The notes under the pieces: model-generated
Database searches by the model: none
Told to the model about the DNA's origin: nothing
Seen by the model: only the letters and a program-made list of their open reading frames with translations
Part shown: positions 1 to 64,000 of the stretch, in pieces
Layout: the number at the start of each line of letters is the position of its first letter
Position numbering within the stretch: position 1 is the stretch's first letter
Source: Clostridia bacterium
GTDB lineage: Bacteria; Bacillota; Clostridia; RGIG7378
Length of the DNA: 64,000 nucleotides
Direction: 5' to 3'
NCBI GenBank assembly: GCA_017559445.1
Contig: JAFYSJ010000022.1
Span: forward strand, 1 to 64,000
Program-made: the position numbers and the translations under genes

Positions 1-2
1 CA

Positions 3-122
3 GCTATTCCAGAAGAATATATTCAGTCTATAGCGTTAGAATTAAATTGTAGGCCAAGAAAATGTTTGGGATATCTGACTCCATATGAGATCTATAATTC
101 AACAGTGTTGCACTTAACTTGA
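3..122 (+). mobile_element. IS30-family transposase, C-terminal end (cut by window edge)
   Basis: The third frame is open from the window edge to a TGA at 120-122. It reads as a typical IS30 transposase tail, with the blocks LNCRPRKCLGY and TPYEIYN followed by the final VLHLT. In this family the C-terminal part of the DDE integrase domain ends with just such an RPRKxLxYxTPxE motif. The stop lies in TTGCACTTAACTTGACAATT, which may be the terminal repeat of the element, as IS30 ends often overlap the transposase stop. The rest of the element is outside the window, so it cannot be judged intact or broken. Confidence 0.8.
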
Positions 123-142
123 CAATTCAAGTGCAAAAAAAT

Positions 143-361
143 AGCGCAGCGGCCTACTAGCCGAAGGCGTTTCACTAGCGAGTGAAACGAGCGGATACTA
201 GCAACGCAGTTGCGGCCTACTAGCGCAGCGGACTACTAGCCGAAGGCGGCTCACTAGCGAGTGAAACGAGCGTATACTAGCAAGCCCCGCTTGCGGTTCA
301 CTAGCACCATCGGTGCGGCTACTAGCGAAGCGGCTCACTAGCCGAAGGCGGTTCACTAACA
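143..361. repeat. Array of about 11 CTAG-delimited short hairpin repeats
   Basis: Consecutive units of 19-27 bases are bounded by CTAG, usually as TACTAG or TCACTAG. Each unit starts with a small perfect palindrome: GCAACgcaGTTGC, GCAAGCcccGCTTGC, GCACCatcGGTGC, GCCgaaGGC or CGCaGCG. A longer hairpin, GTTTCACTagcgAGTGAAAC, spans one boundary and occurs twice in near-identical form. Several unit types recur, so the array looks mosaic. A second array with some identical units in the opposite orientation lies at 48147-48282. It sits between the IS30 end and the galE promoter. Its function is unknown; it is not a CRISPR, because there are no unique spacers. Confidence 0.85.
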
Positions 362-365
362 AGTT

Positions 366-394
366 TTGCTCTATACCATCATTTAGTATATAAT
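366..394 (+). promoter_or_regulatory. Candidate sigma-A promoter of galE operon
   Basis: TTGCTC at 366-371 and TATAAT at 389-394 are separated by 17 bases. The -10 box lies about 35 bases before the galE start, and AGGAG at 420-424 is the ribosome site. Confidence 0.65.
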
Positions 395-429
395 ACACTC
401 TGTATAAATTTATTTATCAGGAGATTCCT

Positions 430-1452
430 ATGCGCGTTCTTTTAACAGGCGGAGCCGGATACATCGGTAGCCATACAGCAGTTGAACTTATTAATGCAGG
501 TCACACACCTGTTATTGCAGATAATTATTCCAACAGTTGTCCTGAGGTTCTTAACCGTATTAAGGAGATCACAGGTGTAGAGGTTGAGGCACATGAGATC
601 GATATGTGCGATGCAGAGAAGGTAGACAAGCTTTTTGCTACTGGTGCTTTTGATGCAGTTATTCACTTTGCAGGCCTTAAGGCAGTAGGCGAGTCTGTTT
701 CCATTCCTGTTCAGTACTACAGAAACAACATCGACAGCACATTGGTGTTGCTGGATGCCATGACAAAGTACGGCGTAGCAAACCTTATTTTCAGTTCTTC
801 CGCCACAGTATATGGCAACCCCGAAAGGCTTCCTCTCACAGAGGATTGCGCCACAGGTGGATGCACTAACCCATATGGCTGGACAAAGTATATGATCGAG
901 CAGATTATCAGAGACGCAGCTAAGGCTAACCCCAATTTGTCTGCAGTTTTGCTTAGATATTTCAATCCAGTTGGAGCTCATGCCAGCGGACGTATTGGCG
1001 AGGATCCATCTGGTATTCCCAATAACCTCATGCCCTTCATTTCTCAGGTGGCAGTTGGTAGACGTACACACCTTAGCATTTTCGGCAATGACTATAACAC
1101 TCCAGACGGCACAGGTGTTAGAGACTACATTCACGTTGTGGATTTGGCTAGAGGCCACGTTGCATCATTGCCATATTGCGCAAGTCACAAGGGTAGCGTA
1201 GAGATTAACCTTGGCACAGGCACAGGCTATAGTGTTAAGGAAATGGCAGAGGCATTTGCTAGAGTTAATGACATTCCAGTTCCATATCAGTACGCACCTA
1301 GAAGACCTGGTGACATCGACGCATGCTATGCAGACCCAGTTAAGGCTAAGGAGCTTTTGGGCTGGGAGGCACAGCTTGGCTTAGAGGAAATGTGCAGAGA
1401 CACTTGGAATTGGCAGAAGAACAATCCCAACGGATACAAAGGAGCAAATTAA
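430..1452 (+). CDS. galE: UDP-glucose 4-epimerase
   Basis: This gene interconverts UDP-galactose and UDP-glucose in the cytoplasm (Leloir pathway and supply of galactose for envelope glycans). The 340-residue product has the normal family length. The NAD-binding Rossmann loop GGAGYIGSH is at residues 7-15. The catalytic set Ser124, Tyr149 and Lys153 falls at the same positions as in the E. coli enzyme (SSSATVYG and YGWTK). The ATG follows a good AGGAG and a consensus promoter. It heads a tight run of genes (nadK, lipoprotein, uppP, GT2), and its TAA overlaps the nadK ATG, so the two are probably translationally coupled. Confidence 0.97.
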   Translation: MRVLLTGGAGYIGSHTAVELINAGHTPVIADNYSNSCPEVLNRIKEITGVEVEAHEIDMCDAEKVDKLFATGAFDAVIHFAGLKAVGESVSIPVQYYRNNIDSTLVLLDAMTKYGVANLIFSSSATVYGNPERLPLTEDCATGGCTNPYGWTKYMIEQIIRDAAKANPNLSAVLLRYFNPVGAHASGRIGEDPSGIPNNLMPFISQVAVGRRTHLSIFGNDYNTPDGTGVRDYIHVVDLARGHVASLPYCASHKGSVEINLGTGTGYSVKEMAEAFARVNDIPVPYQYAPRRPGDIDACYADPVKAKELLGWEAQLGLEEMCRDTWNWQKNNPNGYKGAN

Positions 1453-2279
1453 TGTTATTTGTAATTAGACCTAATCCTCGCAAAGCAGAGGCCATGGATT
1501 TTGTGGCACCTCTTGGCGAGATGATCGAGGCATGCGGAGCAAAGTATATGGTATATACAGCCGCAGATTGCATCCCAGATGACATGTTGGATAAGGCAGA
1601 TTGTGTAGTGGTTCTCGGTGGAGATGGCACTATTTTGAGAGCTGCCCGTGATATTTTCCCACGACAGATTCCATTGCTTGGTATTAACTTTGGACACCTT
1701 GGCTATTTGGCACAGGTTGGTCCAGAGGAGGCATTGCAGGCCATTAAGGATGTGGTTGCAGGTGAGTATCAGATTGAAAAGAGAGCCGTGTTGGAGGGAA
1801 ATATTTCTGGTGAAAGAGATATTTTGGCAGTAAATGAGGTTTGCATTAACAGAGGCAATCGCAGACACATGACCAAAACTCGAATTGAGATCAACGGTTC
1901 CCATATCGACACATTCACAGGAGACGGCATGCTTATTTGCACAGCCACAGGCTCCACAGCATACAACCAGAATGCAGGTGGTCCTATTCTTATGCCATGT
2001 GCAGAAAATGCTGTTATCACTCCAATTTGTGCCATGACATTTATCGGAAGCTCCTTGGTAACTTGTCCTCAGGATGAGATTTTCATCAGGATTGAGAAGG
2101 ATTCTGTTAGAGAGACAGGTAGTCCAGTTTTGCTTACAGATGGCAGAGAGACAGTGGAACTTAAGACAGGAGATACAGTAACTTTACGCATATCTTCCAA
2201 CAAGATTAATATGATTAAGCTTAAGGATCACAGTTTCTATCGCATTATCAGGCAGAGACTCCTTGCCAGTGACGAATAG
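1452..2279 (+). CDS. nadK: NAD kinase
   Basis: The product phosphorylates NAD to NADP with ATP or polyphosphate. The 275-residue protein has the GGDGT signature at residues 56-60, an NE motif in AVNEVCINRG and the glycine-rich GDGMLICTATGSTAYN segment that binds the nucleotide. The start chosen is the ATG at 1452, which overlaps the galE stop (TAATG) and is preceded by AAAGGAG. An in-frame ATG 60 bases upstream lies inside galE and has no ribosome site. In many Clostridia nadK sits with recN and argR; here it is in a sugar and envelope operon. Confidence 0.96.
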   Translation: MLFVIRPNPRKAEAMDFVAPLGEMIEACGAKYMVYTAADCIPDDMLDKADCVVVLGGDGTILRAARDIFPRQIPLLGINFGHLGYLAQVGPEEALQAIKDVVAGEYQIEKRAVLEGNISGERDILAVNEVCINRGNRRHMTKTRIEINGSHIDTFTGDGMLICTATGSTAYNQNAGGPILMPCAENAVITPICAMTFIGSSLVTCPQDEIFIRIEKDSVRETGSPVLLTDGRETVELKTGDTVTLRISSNKINMIKLKDHSFYRIIRQRLLASDE

Positions 2280-2287
2280 GAGGCAAA

Positions 2288-2788
2288 ATGCAGTTTAATA
2301 AGGTATGGGTAAAGGTGCTTTTGGTGCTTACACTTGTTGCAGTTATGTTTTCTTTTGGAGCATGTAACCAGAGCAAGACAGAGGACACAACAGGAGGTAA
2401 GCTTAACGAGACTTTGGATACCACAGATCACGACCATGAGCATGAGTGGGCCTTGATCGAAACCGTGGAGCCATGGTTTGAGCGTAGAGGTTTTACTAGA
2501 TATAGCTGTGGCATTTGCGGTACAGAGTTTGATACAGATTTTGTGGATGCCTTGGAGGCAGAAAGCATTTATTGCATGTTTATTCAGGGTGACATGGTAG
2601 TTAAGCCAGACACAGACGTGCAGAGCTTGCGCAGTGGTCTTCATGTATTTGCGGTTTGCACCAACGGAATGGAAGTTGAGTTGGATAGCTACGCAATGGA
2701 TGGAGCATTGGAGGCCAAAACATCTGTAATTACTGTGGAGTTCATGGATTTTACAGCCACATTTAATGTAACTGTGGAAATGGAGTAA
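2288..2788 (+). CDS. Small Cys/His-containing lipoprotein, unknown function
   Basis: The 166-residue product begins with a lipoprotein signal peptide whose lipobox is FGAC (Cys26), so the mature protein is probably anchored to the outer face of the membrane. After a short linker comes an acidic, His-rich patch (DHDHEHEW) and a YSCGICGTEF segment. With the histidines, the CxxC pair could bind a metal. The C-terminal 70 residues look like a beta-strand domain, possibly Ig-like (inference only). The start follows AGGAGGC closely, and the gene is 8 bases after nadK and 2 bases before uppP. I do not recognise a named family. Confidence 0.75.
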   Translation: MQFNKVWVKVLLVLTLVAVMFSFGACNQSKTEDTTGGKLNETLDTTDHDHEHEWALIETVEPWFERRGFTRYSCGICGTEFDTDFVDALEAESIYCMFIQGDMVVKPDTDVQSLRSGLHVFAVCTNGMEVELDSYAMDGALEAKTSVITVEFMDFTATFNVTVEME

Positions 2789-2790
2789 TA

Positions 2791-3639
2791 ATGGACGTAT
2801 TTTTTAATTTTATTAAGTCGGTTCTCTTTGGAATCGTAGAGGGTATCACAGAGTGGTTGCCTATCAGTAGCACAGGCCACATCATCCTTTTGGATGAGTT
2901 CGTTAAGCTTGATTGTAGTCCTGCATTCTTTGACGTGTTCGAGGTTGTAATTCAGCTTGGCGCAATTTTGGCAGTAGTTATTTTGTTCTTTGGAAAGCTT
3001 AATCCATTTTCAAAGGTTAAGGCTGCAGAAGAAAAGAAGTCCACATGGCAGCTTTGGATCAAGATTTTGATTGCAACAGTTCCTGCAGCAGTGGCTGGCC
3101 TTGTTTTGGATGACCTTATGGATAAGTATTTGTACAACGCATGGGTTGTTGCTATTGCCCTTATTGCATATGGCGTAGCATATATTTTCATTGAGCGCAG
3201 ATATAATTCCAGAAATGAGCAGTTTAAGATTAATAGTGTAGAAGAGATTACATACAAGGATGCAGTGCGCATTGGTTGTTTCCAGATGCTTGCTTTGGTT
3301 CCAGGTACATCTAGATCTGGTTCCACAATTCTTGGCGCCATGCTTGTTAAGACTAAGAGAGAAGTTGCAGCAGAGTTCTCCTTCTTTATGGCTATTCCAG
3401 TTATGTTGGGTGCCAGCGCTCTTAAGCTCTTTAAGTTCTTAATGGACGGCAACCAGATGTCAGGTCAGGAGATTGGCATTCTTTTAGTTGCATCTGTAGT
3501 TGCCTTTGTAGTATCTATGTTGACCATCAAGATGCTCATGGCATTTGTTAAGAAGCATTCTTTCGAATTTTTCGGTATATATAGAATCGTATTAGGCTTT
3601 ATCGTACTTGCTTACTTTGCAATTAAGCTTTTGGTATAG
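2791..3639 (+). CDS. uppP: Undecaprenyl-diphosphatase
   Basis: This integral membrane enzyme removes a phosphate from undecaprenyl pyrophosphate to recycle the lipid carrier for peptidoglycan and other wall glycans. The product (282 residues) has both family motifs: EGITEWLPISSTGH at residues 17-30 with its catalytic glutamates, and PGTSRSGST at residues 171-179. About seven or eight hydrophobic helices are visible. Resistance to bacitracin is a known side effect of high UppP activity. It starts two bases after the lipoprotein gene and is followed 18 bases later by a polyprenyl-phosphate type glycosyltransferase, which fits a shared role in lipid-linked glycan metabolism. Confidence 0.97.
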   Translation: MDVFFNFIKSVLFGIVEGITEWLPISSTGHIILLDEFVKLDCSPAFFDVFEVVIQLGAILAVVILFFGKLNPFSKVKAAEEKKSTWQLWIKILIATVPAAVAGLVLDDLMDKYLYNAWVVAIALIAYGVAYIFIERRYNSRNEQFKINSVEEITYKDAVRIGCFQMLALVPGTSRSGSTILGAMLVKTKREVAAEFSFFMAIPVMLGASALKLFKFLMDGNQMSGQEIGILLVASVVAFVVSMLTIKMLMAFVKKHSFEFFGIYRIVLGFIVLAYFAIKLLV

Positions 3640-3657
3640 GCCTAAGAGGGAGGAACA

Positions 3658-4602
3658 ATGAACACATTATATTTTGTAGTACCCTGCTATAACGAGCAGG
3701 AGGTTTTGCCAGAAACATCTAAGAGATTGTTGGCAAAGCTCATGGATATGATTTCCAAGGGAATGGTGGCAGAGGACAGCCGTATTCTCTTTGTAAACGA
3801 TGGTTCCAAGGATGCAACTTGGTCCATTATCGAGGAATTGCATAGCCAGGACGAACATTACTCTGGACTTAAGCTTTCTAGAAACAAGGGTCACCAGAAC
3901 GCTGTTTTGGCAGGTCTCACATATGCTGCAAAGTACGCAGACATCACAATTTCCCTTGATGCGGACCTTCAGGACGACATTGACGCTGTGGACAAGTTTG
4001 TAGAGGAGTACCACAATGGTGCAGACATCGTATACGGTGTTCGCAGCGCAAGAACTACAGATACTGCATTTAAGCGCACAACAGCCCAGGGTTTCTACAA
4101 GGTTCTCGAGGCATTTGGCATCGAAATCGTATACAACCACGCAGATTATAGACTTATGAGCAAGCGCGCCGTAGAGGCTCTCCTTGACTTTAAGGAGGTT
4201 AACTTGTTCCTTAGAGGAATCGTACCTCTTATTGGATTCAAGACAGCTAAGGTTGAATATGAGCGCCACGAGAGATTTGCTGGCGAGTCCAAGTATCCTC
4301 TTAAGAAAATGCTTAACTTGGCTATCGACGGAATCACATCCTTTAGTATTAAGCCCATTAGATTTATTACAGCAGCAGGCGTTGTAACACTTGGCATTTC
4401 TGCAATTTTCTTCCTGTGGATGATTATTAATGCAATTATGTGGGGACTTAACGCGTTCTTGCTTGTGCTTTTCTCCATGTGGTTCTTAAGCGGAATTATT
4501 CTCCTTTCCCTTGGTGTGGTAGGAGAGTACGTTGGCCGTATGTACATGGAAACAAAGGGTCGTCCTAGATTCTTTATCGACCAGTTTTTAAACAAAGATT
4601 AA
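3658..4602 (+). CDS. Family 2 glycosyltransferase with two C-terminal membrane helices (GtrB/DPM1-like)
   Basis: The N-terminal 220 residues form a GT-A domain: the strand YFVVPCYNEQEVLP, the FVNDGSKDATW nucleotide-sugar loop, and the metal-binding LDADLQDD motif. Two long hydrophobic helices follow (about residues 235-265 and 270-300). This layout is that of enzymes that transfer glucose or another sugar from a UDP-sugar to undecaprenyl phosphate (GtrB, YkcC, CsbB types). The product is 314 residues long, usual for the group. The ATG follows GGGAGGAAC. The link to uppP and galE suggests a sugar is being put on the lipid carrier; the exact sugar cannot be told. Confidence 0.92.
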   Translation: MNTLYFVVPCYNEQEVLPETSKRLLAKLMDMISKGMVAEDSRILFVNDGSKDATWSIIEELHSQDEHYSGLKLSRNKGHQNAVLAGLTYAAKYADITISLDADLQDDIDAVDKFVEEYHNGADIVYGVRSARTTDTAFKRTTAQGFYKVLEAFGIEIVYNHADYRLMSKRAVEALLDFKEVNLFLRGIVPLIGFKTAKVEYERHERFAGESKYPLKKMLNLAIDGITSFSIKPIRFITAAGVVTLGISAIFFLWMIINAIMWGLNAFLLVLFSMWFLSGIILLSLGVVGEYVGRMYMETKGRPRFFIDQFLNKD

Positions 4603-4671
4603 GAATTAGGTGATAGACTTTAAAAAGTTGGGCCTAGAGTCCAACATAAAATAGAGAGGAATTTACAAATA

Positions 4672-5805
4672 ATGAAGCATAACTTATGGATTTTTGCTAT
4701 TTTGGCAGTTGCTTTGATTTTTGTTTTTACAGCATGTAATGGTGGAGATTCCACACAGGGTGGAGACGTTGGCACACCAACTCCAGAGCCAACACCAGTA
4801 GGTTACGATGCTTATGTTGCTGCAGGCACATGGCTTTGCACTCCAGAACCAATGGATTGCCTTAACAATACATCTACTCCAGTTGAGAGATATGGCCAGC
4901 TTCAGGTTATTGGTTCTCAGCTTTGCGACCAGAGTGGTGAGCCAGTGGCTCTTCACGGTGTTAGCTCCCACGGTTTGCATTGGTTCGGTGAGTTCGTTAA
5001 CAAGGATACAATTGAGTGGTTCATGCGTGACTGGAACATCAACATCTTTAGAGCATCCATGTACACAGGTGAGAAGGGTTATTTGACAGACCCAAGCGTT
5101 AAGGAGAAGCTTATTGAGGCTGTAGATGCATGTCTTGAGCTTGGACTTTACGTAATTATCGACTGGCACATCCTTGAGGATAACAACCCCATGGATAACG
5201 TTGAGGCAGCTGTAGAGTTCTTTAAGGAAATGGCTACTAAGTATGGCGATAACCCTAACGTAATCTACGAGATTATGAATGAGCCCAACGGTAATGAAGT
5301 AACTTGGCTTGGTCACTGCAAGCCATATGCAGAGAGACTTATTTCTGAGATTCGTGCAATTGACCCAGACAACATTATTTTGGTAGGTAATCCAAGATGG
5401 TCTTCCTTCCCCAAGGAGGTTATGGAGTCTCCGCTTGGTGAGCCATATAACAAGAATATTGCTTACGTATACCACTTGTATACAAACGAGGGTCTTCGTA
5501 AGACAAGCACATTGGAGCAGGCTATGGAGCAGGGACTTTGCATCTTCGTATCTGAGTGGGGTGCAATGGATTCCGATGGAGATGGCGAGCTTGGCAAGGC
5601 AAACGGTAACGAGTTCATTAACTGGATGAAGAAGCACAACATTTCTTGGTGTGCATGGAGCCTTAGTGACAAGAAGGAGACTTGTGCCTTCCTTAAGAAC
5701 AAGGGTATGCTTGAGAGACCTTCCTACACAGGTGGATGGCTCGAAGAGGACCTTTCTGCTTGGGGTAAGTACTTGAGAAGCAAGTTGCGTTCTCTTAATG
5801 ATTGA
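4672..5805 (+). CDS. Lipoprotein glycoside hydrolase family 5 (endoglucanase-like)
   Basis: The protein (377 residues) starts with a lipoprotein signal peptide ending in FTAC (Cys22). A short Thr/Pro linker and then a GH5 catalytic barrel follow. The proton donor is Glu204 in YEIMNEPNG and the nucleophile is Glu295 in FVSEWG; HLYTNEG before the nucleophile also matches GH5 cellulases, subfamily 2 in particular. Known members cut beta-1,4-glucans. Lipid anchoring suggests action at the cell surface on plant-derived oligosaccharides. The ATG follows GAGAGGAATTTACAAATA. A terminator lies just downstream. Confidence 0.93.
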   Translation: MKHNLWIFAILAVALIFVFTACNGGDSTQGGDVGTPTPEPTPVGYDAYVAAGTWLCTPEPMDCLNNTSTPVERYGQLQVIGSQLCDQSGEPVALHGVSSHGLHWFGEFVNKDTIEWFMRDWNINIFRASMYTGEKGYLTDPSVKEKLIEAVDACLELGLYVIIDWHILEDNNPMDNVEAAVEFFKEMATKYGDNPNVIYEIMNEPNGNEVTWLGHCKPYAERLISEIRAIDPDNIILVGNPRWSSFPKEVMESPLGEPYNKNIAYVYHLYTNEGLRKTSTLEQAMEQGLCIFVSEWGAMDSDGDGELGKANGNEFINWMKKHNISWCAWSLSDKKETCAFLKNKGMLERPSYTGGWLEEDLSAWGKYLRSKLRSLND

Positions 5806-5812
5806 TATAATG

Positions 5813-5838
5813 AGGCGTCTGGGAACAGGCGCCTTTTT
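5813..5838 (+). terminator. Rho-independent terminator after GH5 gene
   Basis: AGGCGTC and GGCGCCT form a 7-bp stem (one G-T pair) around an 8-base loop, followed by a T run. Confidence 0.85.
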
Positions 5839-5840
5839 AC

Positions 5841-5869
5841 TTGACATAGATGCAACTTAAGTCTATGAT
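5841..5869 (+). promoter_or_regulatory. Promoter of TPP riboswitch-thiT
   Basis: A perfect TTGACA at 5841-5846 and TATGAT at 5864-5869 are 17 bases apart. The predicted start is a few bases before the riboswitch. Confidence 0.85.
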
Positions 5870-5889
5870 TCAAACATAATTTAATAAAA

Positions 5890-5964
5890 TGCTGGGGGCG
5901 CGCCTTATGAGGTGCTGAGATATACCCTTTGAACCTGTTGAGATAATCCTCGCGTAGGGAAGCA
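5890..5964 (+). ncRNA. TPP riboswitch (THI element)
   Basis: The conserved core is present: CTGAGA and ACCCTTTGAACCTG, then GATAAT and CGTAGGGAAGC, with TGCT and AGCA closing the first helix. These bases bind the pyrimidine and diphosphate halves of thiamin pyrophosphate. It lies upstream of the thiamin transporter gene, with a terminator hairpin between them. Expression is therefore expected to fall when TPP is abundant. Confidence 0.96.
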
Positions 5965-5978
5965 ATCCTTTGATAACC

Positions 5979-6015
5979 AATCCGTACGCAGCTTATGTTG
6001 TGTGCGGATTTTCTT
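5979..6015 (+). terminator. Riboswitch-controlled terminator
   Basis: AATCCG at 5979-5984 pairs with CGGATT at 6005-6010, extended by CGCA with TGTG across a two-base bulge, then TTCTT. It is the likely expression platform of the TPP riboswitch. Confidence 0.75.
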
Positions 6016-6078
6016 ATCTAGCCGTATGGTTTTCTTAATTGTTCATTTGGAGCCCGTCGGCGGAAAGAGAGAGTTTTT

Positions 6079-6648
6079 ATGAGAAACAAAAAGACTAACG
6101 TCCAAAGACTGACCTTCGGAGCAATTTGCATAGCACTTTCCTTTGTGCTGTCATGCTTTATTTGCTTCAAACTGCCAAATGATGGCACCATTACTATTGG
6201 TTCTATGATTCCAATAGCGCTGTATGCATATGCCTTTGGTCCAGCTTATGGTATTTTCGCAGGTCTTGTGTACGGACTGCTACAGTTCCTTCAGAGCCCA
6301 TACTTTTTGAACTGGCCACAGTTCATCTGTGACTATGTTTTGGCATTTGTATGCTTTGGTTTGGTGGGATTCTTTGGAGCCAAGAGCAGATTTGGTTTAG
6401 ATAATGGTAAGATCAGGATTAAGCCCATGTTTGCAGGTATAGTGTTAGCAGGACTTGGCAGGCTGGTTTGTGCCACAGTTAGTGGAGCGGTGTTTTTTGC
6501 AGAGTACTGCTGGGAGGGATGGAATGTATGGCCCTACTCCTTGGCATATAACTGTTCTTACATTATTCCAGACGTGGCAATCTGCATTTTAATCCTCTGC
6601 GTTCCTGCAGTTAGATCAGCCTTAAACAAAATAATGCCCCAAACCTAA
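6079..6648 (+). CDS. thiT: Thiamin ECF transporter S component
   Basis: The gene encodes a 189-residue, six-helix membrane protein with the ThiT pattern, including the start RLTFGAICIALSFVL, the segment PIALYAYAFGPAYGIFAG and the helix-end YSLAYNCSYIIPD. ThiT captures thiamin and works with the shared EcfA-A'-T module, which is not in this window. The TPP riboswitch 110 bases upstream supports thiamin as substrate. The ribosome site is a weak AGAGAGAG. The stop codon lies in the loop of a downstream hairpin. Confidence 0.95.
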   Translation: MRNKKTNVQRLTFGAICIALSFVLSCFICFKLPNDGTITIGSMIPIALYAYAFGPAYGIFAGLVYGLLQFLQSPYFLNWPQFICDYVLAFVCFGLVGFFGAKSRFGLDNGKIRIKPMFAGIVLAGLGRLVCATVSGAVFFAEYCWEGWNVWPYSLAYNCSYIIPDVAICILILCVPAVRSALNKIMPQT

Positions 6649-6663
6649 GGTTCAGGGCATTTG
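6634..6663 (+). terminator. thiT: Hairpin overlapping thiT stop
   Basis: ATGCCC pairs with GGGCAT and AACC with GGTT around the loop TAA, which is the thiT stop codon. The T tract is weak. A stronger terminator follows. Confidence 0.6.
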
Positions 6664-6675
6664 CTTACGAATATG

Positions 6676-6709
6676 AAGGTGTGTTCCTTATAGGGAATGC
6701 ACCTTTTTT
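6676..6709 (+). terminator. Terminator between convergent thiT and addA
   Basis: AAGGTG pairs with CACCTT, extended by TTCC with GGAA, and six T residues close it on the plus strand. It overlaps the last codons of addA on the minus strand. Confidence 0.75.
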
Positions 6710-9700
6710 GCGTCCAAAAATACGACGTATTTCTTGGTGACTGTTCTGCCAGTCAGTCTAGTAAGGGCCGTGGCATACATGTCCAGCTGACTCTTATAGA
6801 GAATTAGGTTCTCCTCTGTGCATCTACCTGTTTTGTAGTCCACGATAATAGCCTCGTTGTTATCAAGCTCAACCCAAAGGTCGATGATTCCCTGCATGAG
6901 TGTTGTGGCCTGGTTAGGAATGTACTGAGCCAAAACTGACAAGTCGTGGTTGTTCATGAGGGTTTCGTAGTCGATTAACATTTCCCAGGAAGACTCTCGG
7001 TGGAGCACGTGGCTTGTAAGTAACTCTTTGAGTTCCTCTAATTGACATGCGTAAAGGACACCCTCCAAGTTAATGGACTTGGCTTCCTCCTCAGTGAAGA
7101 CGCCTAAATCCTGGAGCTCCTTAAGCTGAGTCTCTAGGTGATCCATGGTGTCGGCACGATTAAAATCAAGCTTCTCCATAAACAGGTGGTTGATGGTACC
7201 TCTGGCGGTGGCGGTTATCTTGTTTACAGAAAGTCCTGAAATAAAATCTGCAAGACTTGTGGCAAACTCACCTTGGATGTATGCGTCTGGAGCAGGTTCC
7301 AGTTCCTCAGGCTCCTCAATTGGAGCTGCCACAAGGAGTGGTTCGCTGCCTTCGGTAGGACCAAACATACGCTCAACGCGTGTGACAGATACCTTGGATG
7401 GTGCGAGCTTGACTTCGTATTCCAAATCCTGTGGAAGCAGGATGTCCTGTTCCAGGGAAAGGTCAAAGTCTGTTTCCACAGTAGGTACTGTAGCCATTAT
7501 GGCATCGGGAGAGAATTCCTCATCGGGACCATCGAAGGCCACCATATTAAACATCTGGTGGTTCTCTAAAGCCACAGGCAAAACCCATTTAGCAAAGCAA
7601 GTTGCATCCTGCGGGTGCTCCTTGAGAATCTTGTTGCGATCCTCTTCCACTTTCTCCATAGATATGTCATCTACCAAGGCCAGGTGATTCTGTGCTCTAG
7701 TCAAGGCAACGTAGAGAACGCGGAGTTCTTCGGAGCGGTTGTCCTTCTTAATCCTGTCTGATAGCAGGTTATGTGTGGCACTGTTGTAGAGACAGTTCTG
7801 ATCTCTGTCATATCTCTTAATGGCCACGCCAAGGCTACTATTCTTTAGTAGGGCAGATGAATAGTCCTTGTGGGAGAACATGGCGCGCATGTTGCCAACA
7901 ATAACAAGGGGGAACTCCAAGCCCTTACTCTTGTGGATAGTGGTAATTGTTACACTGTTTTCGGCCAAGGGCTGCAATGCAGGCAAGTCAGAATCCTGTG
8001 AAACTACCTTTTCTAAGAATCGGATAAAATTTGTAATTCCCTTAAGGGAAGTGCTTGAATATTTAACGGCATATGAGAACAAAAGTCTCAAGTTAGCTGT
8101 TCTTGTGTTGCCACCAACCATTGTCTCCACAATATTGTAAAAGCCAGTGGATGTTATGATGTGCCAAATAAGGCGCTCTGGGGCCAGCTGCTTAGAAAGT
8201 TTGCGCCACTCTGTTACAGCCTGAGCTACGCCTTGACAGTAATGTTGTGCCTCTGCCAAAACCTTGTTGTCAAAGGGGGAGAAGTTTGGCGCACTTAAAT
8301 CTGCCTCTGCCAAGGCCACCATTCTATCGTAGTAGTAGACAGTAGTTGGGTACAAGGTTTTGAGCAAGGCAGGAACTTCTCCTGGCATGTCAAACATTGG
8401 TGAGAAGCTAACAGCCATAAGGTCCTTGTCCTGCAAAGGATTGTCTGTAATGCGAAGGGCAGAAATGACAGTCTGAATTTCGTATGTTCCCAAGTAGGAT
8501 GTGTTTTCTCCAAGGTGTGCAGGAATACCTGCCTTTTCCAAGGCCTCCTTAATATGGGGACCATCGTTTTTAATAGCCCTCTGCAAAATAGCAATATCTG
8601 AATATGTGTACTTTCTCCACTGCTTAAGCTTGTAGTCGTAGAGCATTCTGTTGGTCACAGCATCCTGAATAATGTGCACCATGGCCTGGTAGGAGTCTGT
8701 AAGGTCCTTATCCACGCAGTAGTAGTCCAATGGAGACTCGTAGTCTGCCTCACATGGAGTTGGTGGTGGAGGAAGGCCGGGCAAGAGTTTAGCTCTGTGG
8801 TCATAATTAGATCCACCAAGGTCTAGGGTCATGTTTCTTTGGAAGACAGTATTAACTGCAGCCAAAATATCTGGTGTAGATCTATAGTTGCCCTGTAAAT
8901 CCACAACTTGACCTGGCATTTCTTCCTGACTGTATGTGGCATACTTGGAAATAAAGAGACTAGGCTCTGCATTTCTAAAGCCATAGATACTCTGCTTAAT
9001 ATCGCCAACCATGAACATGTTAGGTCCCTGGCTAACCATGTCGGCAGTCATTTCGGAATAAAGGGGTACTTCTCTAGGGCCATCTGTAATGGCTCTCAAA
9101 ATCCACTCCTGCAAATTGTTGCTGTCCTGGTATTCGTCCTCCAAAACCTGGGAATATTTGGAGCGAAGTTCCTGTGCAACGTTTGTAATCTTGGCAAGGC
9201 CAGCATCACGGTCCACCTGCCACAGGAGTTCCATGGCTCCGCGCTGCATGTCGCTAAAATCCATAGAGGAAGCGTCCTGCTTAGCTAGTTGGTATCCCTT
9301 GGCATATTGCTCCACCAAGTAGAAAAGATATTCAACCTGTGGCTTTTGTTCCCTAAGGCAGTCCTCCAAATCCTGTTGTGAAACAAGAGGAAGTGACTTA
9401 TAAATTCCCATAAGGCGGTCGCGGCAAACTGTGACCTGATCCTTGTACTCCAAAAGTGGAGAAGTTAGGTTGCGCCACCTAATAATTGGGAAAGTAATGG
9501 AGCTAAGTGGAGAAAGGGCCTTAACAAGGTCGTCCCAAGTGGAGGGCTCTCCCTTTAAGTTAGTGTATACATCTATAACACAGGCCAGCACAGGCTCGAA
9601 AGCATCTAGCTGAGTCTGTAATTCTGATGATTTGCGTCCGGTGTATGTAGTGATTTTGTTTTGGATATTTTCTAAATCTGTCTTAAACAGGTGACAAAGA

Positions 9701-10404
9701 TCCTCTAAAGTCTCCTTAGTGTCAGACAATGCCTCTACAAGGTGTGGATAAATCTGAGCCTTAACAAGCTTTAACCAAAATGCATCCACAGCATCTGGAC
9801 AGTAGCGAGAAAGGGCAGATTCCATCCAAATTTGTGGGAATGGCTGTTCCCAAATGAGCTCGTATAGATCCTGAATGTGCTCAAAGAGGGCAGAGCTAGC
9901 CTTGTTTTTGGCAAGTAGTGGCAATATGGCCTCTAAGGAACTTGCGTTTTCACCCTGGGATTCAGCATCTAAAAGGTCTGTCAAAACCTTGGTCTTAAGG
10001 AGTTTGGACTCGTTTTCGTCAAGAACCTTGCTGTTTAAGTCCATATCTGTGTACGCAAAATACTCCCTAGTAAGGTCTAGGCAGAATGAGTGCAGTGTCT
10101 TAATGCTGGCTCCAGGAAGCTTGGCCAGTTGCTCCTTAAGCATTGCCTTAGTAGCCTTGTCCTCTGTGTTGGGGATGGCGGCACGCAAAGCTTTGCTAAT
10201 GCTGTTTCGCATGTGACTTGCAGCAGCTTCAGTAAATGTAACAACTAAAACTGTGGAAATATCTACTCCAGACAAAATTTGTCTAAGCAATCTTTCTGTC
10301 AAAACTGTTGTCTTACCAGAGCCGGCGGCAGCAGAGACAAGAACATCTGAACCAGAGGCCCTAATGGCGGAAAGTTGCTGTTCGCTCCAAATGATATTAG
10401 CCAT
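6688..10404 (-). CDS. addA: ATP-dependent helicase/nuclease subunit A
   Basis: AddA is the helicase and one of the two nucleases of the AddAB complex, which resects double-strand breaks for RecA loading at recombination hotspots. The 1238-residue length is typical. A UvrD-type Walker A (AAAGSGKTT, residues 25-33) opens the protein; later superfamily 1 motifs include EDEYQDSNNLQ, GDIKQSIYGFRNA, TIHKSKGLEF and LRVLYVALTRA. The C-terminal RecB-type nuclease site is IIVDYKTGR with Asp1189 and Lys1191. The start overlaps the addB end by 8 bases, so the pair is coupled. Its last codons lie in a bidirectional hairpin. Confidence 0.97.
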   Translation of the reverse strand: MANIIWSEQQLSAIRASGSDVLVSAAAGSGKTTVLTERLLRQILSGVDISTVLVVTFTEAAASHMRNSISKALRAAIPNTEDKATKAMLKEQLAKLPGASIKTLHSFCLDLTREYFAYTDMDLNSKVLDENESKLLKTKVLTDLLDAESQGENASSLEAILPLLAKNKASSALFEHIQDLYELIWEQPFPQIWMESALSRYCPDAVDAFWLKLVKAQIYPHLVEALSDTKETLEDLCHLFKTDLENIQNKITTYTGRKSSELQTQLDAFEPVLACVIDVYTNLKGEPSTWDDLVKALSPLSSITFPIIRWRNLTSPLLEYKDQVTVCRDRLMGIYKSLPLVSQQDLEDCLREQKPQVEYLFYLVEQYAKGYQLAKQDASSMDFSDMQRGAMELLWQVDRDAGLAKITNVAQELRSKYSQVLEDEYQDSNNLQEWILRAITDGPREVPLYSEMTADMVSQGPNMFMVGDIKQSIYGFRNAEPSLFISKYATYSQEEMPGQVVDLQGNYRSTPDILAAVNTVFQRNMTLDLGGSNYDHRAKLLPGLPPPPTPCEADYESPLDYYCVDKDLTDSYQAMVHIIQDAVTNRMLYDYKLKQWRKYTYSDIAILQRAIKNDGPHIKEALEKAGIPAHLGENTSYLGTYEIQTVISALRITDNPLQDKDLMAVSFSPMFDMPGEVPALLKTLYPTTVYYYDRMVALAEADLSAPNFSPFDNKVLAEAQHYCQGVAQAVTEWRKLSKQLAPERLIWHIITSTGFYNIVETMVGGNTRTANLRLLFSYAVKYSSTSLKGITNFIRFLEKVVSQDSDLPALQPLAENSVTITTIHKSKGLEFPLVIVGNMRAMFSHKDYSSALLKNSSLGVAIKRYDRDQNCLYNSATHNLLSDRIKKDNRSEELRVLYVALTRAQNHLALVDDISMEKVEEDRNKILKEHPQDATCFAKWVLPVALENHQMFNMVAFDGPDEEFSPDAIMATVPTVETDFDLSLEQDILLPQDLEYEVKLAPSKVSVTRVERMFGPTEGSEPLLVAAPIEEPEELEPAPDAYIQGEFATSLADFISGLSVNKITATARGTINHLFMEKLDFNRADTMDHLETQLKELQDLGVFTEEEAKSINLEGVLYACQLEELKELLTSHVLHRESSWEMLIDYETLMNNHDLSVLAQYIPNQATTLMQGIIDLWVELDNNEAIIVDYKTGRCTEENLILYKSQLDMYATALTRLTGRTVTKKYVVFLDAKKVHSL

Positions 10405-13400
10405 TTTGCTCCTCCTGTTCCAATGAATGTCCGTTTATGATCATAGCCATATCCAGCTCCGAAATATTACTCTTGCCATATGTGCAACCAAGTACGTCCT
10501 TGGCGCAAATGTTCTTGTACTGGCAGTACTTGCAGCTATCCTGATCCAAGGGCTTAATAGGGAAGTTGCCTTCCAAAATTTTATCGCCAAATTCACCTGC
10601 CACATGGGAGGTGTATCCAATAATCTCAGGTATGTCGATGGTAACCTTATGGTCACCTGCCTTAAGCTCGTCGTCGTGTACCATTACATTTGGCTTAAGG
10701 TCCTTGTAAAGTGCGTTCTGCGTAGTCTTAAGGTCTGGGTTCAAAACCTTTTGTGTAGTCTCAAAGTCAGTGAGACTCATATAGCCCATGGAACGAGGAT
10801 CCAAAGTTTGACCTGCAGAAACCATGTAGTCCCAGTAGCCCTTAAGATAAAGTGGCAATTGCAAGGATGTGCCGTAGTAAATATCCTCGGCCACCAACTT
10901 CACACTGCCAGTTTTGTAATCCATGACGCGAAGCTTAGAACCTTCTGGTGTTTCCATCATATCCACACGGTCGATTTTGCCTGACAAGTAAACAGTTCCC
11001 TTTTCGCCAGTAACAGAAATGGGCTGGATACCTCTGCCAGCGCTAAATAGAAGTTCGAATTCGCGAGGTCTATATCCACTGTCTGCAAATTCGCGTGCGC
11101 AAACGTAAAGGGCCGCAGAAGTTGCTGTGGAAATATAGTTTTTGCCGTGGAATGAAACAAAGTTGCCCATTAAATGGTGGTACTTAGGAGAGGCCAACAC
11201 CTCATCCAAAAGTGGTTCTACAAAATTTCTGGCAGAAAGCACGGAGTCAATGGAGACCCAGAGATTCTGCTTAGTGAGTTTGCGACCACCAATGCAGAGC
11301 AAATCGTGGACAATTGATCCTAAATCTGCGCTGTTAAGAGTGCATTCTCTGCGCTCCTTAAGGGTCAACACGCGATTCAAGTAGCAGCGATATGGACATG
11401 CGCCATATTCCTCCAATGTGGTAACTGGAATAACCTGCCCCATGAGGGACATGGGGTTAACGCCATTTGGCAAGGTGGAAATTCCACGCTGTCTCAAATG
11501 CTGTGCAATTATGGATGTGCAAATCCTTGCGCATGCAGGAATCTTAATAAAGGTATTCCAAAGCTTAGCGTACAGGCCAGTCTCTGGAATTGGGTCTGGG
11601 TCGCCATATGGAATTCTGGAATAGTTAGCCATGATCCTATTGAGGATGGACTGGTTAGCTCCAAGGGCGTGGATAAATCTGTTAAAGGCTGTTCCTCCAG
11701 AAACAGATACGTTGCCCTCCATAACTTTTATGTTAAGGGCATTGGAAATCCAGGTAAGCAAATAAGCAGGGGATTGTTTAGCACCCTGTGGACTACTACA
11801 ACTGTAGCTAATATTAAGTCTCTCAGTGGAGATGGTCAGGGCATAGTAAGCCTCGTATTCCTTGTCAAAAATAACTTGATCTGCAGTGGGAGCAAGGGTG
11901 ATTCCCATTTCCCTCAAGGCCAAACGCTCACTATCTGGAATAATGCCATCTGCAGCAGGAACGCTGGGGAACTGTCCGTCTCTAGCGCCGATAATGTACA
12001 CAGAAGGCAAACTGCGTGACCTCATGCGGTTGATGTCGCTGATGATTACAATATCTCTGCCTGTGGGAATAGATCCTACCTGAGATGCATCAAGACCGGA
12101 GGAAAGGAGGGATATTAGCTGTCTAGGACTGTACTCTCGATCTCCAGTGCAATATCTAAGGGACTCCAAAACCTGCAAAACCTTGGCCCAAATCTGCTTG
12201 AACTGGTCGGCACGTCGTCCGCTTTCAGGGGAGCTCTTGTCAGAGGACATGGCATCCATTAATGCCTGGCAGTTGGCCAGCAAGTACTTCTCCATAAACT
12301 GGGCCAGCTTAAGGGCAAAGTCACCAGGAGTCATGGAGCGGGAGAAATTCTGACTAAGATGCAAAATAAGCTCCTGCACATATGGCACAGCGTCTGGAAG
12401 CTCAGGATTATCCTCCACGCTTAACTTGTTCCACTGGCTTACGTAGCGAATACCGTGCTCAATGCAGTAGTTCTCCAAAACGTCTATGGACATGTCAGAA
12501 AGGTCAGTGAGACCAGCTCTAAGGAATGTGAAGAGCCTATCCGAAATATCTCCACCATCTATCACAACATGCAAAGCAGAAACTAGGCTAAGTGGAAGCA
12601 CAGAGTTAGAGATGCTATCTAGGCTATCAAAGAAATATGGTATGCCATATTCCTCAAAAATGGGCTGAATAATGCCTGCGTAATCTGAAATGGCACCGGC
12701 GGCCACAGCAATATCTCCAAAGCGTGTGTTGTGGCTGGAGACCTCTCTCAAAATCTGCTCTGCCACCATGGTGCACTCCATAAAGGGGTCGGAGCAAGCA
12801 GTAAGATGTACGTTGTTGTCGACTCCAGTATAAACCTCAGGCACAATCTGTCCGTACTGACTCTGAAGCCATGATAGCTGGGAACCCTCTCTGTGTCGCA
12901 TGTCCTGGTCCAGAGATGTCATGTTATATGGAATGCGGTGTTTGCGGCACATTTCTGTAATAGCAAGCCATGTGTTGTTTCCCTTGCGGAAAAGTGAGTT
13001 TTCGGGGTTATGTGCCTCCATGGGAATGGTGATTGTAACTTGATTGCATACCAAAGCAAGCTCTCGGATAATGTCCATGTGAGCTGGTGAAAAGTCAGTA
13101 AAGCTATCAATCCAAATCTGTGCATTACGAAGTGAAGAACAGTTAGGAATAGCCTGGGCCAGGAGAGTCAAATCCTCGTCTCCGTCCTTGCCAAGCTGTT
13201 TAATGCGCCTGTTATACTGCTCAAAAATCAAGGATAATTCCTGGTATTTTGAGGCTCTAGCAGGGTTGTCGGATTTAGATGCAAAGTCCTCCAAATCCTG
13301 TGGTGTTACGCCGTATCTCTTTGCCTCGGAAATAAAAGAGAGAAGTTTGGAACCAAAGCCGGAGCGGTCTGCTTGACATAAATAATATGTAAGCTTTCCT

Positions 13401-13720
13401 TGAACCTTAAGGTCGCCTAAAACGTCTGTTAATGTAATGATTTTGGCCACTGTGGAAAGTGGTTTGGCAGAAGATGTACCAAGTTCTGCCAAGACTGAAT
13501 GGGATAATCTAGTAAAGGATAAAACCTCGGTGCCAATAAAGCCACCTCTGGAGGCCAGACTCTCAGCCAACATGTTCTCGGCAGTGAGAGAGAATTGCTC
13601 AGGCACAACAAAAATAACCCTACCCCTGGAGGTATTGGCCTCTGTTATCTTGCAAATCTGCTGTATGCAAGTATGTGTTTTACCTGAGCCACAAGGGCCT
13701 AAAATAAGATTAATACCCAT
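10397..13720 (-). CDS. addB: ATP-dependent helicase/nuclease subunit B
   Basis: AddB scans for recombination hotspots and cuts the complementary strand in the AddAB complex. The 1107-residue product opens with a Walker A motif, GPCGSGKT (residues 8-15). The C-terminal nuclease has DYKTG, and the iron-sulfur ligands that close the domain are present: one Cys in CPYRC and the trio CKYCQYKNIC. Order addB-addA is the usual one in Firmicutes. The start is ATG at 13720, about 80 bases from the divergent nth start. No sign of damage is seen. Confidence 0.96.
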   Translation of the reverse strand: MGINLILGPCGSGKTHTCIQQICKITEANTSRGRVIFVVPEQFSLTAENMLAESLASRGGFIGTEVLSFTRLSHSVLAELGTSSAKPLSTVAKIITLTDVLGDLKVQGKLTYYLCQADRSGFGSKLLSFISEAKRYGVTPQDLEDFASKSDNPARASKYQELSLIFEQYNRRIKQLGKDGDEDLTLLAQAIPNCSSLRNAQIWIDSFTDFSPAHMDIIRELALVCNQVTITIPMEAHNPENSLFRKGNNTWLAITEMCRKHRIPYNMTSLDQDMRHREGSQLSWLQSQYGQIVPEVYTGVDNNVHLTACSDPFMECTMVAEQILREVSSHNTRFGDIAVAAGAISDYAGIIQPIFEEYGIPYFFDSLDSISNSVLPLSLVSALHVVIDGGDISDRLFTFLRAGLTDLSDMSIDVLENYCIEHGIRYVSQWNKLSVEDNPELPDAVPYVQELILHLSQNFSRSMTPGDFALKLAQFMEKYLLANCQALMDAMSSDKSSPESGRRADQFKQIWAKVLQVLESLRYCTGDREYSPRQLISLLSSGLDASQVGSIPTGRDIVIISDINRMRSRSLPSVYIIGARDGQFPSVPAADGIIPDSERLALREMGITLAPTADQVIFDKEYEAYYALTISTERLNISYSCSSPQGAKQSPAYLLTWISNALNIKVMEGNVSVSGGTAFNRFIHALGANQSILNRIMANYSRIPYGDPDPIPETGLYAKLWNTFIKIPACARICTSIIAQHLRQRGISTLPNGVNPMSLMGQVIPVTTLEEYGACPYRCYLNRVLTLKERRECTLNSADLGSIVHDLLCIGGRKLTKQNLWVSIDSVLSARNFVEPLLDEVLASPKYHHLMGNFVSFHGKNYISTATSAALYVCAREFADSGYRPREFELLFSAGRGIQPISVTGEKGTVYLSGKIDRVDMMETPEGSKLRVMDYKTGSVKLVAEDIYYGTSLQLPLYLKGYWDYMVSAGQTLDPRSMGYMSLTDFETTQKVLNPDLKTTQNALYKDLKPNVMVHDDELKAGDHKVTIDIPEIIGYTSHVAGEFGDKILEGNFPIKPLDQDSCKYCQYKNICAKDVLGCTYGKSNISELDMAMIINGHSLEQEEQNG

Positions 13721-13743
13721 ATAGGTAGTATACTTTTGATGGG

Positions 13744-13773
13744 TTGCTCAGTCAACGAAACAGATGGTATAAT
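13744..13773 (+). promoter_or_regulatory. Candidate promoter of nth
   Basis: TTGCTC at 13744-13749 and a perfect TATAAT at 13768-13773 are 18 bases apart, in the short space between divergent addB and nth. Confidence 0.6.
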
Positions 13774-13799
13774 TTGACCTAATTTGTAGGAGGTTTGAC

Positions 13800-14432
13800 G
13801 TGACTAAGGCTCAGAGATTACAGGCTATTTATTCTAAGCTCATGGAGATTTATCCTGATTCAGAATGTTCTCTGGATCATCATACTGACCCATGGAGATT
13901 GCTGGTTGGTGCTATTTTGGCCACTCAGTGTACTGACAAGAGAGTTAATGCCGTAACTCCTGCATTATTTGCCGATTATCCAGATGTTTTCGCCATGGCT
14001 AAGGCCACACCAGAGGACATTTTCCCATATGTGCACACATGTGGATTATCTAATCGCAAACCGGTTAGCATAGTAATGTCAGCCAGGGCAATTGTGGATC
14101 AGTATCAGGGAGTTGTGCCAGATACAATCGAGGAACTTTTGGAGCTCCATGGTGTAGGACGCAAGATTGCGAACCTTGTTGTTGGAGATTGCTATGGTAA
14201 GCCTGCGGTTGTTGTGGACACCCACGCCAAGAGACTTCTCTACAGAATGGGACTTACAGACAGCACTAATCCAGACAGGATTGAGATGGATATTAGGGCT
14301 TTGCTCAAAGGTCAGGATGGTTCACCACTTTGTCACAGACTTGTGGACCATGGCAGAGCAGTATATACAGCACGTAACCCTGATTGTGCCAATTGCGGAC
14401 TTCAGGATATTTGTAAAAAGAGATTAAAATAG
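13800..14432 (+). CDS. nth: Endonuclease III (DNA glycosylase/AP lyase)
   Basis: Nth removes oxidised pyrimidines and nicks the abasic site in base excision repair. The 210-residue product has the helix-hairpin-helix ELHGVGRKIANLV with catalytic Lys122, and the catalytic Asp140 in VVVDTHAKRL. The start is GTG at 13800 with TAGGAGG 7 bases before it. The C-terminal cluster loop is unusual: the standard C-x6-C-x2-C-x5-C needs Cys at 189, 196, 199 and 205, but residue 189 is Tyr (TAT), leaving Cys196, Cys199 and Cys205. A Cys at 178 is the only nearby spare. Confidence 0.93.
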   Translation: MTKAQRLQAIYSKLMEIYPDSECSLDHHTDPWRLLVGAILATQCTDKRVNAVTPALFADYPDVFAMAKATPEDIFPYVHTCGLSNRKPVSIVMSARAIVDQYQGVVPDTIEELLELHGVGRKIANLVVGDCYGKPAVVVDTHAKRLLYRMGLTDSTNPDRIEMDIRALLKGQDGSPLCHRLVDHGRAVYTARNPDCANCGLQDICKKRLK

Positions 14433-14448
14433 AATTAGAGGTAGAATT

Positions 14449-15261
14449 ATGGAATTTGTAGAACAGTTGTTAAATTCACTGGGCGGATTAGTTATCACAT
14501 ATGGACTTAAGCTTTTGGTTGCACTTGTTGTGCTCACAGTAGGCCTTAAGCTTATTAAACTTTTCCCCAAGTGCTTTGAGAAATCTAAGGGTTACCAGCG
14601 CATGGACCCATCTGTGCAGAGCTTTGCAAATAGCGCAACTAAACTAGCTCTTAAGGTTATCTTGTTCGTTACTGTAGCAGCAATTATGGGTATTCCCATG
14701 ACATCCTTCATTACTGTTTTGGGTACATTTGGCGTTGCTCTTGGTTTGGCTCTTCAGGGAGGCCTTTCTAACGTTGCCAGCGGCATTATGATTTTGATTT
14801 TCAACCCCTTTGCAGTAGGCGAGACCATCGACAACCACCAGGATTCTGGCGTTGTTACAGAGATTACACTTTTCCACACAGTTGTTACAACTTTTGACAA
14901 GAGACGCGTAATAATCCCTAATAGCAAGCTTACTTCTGAGACAGTTATTAACTTGTCCAGAGAGCCTATTCGTAGATGCGACATGGTATTTAGCACATCC
15001 TATGACGATGATATTACTAAGACATTGGAGCTCCTAACAGAGATTGCCACAAGCCATCCCAATGTACACAAGGATCCAGCTCCATTTGTTAGATTGACAG
15101 AGATGGCAGCTAGCAGCCTTAACTATACAGTTCGAGTATGGTGCGATGCAGCAGATTACTGGAATATTAAGTTCGACATTACAGAGAGCGTAAAGCGCGC
15201 ATTTGATGAGAATAATATCTCCATTCCATACAATCAGATGGATGTGCACATTAAGCAGTAA
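14449..15261 (+). CDS. Small-conductance mechanosensitive channel (MscS family)
   Basis: The protein (270 residues) has three N-terminal hydrophobic helices, the last being the pore-lining one with Gly/Ala packing (GTFGVALGLALQGGLSNVAS), then the beta domain with the family motif FNPFAVGETI and IPNSKLTSE, and the alpha/beta C-terminal domain that forms the cytoplasmic cage. MscS channels open on hypo-osmotic shock and let solutes out. The ATG follows AGAGGTAG 17 bases after nth, so it may be cotranscribed with it. Confidence 0.94.
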   Translation: MEFVEQLLNSLGGLVITYGLKLLVALVVLTVGLKLIKLFPKCFEKSKGYQRMDPSVQSFANSATKLALKVILFVTVAAIMGIPMTSFITVLGTFGVALGLALQGGLSNVASGIMILIFNPFAVGETIDNHQDSGVVTEITLFHTVVTTFDKRRVIIPNSKLTSETVINLSREPIRRCDMVFSTSYDDDITKTLELLTEIATSHPNVHKDPAPFVRLTEMAASSLNYTVRVWCDAADYWNIKFDITESVKRAFDENNISIPYNQMDVHIKQ

Positions 15262-15349
15262 GGTAGTTTTGTGGACAACTAATGGGGTGCTGTGATAAAC
15301 TAACACAGTTAATACATTTATTAGGTTATATGACGATTTGTGAGGTTTT

Positions 15350-16606
15350 ATGTTAAATCGCCAGATTAAAATAGGTAAGTTTAAGGTTCCAGTTGTAGCA
15401 GCTTTGTTGGCTGTTATGATTGTTGTTCTTTTGGTTGTTATTTTGATTGTTGTGGGTACAGGCCCAGAGACAACAACAGACGCAATTCCAACACCTACTC
15501 CCACAGGTTCTGTTAGTGCAGATCCAACACCTACAGCAGTTCCCACACCTACACCCGATGTTTTGAATAGCGGTGATACAGGTTACTTCGGCAAGTACAA
15601 GGCTGACAAGGATGATTATTTGGCTAGCCTTGAGGCATCTACAGATACAACATATTCTGAGAAGCAGATTGTTGGCTCCATGACATATCGCAACAACAGT
15701 ATTCGTAAGGCATTTATTATCAATACTGAGATTGGCGAAATGGGCTTTAACATCGTAACATGCGACGATTACACTCAGATTTTGTCCAAGAATTATACAG
15801 AGGAATATTTTAATGACGGATACTGCTACGGTATGTATTTCGACGACCCCAATGGCATTTTGACTGCAGGAGATTATACAGTTAATGACCAGTGGTTCGA
15901 GCACGTTATCATTGAGGATGTTCCAAACTCCACTAGCAAGATTATTGTGTTCAAGTGCAGAGTGCCCATGGTATTCGTAACAGTTGCACACAATAGCCAT
16001 AAGCAGATTACTATTTCTGCCTATGAGAGACCAGATTCAGAGGATACAGTAGTATTTATCGATCCTTACTATGGTGGCGTTAATGACCAGGGTGGATGGC
16101 GTAGCAACATTGCAGTTAGTGATCTTAACTTGAACATTGCCCTTAGAGTCAACTCTCTTCTTAAGATAGAGGATTGTGCAGTATATCTTTCCAGAGATCT
16201 TGACGAGTGCGTTGGTATTTGGGAGCGCGTATATTTGGCAGAGGCAGTTGGAGCAGACATGTACATTTGTCTTACCTACGTAAATAGCCAGACAGATAAT
16301 AGTCTTAAGGGAACTCAGGTTCTCTACGATTCTGCAGAGGATTCCTCCACAGCAACCCTTAATGGCAAGGTTTTGGCTCAGCTCCTTTTGGACAGCGTAA
16401 CACTTGGTGTTGGTTCTCAGAACAATGGCATTGTTTCCATGGGTATTGCATCTTATAGATATACACATATTCCAGCAGCATTGGTTAAGCTTGGATATAT
16501 TTCTAACGACGATGATTTCTTCCAGTGCATTAAGGAAGATGTTCAGTACAATACTGCAGTAGCAGTTAAGGACGCTATTGTAGCTGCATTGGAGCTTGCG
16601 AAGTAA
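15350..16606 (+). CDS. Membrane-anchored pseudo-amidase (Amidase_3 fold with lost active site)
   Basis: The 418-residue product has one membrane helix (about residues 13-36), a Thr/Pro-rich linker, a middle domain and a C-terminal region homologous to the amidase encoded at 17196-18749. Paired segments include VFIDPYYGG with VFVDAGHGG, YLAEAVGAD with YLANAVNAD, and PAALVKLGY with PAILIECGF. The zinc ligands and catalytic acid of the live paralogue (His322, Glu342, His395, Glu477) correspond to Tyr241, Ser257, Thr309 and Lys380 here. The fold seems kept while catalysis is lost. It may bind peptidoglycan or regulate its partner; this is inference. The reading frame is clean, so it is not a decaying gene. 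Confidence 0.85.
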   Translation: MLNRQIKIGKFKVPVVAALLAVMIVVLLVVILIVVGTGPETTTDAIPTPTPTGSVSADPTPTAVPTPTPDVLNSGDTGYFGKYKADKDDYLASLEASTDTTYSEKQIVGSMTYRNNSIRKAFIINTEIGEMGFNIVTCDDYTQILSKNYTEEYFNDGYCYGMYFDDPNGILTAGDYTVNDQWFEHVIIEDVPNSTSKIIVFKCRVPMVFVTVAHNSHKQITISAYERPDSEDTVVFIDPYYGGVNDQGGWRSNIAVSDLNLNIALRVNSLLKIEDCAVYLSRDLDECVGIWERVYLAEAVGADMYICLTYVNSQTDNSLKGTQVLYDSAEDSSTATLNGKVLAQLLLDSVTLGVGSQNNGIVSMGIASYRYTHIPAALVKLGYISNDDDFFQCIKEDVQYNTAVAVKDAIVAALELAK

Positions 16607-16607
16607 T

Positions 16608-17192
16608 ATGGATATTAGGACAATTGCGGTTGGACCATTGCAGGCCAATTGCTACATCCTTGGACAGCAAAGTGCCTTGGTAGTTGACCCAGGTGATCAG
16701 GCCCAAAGGATATTGGACCTTGTTAGCCAGCACAATATTACTGTGTCAGGCATCTTGCTAACACACTCCCATTTTGATCACATATCGGCCCTCAAAGAGC
16801 TTGTGCAGTGCACAGGCGCTTTGGTTTATATTCACCACTTGGATTTTGATGGCTTAAGCGACAATTTTAAGAACTTGTCAGCACCCTTTGGTAAGCCTTT
16901 GGAGCCCATGACAGCAGATGTTCTGTTAAACGATGGAGATATAGTTCCTTGTGATGGACAGAGTCTTAGGATTTTGCACACACCTGGCCATACTCCAGGT
17001 AGCATTTGCGTATATTGCAATCAGGGTTTCTTGATTTCAGGTGACACGCTTTTTGAAAATTCCTGGGGCAGGACAGATTTTCCCGGAGGAAATCCAGAGG
17101 ATATGCAAAGGTCCTTGGAGAGATTAGATAGAGAAATACAAAGTGGTACCAAAATTTTACCTGGCCACGGAAGAATTTATATAAAGGAATAG
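16608..17192 (+). CDS. MBL-fold metallo-hydrolase (glyoxalase II-like)
   Basis: The 194-residue protein carries the metallo-beta-lactamase metal motif HSHFDH (HxHxDH), a later histidine in LHTPGHTPGS, the metal-bridging Asp in SGDTLF and a final His in LPGHG. The small size and the start IAVGPLQANCYILG are typical of the YcbL/YqgX group of hydroxyacylglutathione hydrolase-like proteins; the substrate is not known. The ATG at 16608 is one base after the stop of the pseudo-amidase; an ATG 12 bases earlier lies within that gene. The gene sits between the two amidase paralogues. Confidence 0.93.
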   Translation: MDIRTIAVGPLQANCYILGQQSALVVDPGDQAQRILDLVSQHNITVSGILLTHSHFDHISALKELVQCTGALVYIHHLDFDGLSDNFKNLSAPFGKPLEPMTADVLLNDGDIVPCDGQSLRILHTPGHTPGSICVYCNQGFLISGDTLFENSWGRTDFPGGNPEDMQRSLERLDREIQSGTKILPGHGRIYIKE

Positions 17193-17195
17193 CAC

Positions 17196-18749
17196 ATGGC
17201 AAACAGTAAGAAATCAAATAGTACTAACCAGATTAATATGGCGATTATGTTCCTGTCAGTGGCTTTAACGGCTCTCTTGGCAGTGCTTATTTTCGTGCCA
17301 TCTAGCAATGGTGGATATCAGGCTACACCAACTCCAATTTACTTGGATCACAATGGTAACCCTACAGCAACACCAACAGTAGAACCAAATGCTACACCAA
17401 ATGCAGGCACAAATACAGCAACTCCAGCACCAACAGCAACTCCCACAGCAACACCTACACTTGCTCCTGGTGCAGTACATGGCAAGGAACAGGGCAAGCT
17501 CTATGTAGTACAGGGTGCAGTTGATACTCAGATTTACATTCGTAAGATTGTTAATGGTAGCGTTAGCTGGGAAGATAAGAATCTCGACAGACTTGTACCA
17601 GGCTCTTATTTCAACGTGGTAAGTGAGGAGTCTTCCGCATATTACATCATGTACAACGGCGAAAAGTGGTACATGGATAAGTCCTGGTTCTCCAGTGGTG
17701 TTTCTATTGCTGCAGTTACAGAAGAGGATGCATATTACCATTTGGAGCTCACATCCATTTTCACATACAGCAACTTGAACGATCGCAAGATTTTTACATT
17801 GTTTGGTACATGTGATGCCACAAATTCTCAGTGGAACCTTGTAACTATCGAGAACCAGTCTAAGGGATTCAAGGTTACATCTAAGAATTACACAGAGAAC
17901 TACAGCGCAGACGGTCTCACATACACAATCACATTTAAGGATGCAAACAACTTGCTTGCTCCTGGACAGTATGTCGTGGACGATGAGTGGTACTGGACAA
18001 TTACAGTAACTGCAGATGGCAACAACAAGACAGTTACATTTGTTTCTAAGAAGCCCATGGTTTACGTAGTAGCAGCCCACGGCACATACAAGCAGACAAT
18101 TATTTCTGCATACGAAAAGCCACAGGACAATATAATTACAGTATTCGTAGATGCAGGTCACGGTGGCATTGACTGGGGTGCATGTTACACACCAGCAGGT
18201 AGCAATGTATTGGCAAGAGAGAGCGTAATTAACCTTCTTATTGCAGAAAAGGTTACAGAAATGCTCAGAAACAAGGGATACCAGGTATACACCACAAGAG
18301 ATACTGATATTTACCAGGGCCTTTATGAGACAGCATACTTGGCAAATGCAGTAAATGCAGATTTGCTCGTAAGTATTCACCAGAACGTAGACACAAGCAA
18401 CACAAGCAGAAAGGGTCTCACAACTTACTACCAGAAGGTTCTTGGACCAGATTCCAATGGTGCCAACAGAGATCAGAAGCCTTCCGCAGCTTATGACCTT
18501 GGTAAGCAGTTGGCCACTTATATCCATAACAAGATTATTGCATCTACAGGATCAACTAATATTGGCGTAGTGGCAGATAACTGGGCAGTAACTAGAGAGA
18601 CAACAATGCCTGCTATTTTGATCGAGTGCGGCTTCATGACAAATACACAGGAGTTGGCTAACTTGATTAATCCTTCTTACATCCAGAAGGAAGCAGAAGG
18701 TATTGTTGCAGGTATTGTGGAGTATTTGGAGAACACTCAGGGCCAATAA
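17196..18749 (+). CDS. N-acetylmuramoyl-L-alanine amidase, membrane-anchored
   Basis: The enzyme cleaves the bond between muramic acid and the stem peptide of peptidoglycan outside the cell. The 517-residue product has an N-terminal membrane helix (about residues 12-36), an Ala/Thr/Pro linker to about residue 92, an SH3-like segment (about 100-170), an AMIN-like beta domain (about 180-305) and an Amidase_3 domain (about 314-515). The zinc ligands are His322 (DAGHGG), Glu342 (LARES) and His395 (SIHQN), with catalytic Glu477 (ILIECGF). The ATG follows AAAGGAAT 4 bases after the MBL gene. It probably acts in cell separation or wall turnover. Confidence 0.95.
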   Translation: MANSKKSNSTNQINMAIMFLSVALTALLAVLIFVPSSNGGYQATPTPIYLDHNGNPTATPTVEPNATPNAGTNTATPAPTATPTATPTLAPGAVHGKEQGKLYVVQGAVDTQIYIRKIVNGSVSWEDKNLDRLVPGSYFNVVSEESSAYYIMYNGEKWYMDKSWFSSGVSIAAVTEEDAYYHLELTSIFTYSNLNDRKIFTLFGTCDATNSQWNLVTIENQSKGFKVTSKNYTENYSADGLTYTITFKDANNLLAPGQYVVDDEWYWTITVTADGNNKTVTFVSKKPMVYVVAAHGTYKQTIISAYEKPQDNIITVFVDAGHGGIDWGACYTPAGSNVLARESVINLLIAEKVTEMLRNKGYQVYTTRDTDIYQGLYETAYLANAVNADLLVSIHQNVDTSNTSRKGLTTYYQKVLGPDSNGANRDQKPSAAYDLGKQLATYIHNKIIASTGSTNIGVVADNWAVTRETTMPAILIECGFMTNTQELANLINPSYIQKEAEGIVAGIVEYLENTQGQ

Positions 18750-18780
18750 TATAAGCAATTAAATTTGGCCGGAGGCAAAA

Positions 18781-19368
18781 ATGAATAAATATTACTTCAA
18801 GGGCGTATTGGCTGGCTTGTTGGCAGGAGCTTCTGTTTTGGCAGGAGGCTTATGGTTAAACAGTTGGTTAGGAGGCGTACTCATTGCAGTTTCTGTTTTG
18901 TTAGGACTTGGGGTAATAGGAAATAGCCATAAGACAAAAGTTGTTTTTATGGTGGGAGAGGACGTTAAACGAATTTCCCGCAGTGGTCGTATGGGAATAA
19001 GACAGCTAAATGAGCATGTTTGCAAAACTCAAAACGAGATTTTGAAAACAAGAATTAAGTCCATTTCGGCCACTTGTGATAGAATAATCACAGAAATTAA
19101 CAAAAAGCCTAATAGCGCATTTAAGACCGAAAGTTTCTTGGAATATTACATCCCCACCTTGGATAAGATGTTGAGTAAATACGAGGAACTGGAGCGTAAT
19201 AATGTCAGGACGGAAGAGGCTCTAGACTACATGAACGAGACGCACAATCTGCTGGAGGACGTGGAAAAGGCATTTAAGTCCCATCTTCAGAGGATTATTG
19301 ACTCGGATCATTTGGAGGCAGCCAAGGAACTTAGAGTTCTGGAAAAGGTTCTTCGCCAAGAGGAATAA
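18781..19368 (+). CDS. XpaC-like membrane protein
   Basis: The 195-residue protein has two N-terminal hydrophobic helices (residues 6-45) and then a largely alpha-helical, charged cytoplasmic part. It matches the XpaC family, named for 5-bromo-4-chloroindolyl phosphate hydrolysis but with no proven biochemical role. In Firmicutes xpaC is usually followed by a telA homologue, as here 32 bases downstream. That pairing is the strongest support for the call. The ATG follows GGAGGCAAAA. The segment KTRIKSISATCDRIITEI and the helix around KMLSKYEEL suggest coiled coil. Confidence 0.8.
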   Translation: MNKYYFKGVLAGLLAGASVLAGGLWLNSWLGGVLIAVSVLLGLGVIGNSHKTKVVFMVGEDVKRISRSGRMGIRQLNEHVCKTQNEILKTRIKSISATCDRIITEINKKPNSAFKTESFLEYYIPTLDKMLSKYEELERNNVRTEEALDYMNETHNLLEDVEKAFKSHLQRIIDSDHLEAAKELRVLEKVLRQEE

Positions 19369-19400
19369 ACCTTGTCCACAATGACATTACAAATGCAAAC

Positions 19401-20444
19401 ATGGCAGAAAAAATAAATACTACAGAGAATTTATCCCAGCAGGATTTGGATCGAGTAAGGAGTATTTCAGAGAATATTCATATCGACGATATTCAAGAGG
19501 TACTATCTTACGGAGCCGAGGCCCAGACGCGAATAGCGGAATTTTCCGAGAACGTTTTGGGGGTAGTTAAGACTAAGGATTCGGAGGCAGTTGGAGAACT
19601 ACTCACATCCTTGGTGGCTGAGATTAAGGAAATCGACAAGACTGCAGGCAAAAAATCTTGGTTTAGTCCCTTTTTCAAGGGCACCAACAAAACTTTAGCT
19701 AAATACAACACTGTAGAAGCTAACGTGGATACTATCCTCAAGGAGCTGGAGACTAGAAAGCAGCAGCTTATGGAGGATGTGGTTACCTTTGATGGTATGT
19801 ATCAACAGAATCTTGATTATTTCAAAGAGTTGACGGTTTACATTGTGGCCGGCAAGGAAAGAATCAAGAGCTTGAGAAAACATGATCTTGCGGAGGCAGA
19901 GCTAAGGGCAGCGGAAACTGGGCTTCAAGACGATGCCCAATACGCCAGCGATTTGGAGGAGCGAATTGCCAGATTCGAGAAGAAGGTTCACGACCTGAGC
20001 CTTACGAGGATGGTTTCTTTGCAAATGGGTCCTCAGATTCGCATGATCCAAAATAATGACAGCCAGTTGATTGAGAGGATTCAATCATCAATACTTAACA
20101 CCATTCCACTTTGGAAGAGTCAGATTATAATAGGCTTAGGACTTTCCAATGTGAGCAAGGCAGTTGAGGCTCAGAGGGCTGTTACAGATATGACTAATCA
20201 GCTCCTTAGGCACAACAGCGAACTTCTTAAGGATGGAACTGTTAAGGTTGCTAGAGAGGCTGAGAGGGCAATTATCGACATCGAAACCTTGCAGGTTACA
20301 AATGCTAATTTGATCGAGACCATAGATCAGGTTAAGCAAGTACAGGCAGAGGGTGTGGCAGCGAGATTGGAGGCATCCAAGGAGCTCCATAGATTGGAAG
20401 AAGAGCTTAAAAATAAATTGTTGGAGATGAAGAACAAGGAATAA
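19401..20444 (+). CDS. TelA-like toxic anion resistance family protein
   Basis: The 347-residue cytoplasmic protein is mainly alpha-helical and long in coiled coil. The family signature region is clear: SWFSPFFKGTNKTLAKY, the middle ERIARFEKKVHDLSLTR, and the C-terminal LWKSQIIIGLGL. Family members are linked to tellurite and other anion or cell-wall antibiotic tolerance; the mechanism is not established. The ribosome site before the ATG is weak. It follows xpaC, and the next gene begins one base after its stop, so translation may run through. Confidence 0.9.
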   Translation: MAEKINTTENLSQQDLDRVRSISENIHIDDIQEVLSYGAEAQTRIAEFSENVLGVVKTKDSEAVGELLTSLVAEIKEIDKTAGKKSWFSPFFKGTNKTLAKYNTVEANVDTILKELETRKQQLMEDVVTFDGMYQQNLDYFKELTVYIVAGKERIKSLRKHDLAEAELRAAETGLQDDAQYASDLEERIARFEKKVHDLSLTRMVSLQMGPQIRMIQNNDSQLIERIQSSILNTIPLWKSQIIIGLGLSNVSKAVEAQRAVTDMTNQLLRHNSELLKDGTVKVAREAERAIIDIETLQVTNANLIETIDQVKQVQAEGVAARLEASKELHRLEEELKNKLLEMKNKE

Positions 20445-20445
20445 T

Positions 20446-21336
20446 ATGGCATCCAAGTTAAGGTTGGGCTTAATGATTTCATCACCAGATATGCCAATGG
20501 GGGCATATCCAGATGAAAACACTAGGCCTATTGTGGACAAGCTCATATTGATGTGTCACAGGCACGCCGAGATCGAACTGACCTGCGGTGAGGATGAACT
20601 TGCGGGAATTGACGCCTTACTTATTATGTACGTAGACGAAGGCAACCCGATTTATGTGGCCAAGGCCCTGGCAGATACTAGAATTCCAGTGCTTTTGTGG
20701 AGTGTAAGGGGAGATGACCAGCAGGCTCAAATATTCCGCTTCGCCCAGAGAGGTGCCATGGCGGCAGCAGCCCAATTGGACCTTAGTGGATGCATATTTA
20801 CATACGTGGAAAATTGTTCTGCAGACGATTTGATTTTCCAATCAGCTATTAGATATTTCGTCGAATCAGCTGTGCTTATGAAGGTTACAGGATATAGCAA
20901 CCTCCATGGCAGAGGGTATAGATTCGAAACTAAATATGTTAGATTTGATAAGATAACTGAGACCATGGAGTCCTTGTGTGGCATGTGTGCCAAGGGAAGA
21001 TTCGTTATGAGGCATCCTTCTGACGAATTTATGTTGCTTTTTAACTTCTCAGACTACTATGGCCCATTGCCCAAGGCGGGAGAAACTGTTACACTAATCT
21101 CGTCGGCAATTCGTGACGGAGAGCTTAGACTTTTGTGCTTTGAGGTGCCTGTTGTAGAGGGACCCAAATCCTTAGGCCCTCACCTGTGGATGCATGTCCG
21201 CATGTGGCCCAAGATTGCAACTAGAGTCGAGGCAGAGATTTATCCAATGTCTATGTTTGTTTGCAGGGGCAAGCATAGTTTGGCAATAGATAACTTTTGT
21301 ACGTATACAGGCTGCATTTATGACGGCCTAAAATAG
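20446..21336 (+). CDS. Uncharacterised protein, possibly fucose/arabinose isomerase-like
   Basis: The 296-residue product does not match a family I can name with confidence. The N-terminal half has alternating strands and helices (IDALLIMYVDEG, RIPVLLWSV) like the open-sheet domain of L-fucose/L-arabinose isomerases. The C-terminal part ends in MFVCRGKHSLAIDNFCTYTG. It is shorter than true isomerases, so it may be a trimmed relative. There is no signal peptide. The ATG follows AAGGAATA one base after telA, and the GH20 gene begins 9 bases later, so a role in amino-sugar use is plausible but inferred. Confidence 0.6.
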   Translation: MASKLRLGLMISSPDMPMGAYPDENTRPIVDKLILMCHRHAEIELTCGEDELAGIDALLIMYVDEGNPIYVAKALADTRIPVLLWSVRGDDQQAQIFRFAQRGAMAAAAQLDLSGCIFTYVENCSADDLIFQSAIRYFVESAVLMKVTGYSNLHGRGYRFETKYVRFDKITETMESLCGMCAKGRFVMRHPSDEFMLLFNFSDYYGPLPKAGETVTLISSAIRDGELRLLCFEVPVVEGPKSLGPHLWMHVRMWPKIATRVEAEIYPMSMFVCRGKHSLAIDNFCTYTGCIYDGLK

Positions 21337-21345
21337 GAGGAAAGC

Positions 21346-23229
21346 ATGAATATTAAGATTATTCCCGAGATCAAGAGTGTAACAATCAACGCTGATGCTG
21401 TTAAGGTTGCTTTGGCAGACTACGGACTTTCTCAGTACTATGCAGAGCAGGTTCCAGTAGCAGCAGAGCTTATTGCAGCAGGTGCTAAGGCTATTAACCT
21501 TACATACTCAGATGATATGGCTAAGGACGAGCATACAATCTCTGTTGGTAGTGACTCCATTGAAGTTGTTGCAGGTAGTGCAGCAGCTGCATACTATGCA
21601 GTATGTACTTTGGATCAGCTTGCTCAGCTTAACGATGGCATGATTGAAACATGTGAAATTCACGATGCTCCTGACATGGTAGAGAGAGCTTTCTCCGACG
21701 ATATTTCCAGAGGTGTTATTTCCACACTTGATGACTTTAAGCAGATTATTCGTCGTATCGCTTACATCAAGGGTAATATTTACATGCCATATATTGAGGA
21801 CAGCATGGAGTTCGAGTCTGTTCCAGAGTCTGGTATGTACACAGATCCAGTTAAGAAGGCTGAGTTCAAGGAGCTTGTTAAGTACGCAGCTCAGTACTAC
21901 GTTAAGATTATTCCTATTATTAACGTTCTCGGCCACTGGGATAGAAATGGTAAACTTTCCTGCTTCAGCGACGTAATGTTGCACCACGGTGACGATCCAA
22001 ATGCAGCACCAGCTAACGCATTGGACACACGTGTTCCTAAGGCAAGAGAGATGGTTAAGAACATTTTGGACGAGGTTATTGAGACATTTGCTCCAATCGA
22101 TGTAATTCACGTAGGTGGCGACGAGGTTATTGACTACTTCCGCTCCCTTGGTAGAGATAAGGCAACAGAGCTTTACTGCTCACACTACAAGTTCGTTTGT
22201 GATTACTTGTCCTCTAAGGGCATTAAGCCTTTGATGTACTCCGACATGTTCACTCCTGTATGGGGCGACCATGAACTTCCTTTTGAGGCTATTAACGATA
22301 TTTCTACAGATGTAGATTTCGTATTCTGGGATTATGCAGTACGTGGTTTCTACAAGGGCATTCAGCAGCTTAAGGATAACGGCAGCAACTTCTACGTTTC
22401 TCCAGCTACTATGACATATAACAGAGCTTTGCCAGACTATAGACTTGCATGGCTCAATGCTAAGGAAATGGCTCTTCAGGCAGGTCCAAAGGCTAAGGGT
22501 ATGATCATGTCTTCTTGGGGAGATGGTGGTCTCTGCTTTAGAGAGGAGAACTGGTACGGTAACTATGCAGGTGCTAACTTTGCATGGAGAGCATACAGTA
22601 CATACGATTTCCATGATTCTATTGCTAGCTTCTTTGAGATTTTCTATGGTGTTAAGGTTGATGTGGGCAAGTTCATTGAGATGATCGATTATGATATTAC
22701 AATGTTCTATCGCCGCAAGCCTGAATTGTCTAGCCACGCATATGATAGCTACAATGAGATGTCTCACATCGGTATGCAGATTCTTAACACACTTTATGGT
22801 CCTTGCTTCAAGAACATGGATGCAGGTATTAAGAGCGAGGCAGTTGGACTTCATAACTTGTTCAGAGATAGCTATGAGTACTTTGCTAACTTGGTACCTA
22901 CACGTAATACTCAGACATATGGCGTATTTGTATTTGATATCCGCAGAACACTTACATCCTTTGAGAAGATTAACCTTCTTAAGGCAAGCAGATACGTTTA
23001 TAGAGACGAAGCTAAGGCTGACATTCCAGCAATTCTTGCATTGGCAGACCAGTGTGAGAAGGATCTTGAGAGAGCAAGAGAAGTTTGGTTTGAAAATAAT
23101 AGACAGTCTAGCTGGAATTACTATGAGGCAAGAGCTCTTGATTTGGTAGAGGGCCTCAGAGCTTTGGCTAGATACTGTGATAACGTAAAGAAATTCAGCG
23201 AAGAGAAGATGCTTGGCCGAGTTTACTGA
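21346..23229 (+). CDS. Glycoside hydrolase family 20 beta-N-acetylhexosaminidase, cytoplasmic
   Basis: The enzyme would release terminal GlcNAc or GalNAc residues by substrate-assisted catalysis. The 627-residue product carries the GH20 catalytic pair Asp259-Glu260 in IHVGGDEV, preceded by a small N-terminal alpha/beta domain (residues 1-105). MIMSSWGDGG is a later barrel motif. No signal peptide or membrane helix is seen, so it likely acts on imported oligosaccharides, for example from chitin, host glycans or recycled peptidoglycan. The ATG follows a strong AGGAGG. An AraC-type regulator follows 18 bases after its stop and may control it. Confidence 0.93.
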   Translation: MNIKIIPEIKSVTINADAVKVALADYGLSQYYAEQVPVAAELIAAGAKAINLTYSDDMAKDEHTISVGSDSIEVVAGSAAAAYYAVCTLDQLAQLNDGMIETCEIHDAPDMVERAFSDDISRGVISTLDDFKQIIRRIAYIKGNIYMPYIEDSMEFESVPESGMYTDPVKKAEFKELVKYAAQYYVKIIPIINVLGHWDRNGKLSCFSDVMLHHGDDPNAAPANALDTRVPKAREMVKNILDEVIETFAPIDVIHVGGDEVIDYFRSLGRDKATELYCSHYKFVCDYLSSKGIKPLMYSDMFTPVWGDHELPFEAINDISTDVDFVFWDYAVRGFYKGIQQLKDNGSNFYVSPATMTYNRALPDYRLAWLNAKEMALQAGPKAKGMIMSSWGDGGLCFREENWYGNYAGANFAWRAYSTYDFHDSIASFFEIFYGVKVDVGKFIEMIDYDITMFYRRKPELSSHAYDSYNEMSHIGMQILNTLYGPCFKNMDAGIKSEAVGLHNLFRDSYEYFANLVPTRNTQTYGVFVFDIRRTLTSFEKINLLKASRYVYRDEAKADIPAILALADQCEKDLERAREVWFENNRQSSWNYYEARALDLVEGLRALARYCDNVKKFSEEKMLGRVY

Positions 23230-23247
23230 TAATTTTGGAGGATTTTA

Positions 23248-24114
23248 ATGGATAATGTGATCAACACATCAGCGATGCCTTTTGTGGTTAGCGCAGTTAA
23301 GAAAATGTTCGTTAAGGACGAAAAGAGTACTGGCGGCGCCCATGATTCATTTGAGATGGTGTATGTTAAGAATGGTACTGGCGTATTTGAATTCGCCAAG
23401 AGCCACATTGACGTAGGACCTAATGACCTTGTTGTCATTAGACCTCACACACCACACAGGTTTGTTTCTGATGATCGTAATGTATGTGATCTTGTATTGG
23501 TATATTTCTCTTTTGCAGAGAACTTTGGTAATACAGTAGAGTCTCAGTCTGCTAAGGAGTTCCTTGGTTATATTAGCAAGGGCGATGGTGAGCCAGCTAT
23601 TTCAGTTAAGGTGCGCCAAAAGAACGACATTATTACTTGTATGAATCGCATTATCGAAGAGCAGCAGGATCCAGATGAGGATTTGTCTGATGAAATGCAG
23701 AGACTTCTTATGCAGGAGTTATTCATTTTGGTTTCTCGTGTACTTAAGACAGAGTACCAGAACAGTATTTCCAGAGCAGGTGGCCAGAAGGTTAAGGAAC
23801 TCATCCGTATTTCCGAGAGCTATATTCGCAATAACTTTGAGAGAGAACTTGATCTTACAACAATTGCAAGCAAGGTTTTCTTGAGCCCCAGCTATTTCAT
23901 TCGTGTTTTCCGCGAGGAAACAGGCATGAGCCCAATTAACTATTTGCTTAAGGTTCGTATCGACAACGCTAAGGAAATGCTTCAGACCACTAATATGAAG
24001 GTTAGAGACATTGCCACAGCAGTAGGATTTTCTAATCAGCAGAGATTTAACGAGATGTTTAGAAAGTTCACAGGTATGACACCCTTGGAGTACAGGAGGG
24101 TCGAAGAACAATGA
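23248..24114 (+). CDS. AraC-family transcriptional regulator
   Basis: The 288-residue product has an N-terminal cupin-type sensor (about residues 20-110, with MVYVKNGTGVFEFAK and VIRPHTPHRFV) and a C-terminal pair of helix-turn-helix motifs (about residues 185-285). The second HTH contains VRDIATAVGFSNQQRFNEMFRKFTG split over the usual AraC signature. It binds DNA as a sugar-responsive activator in the usual family model. Position right after the GH20 gene suggests it governs amino-sugar or glycan use. The ATG follows GGAGGATTTTA. Its stop overlaps the next ATG by four bases (ATGA). Confidence 0.95.
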   Translation: MDNVINTSAMPFVVSAVKKMFVKDEKSTGGAHDSFEMVYVKNGTGVFEFAKSHIDVGPNDLVVIRPHTPHRFVSDDRNVCDLVLVYFSFAENFGNTVESQSAKEFLGYISKGDGEPAISVKVRQKNDIITCMNRIIEEQQDPDEDLSDEMQRLLMQELFILVSRVLKTEYQNSISRAGGQKVKELIRISESYIRNNFERELDLTTIASKVFLSPSYFIRVFREETGMSPINYLLKVRIDNAKEMLQTTNMKVRDIATAVGFSNQQRFNEMFRKFTGMTPLEYRRVEEQ

Positions 24115-24725
24115 CACTCTACGCCTGTATTAGACAAGGTGAACTAGACTATTATCGCCAGGTAGGGTTGTCTCCAGTAGGGGACAACTGTGCCTTGGTT
24201 GAAATAGATGGTTGTGTCAGACAGTATGTTAAGGTTTACCTTAGCCCAAAGGATTGTCCCAAGTATGGATGCGAGGGATGGGTAGTAGTTGCAGTTGATG
24301 TTGTACTCGAATCCTGTTATATTGCTGAGGGCGCATTTTATAGCAAGGATGCAGGTGCACCTGACTGCTTGCCAGAGTTATTCCAGGCAAGCGTAATTCC
24401 CGTTACAGATTATAGAGTGGGTCAGTATTTTAGACCTGTGTGCTTAGTGCCAGGAACTTCACCCACGCTGGAGTATCTTAATGAGACACCAGGCAAACAA
24501 TCTGTACTGTATGCTAAGGCAGAGACTATTTACGTAGATAGGATCTTTGATGAGCTTTTGGATAATGAGTACATATCTAAGACAAAGCTTTTGGAGTTAG
24601 CATACCAGCACTTGGCCCAGGAGGGTAAAGTGAAAACCACTAAGTCTTCACAGTGGGACTACGTTTTGTATGAAACATTGGATGGAGACAATACTTATTT
24701 AAGGAGCAAAACTACACATGAGTGA
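24111..24725 (+). CDS. Uncharacterised protein of 204 residues
   Basis: I do not recognise this product. It is a soluble, slightly acidic protein with no signal peptide. The N-terminal 150 residues look beta-rich (YVKVYLSPKDC, GWVVVAVDVVLES) and the C-terminal part is helical with a possible winged-helix segment (ISKTKLLELAYQHLAQEG). The ATGA overlap with the AraC gene shows translational coupling. Its own end overlaps the start of the Q/N-rich gene by 8 bases. The three genes therefore form one unit. Confidence 0.7.
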   Translation: MTLYACIRQGELDYYRQVGLSPVGDNCALVEIDGCVRQYVKVYLSPKDCPKYGCEGWVVVAVDVVLESCYIAEGAFYSKDAGAPDCLPELFQASVIPVTDYRVGQYFRPVCLVPGTSPTLEYLNETPGKQSVLYAKAETIYVDRIFDELLDNEYISKTKLLELAYQHLAQEGKVKTTKSSQWDYVLYETLDGDNTYLRSKTTHE

Positions 24726-25194
24726 AGTAAAGTCCCAGAACGCAGGTTCTGCAAAGCCAAAGGCAGGCGGCAAGAAGAATTATCACAGAAAGCATCATTC
24801 TTCTAAGCCACAGCAGAATAACAATCAGCAGCCTAAGGTTCAGCAGAACAATCAGCAGGGAAATAATAACCAGGCTCAGAATAATCAGCCTAAGCCCCAG
24901 CAGAACAATCAGGCACAGCAGAATAATCAGCCCAAGGCTCAGCAGCAGGCTCCACAGCAGAACCAGCCTAAGCAACAGCAGAATAACAATCAGCAGCCTA
25001 ATAACCAGCATAAGCAGAAGCAGGGCAATAACAACAACCGTGGCAACCAGAATGAGTTCCGCAAGAACAGACATGATCGTGGCAACCACAACCGCAAGCC
25101 TCATGTGGAGACTGTAGAGGATATCCGTAGAGATATTCAGCGCATCGAAAAAGAAATCCGTCTTGAGATTGACGAAATTTCTAGCATAAGATAA
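24718..25194 (+). CDS. Low-complexity Gln/Asn-rich basic protein
   Basis: The 158-residue product has a basic start (about residues 1-30, rich in Lys and His), then a long stretch to about residue 105 made almost wholly of Gln, Asn, Pro, Lys and Ala in motifs such as QQNNQ and NQPK, a basic Arg/His/Asn segment, and a final charged helix VEDIRRDIQRIEKEIRLEI. Such composition is prion-like and unusual in bacteria. The high Arg/Lys content and absence of a signal peptide suggest an intracellular, possibly nucleic-acid-binding protein. No family is recognised. The start overlaps the end of the preceding gene. Confidence 0.75.
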   Translation: MSEVKSQNAGSAKPKAGGKKNYHRKHHSSKPQQNNNQQPKVQQNNQQGNNNQAQNNQPKPQQNNQAQQNNQPKAQQQAPQQNQPKQQQNNNQQPNNQHKQKQGNNNNRGNQNEFRKNRHDRGNHNRKPHVETVEDIRRDIQRIEKEIRLEIDEISSIR

Positions 25195-25207
25195 TTGAAA
25201 AATAGTG

Positions 25208-25236
25208 TTGACAGCATACGTTGTCTATGCTATTAT
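25208..25236 (+). promoter_or_regulatory. Consensus promoter of tRNA-Met
   Basis: TTGACA at 25208-25213 and TATTAT at 25231-25236 have the optimal 17-base spacing, 14 bases before the tRNA. Confidence 0.9.
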
Positions 25237-25249
25237 CATATCCGCGCTT

Positions 25250-25326
25250 GGCGGTATAGCTCAGCTGGCTAGAGCATGCGGTTCATACCCGCAGTGTCGT
25301 TGGTTCAAATCCGACTGCCGCTACCA
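25250..25326 (+). tRNA. tRNA-Met (CAT anticodon)
   Basis: This 77-base gene has a full cloverleaf: acceptor GGCGGTA with TGCCGCT (two G-T pairs), the D arm, an anticodon stem TGCGG with CCGCA around TTCATAC, a T arm GTTGG with CCGAC around TTCAAAT, and an encoded CCA. The anticodon is CAT. The 5' end pairs with the 3' end, so it is not an initiator tRNA. An Ile2 tRNA with lysidine is possible, but the overall sequence resembles elongator Met of Clostridia. Confidence 0.92.
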
Positions 25327-25328
25327 TG

Positions 25329-25357
25329 AGGACTCTGTTTCGACAGAGTCCTTTTTT
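25329..25357 (+). terminator. Terminator of tRNA-Met
   Basis: AGGACTCTG pairs perfectly with CAGAGTCCT around TTTCGA, followed by a T run. Confidence 0.95.
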
Positions 25358-25433
25358 CATGCTAAGAATTCTTGCACCACAAGATTATTTGATATACACT
25401 ACATTATTATTGACTTTCTATCAGGAGGGCAAA

Positions 25434-26288
25434 ATGCAGAATCAATTCCAGACATTTCCCAGAAGTTTTGAGGGACATGAGATCATCTCCATTGGTCCTA
25501 AGAGTGACCAGTTCCACATGATTAAGGATATGATCGCCCTTAAGCACAAGGACAAGAGCGTTTTTGTTATTGAGGGACTTTGGGGATATAAGAGAATCGT
25601 GCAGATGGGCATTCGCGTGCGCATGTTTTGTTTCTGCCCAGATTACATCAGAACAGAGGAAGATTTGGAAGTAGTTAAGGGATTTATTCGCATTGCGGAT
25701 GAGAGTTGCTACGCCAGTGACAAGCTTTGTGCACGTATGACTGATAGAGATAGCACTGAGGGTTTCTTTGTAGTTGCAGATTACCCAGTCCGCACAGTAG
25801 AGGATATTGAACTTAAAGAAAATAACTTGATTATTATCACAGACGGCTTGGACAAGCCTGGCAACATCGGTACAATTATCCGTTCTGCAGAGGCAGCAGG
25901 TTGCGATGCGGTTATTTCTGTTAATACTAAGGTGCCACTTTCTCAGCACAGAGTTATTAAGGCCAGCCTTGGAGGAAGTTTGACACTTCCTGTTATTAAC
26001 ATGGATGTTAATGATTGTGTTAAGTGGCTTGGCGAAAATGGATTTACATTGTACGTAACTAACCTTAAGTCAGCTCACTGGCATTATGAGGAAAGTTATA
26101 AGGGTAGAGCAGCAATTGTAGCAGGCAACGAGATTAAGGGCATCTCCGACATTTGGAATAACTGTGACGTTCCCCATGTTAATATCAAAATTCCAATGTT
26201 TGGTCAGTGCGACTCCCTTAATGTGGGTTTTGCAACAACTATGGTGGCATATGAGGCCAGCCTTAAGCAAAAGGGTTTGATTAAATGA
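25434..26288 (+). CDS. SpoU/TrmH-family RNA 2'-O-methyltransferase
   Basis: The 284-residue enzyme transfers a methyl group from SAM to a ribose of tRNA or rRNA. The C-terminal SPOUT domain shows motif 1 in DGLDKPGNIGTIIRSAEAAG, motif 2 in IVAGNEIKG and motif 3 in VNIKIPMFGQCDSLNVG. The N-terminal 100 residues are an RNA-binding domain of the SpoU_sub_bind type, but shorter similarity makes this less sure. The start is ATG at 25434 after CAGGAGGGC; longer readings would begin inside the tRNA. The stop overlaps the tadA ATG (ATGA), so the pair makes an RNA modification unit. Confidence 0.92.
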   Translation: MQNQFQTFPRSFEGHEIISIGPKSDQFHMIKDMIALKHKDKSVFVIEGLWGYKRIVQMGIRVRMFCFCPDYIRTEEDLEVVKGFIRIADESCYASDKLCARMTDRDSTEGFFVVADYPVRTVEDIELKENNLIIITDGLDKPGNIGTIIRSAEAAGCDAVISVNTKVPLSQHRVIKASLGGSLTLPVINMDVNDCVKWLGENGFTLYVTNLKSAHWHYEESYKGRAAIVAGNEIKGISDIWNNCDVPHVNIKIPMFGQCDSLNVGFATTMVAYEASLKQKGLIK

Positions 26289-26746
26289 AATATACCCAGT
26301 ACATAGAGCAAAATATGGTGGCAGCTCTAGAGCAGGCCAAGGTGGCAGCATCACTCGGTGAAATTCCAGTAGGAGCAGTTGTGGTCAAGGATGGCCAGAT
26401 AATTGCCAAGGGATATAACACCAGAGAACGCGACAATGACATTACAGGTCACGCTGAGATCAACGCAATTCGTGAGGCAGAAAGAGTCCTTGGAGATTGG
26501 AGATTGGCAGGCTGCGACATGTTTGTAACCATGGAGCCATGTCCCATGTGTATTGGAGCCATTATTGCATCTAGAATAGGCAGATTGTTCTACGGATGCA
26601 GCGATCCAGTGGCAGGGGCATGCAAATCTGTGACTAATATCTATACATCAGGTATTAACGCAGGCAAATTAGAAATTTACGATGACATAATGGCTGATGA
26701 AGCATCGGCAGTAGTGGATGGTTTTTTCAATGGAATCAGAGAATAG
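26285..26746 (+). CDS. tadA: tRNA-specific adenosine deaminase
   Basis: TadA converts A34 to inosine in tRNA-Arg(ACG). The 153-residue product has zinc ligand His56 with catalytic Glu58 (HAEINAIREAE) and zinc cysteines 86 and 89 (PCPMC). This is the full standard set, and the length is normal. It is coupled to the SpoU methylase by a 4-base overlap. The next gene starts inside its last codons. Confidence 0.95.
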   Translation: MKYTQYIEQNMVAALEQAKVAASLGEIPVGAVVVKDGQIIAKGYNTRERDNDITGHAEINAIREAERVLGDWRLAGCDMFVTMEPCPMCIGAIIASRIGRLFYGCSDPVAGACKSVTNIYTSGINAGKLEIYDDIMADEASAVVDGFFNGIRE

Positions 26747-27953
26747 ACAGAACAAAAAAGCTAAATATCAGGCAAAGCAGGCAAGGAGTCAGGTGTTCAA
26801 GAGAATCCGCCAAGTTTTGTGTGCTCTTTTTATTATTGTGCTGGCAATTTTCGCAAGCCTTTATATTTATTGCAAGGGCATTGGCGCAGATTACAAGGAG
26901 GCCATGTCAGCATTATTCTCTGGACATTTGCAGGAGTTTGAGGGAATCCTTAATCCAGAAAAGTATATGGAAGCCGATATTGTAGAGGGATTTGTTCAGA
27001 ACGAGTATCCTGACGAAAGCGACAAGTTCGTAACTGTTGGCACCACATTATTTAAGGTGAGCAACAACAGCATCGTCCAGTACACAGCCACAGGTATTAT
27101 TGCAAAAGAGACTAGAGTGGATATGACAGAGAGCCGTATTCACAAGTCAGGGGATTACATGGTTGTCTATAGCATTGGCGGTCAGACTGCTTACATGGTG
27201 ACAGAGGACCAGGTAAGCACAATTACTCTTCCAGATCCAGTGCTGATAGCCACTGTGGGTTACGGCGGATACATGGCCTTTGTCTTGGAGGCAGACAGCT
27301 ACATGTCAGCAGTTGCCATTTATAACGAAAAGGGCCAAAACATTTCCACAAGATACATCCAGAACGATGCAGTAGTGTGGGCAGGTGTTTCGCCAGATAA
27401 TACATATTATTGTATTAATAGAATCTCCCTTGGTGATCTGCAGGCCAGCAGCTATCTTGAGTACAACAGAATGGGTGAGGTTTCTGCTTATGCAATGGAG
27501 AGTTATCCAGGAACATTGATTGCCAGCTGTGCGTTCGCAAAGAATGGAACAATGGTTGCAGTTGCAGATAACAAGTTAATTCACATTGGCGTTGGACGAA
27601 AGCCCATTTCCGAAATTGATGTTACAGCCATTCATGCAATGACACAGAGCCCAGAGGGAGACATTTTAGTTTCCGTACAGGTTAAGGACGGTTCTAACGA
27701 CACAAACAGAGTTTACGTCTTTGGCAAACAGGGAGACAGCAGTTTCTTTAACACAGACTTGGCGGTTACTACCCTTAGCGCTCAGGATGGCAACATTTGC
27801 GCAGTAATTGGAACAGGCGCAACTATCTACAATTACAGCGGTAAGGTTTTAGCAAACTTTGCAGCAGATGCAAATAGAATCAACGACGCGATTCTATATA
27901 GAGATAGTTATTTAGTAATATATAAGACTACAGTTGATAAGAGGAAATATTAA
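26730..27953 (+). CDS. DUF5711-type membrane-anchored beta-propeller protein
   Basis: The 407-residue product has a basic N-terminus, one membrane helix (VLCALFIIVLAIFASLYIY) and an extracellular part made of repeated beta-strand blades with motifs such as KSGDYMVVYSIGGQ and SPDNTYYCINRI. This pattern matches the DUF5711 family found in Lachnospiraceae; the function is unknown. The start is uncertain: ATG at 26730 is used, and an ATG at 26718 is also possible; neither has a clear ribosome site, and both lie inside tadA. The stop overlaps the next ATG (TAATG). Confidence 0.78.
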   Translation: MESENRQNKKAKYQAKQARSQVFKRIRQVLCALFIIVLAIFASLYIYCKGIGADYKEAMSALFSGHLQEFEGILNPEKYMEADIVEGFVQNEYPDESDKFVTVGTTLFKVSNNSIVQYTATGIIAKETRVDMTESRIHKSGDYMVVYSIGGQTAYMVTEDQVSTITLPDPVLIATVGYGGYMAFVLEADSYMSAVAIYNEKGQNISTRYIQNDAVVWAGVSPDNTYYCINRISLGDLQASSYLEYNRMGEVSAYAMESYPGTLIASCAFAKNGTMVAVADNKLIHIGVGRKPISEIDVTAIHAMTQSPEGDILVSVQVKDGSNDTNRVYVFGKQGDSSFFNTDLAVTTLSAQDGNICAVIGTGATIYNYSGKVLANFAADANRINDAILYRDSYLVIYKTTVDKRKY

Positions 27954-28618
27954 TGGGAATTATTATTGATATTGTTCTTATAGCTATTGTGGTATTTGGA
28001 GCAGTACAGGGATACCGCAAGGGATTTGTGGAAATCATGGAAAAGATGCTCTACCTAGTGGTGGTTGGAGCCTTGGCTATGACACTTAAGCCCCTGGGAG
28101 TTTCCATAATCGAGAGGACATCAATTCCTGAGCTTATCTCCACAAAGGCTCAACAGATTATTACAGAGAACATTGGTGACAAAATTAGCCAAGTAGGTAG
28201 TGAAGAACAACTTACCAATCTCTTGGCAGAAAACACATTGCCCGAGTCTGTGGCACAGATGCTTACAGAAAAGCTTGGTCAGGCAGAGCAGTTCTTAGCC
28301 CAGGACAAGACAGAACTTATAGCTTCTATTGCGGATGCATTTGCAGACTTTGTTGTGGGAGCTATTGCAGTAGTTGCATTGTTCATCCTTTTGAGCATCG
28401 CATACTTCCTGTTGTTTCGCATTATCGGTCTTGTGTTCAAACTTCCTTTGCTTAAGCAGGTTGATCAGATCCTTGGCGTTGTGGGAGGTTTGATTAGCTC
28501 ATTGATAACAGTGGCAATTATTATTTGTATATGTACTGTTATTGCACCTTTTTCCACAGAATTTAATGGAATTTTGGCGTCATCTTTTGTATACGGATTC
28601 TGTGTGAAAATAATCTAA
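27953..28618 (+). CDS. CvpA-family membrane protein
   Basis: The 221-residue protein has the CvpA start (IDIVLIAIVVFGAVQGYRKGFVE) and about four membrane helices, with a helical, soluble segment between the first and second pairs (about residues 65-125). CvpA proteins are linked to envelope stress and, in E. coli, colicin V production; the mechanism is not settled. The ATG follows AGAGGAAAT and overlaps the preceding stop. No terminator is obvious before the rpmG promoter. Confidence 0.85.
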   Translation: MGIIIDIVLIAIVVFGAVQGYRKGFVEIMEKMLYLVVVGALAMTLKPLGVSIIERTSIPELISTKAQQIITENIGDKISQVGSEEQLTNLLAENTLPESVAQMLTEKLGQAEQFLAQDKTELIASIADAFADFVVGAIAVVALFILLSIAYFLLFRIIGLVFKLPLLKQVDQILGVVGGLISSLITVAIIICICTVIAPFSTEFNGILASSFVYGFCVKII

Positions 28619-28636
28619 AATACTGTCACAATAGTG

Positions 28637-28666
28637 TTGACAAGGGATATACCATTATGGTAAATT
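28637..28666 (+). promoter_or_regulatory. Candidate promoter of rpmG-secE-nusG
   Basis: TTGACA at 28637-28642 and TAAATT at 28661-28666 are 18 bases apart; the rpmG start is 73 bases downstream. Confidence 0.65.
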
Positions 28667-28738
28667 ACTTGTGCTCACACAGATGAGTTATTTTTTTGCG
28701 TGAAATTTTTCTTTTTTTACTAAAAAGGAGTGTTAAAA

Positions 28739-28888
28739 ATGAGAGTTAAGGTAACATTGGCTTGTGAAGAGTGCAAGCAGAGAAACTACATCACAATGAA
28801 GAACAAGAAGAACAACCCTGACAGAATTGAGATCAAGAAGTATTGCAAGTTCTGCCAGAAGCACACAAACCACAAGGAGACAAAGTAA
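28739..28888 (+). CDS. rpmG: 50S ribosomal protein L33
   Basis: The gene codes for a 49-residue protein of the large subunit. Its sequence has the L33 start [17 protein letters not shown] and a second [10 protein letters not shown], giving two CxxC pairs, so it is the zinc-binding (C+) form. The ATG follows AAAGGAGTG. L33 followed by secE and nusG is the usual Firmicutes order. It is short and absent from most long-ORF lists. Confidence 0.97.
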
Positions 28889-28913
28889 TCCTAGGTGGAT
28901 TAAGGGGTTAAAT

Positions 28914-29144
28914 ATGTCCAACGAGAATAAGAACAAGAAGGAAAATTGGTTTGTTAAGGCAGGCAAGGCTCTCAAGAAGTTCTTTGGCGACATTAAGATG
29001 GAGCTTAAGAAGGTGGCTTGGATGAAGCCTAAGCAGGTTGTTACTGCAACACTTGCTGTACTTGGCGCATGTTTGCTTGTAGGTGCTGTTGTATGGTTGG
29101 TAGACCTTGGTATGTCCGAGCTCTATAACCTTATCTTCGGCTAA
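28914..29144 (+). CDS. secE: Preprotein translocase subunit SecE
   Basis: SecE clamps the SecY channel. The 76-residue product is the short one-helix form: a charged amphipathic start (FFGDIKMELKKVAWMKPKQV, the conserved cytoplasmic helix) and one membrane helix (about residues 43-63). The ATG at 28914 sits 25 bases after rpmG; a longer frame upstream overlaps rpmG and is not used. NusG follows. Confidence 0.95.
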   Translation: MSNENKNKKENWFVKAGKALKKFFGDIKMELKKVAWMKPKQVVTATLAVLGACLLVGAVVWLVDLGMSELYNLIFG

Positions 29145-29169
29145 AATTTAGTGAGTAGAGGAAACTAAA

Positions 29170-29733
29170 GTGTCTGAGAACAATATTGAATTCGAGCGCA
29201 AGGTGCCAGATGAGGCACAATGGTATGTAGTACATACTTACTCAGGATACGAGGCTAAGGTTAAGGCTAGTATCGAGAATGCCATTGAGAACAGACATCT
29301 AGAGGATTACATCTTTGATATCGCAATTCCTATGGAGGAAGTTGTTGAGATTAAGGACGGTAAGCGTAAGGCTTCCATGAAGAAGCTTTTCCCTGGATAC
29401 ATCCTTGTTCACATGATTATGAACAACGAGACATGGTATGTTGTTCGCAACGTTCGTGGCGTTACAGGATTTGTAGGACCAGAGTCCGAGCCTGTAGCTC
29501 TTACTCCAGCTGAGATGGAGAACATGGGCGTTAACCGTACAGCAACAGAGATCAACTTTGAGGTTGGCAATCACGTTAGCGTGCTTTCCGGTCCATTTGC
29601 AGACTTTGTTGGTGTTATTAAGAAGATCAGCGCTGATAAGAAGCTGATCACAGTGGGTATCTCTATGTTTGGTAGAGAAACTCCAATTGATCTTGAACCT
29701 ACGCAGATCCAGCTTTCAAAGGATCAGCAGTAA
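29170..29733 (+). CDS. nusG: Transcription termination/antitermination protein NusG
   Basis: NusG binds RNA polymerase across the clamp and affects pausing, Rho action and coupling with ribosomes. The 187-residue product has the NGN domain (WYVVHTYSGYEAKV, LFPGYILVHM, GVTGFVGP) and a C-terminal KOW domain (VSVLSGPFADFVGVIKKI). The start is GTG at 29170, preceded by GAGGAAAC. It is placed between secE and rplK as in most bacteria. Confidence 0.97.
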   Translation: MSENNIEFERKVPDEAQWYVVHTYSGYEAKVKASIENAIENRHLEDYIFDIAIPMEEVVEIKDGKRKASMKKLFPGYILVHMIMNNETWYVVRNVRGVTGFVGPESEPVALTPAEMENMGVNRTATEINFEVGNHVSVLSGPFADFVGVIKKISADKKLITVGISMFGRETPIDLEPTQIQLSKDQQ

Positions 29734-29768
29734 GTTGATAAAATTTTATTAAATCTGGGAGGTAGGGT

Positions 29769-30194
29769 ATGGCAAAGAAAATTAACGCCATCGTAAAACT
29801 TCAAATCGCAGCCGGTAAGGCAGCAATGACCCCACCGGTAGGACCAGCTCTTGGACCTCATGGTGTAAACATGATGCAGTTCGTAAAGGAGTTCAACGAG
29901 AGAACAGCTAAGGACGCTGGCCTCATCATTCCTGTTGTAATCACAATTTACGCAGACAGAACATTCTCCTTTATCACCAAGACTCCACCGGCACCTGTAT
30001 TGCTTAAGAAGGCAGCAGGCCTTGAGAGAGCTTCTGGTAAGCCTAACAAGGAAAAGGTAGCACAGGTAACAAGAGAGGATCTCAAGAAGATCGCAGAGCT
30101 CAAGATGGTTGACCTGAACGCAGCTAGCTTGGACGCAGCTATCAGCATGATCGCTGGTACAGCTCGTTCCATGGGTATCACAGTAGCAGACTAA
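29769..30194 (+). CDS. rplK: 50S ribosomal protein L11
   Basis: L11 binds the GTPase-associated region of 23S rRNA and is needed for the stringent response by RelA. The 141-residue product is full length, with the conserved [19 protein letters not shown] start and the C-terminal [14 protein letters not shown] strong GGGAGGTAGGGT precedes the ATG. L1 follows 14 bases later. Confidence 0.98.
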
Positions 30195-30208
30195 GGGAGG
30201 ATTGAGCA

Positions 30209-30895
30209 ATGAAGAGAGGCAAGAATTATAACGCTAAGGTTGCTTTGTTCAATCAGCAGGACCTTTATGCTCCAGCAGAGGCAATTGCAACAGTTAAGAA
30301 GACTGCAACTGCTAAGTTCGACGAGACAATCGAGCTTCACGTAAGACTCGGTGTTGACTCCAGACATGCAGATCAGCAGGTTCGTGGTTCAGTAGTACTG
30401 CCCCACGGTACAGGTAAGACAAAGACAGTTTTGGTTATCGCTAAGGATGACAAGGCTAAGGAAGCTCAGGAAGCTGGCGCAGATTTCGTAGGCGCTGAGG
30501 ACATGATCGCTAAGATCCAGGGTGGTTGGTTCGATTTCGACGTAATCGTTGCTACACCTAACATGATGGGTCAGTTGGGTCGTCTTGGTAAGGTTTTGGG
30601 TCCTAAGGGCTTGATGCCAAACCCTAAGTCCGGTACAGTTACTATGGACATCGCTAAGGCAATCAGCGAGATTAAGGCTGGTAAGGTTGAGTACAGACTC
30701 GATAAGGGTAACATTGTACACTGCGTAGTTGGTAAGGCATCTTTCACAGATGAGCAGCTCACAGAGAACCTTAAGACAGTTATGGAGGCTATCATTAAGG
30801 CAAAGCCTTCTGCAGCAAAGGGAACATACTTGAAGAGCGTTTACGTAACTTCTACAATGGGTCCTTCCGTTAGAATTAACACACTTAAGTTCTAA
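30209..30895 (+). CDS. rplA: 50S ribosomal protein L1
   Basis: L1 forms the mobile stalk near the E site and can repress its own operon by binding the mRNA. The 228-residue product has the signature [15 protein letters not shown] and a normal length. The ATG follows GGAGGATTGAGCA. The operon may end here, since a separate promoter and leader precede rplJ. Confidence 0.98.
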
Positions 30896-30904
30896 TTTAA
30901 CGGG

Positions 30905-30933
30905 TTGACAAATAGTCAAAAAAGTTTTAAAAT
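30905..30933 (+). promoter_or_regulatory. Promoter of rplJL operon
   Basis: TTGACA at 30905-30910 and TAAAAT at 30928-30933 are 17 bases apart. The predicted start lies just before the L10 leader. Confidence 0.85.
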
Positions 30934-30947
30934 TAAATAGTTGTTTT

Positions 30948-31068
30948 TGCCGTAGACGGCTGGTGTCCCTGGGACATAAAGATTTATCTGCCAGCTTAGG
31001 TGAGATTGATACGTAATTAGTGATTTTATGTAGCCATCTTATGTCTAGGCATGAGATGGCTATTTTTT
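30948..31068 (+). ncRNA. L10 leader (autoregulatory mRNA element) with attenuator
   Basis: The sequence between the rplJ promoter and gene has the Firmicutes L10-leader features: GCCGTAGACGGCTGGTG, the kink-turn region with CTGCCAGC and AGGTGAGA, and a terminator hairpin (TAGCCATCT at 31031-31039 with AGATGGCTA at 31054-31062, then TTTTTT). The L10(L12)4 complex binds the leader and reduces expression of rplJ and rplL when the protein is in excess. Confidence 0.92.
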
Positions 31069-31093
31069 ATAATTTGTACAGGAGGTGAATCAA

Positions 31094-31630
31094 TTGGCAA
31101 GCAATAAGATTCTTGAACAGAAGAAAGTTATCGTTTCCGAATTGGCTACAAAGCTTAAGTCTGCTAAGTCCATTGTTTTCTGTAACTACAGAGGTATTAC
31201 AGTTCTCAAGGATACTCAGATGAGAAACGAGCTTCGTAAGAACAACATTGAGTACTTTGTTGCTAAGAACACTTATACTAAGTTGGCTCTCAAAGAGGCT
31301 GGTATTACAGGTCTTGATGAGTACCTTAACGGACCAACAGCTATTGCTATCAGCGTTGATGACGAGACAGCACCAGCTAGAATCCTTGCTAAGTATGCAG
31401 ATGAGATTAGCACATTTGAGTGCAAGGCAGGTTACCTTGATGGCGAGGTTCTCACAGCAGAGGGCGTTGCAGAGGTTTCCAGAATTCCTTCCAAGGAAGT
31501 TCTTTATTCCAAGCTTGCTGGCGGCTTGAACCAGATCGTTGCAGGTCTTGCAATTGCTCTGAAGGCTGTAGCAGACAAAATGGCAGATGGCGCTCCCGCA
31601 GAGGCAGGAGCAGAGGTAGCAGCAGAGTAA
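31094..31630 (+). CDS. rplJ: 50S ribosomal protein L10
   Basis: L10 is the base of the stalk and carries the L7/L12 dimers. The 178-residue product has the family pattern, with FCNYRGITVLKDTQMRNELR and the C-terminal helix that binds L7/L12. The start chosen is TTG at 31094, because AGGAGGTG at 31080-31087 ends 6 bases before it. A GTG at 31085 is in frame but lies inside that ribosome site and is not credible. The start gives LASNKILEQKK as the first residues (initiator Met replaces Leu). Confidence 0.94.
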   Translation: MASNKILEQKKVIVSELATKLKSAKSIVFCNYRGITVLKDTQMRNELRKNNIEYFVAKNTYTKLALKEAGITGLDEYLNGPTAIAISVDDETAPARILAKYADEISTFECKAGYLDGEVLTAEGVAEVSRIPSKEVLYSKLAGGLNQIVAGLAIALKAVADKMADGAPAEAGAEVAAE

Positions 31631-31664
31631 GCTGCAGTAGATTATATTACGGAGGTATATTAAA

Positions 31665-32039
31665 ATGGCATCTGAGAAGATTATGAACATTATCGAGACA
31701 GTTAAGGGCCTTACAGTTGTTGAGCTTAACGAGCTCGTAAAGGCAATCGAGGAGGAGTTTGGTGTTACAGCAGCTGCTGCTGTAGTAGCAGGCCCCGCAG
31801 CTGCAGCAGCTCCTGCAGCAGAGGAGAAGACAGAGTTCGACGTAGTACTTAAGGACGTTGGCGCAAACAAGATCGCAGTTATCAAGGTTGTACGTGAGCT
31901 CACAGGTCTTGGTCTTAAGGAAGCAAAGGATCTCGTTGACGGCGCTCCTAAGACAGTTAAGGAAGGCATCTCCAAGGAGGATGCAGAGGCAGTTGTTGCT
32001 AAGTTCAAGGAGCAGGGCGCTACTTGCGAGATTAAGTAA
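31665..32039 (+). CDS. rplL: 50S ribosomal protein L7/L12
   Basis: This 124-residue stalk protein recruits translation GTPases. An N-terminal dimerisation domain (residues 1-33), an Ala-rich hinge ([15 protein letters not shown]) and the C-terminal domain ([25 protein letters not shown] split across it) are all seen. The ATG follows GGAGGTATATTAAA. A strong terminator follows. Confidence 0.98.
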
Positions 32040-32063
32040 TAACAAATCTCATATTTGCGAATT

Positions 32064-32091
32064 AAAGGACCGTTACTTAACGGTCCTTTTT
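32064..32091 (+). terminator. Terminator after rplL
   Basis: AAAGGACCGTTA pairs with TAACGGTCCTTT across a 2-base centre (loop of a few bases), then TTTC. Some readthrough into rpoB is usual in this arrangement. Confidence 0.9.
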
Positions 32092-32205
32092 CTTTACCTT
32101 GTAATTTATGAACAAATTGTAAATTATTTCATGGATTTTCAAAAAATCGGCAATTTGACAAAAAGAAAGCACAAAACATTGTGGATTATTATGGATAATC
32201 TGCCA

Positions 32206-32234
32206 TTGAGATATGGTTTTCTTAGTGTTAGAAT
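32206..32234 (+). promoter_or_regulatory. Candidate promoter of rpoBC
   Basis: TTGAGA at 32206-32211 and TAGAAT at 32229-32234 are 17 bases apart. The leader to the rpoB ATG would be about 115 bases. It contains a small hairpin near CTGTCTGTCAGCGACAG and otherwise nothing I can identify. Confidence 0.6.
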
Positions 32235-32357
32235 ATTAAATTGCTTTAATGTGGATTTATAGCGCTTTTTAGGCCCTTTTTGAGCCGAAACTGTCTGTCA
32301 GCGACAGGTAAGAGCTGTGAATTCAACTTAAGGTAATATCTAATGAGGTGATTTTAG

Positions 32358-35300
32358 ATGGTACATCCGCAACAGTATGGTCGCAATACCCGAATGAGTT
32401 TTTCTAGAGTTCCGGAAGTAGTTGAGATGCCCAATCTTATTGAGGTTCAGAGAGAATCCTATGAGTGGTTCTTGGAAAAGGGTCTCAAGGAAGTTTTTGA
32501 GGACATTTCTCCTATCGTTGACTTCACAGGCAATCTTAGCCTGGAGTTTGGCGAGTACAGAATTGACAGGAACGAGGCTAAGTACACAATTGCAGAGTGC
32601 AAGGAGAGAGACGCAACATATGCAGCTCCCCTTAGATGCAAGGTATATCTTAACAACCGCGTAACAGGTGAGGTTAAGAATCAGGATATTTACATGGGTG
32701 ATTTCCCTCTCATGACAGAGACAGGTTCATTCATTATTAACGGCGCAGAGCGTGTTATCGTTAGCCAGCTGGTTCGTTCTCCCGGATGTTACTATGCTAT
32801 GAAATATGACAAGAACGGTAAGGCATTGTTCAGCACAACGATTATTCCTAACCGTGGTGCATGGCTTGAGTATGAGCAGGATTCTAACAACGTTGTATGG
32901 GTACGTATTGACAGAACACGTAAGCTTCCATTGACAACATTTATCCGTTCTATCGGCTATGGCTCTGACGAGCAGATTCTCAACTTGTTTGGTCAGGAGG
33001 ACATTATCCTCGCTACTATTCAGAAGGACGAGAAGAAGAACGAGGAGGAGGCACTTCTTGAGGTTTACAAGAAGCTTCGTCCAGGCGAACTTCAGTCTGT
33101 TGAGAGCGCACGTACATTGCTCACAAATATGCTTTACGATCCCAGAAGATATGATTTGGCACACTTCGGACGCTTCAAGTTCAACAAGAAGCTTTCTTTG
33201 GCTACCAGAATTTCTGGCTTTGAGGCAGCTTCTACAATCGTAAACCCTGAGACAGGTGAGATTATTGTAGAGCAGGGACAGGTTATTGCTAAGGAATTGG
33301 CAACAGAGATTCAGGATTCTGGTGTTAACGTTGTTGAGGTTATCTCCAACGGTCAGACATGCAGAGTTATCGGTAATAACACTGTTGATATTAAGAATTA
33401 TATTACATTTGATATTTCCGATTTGGAGATTAAGGATCGCGTTAACTACACAGTATTGCAGGAGATCCTTGAGAACAACACAACTGAGGAAGACCTCAAG
33501 GCAGCTATTAAGGCTAACAAGGAGCGTTTGCTTCCTAAGCACATCACTCTTGAGGATATCGTTGCTTCTATCAGCTACTTCATCGGACTTACAAAGGATG
33601 TAGGAACAACAGACGTTATTGACCACTTGGGCAACAGACGTGTTCGTTCTGTAGGCGAGTTGCTTCAGAACCAGTTCCGCATTGGTCTTTCCAGAATGGA
33701 GAGAGTTGTTCGTGAGAGAATGACAACAAATGATATTACAAGCATCACACCTCAGGCGCTTATCAATATCAGACCTGTTGCAGCTGCTATTAAGGAGTTC
33801 TTTGGTAGCTCCCAGCTTTCTCAGTTCATGGATCAGCCTAACCCATTGGCAGAGCTTACACATAAGCGTAGACTTTCTGCTCTTGGTAAGGGTGGTTTGT
33901 CCAGAGATAGAGCTACATTCGAAGTTCGAGATATTCACCACTCTCACTACGGTAGAATGTGTCCTATTGAGACTCCCGAAGGTCCAAACATCGGTCTTAT
34001 CGGTTCTCTCGCACTTTATGCTAAGGTTAACCCATATGGTTTCATCGAGACACCTTATAGAATTGTAGATAAGGCAACTCAGACAGTAACTGATGAGGTT
34101 AGATATATGACAGCTGAGGAGGAAGAGGGCTACTACATCACAATGGCATCTGAGCCAATTGATGAGAATGGTCGCTTTGTTAACTCCAAGATGCTTGCAC
34201 GTCACTTGGAGGACTCCCTTATTGAGGTTTCTGCTGACATGATTGACCTCATGGACGTATCTCCTAGACAGTTGGTTTCCGTAGCTACAGCTATGATTCC
34301 TTTCTTGGAGCACGACGACGCTACTCGTGCCCTCATGGGTTCTAACATGCAGCGTCAGGCAGTTCCACTTATTCGCACAGAGGCTCCTATTGTTGGTACA
34401 GGTATCGAGCATAGAGCAGCTGTTGACTCCGGTGTAGTAGTTGTTGCTAGACAGGACGGTATTATTGAGAAGGTTTCCGCTAAGGAGATCATTATCAGAG
34501 ATGCAGATGGCCACAGCCATGCATATGACGTTCTTAAGTACCTTCGCTCCAACCAGGGTACATGTATTAACCAGAGAATCCTTGTTAAGAAGGGTGATAT
34601 CGTTAAGAAGGGTGATGTATTGGCAGACGGTCCATCCACTTCTAACGGCGAAATCGGTCTTGGTAAGAACATCTTGATCGGCTTCCTTTCTTGGGAAGGT
34701 TATAACTACGAGGACGCTATCCTTATTAGTGAAAAGATTGTTATGAATGACGTATTCACATCTATTCACATTGAGGAGTACGAGATCGACGCTAGAGACA
34801 CTAAGCTTGGTCCGGAAGAGATTACTCGTGATATTAACAACGTTGGCGAAGAGAGCCTTAAGGACCTTGACGAGAACGGTATTATCCGTATCGGTGCAGA
34901 GGTTAAGGCTGGCGATATCCTTGTTGGTAAGGTTACACCTAAGGGTGAGACAGACCTTTCTGCTGAGGAGAAGTTGCTCCGCGCTATCTTCGGTGAGAAG
35001 GCTAGAGACGTTAGAGACACATCTCTTAGAGTTCCTCACGGTGAGTACGGTATCATCGTTGATGTTAAGACATTTAAGAGAGAAAACGGCGATGAGTTGG
35101 CTCCAGGCGTAAATGAGCTTGTAAGAGTTTACATCGCACAGAAGAGAAAGATTTCCGTTGGTGACAAGATGTCTGGTCGTCACGGTAACAAGGGTGTTGT
35201 ATCTAGAGTTCTTCCTGAGGAAGATATGCCATTCCTTCCAGATGGTACACCTCTTCAGATCGTATTGAACCCCTTGGGCGTTCCTTCTCGTATGAACATC

Positions 35301-36053
35301 GGTCAGGTTCTTGAAGTTCATCTTGGTATTGCTGCTAGAACACTTGGCTGGAAGATTGCTACTCCTGTATTTGACGGCGCTACAGAGGAAGAGGTATTCG
35401 AGACTCTTGAGAAAGCTGGTCTTGCAAGAGATGGTAAGACAGTTCTTTACGATGGACGTACAGGTGAGCCATTCGACAATCGTGCTACAGTTGGTATCAT
35501 GTATATGTTGAAGTTGAACCACTTGGTAGATGACAAGATTCACGCTAGATCCACTGGTCCTTACTCCTTGGTAACACAGCAGCCTCTTGGTGGTAAGGCA
35601 CAGTTCGGTGGTCAGAGATTCGGTGAGATGGAAGTTTGGGCTATTGAGGCTTATGGCGCAGCTCATACACTTCAGGAAATCTTGACAGTTAAGTCCGACG
35701 ACGTTGTAGGACGTCAGAAGACATATGAGGCAATTGTTAAGGGCGAGAACGTACCAGAGCCCGGTATCCCCGAGAGCTTTAAGGTATTGATTAAGGAGCT
35801 TCAGTCTTTGGCTCTTGATATCAAGGTACTTTCTGATGAGTACGGCGAGATCGACCTTAAGAGATACGGCGCAGAGGATGAGAAGGTTCCAACAATTAAC
35901 TCTGAGGTTAATATGGAGGGACTTGAGGATACTCCAATGAACGTTGACAAGTCTGAGTATGATGACTGGTCTGTTCAGAGAGAGGACGGCTCCTTCAGCT
36001 CCGACGACAGCACAGATACTTCTTCTTATGATGAAGAAAATGGCGATTATTAA
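32358..36053 (+). CDS. rpoB: DNA-directed RNA polymerase subunit beta
   Basis: The beta subunit forms one pincer and part of the active centre of RNA polymerase and is the rifampicin target. The 1231-residue product is full length for Clostridia. The rifampicin region reads [22 protein letters not shown] and [15 protein letters not shown], with no resistance substitution that I can recognise, but one position is PN where many bacteria have [12 protein letters not shown] marks the active-site region, and the C-terminal part has [18 protein letters not shown]. The ATG follows GAGGTGATTTTAG. The acidic Ser/Asp-rich tail is normal for this group. rpoC follows 20 bases later. Confidence 0.98.
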
Positions 36054-36073
36054 GGAAGGGACGGTAAACGAAG

Positions 36074-39000
36074 ATGATGAGTAACGAATCCATGATTTTT
36101 GATTCAATTAGCATTGGTCTCGCTTCTCCTGAAAAGATTCTTGAGTGGTCTTACGGCGAAGTTAAGAAGCCAGAAACTATCAATTACCGCACACTTAAGC
36201 CTGAGAAGGATGGTCTCTTCTGCGAAAAGATCTTTGGTCCCACCAAGGATTACGAGTGCCACTGTGGTAAGTACAAGAAGGTAAGATATAAGGGTATCGT
36301 TTGCGATAAGTGTGGAGTTGAGGTTACAACATCCAAGGTAAGAAGAGAGCGTATGGGCCACATCGAGTTGGCTGCTCCTGTTTCTCACATTTGGTACTTC
36401 AGAGGTATCCCCTCTAAGATGGGTCTCATTTTGGAGCTTTCTCCAAAGGAGTTGGACCAGATCCTTTACTTCGCATCTTACGTAGTACTTGATCCAGGCA
36501 CATCTAACCTTGCTTACAAGCAGGTTCTCACAGAGAAGGAGTACAGAGAGGCTCTTGCTGCATGTGCTGAGACAGGCGCTACATTCCGCGTAGGTATGGG
36601 TGCTGAGGCAGTTAAGGAGCTCCTTGAGGCTATTGATTTGGATCAGCTTTCTGTAGAGCTTCGTGAGGAGCTTGACAAGGCTGCAAATCAGAGCCAGAAG
36701 AAGCTTAAGACTATTAAGAGACTCGAGGTAGTTGAGTCCTTCCGCAAGTCTGGACAGAAGCCAGAGTGGATGATTATGACAATCGTTCCAGTTATTCCTC
36801 CAGAGTTGCGTCCTATGGTACAGTTGGACGGTGGTAGATTTGCTACATCTGACCTTAACGACTTGTATCGTAGAGTTATTAACAGAAACAACAGACTTAA
36901 GAAGTTGCTTGAGCTTGACGCACCTGCAATCATCGTACGTAACGAAAAGCGTATGTTGCAGGAGTCTGTAGACGCTCTTATGGACAACGGTCGTCGTGGC
37001 AGACCTGTTACAGGCCCTGGTACAAGACCTCTTAAGTCCTTGTCCGATATGCTTAGAGGTAAGCAGGGACGTTTCAGACAGAACTTGCTCGGTAAGCGTG
37101 TTGACTATTCCGGCCGTTCCGTTATCGTTGTAGGTCCCGAGCTTAAGATTTACCAGTGTGGTATTCCAAAGGAGATGGCTCTTGAGTTGTTCAAGCCCTT
37201 CGTAATGAAGAAGCTTGTTAACAAGGGTAAGGATGTTTATAACATCAAGACAGCTAAGAAGGCTGTTGAGAATGCAAGACCTGACGTTTGGGATGTACTT
37301 GAGGAAGTAATTAAGGAGCATCCAGTTCTCCTTAACCGTGCTCCTACATTGCACAGACTTGGTATTCAGGCATTCGAGCCAGTTTTGGTTGAGGGCAGAG
37401 CCATTAAGCTTCACCCATTGGTATGTACAGCTTTCAACGCTGACTTCGACGGAGACCAGATGGCTGTTCACCTTCCTCTTAGCGCAGAGGCACAGGCTGA
37501 GGCAAGAGTTCTCATGTTGTCTGCAAACAACTTGTTGAAGCCTCAGGATGGTGCACCAGTTACTGTTCCTACACAGGATATGGTACTTGGTATTTACTAC
37601 CTTACATTGGCTAAGGATGGCCAGTTGGGTGAGGGCAGAATGTTCTCTAGCGAGGAAGAAATGCTCATGGCTTACCAGCTTGGTGAGGTTGCAATCCACG
37701 CTAAGATTAAGCTTAGAGTTACAAAGGAGATCGACGGCAAGGTAAAGAGTGCAGTTATTAACACAACACCTGGACGTACAATCTTCAATGGCATTATTCC
37801 TCAGGACCTTGGCTTCATTGACAGAACAGCTCCTGGCAGCGAGTTCCTTCAGGAGATCGACTTCGTTGTTGGTAAGAAGCAGCTTGGTAAGGTAATTGAC
37901 AAGTGCATTAAGAAGCATGGTACTTCCGAGACAGCTGTTGTTCTTGATGAAGTTAAGAGAATGGGTTACAAGTTCTCCACAAGAGCTGCTATCTCCATTT
38001 CTATTAGCGACATGGTAGTTCCAGGTGACAAGGAGCAGTTGCTTCGTGATGCTGAGACTCAGGTTGATAACATTCAGAAGAGATATAGAAGAGGTCTTAT
38101 CTCCGAGGAAGATAGGTATAAGCAGGTTGTTGATACTTGGAACATGACAGTAGACAAGATCACAGACGCTTTGATGAAGAACCTTGACCAGTACAACCCA
38201 ATCTCCATGATGGCAGATTCCGGTGCTAGAGGTAACAAGCAGCAGATTAAGCAGCTTGCAGGTATCAGAGGTTTGTTCGCTGATACAAGCGGTAAGACAA
38301 TCGACATCCCGATCAAGTCTAACTTCCGTGAAGGTCTTAACGTACTTGAGTTCTTCCTTTCTTCTCACGGTACTAGAAAGTCTCTTGCTGATACAGCTTT
38401 GCGTACAGCTGACTCTGGTTACTTGACAAGAAGACTTGTTGATATTTCTCAGGACGTTATCGTTAACGAAGAGGATTGTGGTTCCACACATGGTATCGAA
38501 GTTTCCAGAATCATGGATGGCACATCTGAGATCGTAACACTTGCTGAGAGAATCATTGGTAGATATCCTCTTGAGAACGTTGTAGATCCTACAACAGGTG
38601 AGGTTATCGTTGATACAGATACAATGATTACATCTGATCTTGCTGATAAGATTACTAAGGCAGGCGTTGAGAAGGTTGTTATTAGATCCATCATTGGTTG
38701 TCGTGCTAAGTCTGGCGTATGTTCTAAGTGCTACGGTGCAAACCTTGCTACAGGACAGCGTTGCAACATCGGTGAGGCAGTTGGTATTATTGCTGCTCAG
38801 TCCATCGGTGAGCCTGGTACACAGTTGACAATGAGAACATTCCATACTGGTGGTATCGCTGGTGACGATATTACTCACGGTCTTCCCAGAGTTGAAGAGC
38901 TCTTCGAGGCTAGAAAGCCAAAGGGTCTTGCTGTTATCTCTGAGATTGCTGGTAGAGTTGAAGTTAACGAGACAAACAAGAAGAAGCGTGAGATCACTGT

Positions 39001-39667
39001 TACTAACGAGAATGGTGAGAGCGAGAAGTACGCAATTCCATTCGGTTCTAGAATCAAGGTTCTCGATGGCGATGTAATCGAGGCTGGTGATCCATTGACA
39101 GAAGGTTCTCTTGATCCTCATGACATCATGAGAATTAAGGGTGAGAAGGGCGTTCAGGACTACATGCTTCAGGAAGTTCAGAAGGTTTACAGACTCCAGG
39201 GCGTAGGCATTAACGACAAGCATATCGAGTGTATTGTTCGTCAGATGCTTCGCAAGGTAAGAGTTGCAAACCCTGGCGACACAGACATGTTGCCCGGTGG
39301 TCTTATCGACAGACAGCTCTTCGAGGATGGCAATGCAGCTGCATTGGCAGAGGGTAAGAAGCCTGCTGAGGGTGAGATCACATTGCTTGGTATTACAAGA
39401 GCTTCTCTTTCTACAGATTCCTTCTTGTCTGCAGCTTCCTTCCAGGAGACAACAAGAGTTCTTACAGAGTCCGCTATTTTGGGTAAGGTTGATCCATTGG
39501 TTGGTCTTAAGGAGAACGTTATCCTTGGTAAGTTGATTCCTGCTGGTACAGGTATGAAGATGTACAAGGACATCACTGTTGTAAACAACATGGAAGAGGC
39601 TGTTGAGACTGAGGTTGTTGAGACAACAGAGACTCAGGATGAGATTGTTGTAACAGACGCAGAGTAA
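36074..39667 (+). CDS. rpoC: DNA-directed RNA polymerase subunit beta'
   Basis: The catalytic beta' subunit is 1197 residues long. It shows the N-terminal zinc ribbon ([20 protein letters not shown]), the active-site [12 protein letters not shown] with its three Asp, the bridge helix and trigger-loop area ([25 protein letters not shown] as two blocks), and the second zinc site ([13 protein letters not shown]). The start is ATG at 36074, with an adjacent ATG at 36077 as an equal choice. The C-terminal tail is acidic and Thr/Glu-rich. Confidence 0.98.
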
Positions 39668-39689
39668 TATAGATTAAAGCTTTATAACG

Positions 39690-39722
39690 AGGTGCTCCTG
39701 AGAAATCGGGAGCATCCCTTTT
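39690..39722 (+). terminator. Terminator after rpoC
   Basis: GGTGCTCC pairs with GGGAGCATCC with one bulged base around TGAGAAATC; four T residues follow. Confidence 0.75.
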
Positions 39723-39777
39723 AGAGGAACTAGCAAAATTTACTAAGTTTTGCCCATATAAAAGTAGAATATTTTTA

Positions 39778-39806
39778 TTGACAGGCTGTATGTGAGATGA
39801 TAAACT
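39778..39806 (+). promoter_or_regulatory. Promoter of rpsL-rpsG-fusA
   Basis: TTGACA at 39778-39783 and TAAACT at 39801-39806 are 17 bases apart, upstream of rpsL. Confidence 0.8.
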
Positions 39807-39861
39807 TGCATACGGCCTTTTTAGGTCGCTTATATTTTTGCGGAAAGGAGGACCAGTATAC

Positions 39862-40284
39862 ATGCCAACAAATAACCAATTGGTTAAGAAGGGTAGAGGT
39901 CATAAGACATACAAGTCTAAGTCCCCAGCACTCCAGAGCACATTCAACTCTCTTAAGAAGGTTTCTGTAGCTCAGAGCTGCCCTCAGAAGCGTGGTGTTT
40001 GCACACAGGTTAAGACAACTACACCTAAGAAGCCTAACTCAGCTCTTCGTAAGATTGCTAAGGTTAGATTCACAAATGGTGCAGAGGCTCTTGTTTACAT
40101 TCCAGGCATCGCTCACAACCTTCAGGAGCACAGCGTTGTTCTTGTAAGAGGTGGTAGAGTTAGAGATCTGCCCGGTGTAAGATACCACATCATTCGCGGT
40201 ACATTGGATACAGCAGGCGTTGCAAAGAGAATGCAGTCTCGTTCTAAGTACGGTGCGAAGAGACCTAAGCAGAGCGCAAAGTAA
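39862..40284 (+). CDS. rpsL: 30S ribosomal protein S12
   Basis: S12 lies at the decoding centre. The 140-residue product has the conserved loops [13 protein letters not shown] and [15 protein letters not shown], with Lys at the first streptomycin-resistance position, so the protein looks wild type. The ATG at 39862 follows AAAGGAGG at 39844-39851 with normal spacing; an in-frame ATG 24 bases earlier overlaps that ribosome site and is not used. Confidence 0.97.
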
Positions 40285-40413
40285 GTTGCTCTATTGTTTA
40301 TGCGCATGATACAAATGGTCCCTTTTATATAGGGAAATGTGTCGGCGCTTATCGTACGATAAGGTGTCGTACGAGTACCTTGATATCAATTATCGAAGAA
40401 GGAGGGAAGAAAA
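40285..40413 (+). promoter_or_regulatory. rpsL-rpsG intergenic region with palindrome (possible S7 operator)
   Basis: The 129-base space holds a hairpin (TCCC with GGGA around TTTTATATA) and a perfect 16-base palindrome, CTTATCGTACGATAAG, at 40348-40363, followed by a partial copy, GTCGTACGA. In E. coli S7 represses its operon by binding the rpsL-rpsG gap. A like role here is inferred from position only. Confidence 0.4.
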
Positions 40414-40884
40414 GTGCCTAGAAAAGGACATACACCCAAAAGAGACGTGTTGCCTGATCCTATGTACAACGATATCGTTGTAACAAAGCTTGTCAATAAC
40501 GTTATGGAGAGCGGTAAGAAGGGCGTTGCCCAGCAGATCGTTTATGATGCTTTTGACATTGTTAAGGAGAAGACATCCAAGGAGCCCCTTGATGCATTCT
40601 ATGAGGCTCTGAACAATGTAATGCCTGTATTGGAGGTTAAGGCCAGAAGAGTTGGTGGTTCTAACTACCAGGTTCCAATGGAGGTAAGACCTGAGAGAAG
40701 ACAGGCTCTTGGCTTGAGATGGCTCGTAGGAGCTGCTAGAAAGCGTAATGAGAGAACAATGAAGGAAAGACTTGCAGGCGAGATCGTTGATGCTATTAAC
40801 AGCACAGGTGGAGCTTACAAGAAGAAGGATGATACCCACAAGATGGCAGAGGCCAATAAGGCATTTGCTCATTACAGATGGTAA
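40414..40884 (+). CDS. rpsG: 30S ribosomal protein S7
   Basis: S7 nucleates assembly of the 30S head. The product has 156 residues and the normal sequence ([38 protein letters not shown] in parts). The start codon is GTG at 40414 with GAAGGAGGGAAG before it; the unusual codon in such a highly expressed gene is worth noting but the spacing is right. Confidence 0.97.
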
Positions 40885-40907
40885 TTTCGGAAGAGGGAGT
40901 TTACTAA

Positions 40908-42992
40908 ATGCCAAGGCAGTATAGTTTAAAGAACACCAGAAACATCGGTATCATGACTCACATTGATGCTGGTAAGACAACAACAACAGAGCGTATCCTG
41001 TTCTATTCTGGTAAGCTCTACAAAATCGGCGAGACACATGATGGTGCCGCTACCATGGACTGGATGGAAGAGGAGCAGGAGAGAGGTATTACAATTACTT
41101 CTGCTGCTACAACCACACACTGGAAGGATAACCTTATCAACATTATTGATACCCCCGGACACGTTGACTTCACAGTTGAAGTAGAGCGTTCCTTGAGAGT
41201 ACTTGATGGTGCTGTTTGCTTGTTCTGCGCTAAGGGTGGCGTTGAGCCCCAGTCCGAGACAGTTTGGAGACAGGCTGATAAGTATGGCGTACCACGTATT
41301 GGTTTCGTCAACAAGATGGACATTACCGGAGCTAATTTCGATAATGTTATTAAAATGATTAAGGATAGACTTAGAGCTAATCCTGTACCATTGGAGTTGC
41401 CAATTGGTGCTGAGGATACTTTCGTAGGCGTTATCGACCTTATCACAATGAAGGCTCATATTTATGAGGATAACAAGCCAGGATGCCCCTACAGAGTAGA
41501 GGAGATCCCAGCTGACATGCTTGATAAGGCAAACGAGGCTCGTTCTTATCTTGTAGATAGCGCTGTTGAGTTCGACGAGGACGGCGAGATCATGATGAGA
41601 TACCTCGAGGAAGGCGTAGAGCCTACAGAGGAGGAGCTCAAGGCTCTTATCCGTAAGGCATGTATTGCTGTAAAGATGATTCCTGTTATGTGCGGATCTG
41701 CTTACAAGAACAAGGGTATTCAGCAGTTGCTTGACGCTGTTGTTGATTACTTGCCTTCTCCTGTAGACATTCCTGCTATTAACGGTACATTGGCAGATGA
41801 TACAGATGTGGCTATCACAAGAGAGTCCTCTGATGATGAGCCATTCTCTGCACTTATGTTCAAGGTTATGACAGACCCATATGTAGGTAAGCTTTGCTAC
41901 ATCAGAGTTTACTCTGGTAAGCTTACATCTGGTTCCTATGTTTATAACTCTTCCAAGGGTCGCAGAGAGCGTGTAGGTCGTCTTGTACGTATGCACGCAA
42001 ATGAGAGAACAGAGATCGATGAGGTATACGCAGGCGATATCGCAGCTGTAGTAGGACTTAAGGACACAACAACTGGTAACACACTTTGTGATGAGAGCAA
42101 CCCAGTTATTTTGGAGTCCATGGAGTTCCCAGAGCCAGTTATTTCCGTTGCTGTAGAGCCAAAGACACGTGCTGGTCAGGACAAGATGGGCATTGCTCTC
42201 CAGAAGTTGGCTGAGGAGGATCCAACCTTCCGCGTAACTTCCAACAAGGAGACAGGCCAGACAATCATTTCCGGTATGGGTGAGCTTCACTTGGAGATCA
42301 TCGTAGAGCGTATGCTCCGTGAGTTCAAGGTTGAGGCTAACATTGGTAATCCTCAGGTATCCTACAAGTCCACAGTTAAGAGCAAGGTTAAGCAGGAAGG
42401 TAAGTTCGTACGTCAGACTGGTGGTCACGGTCAGTACGGTCACTGTGTAATCGAGCTTGAGCCTAACGAGCGTGGTAAGGGTATTGAGATCGAGAACAAG
42501 ATTGTTGGTGGTGTAATTCCTAAGGAATTCATCAACCCCACAATCGAAGGTATTAAGGAAGCACTTACTGCTGGTGTTATCGAGGGCTACCCCGTTGTAG
42601 ACGTTAAGGTATCTCTTGTATTCGGTTCCTACCACGAAGTTGACTCTTCCGAAATGGCATTCAAGATTGCTGGTTCTATGGCAGCTAAGGAAGCTTGCAG
42701 AGCCGCAGGTATGGCACTTCTTGAGCCTATCATGAAGGTTGACATCGTTGTACCCGATGAGTACACAGGTGCAGTTATCGGTGATATCACTTCTAGAAGA
42801 GGTATTATCGATGGTATGGAGCTTCGTAACGGTGCTCAGAACATTGAGGCTCATGTACCATTGAGCGAGATGTTCGGCTACATGACAGCACTTCGTTCTG
42901 TTACACAGGGTAGAGGTACTTTCGTAATGCAGGCAGGTTACTTCGCAGAGCTTCCAAAGGCTATCCAGGATAAGATCATTTCTGAGTCCTAA
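40908..42992 (+). CDS. fusA: Translation elongation factor G
   Basis: EF-G drives translocation and ribosome recycling. The 694-residue GTPase has the P loop [10 protein letters not shown] (here [11 protein letters not shown]), the switch [12 protein letters not shown] and the five-domain length. It lies 23 bases after rpsG with GAAGAGGGAG before the ATG. Confidence 0.98.
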
Positions 42993-43006
42993 TAAAAAAC
43001 AAAGAG

Positions 43007-43057
43007 TTGTTTTTTAGATTAAAGTTATATATAATGGGGTGAGATTCGGTTCACCCC
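43007..43057 (+). promoter_or_regulatory. Promoter and leader hairpin of tuf
   Basis: TTGTTT at 43007-43012 and a perfect TATAAT at 43030-43035 are 17 bases apart. Just after it GGGGTGA and TTCACCCC make a hairpin at the 5' end of the transcript (43037-43057), which could stabilise the mRNA. The preceding AAAAAACAA and TTGTTTTTT may serve as a weak terminator of fusA. Confidence 0.7.
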
Positions 43058-43082
43058 AATTTTAAGAAGGAGATTTAGACAA

Positions 43083-44288
43083 ATGGCTAAGCAGAAATTT
43101 GAAAGAACTAAGCCCCACGTCAACATCGGTACAATCGGCCACGTTGACCACGGTAAGACAACACTTACTGCAGCTATCACAAAGGTTATGTCCCTTTGCA
43201 ATGGCAGCAACACTCTTATGAACTATGCTGATATCGACAAGGCTCCAGAAGAGAGAGCAAGAGGTATCACAATTAACACAGCTCACGTTGAGTATCAGAC
43301 AGAGACACGTCACTATGCTCACGTTGACTGCCCCGGCCACGCTGACTATGTTAAGAACATGATCACAGGTGCAGCTCAGATGGACGGTGCTATCCTTGTA
43401 GTATCCGCAGCTGACGGCCCAATGCCTCAGACTCGTGAGCACATTCTTCTTGCTCACCAGGTAGGCGTTCCATACATCGTTGTATTCCTTAACAAGTGCG
43501 ACATGGTAGACGATGACGAGCTTCTTGAGCTTGTTGAGATGGAAGTTAGAGACCTTCTTAACGAGTACGAGTTCCCAGGTGATGAGATCCCGATCGTTCG
43601 TGGTTCTGCTCTTGCAGCAACAGAGTCTGCTTCTACAGACGCTTCTGCTCCTGAGTATGCACCAATCAACAACCTCATGGCAGCTGTTGACGAGTACATT
43701 CCTCAGCCAGAGAGAGCTGTTGATAAGCCATTCCTTATGCCAGTTGAGGACGTATTCACAATCACAGGTCGTGGTACAGTAGCAACAGGTAGAGTTGAGT
43801 CTGGTGTTATTAAGGTTAACGACGAAATCGAGATCGTTGGTCTTTCCGACGAGTCCAGAAAGACAGTATGTACAGGCGTTGAGATGTTCAGAAAGCTCCT
43901 TGATCAGGCTGAGGCTGGTGACAACATCGGTGCTCTTCTTAGAGGTGTTCAGAGATCTGAGATCGAGCGTGGTCAGGTTCTTGCTAAGCCTAACTCCGTT
44001 AAGCCTCACACACACTTCAAGGGTCAGGTTTACGTTTTGACAGCTTCTGAAGGTGGCAGATCCAAGCCTTTCTTCGCTGGTTACAGACCTCAGTTCTACT
44101 TCAGAACAACTGACGTAACAGGCGTTATCGGTTTGCCTGAGGGTGTAGAGATGGTTATGCCTGGTGACCACGTTAACATGGACATCGAGCTTATCACTCC
44201 TATCGCTATGGATGCTGGTCTTCGTTTCGCTATCCGTGAGGGTGGTAGAACAGTTGGTGCTGGTTCCGTAACAGACATCATCGAGTAA
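43083..44288 (+). CDS. tuf: Translation elongation factor Tu
   Basis: EF-Tu brings aminoacyl-tRNA to the ribosome. The 401-residue product carries [26 protein letters not shown] and NKCDMVDD, and three domains at normal length. The ATG follows AAGGAGATTTAGACAA. It is separately promoted from fusA. Two strong terminators follow in tandem. No S10 operon follows tuf in this window. Confidence 0.98.
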
Positions 44289-44307
44289 TTTATAATTGCT
44301 TAAGTTC

Positions 44308-44340
44308 AAGAGCCGAGTCGTAAGACTCGGTTCTTTTTTT
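44308..44340 (+). terminator. First terminator after tuf
   Basis: AAGAGCCGAGTC pairs with GACTCGGTTCTT around GTAA; a long T run follows. Confidence 0.95.
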
Positions 44341-44342
44341 GT

Positions 44343-44382
44343 GCCTTGGATTTTTCGACAACATGATCCAAGGCTCTTTTTG
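44343..44382 (+). terminator. Second terminator after tuf
   Basis: GCCTTGGAT pairs perfectly with ATCCAAGGC around a 14-base loop, and TCTTTTT follows. It ends 14 bases before the next gene, which makes room for a promoter very tight. Confidence 0.9.
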
Positions 44383-44395
44383 TATACTTCCACAC

Positions 44396-45811
44396 ATGAG
44401 CACTATTGTTGGAAAATTTAAAACTTGGGGATCTGTGGATCCAATGACAGACAAGGACTTGTCCATGGGACAACGTCAAATTGCCCATGCTGACCTTAAG
44501 GGCATGGCGGAGGCATTTTCTGCCTTGGCGGCATTGTACGAAGAAAGTCAGGAAACATTGGACGAGCCTTCCATGCTCCAAAAGGAGCTAGAGCAGAGAG
44601 TGTGTAGGGAATGCCCTAGACACGTTTGTTGTTTTGGTAGAACAGAGATGCCAATTGACGTATTTTCATACTTTTACGGCATACTAAAGCAGTATGGAAC
44701 CATATATTCTGAAGATATTACGGAAGAAGTTCGTATGATATGTCCTCAAAGCCGTAGATTGGCCGCTACAGCCAATACAGCTTACGAGTTGATACGAAGT
44801 CGCATGGGAGAACTGAAGGCTAGAAAACGCACACAGGAGCTCCTAGCGTCGCAATTTCAAATAATGAGCAGAGCCCTTATGGTTACTGCAGGAAGAATTC
44901 GTGCCACTGCTAGAAATACTCTTGTTGAGGATAAGCTTTTGCCAAAACTTAGAGGGCTGGGGCTTAGGGATTTCACAGTTCTTTGTATGGAGGACGACGC
45001 AGGAGTCCAAGTAGTAGAAATAGCCATGCGCGGAGCAGGATTCACTAAGGATTTAGTTTATCAGGTGGAAAGGGTCTGCTCGCTATGTTGTAATTCCTCC
45101 ATGATGGCCGATTATGATGGGTATGGCTTTGAAACAGGTGGTCCTAACAGGCTTAGATTAATCCCAAGACATAAGTTTGCATTGGAGATAGGGACGTCCC
45201 TTAGAAGCAAGGAGGACGTTTGTGGCGACTCCACTATTTTGGCCACAAACAGATACGGCCACAGCATCTTTGGCATCGCAGATGGCATGGGCACTGGCCC
45301 ATCTGCTGCCAAAGTCAGCCGCACGGTGTCCGCCATGTGCCAAGGGGCCTTTGCCATGGGACTGTCCCTAGAAGACATAGTGCAGGCGGCCAATGGAGCT
45401 ACCGCCATACTGACTGACGGCACCAGGTATACAACTTTGGACCTGGTGGACATGGACATGGGCACAGGGCGGGCACAGTACCACAAGCTGTGCGGCTGTC
45501 CAACGCTGTTGGTGCGCCGTGGCCGTGTGGAGCAACTGGCTGGCTCAGGCAAGCCCTTGGGAATGATGGACCAGACAGAGGATTATGGAAAGCTGCTGTT
45601 GCAACATGGAGATACGCTTATGTTATGCTCCGATGGCATATGGAACAACTTGCCAGAGGACAAGGAAACAGCGCTTTGCGATATTTTGACCATGCCAGAT
45701 CTAAATCAGGCTGCAGACATAGTCGCAGGCATGTGCAAACTGGCAGCCAGCGGCAGCGAAGGTACACAGGACGACATGACGGTTATGGTTGTGCGTATTT
45801 GGGAACAATGA
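44396..45811 (+). CDS. SpoIIE-like PP2C phosphatase without membrane domain
   Basis: The 471-residue product matches the central and C-terminal parts of the sporulation phosphatase SpoIIE, which dephosphorylates SpoIIAA to activate sigma-F. The PP2C acid residues are in VCGDST, FGIADGMGTGPSA and GTQDDMTV. A cysteine group, CRECPRHVCCF, is also typical of SpoIIE. The ten-helix membrane domain is absent. The ATG at 44396 is used; it has no ribosome site, and TATACT at 44383-44388 lies so close that the mRNA could be leaderless. ATG at 44444 is an alternative. The region 45250-45560 is notably GC-rich against the rest. Confidence 0.85.
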   Translation: MSTIVGKFKTWGSVDPMTDKDLSMGQRQIAHADLKGMAEAFSALAALYEESQETLDEPSMLQKELEQRVCRECPRHVCCFGRTEMPIDVFSYFYGILKQYGTIYSEDITEEVRMICPQSRRLAATANTAYELIRSRMGELKARKRTQELLASQFQIMSRALMVTAGRIRATARNTLVEDKLLPKLRGLGLRDFTVLCMEDDAGVQVVEIAMRGAGFTKDLVYQVERVCSLCCNSSMMADYDGYGFETGGPNRLRLIPRHKFALEIGTSLRSKEDVCGDSTILATNRYGHSIFGIADGMGTGPSAAKVSRTVSAMCQGAFAMGLSLEDIVQAANGATAILTDGTRYTTLDLVDMDMGTGRAQYHKLCGCPTLLVRRGRVEQLAGSGKPLGMMDQTEDYGKLLLQHGDTLMLCSDGIWNNLPEDKETALCDILTMPDLNQAADIVAGMCKLAASGSEGTQDDMTVMVVRIWEQ

Positions 45812-45871
45812 TTTTGGCGACTTTAATATTGCCATTTGCTATGATAAAATTGCGGAATAACAGGAGGGCTT

Positions 45872-47122
45872 GTGAAGTATAAGCCGGACCAAAGGACTAA
45901 GGATTTTTTGATAGGAGCAGGCCTTACAGGCGGAGCTTTAATCCTTTTAATATATGTGCTAAACAACATTTCTGTGGTTGCAGATGGTGTTAAGTACGTG
46001 GTGAGCGGTTTGTCCTCTGTTATCTTGGGCCTAGTTTTTGCTTATTTTCTAAACATTCCATGCAAGTGGATTGAGACTAGGATATTGGTTAGGATGCTGC
46101 CCAAGGCAAGTCTTGTGGCCAAGAGAACGATTTCCATTGTGGTCACATTGGTTTTGACTTTTGCGATCATTGCAGGGGTAATTTCTATTGTGTTGCCAAG
46201 GTTAATAAGCACATTGGGATTGCTTTTGGGTAACTTGGATTCATACAGAGCCAGCGTTATTTCTTGGGTGGAAAGGTTAGCAGATTCCACGAACCAAACC
46301 ATGGAAAGCAGCCTGATTAACACATTGACAGACAGCGTAGAGGACTTTATTTCCAAGTCTATGGCTAATTTGTCGTCCCTTCTGCCGGCTGCATTGTCGT
46401 CTGCGGCGGACATGGTTTCCACCATTTTCAACGTGGTTTTTGGCTTGGTCATATCCATCTATATCCTGGCTAGCAGGGAAAAGTTATGCGCTCAGGTCAA
46501 AAAACTAGCAACTGCTACTTTGCCAAAGGGGGCCATGGAGCGCGCTACGGAAGTGGTGCATGTTTTGGATGACACATTCCAGTCCTACCTAAGTGGGCAG
46601 ATAATAGACGCGGTGTTGGTTGGCGTGGAATGCTATGTTTTGTCACTGGTTTTTAATTTGCCATATGCGCCTCTTTTAGGAGTCGTAATTGGCCTTACAA
46701 ATGTGATCCCAATTTTGGGACCCTATATCGGGGGCATTCCTTGTGGGTTCATAGTATTGGTGGCAGGTTCGCCACTTAAGCTGATTATCTTCGCCGTAAT
46801 GGTCTTGGTAATCCAGCAAATAGACGGAAATATTGTTTCTCCCAGAATTATTGGAGATCGTACAGGGGTTCCCGGCCTGTGGGTTATTGTGGGAGTTATG
46901 GTGGGTTCGTATTTCTTTGGAATATTGGGTGTGCTCTTGGCCATTCCAGTAATTTCTGTGATGTTGAACCTAATTCGGGAGTTTACAAGCAAAAAGTTAG
47001 CTGCCAAAGGGGAGCCGTTGGAGACTACTGCGTATTACAAATACCCCGTACAGCAGCAGATTAAGGAAACTAAGGCCCGCAAAAGGGGGTCTCATAGGAG
47101 TAGGGAAGATGCAGAAGAGTAA
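45872..47122 (+). CDS. AI-2E/PerM-family membrane permease
   Basis: The 416-residue product has eight or so hydrophobic helices and the family C-terminal pattern, including LGVVIGLTNVIPILGPYIGGIP, IQQIDGNIVSPRIIG and GSYFFGILGVLLAIP (each shown in part). Relatives act as exporters of AI-2 or as Na+/H+ antiporters; the substrate cannot be told here. The start is GTG at 45872 with AGGAGG 4 bases before it. The C-terminal tail is basic and overlaps the mnmA start by 14 bases. Confidence 0.9.
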   Translation: MKYKPDQRTKDFLIGAGLTGGALILLIYVLNNISVVADGVKYVVSGLSSVILGLVFAYFLNIPCKWIETRILVRMLPKASLVAKRTISIVVTLVLTFAIIAGVISIVLPRLISTLGLLLGNLDSYRASVISWVERLADSTNQTMESSLINTLTDSVEDFISKSMANLSSLLPAALSSAADMVSTIFNVVFGLVISIYILASREKLCAQVKKLATATLPKGAMERATEVVHVLDDTFQSYLSGQIIDAVLVGVECYVLSLVFNLPYAPLLGVVIGLTNVIPILGPYIGGIPCGFIVLVAGSPLKLIIFAVMVLVIQQIDGNIVSPRIIGDRTGVPGLWVIVGVMVGSYFFGILGVLLAIPVISVMLNLIREFTSKKLAAKGEPLETTAYYKYPVQQQIKETKARKRGSHRSREDAEE

Positions 47123-48149
47123 CAGAGCTTTGGTTGCCATGAGCGGAGGAGTAGATTCCGCAGTTGCAGCCTTTTTGACCTTACAGGAGGCTCAGAGCTC
47201 TGCAGGTGCCATAATGGAACTGTGTTGCGGAGACAACAGCCAGCAGATTCAGTCGGCAAGGGCCATTGCCGATAGACTTGGCATGCCTTTCCACGTCCTT
47301 GACATGAGACAGGAGTTTTCTGAAAGCGTTATTCAAGACTTTGTGGACTGCTACGAAAGGGGTCACACTCCTAATCCATGCATCCGTTGCAATACAAAGA
47401 TTAAGTTTGGAAAATTTGTGGATTGGGCCAAGGAAAATGGTTTTGATTCTGTGGTCACAGGCCACTATGCACGCATTGAGAAAAAGGGAGATAGGTACCT
47501 TTTGCGCAAGGCTGTGGACGAGGCAAAGGATCAGAGTTATTTCCTCTACACATTGACACAGGAACAGTTGGAATGCGTTCGTTTCCCCTTGGGCGAAATG
47601 ATAAAGGAGCAGGCCAGGGAAATAGCAGAGGCAAACAGTTTCGAAAATGCCAAGCAGCGCGACAGTCAGGATATTTGCTTCGTTCCAGGCGGCGACTATG
47701 CATCTGTAATTAGGGAGCGCACAGGCAAGGAGTATGAGCCAGGCGAATTTGTGACGCCAGAGGGACAAGTTCTTGGCCAGCACAAGGGCGTGATCCACTA
47801 CACAATTGGTCAGCGTCGAGGCCTTGGCCTTGCAGTGCCAGAGTCTGTTTATGTACATAGGGTGGATGTGGAGAATAACAAGGTAATTGTTGGATCTGAG
47901 GACGCACTTTTTAGCAAGGAACTTATGGCCCATAGTGTAAATTGGGTTGGAATAGAGGAGCCTAAGGAGCCAGTTAGGGTGAAGGCTCGAGTTAGATACA
48001 GGCAGAAAGAGCAGTGGGCTTGGGCACAGGCTACAGGAGATGGCACCATGAAGGTGGTGTTTGACGAGCCACAGCGCGCCATTACACCAGGACAATCCGT
48101 GGTGTTGTACGACGGAGAGTATGTGGTTGGCGGAGGAGTGATTCAGTGA
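47109..48149 (+). CDS. mnmA: tRNA-specific 2-thiouridylase
   Basis: MnmA thiolates U34 of Glu, Gln and Lys tRNAs with ATP and a sulfur relay. The 346-residue product has the PP-loop AMSGGVDSAV (residues 10-19), the nucleophile Cys94 in CIRCNTKIKFG and Cys190 in DICFVPGGDY. Its stop codon TGA falls at the first base of the second CTAG hairpin array, and the last bases before it (CAGTGAACC) look like a repeat unit, so the array may even supply the stop. It overlaps the permease gene. Confidence 0.96.
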   Translation: MQKSNRALVAMSGGVDSAVAAFLTLQEAQSSAGAIMELCCGDNSQQIQSARAIADRLGMPFHVLDMRQEFSESVIQDFVDCYERGHTPNPCIRCNTKIKFGKFVDWAKENGFDSVVTGHYARIEKKGDRYLLRKAVDEAKDQSYFLYTLTQEQLECVRFPLGEMIKEQAREIAEANSFENAKQRDSQDICFVPGGDYASVIRERTGKEYEPGEFVTPEGQVLGQHKGVIHYTIGQRRGLGLAVPESVYVHRVDVENNKVIVGSEDALFSKELMAHSVNWVGIEEPKEPVRVKARVRYRQKEQWAWAQATGDGTMKVVFDEPQRAITPGQSVVLYDGEYVVGGGVIQ

Positions 48150-48282
48150 ACCACGAGCAAAGCTCGTTAGTGAACCGCTGCGCTAGTAGACCGCAAGCAA
48201 AGCTTGCTAGTATTCGCTCGTTTCACTCGCTAGTGAGCCGGACCTTCGGTCCTAGTAATCGCAACTGCGTTGCTAGTGAATA
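48147..48282. repeat. Second CTAG-delimited hairpin repeat array
   Basis: Six or seven units lie directly after mnmA in the opposite orientation to the array at 143-361. Hairpins include ACGAGCaaaGCTCGT, GCAAGCaaaGCTTGC, GCAACtgcGTTGC (the exact reverse complement of a unit in the first array), CGGACcttcGGTCC (with the outer pairs adjusted) and the CGCTCGTTTCACTCGC unit also found there. Boundaries read CTAGTGAACC, CTAGTAGACC and similar. The arrays are 48 kb apart, so this is a dispersed family. Confidence 0.85.
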
Positions 48283-48290
48283 CAGAAATT

Positions 48291-48334
48291 AAGGTGCTTA
48301 ATTAATGGGGAATTCATTGATTAGGCACTTTTTT
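48291..48334 (+). terminator. Terminator after mnmA and its repeats
   Basis: GTGCTTAATTAATG pairs with CATTGATTAGGCAC (two G-T pairs) around GGGAATT, followed by TTTTTT. The transcript would include the hairpin array in its 3' end. Confidence 0.92.
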
Positions 48335-48431
48335 GTTGGATAATTTTCGACAGTAATCTACCAAAATTAGATGTTCATAACTTTGTCGATAAAATTCTAA
48401 CTAGTATTTTCAAGATCTTCAGCCGTTTGAC

Positions 48432-48465
48432 AAAAAAATAGCCGCCTCTCAAAGAGAAGTGGCTA
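48432..48465 (-). terminator. Minus-strand terminator
   Basis: On the minus strand TAGCCACTTCT pairs with AGAGGCGGCTA around CTTTG, followed by seven T residues. A further hairpin (AACCG with CGGTT) lies at 48488-48502. The rest of 48335-48593 shows nothing recognisable. Confidence 0.75.
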
Positions 48466-48593
48466 AAATAACAAAAAACTTTGAGAATTAACCGAATGCC
48501 GGTTTCTCTCGTTAGTTACTATATCAATCAAGTTTTGATTTATAAATCATTCACAAGTTGAGGGGAATGCCAACAACAAAGTGGGTGGAGCAT

Positions 48594-48618
48594 AAAAAAG
48601 GAGCTTTCGCCCCTTTTT
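48594..48618 (-). terminator. Terminator after the flavodiiron gene
   Basis: On the minus strand AAGGGGC and GCTCCTT enclose GAAA (a stable tetraloop), followed by TTTT. It lies just after the rubredoxin stop. Confidence 0.85.
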
Positions 48619-48621
48619 GTT

Positions 48622-48867
48622 TTACTTAATTTCTTCAAAGTCTGCGGCACCATGCTTGCAAAGTGGGCATACGATGTCTGCAGGCAATTCATCGCCTTCG
48701 TAAATCCAACCGCATACCTTGCATGCCCAGCCCTTTTTGCCGGCTGTCTGTGGCTTAGGCTTAACATGCTCCTGATAGTAATTGTATGTCATGGTCTCGC
48801 TGTTGGAGATAACTCTAGACTCTGTGATGTTACAGATGAACATTCCGTGAGTGTCCAAGTCAACGTA
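48622..48867 (-). pseudogene. 3' part of flavodiiron gene after an in-frame TAG: end of flavin reductase domain plus rubredoxin
   Basis: This stretch continues the frame of the flavodiiron CDS after its TAG at 48868-48870. It encodes the last strands of the flavin reductase domain (THGMFICNITESRVIS), a linker (YYQEHVKPKP) and a complete rubredoxin domain with CKVCG and CPLCK. The domain would give electrons to the diiron centre. It could be made only by readthrough, by restart at a TTG (48858) or ATG (48843) without a good ribosome site, or not at all. The coding sequence is otherwise clean, so any loss is recent or the stop is tolerated. Confidence 0.85.
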
Positions 48868-50409
48868 CTACTCAACCTCCAAGGAGATAAAGGAGTTAAT
48901 GTGTTTGGGCAGGAATGCAAGTCCGTTATCGGAGCGGAGAGGTTCCATGTCAGTAAACTTGTTTACGTTTCTTCCACTTTGGAAACCAAATGTCTCAAAT
49001 ACACTAAATGGTGCATCTTGAGAGAGACAGTTAAGATTCATGCGGCCAGTCTGCTTAATAACGTGGTGGGAGTAGTTTGCCTTGTTGATTGTCACAGCCA
49101 AACGGTTTGGGGTGTTTGTAACCTGTGTAACAGCATTTACGATAAGGCCGTTGTCTCTGTTTCCGTCGTTGGATGTTACAACGTACAATCCGTAGCCGAT
49201 GTTGAACAATGCGGTTAAGTCGTTTTTGTTAGCTGTTTCTGGGTTCTGTGCAAGGTACTCCTGGCAAAGCTCGTCTGTCAGTAAGCTAATTTGGTTGCGA
49301 GACTCGTCATTGAGTGCGGACCTAATTGTTACTGTGTTTTCTGCGAAAGTCAGGTTCTTGGACTTTGAGAACATTTCCTTCATAACTTTTGCTGCCAAAG
49401 GGGCCCAGCTACCATTTTCCACAAGGCCAACCACGCGATTCTGGAAATTGCGCTCTGTGAGGTGGTTAATGAACTCCTTCATGAAAGGAAAAATGTCTGC
49501 GTTGTATGTTGTTGTGGCCAAAACAAGCTTGCTGTATCTGAAAGCATCGCCTACAGCCTGGGACATGTCACATCTAGCAAGGTCATAAACTGCAACATGG
49601 GGAGCGCCCTTTGCTTTAAGTTCCTCTACCAGGAGGTCCACAGCGCGCTTTGTGTTGCCGTATACGGAAGTGTATGCCACGCAGATGCCCTCTGTTTCGG
49701 GAGTGTAGGATGACCAGAGATCGTAAAGGTTAAGGTAGTAGCCCAAGTTTTCTTTGAGAACGGGGCCATGCAATGGGCAAATGATGCTGATGTCCAAGGT
49801 AGCAGCCTTTTTGAGGAGGGCCTGTACCTGTGCGCCGTATTTTCCAACGATTCCGATGAAATATCTGCGAGCTTCGTCAGCCCAGGGCTCGTTTACGTCC
49901 AATGCGCCGAACTTTCCAAATCCGTCTGCGGAGAAAAGAACCTTATCGCAGCTGTCGTATGCTACAACAACCTCGGGCCAGTGCACCATGGGAGCGGCAA
50001 CAAAGGTGAGTTCATGTTTGCCCAAAGGAAGTGTGTCGCCTTCTGCCACGACGATTCTGCGGTCTGCAAAATCTGTGCCGAAGAAATTTGTCATCATGGA
50101 GAAAGCCTTTGCAGAGGATACGATGGTGGCGTTCTTATACAAATTCATGAAATTAAAGATGTTGGCAGAGTGGTCAGGCTCCATGTGGAGAACAACCAAA
50201 TAGTCGGGCTGTCTGCCTTGGAGAGTTGACTGGATGTTGTCGAGCCATTGGTGTGTGAAGTTGGCATCTACAGTGTCCATTACTGCGATTTTGTCATCCA
50301 TAATTACGTAAGAATTGTAGGAAATGCCGTTGGGGACCTTGTACTGTCCTTCAAAAAGCTGTACTTCGTGGTCGTTAACGCCTACGTATCTAATATCCTT
50401 TGTGATCAT
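48868..50409 (-). CDS. Flavodiiron protein (FprA type) with flavin reductase domain, ended by an amber codon
   Basis: Flavodiiron proteins reduce O2 to water or NO to N2O and protect anaerobes. The 513 residues comprise a diiron MBL domain (residues 1-245; ligands His75, Glu77, Asp79, His143, Asp162 and His214, all present), a flavodoxin domain with the FMN loop TSVYGNTKRA (about 250-395) and a flavin reductase-like domain from about 405. Then TAG occurs, although the reading frame and domain continue to a rubredoxin. ATG at 50409 follows GGGAGGTAGC. A palindrome TACCATTTTGGTA at 50455-50467 near the promoter may be an operator. Confidence 0.93.
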   Translation of the reverse strand: MITKDIRYVGVNDHEVQLFEGQYKVPNGISYNSYVIMDDKIAVMDTVDANFTHQWLDNIQSTLQGRQPDYLVVLHMEPDHSANIFNFMNLYKNATIVSSAKAFSMMTNFFGTDFADRRIVVAEGDTLPLGKHELTFVAAPMVHWPEVVVAYDSCDKVLFSADGFGKFGALDVNEPWADEARRYFIGIVGKYGAQVQALLKKAATLDISIICPLHGPVLKENLGYYLNLYDLWSSYTPETEGICVAYTSVYGNTKRAVDLLVEELKAKGAPHVAVYDLARCDMSQAVGDAFRYSKLVLATTTYNADIFPFMKEFINHLTERNFQNRVVGLVENGSWAPLAAKVMKEMFSKSKNLTFAENTVTIRSALNDESRNQISLLTDELCQEYLAQNPETANKNDLTALFNIGYGLYVVTSNDGNRDNGLIVNAVTQVTNTPNRLAVTINKANYSHHVIKQTGRMNLNCLSQDAPFSVFETFGFQSGRNVNKFTDMEPLRSDNGLAFLPKHINSFISLEVE

Positions 50410-50512
50410 TTATGCTACCTCCCTGGGGAATGTTTCTTTGTTGTGACTATAGTATACCATTTTGGTAATGATTTTAGTAGTGATAAAGTCACATGAAGAA
50501 AAATATTTTTTT

Positions 50513-50925
50513 AGGAGGAGCGACGGAATGAATGAGAGATGGCGCATTTAGTGTTGAGTGTTTGGTGTTGAGTGATTAGTGAATGTCTCCACGTTTCAGA
50601 GATGCTGCGCATTTAGTGTTTAGTGTTTGGTGTTGAGTGATTAGTGATTGCTCCTTTGTTCCTATGGTCTTTTGTATAGGAACAAATTTCATTCACTGAT
50701 TGAGATGTTTAAAAGCTTTACAAGTCTCAGTAGTGGTTAATGGGATGATTCGTAAATAAAAAACGCCGTCGCGAATGTAATGTAGTCCGCGTAAGACAGT
50801 ACCGCTAAGACCCAAATTAAAGCCCAGCAAAGCGGGTTTAATTTGGAAAGGAGGAGCGACGGAATGAATGAGAGATGGCGAAGGGCTAAATAAAAAACGC
50901 CGTCGCGAATGTAATGTAGTCCGCG
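50513..50925. repeat. Duplicated intergenic segments next to tRNA-Arg
   Basis: A 32-base segment at 50513-50544 recurs exactly at 50849-50880, and a 39-base segment at 50753-50791 recurs exactly at 50887-50925. Between the first copies lies a 208-base insert that contains two near-identical 41-base repeats (50542-50582 and 50607-50647) rich in TTAGTG and TTGAGTG. The second 39-base copy is the tRNA-Arg terminator stem, so the first may be a relic of a duplicated tRNA end. No gene is seen in 50410-50932. Confidence 0.85.
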
Positions 50926-50932
50926 ACGACGT
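50888..50932 (-). terminator. Terminator of tRNA-Arg
   Basis: On the minus strand AACGTCGTCGCG pairs with CGCGACGGCGTT (one mismatch) around a 14-base loop, followed by TTTTATTT. It begins right at the tRNA 3' end. Confidence 0.9.
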
Positions 50933-51009
50933 TGGTGCGCCTGATGCGATTCGAACGCACGACCTTTGGAGTCGGAGCCCAATGCTCTATCCAGCTAAGC
51001 TACAGGCAC
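50933..51009 (-). tRNA. tRNA-Arg (CCG anticodon)
   Basis: A full 77-base cloverleaf is seen on the minus strand: acceptor GTGCCTG with CAGGCGC, anticodon stem TTGGG with TCCAA around CTCCGAC giving anticodon CCG, T loop TTCGAAT and encoded CCA. It reads CGG arginine codons, which are rare in the genes here. Confidence 0.96.
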
Positions 51010-51095
51010 AAATATAATGGGGATTATGTCATGAATGAAATTGCCAGTCAATACAAATAGATAGTGGATAAAAAGCCCAGGAGGCTTGAGCTTAC

Positions 51096-52670
51096 GTGAA
51101 GAAAACGTTGTTGTCCATGGCTAAGGGAACCATTGTTTTGACCATTGCAGGTATGGCTGCTAGAGTGCTTGGATTTTTCTTTAAGCAATACCTTACTATG
51201 CAAATCGGGGCAGAGGGCATGGGTTTAATACAGTTGACCATGCCTTTGCTTGCCTTGGTCCAGGCAGTGTACTCCGGAGGCCTGGCAACAACTGTGGCCT
51301 CCATGGTGGCAAGCAACCTGGGCACAGCCAGACCCACCACCGCACGAGCTCTGGCTGTCGGGGCAGGCAGCGGCATTTTAGTTGCAGCCGCTGTTTGGGC
51401 TGGAGCCCCTTTCTTGGCCGCATGCATGGGGGATGGACGTCTTACCGAATCTATCTCAATCCTAGCCATGTCCATCCCTGTGATCGGTATGTCAGCGGCC
51501 GTCAAAGGCTACTACATGGGGCTCCAGCGAATGCGGTACCCTGCCCTTGCCCAGGTAGTGGAGCAGGTGACTCGTATCGGCATATCCTACGCCTTGGTGG
51601 CCAGCTTGTGGGACGGAGCCCAGCTTGCCCAGGCCGCCATGTTGTGCACCCTAGGCACTGCCCTTGGCGAAATGGCAGGATGGCTTGCTGTGTTCCTGCC
51701 ATACCTGTGGGGCAGTAGGCAATGTGCACCTGCGTTGGCCGTGACTACCTCAGCCACAGCCTCGGCTGCAACCACATCTTCTCCCACACCGGCGCAGGCC
51801 AACGGCGGCCTTACGAGGCACCTGCTTTTACGGTGCTTGCCTTCTAGTGCTGGCAAACTAGCAGCGTCTCTTTTAACTGTGATTGAGACGGCCATAGTGC
51901 CTGTTGCATTGGTTAGGAGCGGAATGACAGGAGCCCAGGGATTGTCTACCTTAGGATTAGTTGAGGGTATAGCTATGCCCCTTATTATGCTGCCAGGTAT
52001 GGTGTGTACATCACTTTCTTCTGTTGCCGTCCCTGCTATTTCAGCTACTTCAGGAGATAAGCAGGAGAGACAGATTAGGGTTGGTATCTGTTTGCAGATT
52101 GCTTTGGTAATGGGGTTTGTAATGGCAGGTATTTTTAGAGGATATGCAGATTTGGTGGCATATGTTACATATCCTAATAGCAATGTGGGACACATAATAT
52201 ACGGTTTAGCACCATGCTGTATTTTTGCATACCCAATGTTTACGCTGGCTGGAACTATGCAGGCCCTGAGACTACAGAAGAGACAATTGCTTAATACTCT
52301 TTTGGGGTATGTTTTGCGTATAGGAATGTACTGGTTTTTGGCAGGCAGGTTTGGACTTAGGGGCTATGTTATGTCTTTGATTATTAGCTATGGGGTAATA
52401 TGTCTTTTGGATATTTTTAGGGTAACTGCTTATACTGATTTGCGCATGGGAATACTGTCTTGGAGTTGGTTGCCTGGACTTTGCTATGTGGGGCTAGTAG
52501 TGACATCAAAAGGGTTATCTGCTATAATTTGCACCATAGCTCAGGGCTCCAGATTGATGATTTTGGCCATGGTTGCATTGGTCGGAATGGTTGCGTTTTT
52601 GGTGGCTTCGGGCAGACTTTGGTGCCAACTTTTTAGGGGAGGCACAGAGGTTGGAGACAGCGGTGAATAG
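51096..52670 (+). CDS. SpoVB/MurJ-like oligosaccharide flippase
   Basis: The 524-residue protein has about 14 membrane helices and the MOP-superfamily start GTIVLTIAGMAARVLGFFFK, plus GLQRMRYPALAQVVEQ after helix 4, as in SpoVB and related lipid II or polysaccharide flippases. In sporulating Clostridia SpoVB serves spore cortex synthesis. The start is GTG at 51096 after CCAGGAGG with a rather long space of 11 bases. A Thr/Ser/Ala/Pro-rich loop (about residues 218-238) and the first 250 codons are GC-rich, while the second half is AT-rich; the switch comes near 51860. Confidence 0.9.
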   Translation: MKKTLLSMAKGTIVLTIAGMAARVLGFFFKQYLTMQIGAEGMGLIQLTMPLLALVQAVYSGGLATTVASMVASNLGTARPTTARALAVGAGSGILVAAAVWAGAPFLAACMGDGRLTESISILAMSIPVIGMSAAVKGYYMGLQRMRYPALAQVVEQVTRIGISYALVASLWDGAQLAQAAMLCTLGTALGEMAGWLAVFLPYLWGSRQCAPALAVTTSATASAATTSSPTPAQANGGLTRHLLLRCLPSSAGKLAASLLTVIETAIVPVALVRSGMTGAQGLSTLGLVEGIAMPLIMLPGMVCTSLSSVAVPAISATSGDKQERQIRVGICLQIALVMGFVMAGIFRGYADLVAYVTYPNSNVGHIIYGLAPCCIFAYPMFTLAGTMQALRLQKRQLLNTLLGYVLRIGMYWFLAGRFGLRGYVMSLIISYGVICLLDIFRVTAYTDLRMGILSWSWLPGLCYVGLVVTSKGLSAIICTIAQGSRLMILAMVALVGMVAFLVASGRLWCQLFRGGTEVGDSGE

Positions 52671-53997
52671 ACTTAAAGCTACTATTGCACATAAGTTTTC
52701 TGGCAAGCGAGGCGTACTATATTTGGTGGTAGGCTTATTTATTTTGGCCCTTTTGGTACTGACTGCTATTCCTACAGTTAACAATACTATTTCTTTAATA
52801 GATTCCATTTTTAATAGCAAATACGAGAAGGATTACATGGTGGCAGCAGGACTTGTTGTGTCTGCTTTGCTTTGCATGGCCTTTGAGAATGTGTTTACTA
52901 TTCCTGTGGTTAAGGAGGATCCTAAGTTTAGGAGAGGATGGGCTAGGACACGACATTTGGTGACACTAGTTCTTTTGACAGCGGGTCTTAGAGTTTTGTA
53001 TGCCTTGACTATTAACCCATCTACAGCTCTTACTTCAGGGGAATTTTCTAAGTGGACATTTGGCACATTTGGACTTCAGGGTCCATGGACTTTGACAATT
53101 GTTAATATTGTTCTTTACACACTTTCTGTGGTTTGTGTTTACTTTGTTGCATACATTCTCTGCAGGAGATGGAATGCTGCATTTGCATCTGCAGTGGCAG
53201 TTGCTATATGGCCTAATGCGTTGTTTGGAACAACAGTTGCAGGAACACAGTCCATGGTAGTGGTTTTCCTTACATTGGCAGCTACACTTATGGGTCTTGT
53301 GGCACTCTTTGGCAAGGATAAGCCTAAGACTTGGGTTTCAATTGTTACAATGCTTGCCATGGCAATTGTAAGTGGAGCTTTAACAGTAGTTTCCTTTGTG
53401 GGAATGGTGATCCCTTTTGCAATGCTTGTATGCACACTTGTTAAGAGATCTGAGGATAAGCTTTACAATAGGGTTAGGATTGTGTATGCAATTGGCGGAC
53501 TTCTCTTTACTGCAGGTGTTGCCTTTGGCCTTGGATATTTGGCATATAGGGTGACAGGGGAGAATGAGATCTTCGCGCAGGTATTTACAGCAGGCGCAGA
53601 AATGCCTAAGCAGTTAGTTGCAAAGTTTGCTTCTGTATGGGGCGGAGACTTTTCACTTGTGGATTCCATGATGTCTAACTCTGTTAAACCAGCTAACAAG
53701 AGCTTTGCATCTGTTTACGATAGCCTCTATGGTTCACCATTGATTATCAAGGTTATTTGCCAGCTTTACTACACAGGTATGCTGTATATTTCTGGCAGAG
53801 GTATTTTCGTTTCTTTTAGAAATAGCGAGTTTGATTCTAGACCTGCCATTGGCGTAATGGCAGCAGTTATCTTGACTGTTGTGCTTACAGTTGTTGCTCC
53901 AAGCACACAAATATATCACATGCCAGCAATTGCGCTGATCATGTGTCTTGCATCTCTCGGATTTGAGGCTGTTGAGCCAGACTACGAGGGTCTTTAA
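52663..53997 (+). CDS. Polytopic membrane protein, possibly GT-C-like
   Basis: The 444-residue product has about ten or eleven hydrophobic helices. The order of long luminal-side loops and the pair YFVAYILCRRW and VAIWPNALFGTT recall GT-C glycosyltransferases that use lipid-linked sugars, but no DD motif is clear near the first loop; thus the call is weak. The start is GTG at 52663, which overlaps the flippase stop by 8 bases and has GGAG 6 bases upstream. Coupling with a flippase supports a role in surface glycans. Confidence 0.6.
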   Translation: MNRLKATIAHKFSGKRGVLYLVVGLFILALLVLTAIPTVNNTISLIDSIFNSKYEKDYMVAAGLVVSALLCMAFENVFTIPVVKEDPKFRRGWARTRHLVTLVLLTAGLRVLYALTINPSTALTSGEFSKWTFGTFGLQGPWTLTIVNIVLYTLSVVCVYFVAYILCRRWNAAFASAVAVAIWPNALFGTTVAGTQSMVVVFLTLAATLMGLVALFGKDKPKTWVSIVTMLAMAIVSGALTVVSFVGMVIPFAMLVCTLVKRSEDKLYNRVRIVYAIGGLLFTAGVAFGLGYLAYRVTGENEIFAQVFTAGAEMPKQLVAKFASVWGGDFSLVDSMMSNSVKPANKSFASVYDSLYGSPLIIKVICQLYYTGMLYISGRGIFVSFRNSEFDSRPAIGVMAAVILTVVLTVVAPSTQIYHMPAIALIMCLASLGFEAVEPDYEGL

Positions 53998-54515
53998 TCT
54001 CTGTTTTTGAGAATTGAATTGATGATTTCAGAATAAATATCTGCGGAATGCTTCTCAAAGGTCTCGCAGATGCTAAGTGCGTCCTTTTTAGAGTAAGCAG
54101 GGAGCTTAAGGTCAAAGAGCTCATGTCCACCTTCTGTCAAAGTAAGAGAAACTGTGAATCTACCAATGTCGTCTGGCTGGTAGGATGTCACAACAGAGGA
54201 TGTTCTAGCATTGGTGGAGGGAAGATACAAATCAGCATATCTAACTGCGTACTGAGAAACCAAGTCACCTAATGTGCTAAGTGTCTCTTCGCCCTTAGTA
54301 GTCAAAGTAAGTTTAACCTGTGTGTCGTCGCCAAAACGGAGGATGTAACCTTCGTCCTCCAAATCGCTGATAAGCTGGTTAAAATCGATGTATTCCATGA
54401 AGTGTCCGTTGAGGACTGCACTCATAAGGAGTGTGTACGGAACAGGCTCTCCGTAGCTGCTAATAATATATAAAATTGACAGTCTATCGTTGCTGCGATC
54501 TAATGCGTTGCTCAT
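53994..54515 (-). CDS. DUF4364 family protein
   Basis: The 173-residue soluble protein has the DUF4364 layout: an N-terminal winged helix (SNDRLSILYIISSYGEPV, DFNQLISDLEDEGYILRF) similar to MarR/PadR DNA-binding domains, and a C-terminal alpha/beta domain (SLTLTEGGHELFDLKLPAYS). The family is widespread in Clostridia with no assigned role; DNA binding is inferred from fold. It converges with the membrane protein gene and overlaps its stop by 4 bases. Confidence 0.88.
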   Translation of the reverse strand: MSNALDRSNDRLSILYIISSYGEPVPYTLLMSAVLNGHFMEYIDFNQLISDLEDEGYILRFGDDTQVKLTLTTKGEETLSTLGDLVSQYAVRYADLYLPSTNARTSSVVTSYQPDDIGRFTVSLTLTEGGHELFDLKLPAYSKKDALSICETFEKHSADIYSEIINSILKNRD

Positions 54516-54601
54516 GGACTGCTCCTTTCACAGAATATACTCAAATATTATACAATAACAGACAATAAAGTACAATTTAGGGAGCCTTGTTTTTATACAA
54601 A

Positions 54602-55306
54602 TTATGCTCCTAAATATGCAGTTTTTATGGCTTTATTGTGGTCGAAAATCTGTGGTTTTCCAGACATGATACAGGAACCATTTTCCAGCAAATATACGTA
54701 GTCTGAAATAGCCAAGGATTTAGATGCATTTTGCTCTACCAACAGTATGGCTAGGCCTTCCTTTTTGAGAGAAAGCAGTGTATCAAAAAGTTCGGAGACT
54801 AGCATTGGAGCAAGTCCCATGGATGGCTCGTCTAGCAAAAGTGTGTTTGGCTTGGAGATTAAAGCTCTGCCTAGGGCCAGCATCTGTTGCTCGCCTCCAG
54901 ACATGGTTCCTGCCAGCTGGTTCTTGCGCTCCTTAAGTCTTGGGAATCTTGTGTAGATATCAGCCAGTCCTTGGGATAGATTCTCTCGTCCTTTTTGTGA
55001 TGCATGAGCACCAAGCAATAGGTTTTCTTCTACCGTAAGCTGCGAAAACACATGACGACCCTCTGGCACAGTGGCAAGACCTAATGAACATAGCTTTTCG
55101 GGAGGGAGGCCTTGGATTGGCGTATCTCCTAGGAGTATTTCCCCTTGGCTTGAGATTAATCTAGAAATGGCACGGATTATGGAGGATTTGCCTGCTCCGT
55201 TGGCACCAATAAGGGAGACGATTCGTCCCTGGTCCACAGTAAGACTAATATCCTTTACGGCAGCAACGGGACCGTAGGAAACACAAAGGTGATTAACAGT
55301 TAGCAT
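54602..55306 (-). CDS. livF: Branched-chain amino acid ABC transporter ATPase, LivF type (orphan)
   Basis: The 234-residue ATPase has Walker A GANGAGKSS, the signature MSGGEQQML, Walker B LLLDEPSMGLAP and an H loop, and is best matched by LivF. LivF works with LivG, LivH, LivM and a binding protein LivK in amino acid import. None of these partners is adjacent: the flanks are DUF4364 and a phosphodiester glycosidase. It may serve a transporter encoded elsewhere, or the gene may have moved. The start is ATG at 55306. Confidence 0.9.
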   Translation of the reverse strand: MLTVNHLCVSYGPVAAVKDISLTVDQGRIVSLIGANGAGKSSIIRAISRLISSQGEILLGDTPIQGLPPEKLCSLGLATVPEGRHVFSQLTVEENLLLGAHASQKGRENLSQGLADIYTRFPRLKERKNQLAGTMSGGEQQMLALGRALISKPNTLLLDEPSMGLAPMLVSELFDTLLSLKKEGLAILLVEQNASKSLAISDYVYLLENGSCIMSGKPQIFDHNKAIKTAYLGA

Positions 55307-55363
55307 ATGTCCTCCAGATATTTTGTAAATTGTATGCTTTGTGGCTTGTAATATGAATTCGTG

Positions 55364-55392
55364 TTGAGATTTGTCACATTGGATGATACACT
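55364..55392 (+). promoter_or_regulatory. Candidate promoter of the phosphodiester glycosidase gene
   Basis: TTGAGA at 55364-55369 and TACACT at 55387-55392 are 17 bases apart; the start codon is about 30 bases on, after TTAGGAGCT. Confidence 0.6.
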
Positions 55393-55423
55393 TAAATTTA
55401 GTATTTTTATTTAGGAGCTATGT

Positions 55424-64000: not shown

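Follow-up and report, generated by a model that had tools for sequence, protein, structure and literature searches.

In the genome of a Clostridia bacterium, chains of very short hairpins form a family of extragenic repeats in which each run keeps a single orientation, the stems stay intact while the loops vary, GNA or GNNA loops prevail on one DNA strand, and identical units do not neighbour each other; on the AGTGA strand, the arrays tend to begin at the stop codons of genes. They are best read as a new, species-specific version of the hairpin arrays exemplified by the Rfam entry Gut-1. Probably, the arrays have grown one unit at a time at AGTGA sites. The fuller reading, in which this growth would pass through a single-stranded DNA hairpin stage and depend on an enzyme outside the families tested, with effects on the mRNA 3' end as a consequence, is assigned a probability of about 0.42, i.e., somewhat below even odds.

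The stretch of DNA analysed here (the window) comprises the first 64 kb of contig C30 from a genome of 1,684,159 bases in 40 contigs (96.4% complete). The PDB entries nearest to its RpoB are 8i23 and 7l7b, from Clostridium thermocellum and C. difficile, in keeping with a Clostridia-like class. Array 1 (144..358, plus strand), delimited from the sequence with unit types set genome-wide, consists of 11 hairpins lying head to tail in one orientation, in agreement with the original prediction of about 11 units joined without spacers at 143-361. The hairpin cores are located at 144-150 (GC-GCA-GC), 160-168 (GCC-GAA-GGC), 178-192 (GA-mismatch type), 201-213 (GCAAC-GCA-GTTGC), 223-229, 239-247, 257-271, 280-294 (GCAAGC-CCC-GCTTGC), 304-316 (GCACC-ATC-GGTGC), 325-331 (GC-GAA-GC), and 341-349. 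The hairpins had been described as perfect; not all of them are, the GCGAGTGAAACGAGC type carrying two adjacent G-A mismatches. The tetranucleotide CTAG, rightly called rare (otherwise depleted in the window, with 134 occurrences vs. 252 expected), is found 10 times within ca. 200 bases of array 1. Array 2, also recognized from the sequence, lies 48 kb away on the opposite strand (48147..48279, with the CTAGC strand on minus) and harbors six hairpins at 48153-48279, with cores at 48153-48167, 48177-48183, 48193-48207, 48216-48230, 48240-48252, and 48261-48273. Several hairpin types are common to both arrays, and the recurrence of unit types in a different order, noticed at first sight along with the inverse orientation, was borne out by reading the units.

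Array 2 adjoins an mnmA-like gene coding for a tRNA thiouridylase (47109..48149, plus strand; Pfam PF03054, PF20258, PF20259), the stop codon of which falls inside the array: the first joint, AGTGA, overlaps the stop TGA at 48147-48149 (context CAG TGA ACC). A hairpin resembling an intrinsic terminator (48291..48331, plus strand), predicted by a consensus scan only, lies past array 2, so the array would fall in the 3' untranslated region of mnmA. Downstream of array 1, there is a galE-like epimerase gene (430..1452, plus strand; PF16363, PF01370). On its other side, at the contig end, array 1 adjoins the end of a mobile element (3..134, plus strand), comprising a transposase C-terminus and a terminal repeat, which we take to be IS30-like from its RPRK.LGY.TPYE motif; a Pfam search with the 39-residue transposase piece returned no match. 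Such an element end was seen only once among the stretches read from this genome, and a link between IS30 and the arrays was discarded. Elsewhere in the window, Rfam models matched a TPP riboswitch (5884-5977) and a ribosomal protein L10 leader (30932-31075).

The two arrays are far from being alone. The unit CTAGCCGAAGGCG is present in 100 copies in the genome, against none for the reversed control; the loose pattern CTAGCN{6,34}NACTAGC yields 605 matches vs. three, and the strict pattern 396 vs. none, so the case in which the genome would hold only two arrays is excluded. Reading of the window and 51 further stretches, chosen by one unit type and by the first listed places of two patterns, revealed 69 clusters with 644 joints, at least one of the clusters (in stretch L052, at about 583) being of the heptad kind described below. 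Together, the stretches and the window cover 312 of the 396 strict matches, i.e., about one-fifth of the family is unread. The arrays are intergenic; a few of them extend several codons into called open frames or underlie spurious-looking frames.

The repeating unit is composed of CTA, a hairpin, and a tail of 4–6 bases ending in A ahead of the next CTA (mainly GGTTCA, GGCTCA, GGCCTA, GGCCA, GTATA, or GGATA). The joint therefore reads (N)ACTA, the tail typically running into TCACT(A), with (T)AGTGA on the opposite strand. CTAG is seen at the joints because most stems start with G; its role as a fixed unit boundary, originally proposed, is ruled out by the units that start with CTAGG or CTAAC and share the same joint NACTA. 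There are about a dozen stem types with 2–6 pairs and loops of 3–4 bases, the main stems being GCAAC/GTTGC, GCC/GGC, GCACC/GGTGC, GC/GC, ACGAGC/GCTCGT, GCAAGC/GCTTGC, GGC/GCC, GGACC/GGTCC, GCGC/GCGC, and GAACGC/GCGTTC. The 5' arm is matched by an exact 3' arm in 64/65 copies for GCAAC, 60/60 for GCACC, 48/48 for GCAAGC, and 41/43 for ACGAGC, as well as in 21/22, 5/5, and 33/35 copies of three further types; in the GA-mismatch type, the inner pairs co-vary (GT..AC, AT..AT, AC..GT). In all seven types tested, the loops are more variable than the arms.

Orientation is uniform within a run, and only a few loci carry two opposed runs, which meet at L094:2384-2997, L056:8219-8707, L066:2216-2569, and L076:2424-2702. 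No usable link to the replication strand emerged: the CTAGC strand coincides with the C-rich strand in 41 cases and with the G-rich strand in 25, too weak a difference to build on. Heptad repeats (CACTAAA or CACTCAA; TTTAGTG, TTGAGTG, or TTTGGTG on the other strand) occur beside arrays in L044, L046, L048, L052, L071, and L072, often in the orientation opposite to that of the hairpin array. Mixed with the heptads are dispersed longer modules, such as GATGCTGCGCATC, CCGCTACTTCCGAAGCGCGGGAGGCACGG, and ATGTCCCTATGTTCCAATGGTCATTTC, many of them bounded by TAGTG or CACTA.

The order of units was assessed on 602 classified units in 80 runs (522 neighbour pairs) against 1000 within-array shuffles. 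Identical units were never neighbours (0/522; shuffle mean 19.2, minimum 9), and neighbours of the same type were scarce (23 vs. 75.9 in shuffles). At lag 2, the same-type count is normal (71 vs. 65.9), hence the ban on like neighbours extends over one unit only. The order of neighbours is non-random as well (mutual information 0.40 vs. 0.14 shuffled). Unit number and order vary from locus to locus: different arrays have in common four blocks of three identical units and two blocks of four, with none of five or six, which implies that the arrays are not copies of one another. At the same time, block repeats of period two and longer are found within arrays, e.g., in L062 and L080. Taken together, these data suggest that each array was put together separately from one shared pool of units and that some blocks were duplicated within arrays afterwards.

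The loops distinguish the two strands. On the CTAGC strand, 443 of 639 classified hairpins have GNA or GNNA loops (a figure including 48 GA-mismatch units, whose loops mostly have T-A as the closing pair), while only 19 of 639 would have such loops on the opposite strand; these sums leave out 56 mis-assigned matches, namely arms of another type picked up by the two-pair pattern. Nearly all loops of the GNA types start with G and end with A, and in three of these five types the middle base is variable; four hairpin types, with AAC or T-rich loops, are not of the GNA kind. Extraordinary stability has been reported for DNA mini-hairpins in which two or more G-C pairs close a GNA or GNNA loop; GCGAAGC melts at 78 °C (PMC4686876). 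The units of the GC-GNA-GC and GCGC-GNNA-GCGC form follow this loop-and-closing-pair rule exactly, and their stability is predicted from it; in the cited work, such mini-hairpins figure as a biophysical motif and an aptamer tool, not as a genome-wide array. The strand bias of the loops can be read as a sign of selection acting on single-stranded DNA. Weinberg and colleagues argued in the mirror direction for another motif, taking UUCG loops as pointing to RNA (PMC2864571).

Energy models draw a different picture. With DNA parameters, the strands are not separated (the top strand is more stable in 34 of 61 arrays), whereas with RNA parameters the AGTGA strand comes out as the more stable one in 55 of 61. 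For two-pair stems such as GC-GCA-GC, no fold is predicted with the RNA model, nor with the DNA parameters used. As a whole, the window array, for which folding had been suggested as a check, folds no better than shuffles (z of −0.59 for RNA on the minus strand and −1.40 for DNA on the plus strand). The loops of the AGTGA strand read TGC, TAC, and TTC, triloops for which we know of no RNA stability bonus.

The placement of the arrays relative to genes is likewise strand-dependent. Where a gene ends no more than 60 bases from an array, AGTGA is on its coding strand in 29 cases and on the opposite strand in five. A joint overlaps the stop codon in 15 of these 29 genes vs. 17 of 233 other genes (odds ratio 13.6, p = 1.8e-8). 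The distance from the stop to the first joint has a median of 33 on the AGTGA side vs. 120 on the other (p = 4e-5) and is 25 or less in 25/53 vs. 4/33 cases. Still, some arrays precede genes, array 1 being an example.

Within the class, the strict pattern is present in one of the 391 genomes (222 genera and 86 families listed). The one other genome of the genus and family searched (G001) gave no match to the array patterns; in a 212 kb sample of it, no 14-mer reached eight copies except for N runs, and a search for MnmA in this genome found nothing. Scanning 84,980 species genomes, a set that may lack the studied genome or its near relatives, returned three isolated matches; none of them lies in an array, and all three are put down to chance. 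Viral contigs gave no matches, and array 1 matched neither phages nor plasmids.

A similar plan written in other letters is, however, found elsewhere in the class. In G195, a genome from another family, AATATCACT serves as the linker between hairpins, among them CGCC-GCCA-GGCG, CCGC-GCA-GCGG, and CGAC-GAA-GTCG; the 401 kb read contain eight such arrays with 63 joints. Their loops are GNA or GNNA in 43 of 55 cases vs. two, and the same stem never stands beside itself (0/47; shuffle mean 3.9, lowest 0, not significant alone), but the stop-codon bias was not confirmed (6 vs. 2 cases, p = 0.29). A G195 array matched one phage record and no plasmids. Similar arrays were recorded in G070, G098, and G043 (third family). 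The plan is thus seen, with linkers of another sequence, in two more families (f14 and f5). The generic scan for GCGNAGC clusters that led to G195 gave matches in 40 of the 391 genomes; stretches were read from 10 of these 40, and many of the other listed places look like coding repeats. A generic scan for three TCACT copies has no control, since the pattern is identical when read backwards; many of its matches are ordinary sequence, and only some of the listed places were read. Other kinds of repeats turned up in the same survey: in L126 and L127 of G264, runs whose perfect hairpins are longer, have unrelated stems, and carry GAA loops (GGGCGC-GAA-GCGCCC or GATTTGC-GAA-GCAAATC, for example); short repeats around TGTCATCCTGAGCGAAGC, many also with a GCGNAGC core (L128-L131 and L135 of G213, G286, G055, and G100); and ATATCACT-type hairpins in two opposed runs about a fixed centre, near tRNA genes or tRNA-like matches (L136, L137, L140).

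The arrays of G195, G070, and G043 gave 11 matches to Gut-1 (RF01706) above the gathering score of 50 bits. Its description gives Gut-1 as a noncoding RNA with three hairpins, listed for the human gut only (PMC2864571). The Rfam model has three hairpins and GUGAAAU linkers, with the sRNA annotated on the AGTGA strand. The arrays of our genome follow the same plan, i.e., a chain of short hairpins, a short linker often retaining the GTGA core on the annotated strand, and mostly GNA loops on the opposite DNA strand. They differ in the rest of the linker, which is TAGTGAACC-like, in the greater number of units, and in having about a dozen stem types. They are unmatched by Rfam (the window, L044, L048, L055, L056), and a permissive Gut-1 search of window positions 1-500 and 13 of the 51 stretches found none. 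The search of open-licence literature yielded no description of these arrays. The suggestion of a new repeat family thus stands in part: the arrays searched have no Rfam match and are not REP by definition, but their plan is not unique, being shared by the f14 and f5 arrays, parts of which are Gut-1.

With REP and BIME elements, the arrays share several reported traits: short palindromes outside genes, copy numbers in the hundreds, clustering, and sub-families with different stems (PMC2817692, PMC3733652, PMC6006769). However, the REP rule as formulated in PMC6006769 places GTAG or GTGG 0–2 nt before the hairpin. The joint found here is NACTA/TAGTGA, devoid of such a head, and the stems have 2–6 pairs instead of the basal 7–20 pairs (loop 2–5) of REP. 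BIME units alternate, whereas the units of our runs share one orientation; CRISPR combines a constant repeat with unique spacers, whereas these arrays have no spacers and draw variable units from a limited set, and the original view that neither form fits is upheld. Intrinsic terminators end in T runs; here, the hairpins are followed by tails of the GGNNYACTA type, and the terminator-like site near array 2 is outside the array. IS200/IS605 elements are reported to use single-strand DNA hairpins by a short cleavage or guide tetranucleotide (PMC6006769), a resemblance accompanied by a difference, as neither TnpA nor TnpB was found in our genome. Overall, the arrays work like Gut-1-type arrays and are placed like REP, and by the tests made they are members of neither.

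A transposase or reverse transcriptase flanked by the arrays, suggested as something to look for, did not appear. Searches of the genome for the Y1 transposase (PF01797, the RAYT domain; 5 of 14 controls matched), reverse transcriptase (PF00078), and TnpB (PF07282) all returned zero, a result that is not final for any of the three, the genome being a draft. PF01797 does match in all nine genomes compared. Among 17 Y1 loci checked, only a transposase remnant with internal stops in G098 adjoins an array of GNA hairpins, joined by ATTTCAT (L148, about 1148-1200). None of the other 16 is flanked by a TCACT-joined array, L150 showing a single ATATCACT hairpin at its edge.

Several other explanations of the arrays have to be weighed. 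Their maintenance for an RNA function, in which hairpin chains following a stop codon would shield the 3' end of the mRNA, hold back ribosomes at the stop, or insulate neighbouring genes, as proposed for REP and implied by the annotation of Gut-1 as an sRNA on the AGTGA strand, would account for the sense-strand placement at stop codons, the position of array 2 between the mnmA stop and the terminator-like hairpin, and the RNA-model preference for the AGTGA strand; ribosome stalling is reported for REPs within 15 nt of stop codons (PMC12306157). We consider this explanation rather unlikely, given that the loops fitting the DNA rule sit on the other strand, that two-pair stems lack a predicted RNA fold, and that unit number and order differ between loci, with some arrays preceding genes. 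Growth without any mobiliser, by hairpin-promoted replication slippage or template switching together with recombination between identical joints, agrees with the block repeats inside arrays, the non-random neighbour order, and the failure to find a candidate enzyme. Nevertheless, it appears unlikely, since slippage should make identical neighbours common while none are seen, blocks are rarely common to different arrays, and the appearance of new sites at stop codons is left unexplained.

An REP-like family left behind by a lost or diverged IS200/REP-associated tyrosine transposase seems quite improbable, in spite of the hairpin units, their extragenic location in more than 100 copies, the Y1 matches in the compared genomes, the G098 remnant, and the report that GTAG REP termini, too, supply TAG stop codons (PMC3733652). 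The absent GTAG/GTGG head, the short stems, the lack of PF01797 matches in our genome, and the 16 unflanked Y1 loci speak against it. The chance that the arrays are an assembly artefact of a draft genome is practically negligible: several of the 40 contigs do end inside arrays, but at dozens of places arrays with intact units are flanked by ordinary genes in the interior of contigs, and a second genome (G195) displays the same design.

In the preferred reading of unit-by-unit growth, the unit would act as a single-stranded DNA hairpin. Single units from a common pool would be added at AGTGA sites, mainly those at stop codons, and every addition would recreate the site, resulting in head-to-tail growth by one unit per step. 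Some activity or deletion bias would remove identical neighbours or prevent them from arising, although the self-exclusion could also stem from slippage deletion. Once transcribed, the arrays would set hairpin after hairpin in the 3' untranslated region, and they might supply the stop codon. This reading is favoured by the copy number relative to the control, the conservation of the arms, the retained G and A of the GNA loops and their fit to the DNA rule, the exclusion of like neighbours, the scarcity of blocks common to different arrays, the placement at stop codons, and the same traits in other letters in G195; it is weakened by the missing mobiliser, the energy models giving no support to the DNA strand, the window array folding no better than shuffles, the non-GNA types, and the unconfirmed stop-codon bias in G195. 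A bolder version can be put forward only tentatively: the arrays may represent mobile or self-spreading single-strand-DNA mini-hairpins of many stem types, entering singly at AGTGA stops, forbidding identical neighbours, and moved by an enzyme not yet recognised, with several families of one class, differing in linkers, using the same device and the Gut-1 “RNA” being one of its DNA-level dialects.

The finding unites Gut-1, an orphan in Rfam, with a repeat absent from catalogues in one testable design, in which different DNA mini-hairpins form chains on one strand and are placed at stop codons. Slippage would produce the reverse of the strict exclusion of identical neighbours, which points to a specific process of building or clean-up. 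The finding also names the strand and the chemistry (single-stranded DNA vs. RNA) to probe.
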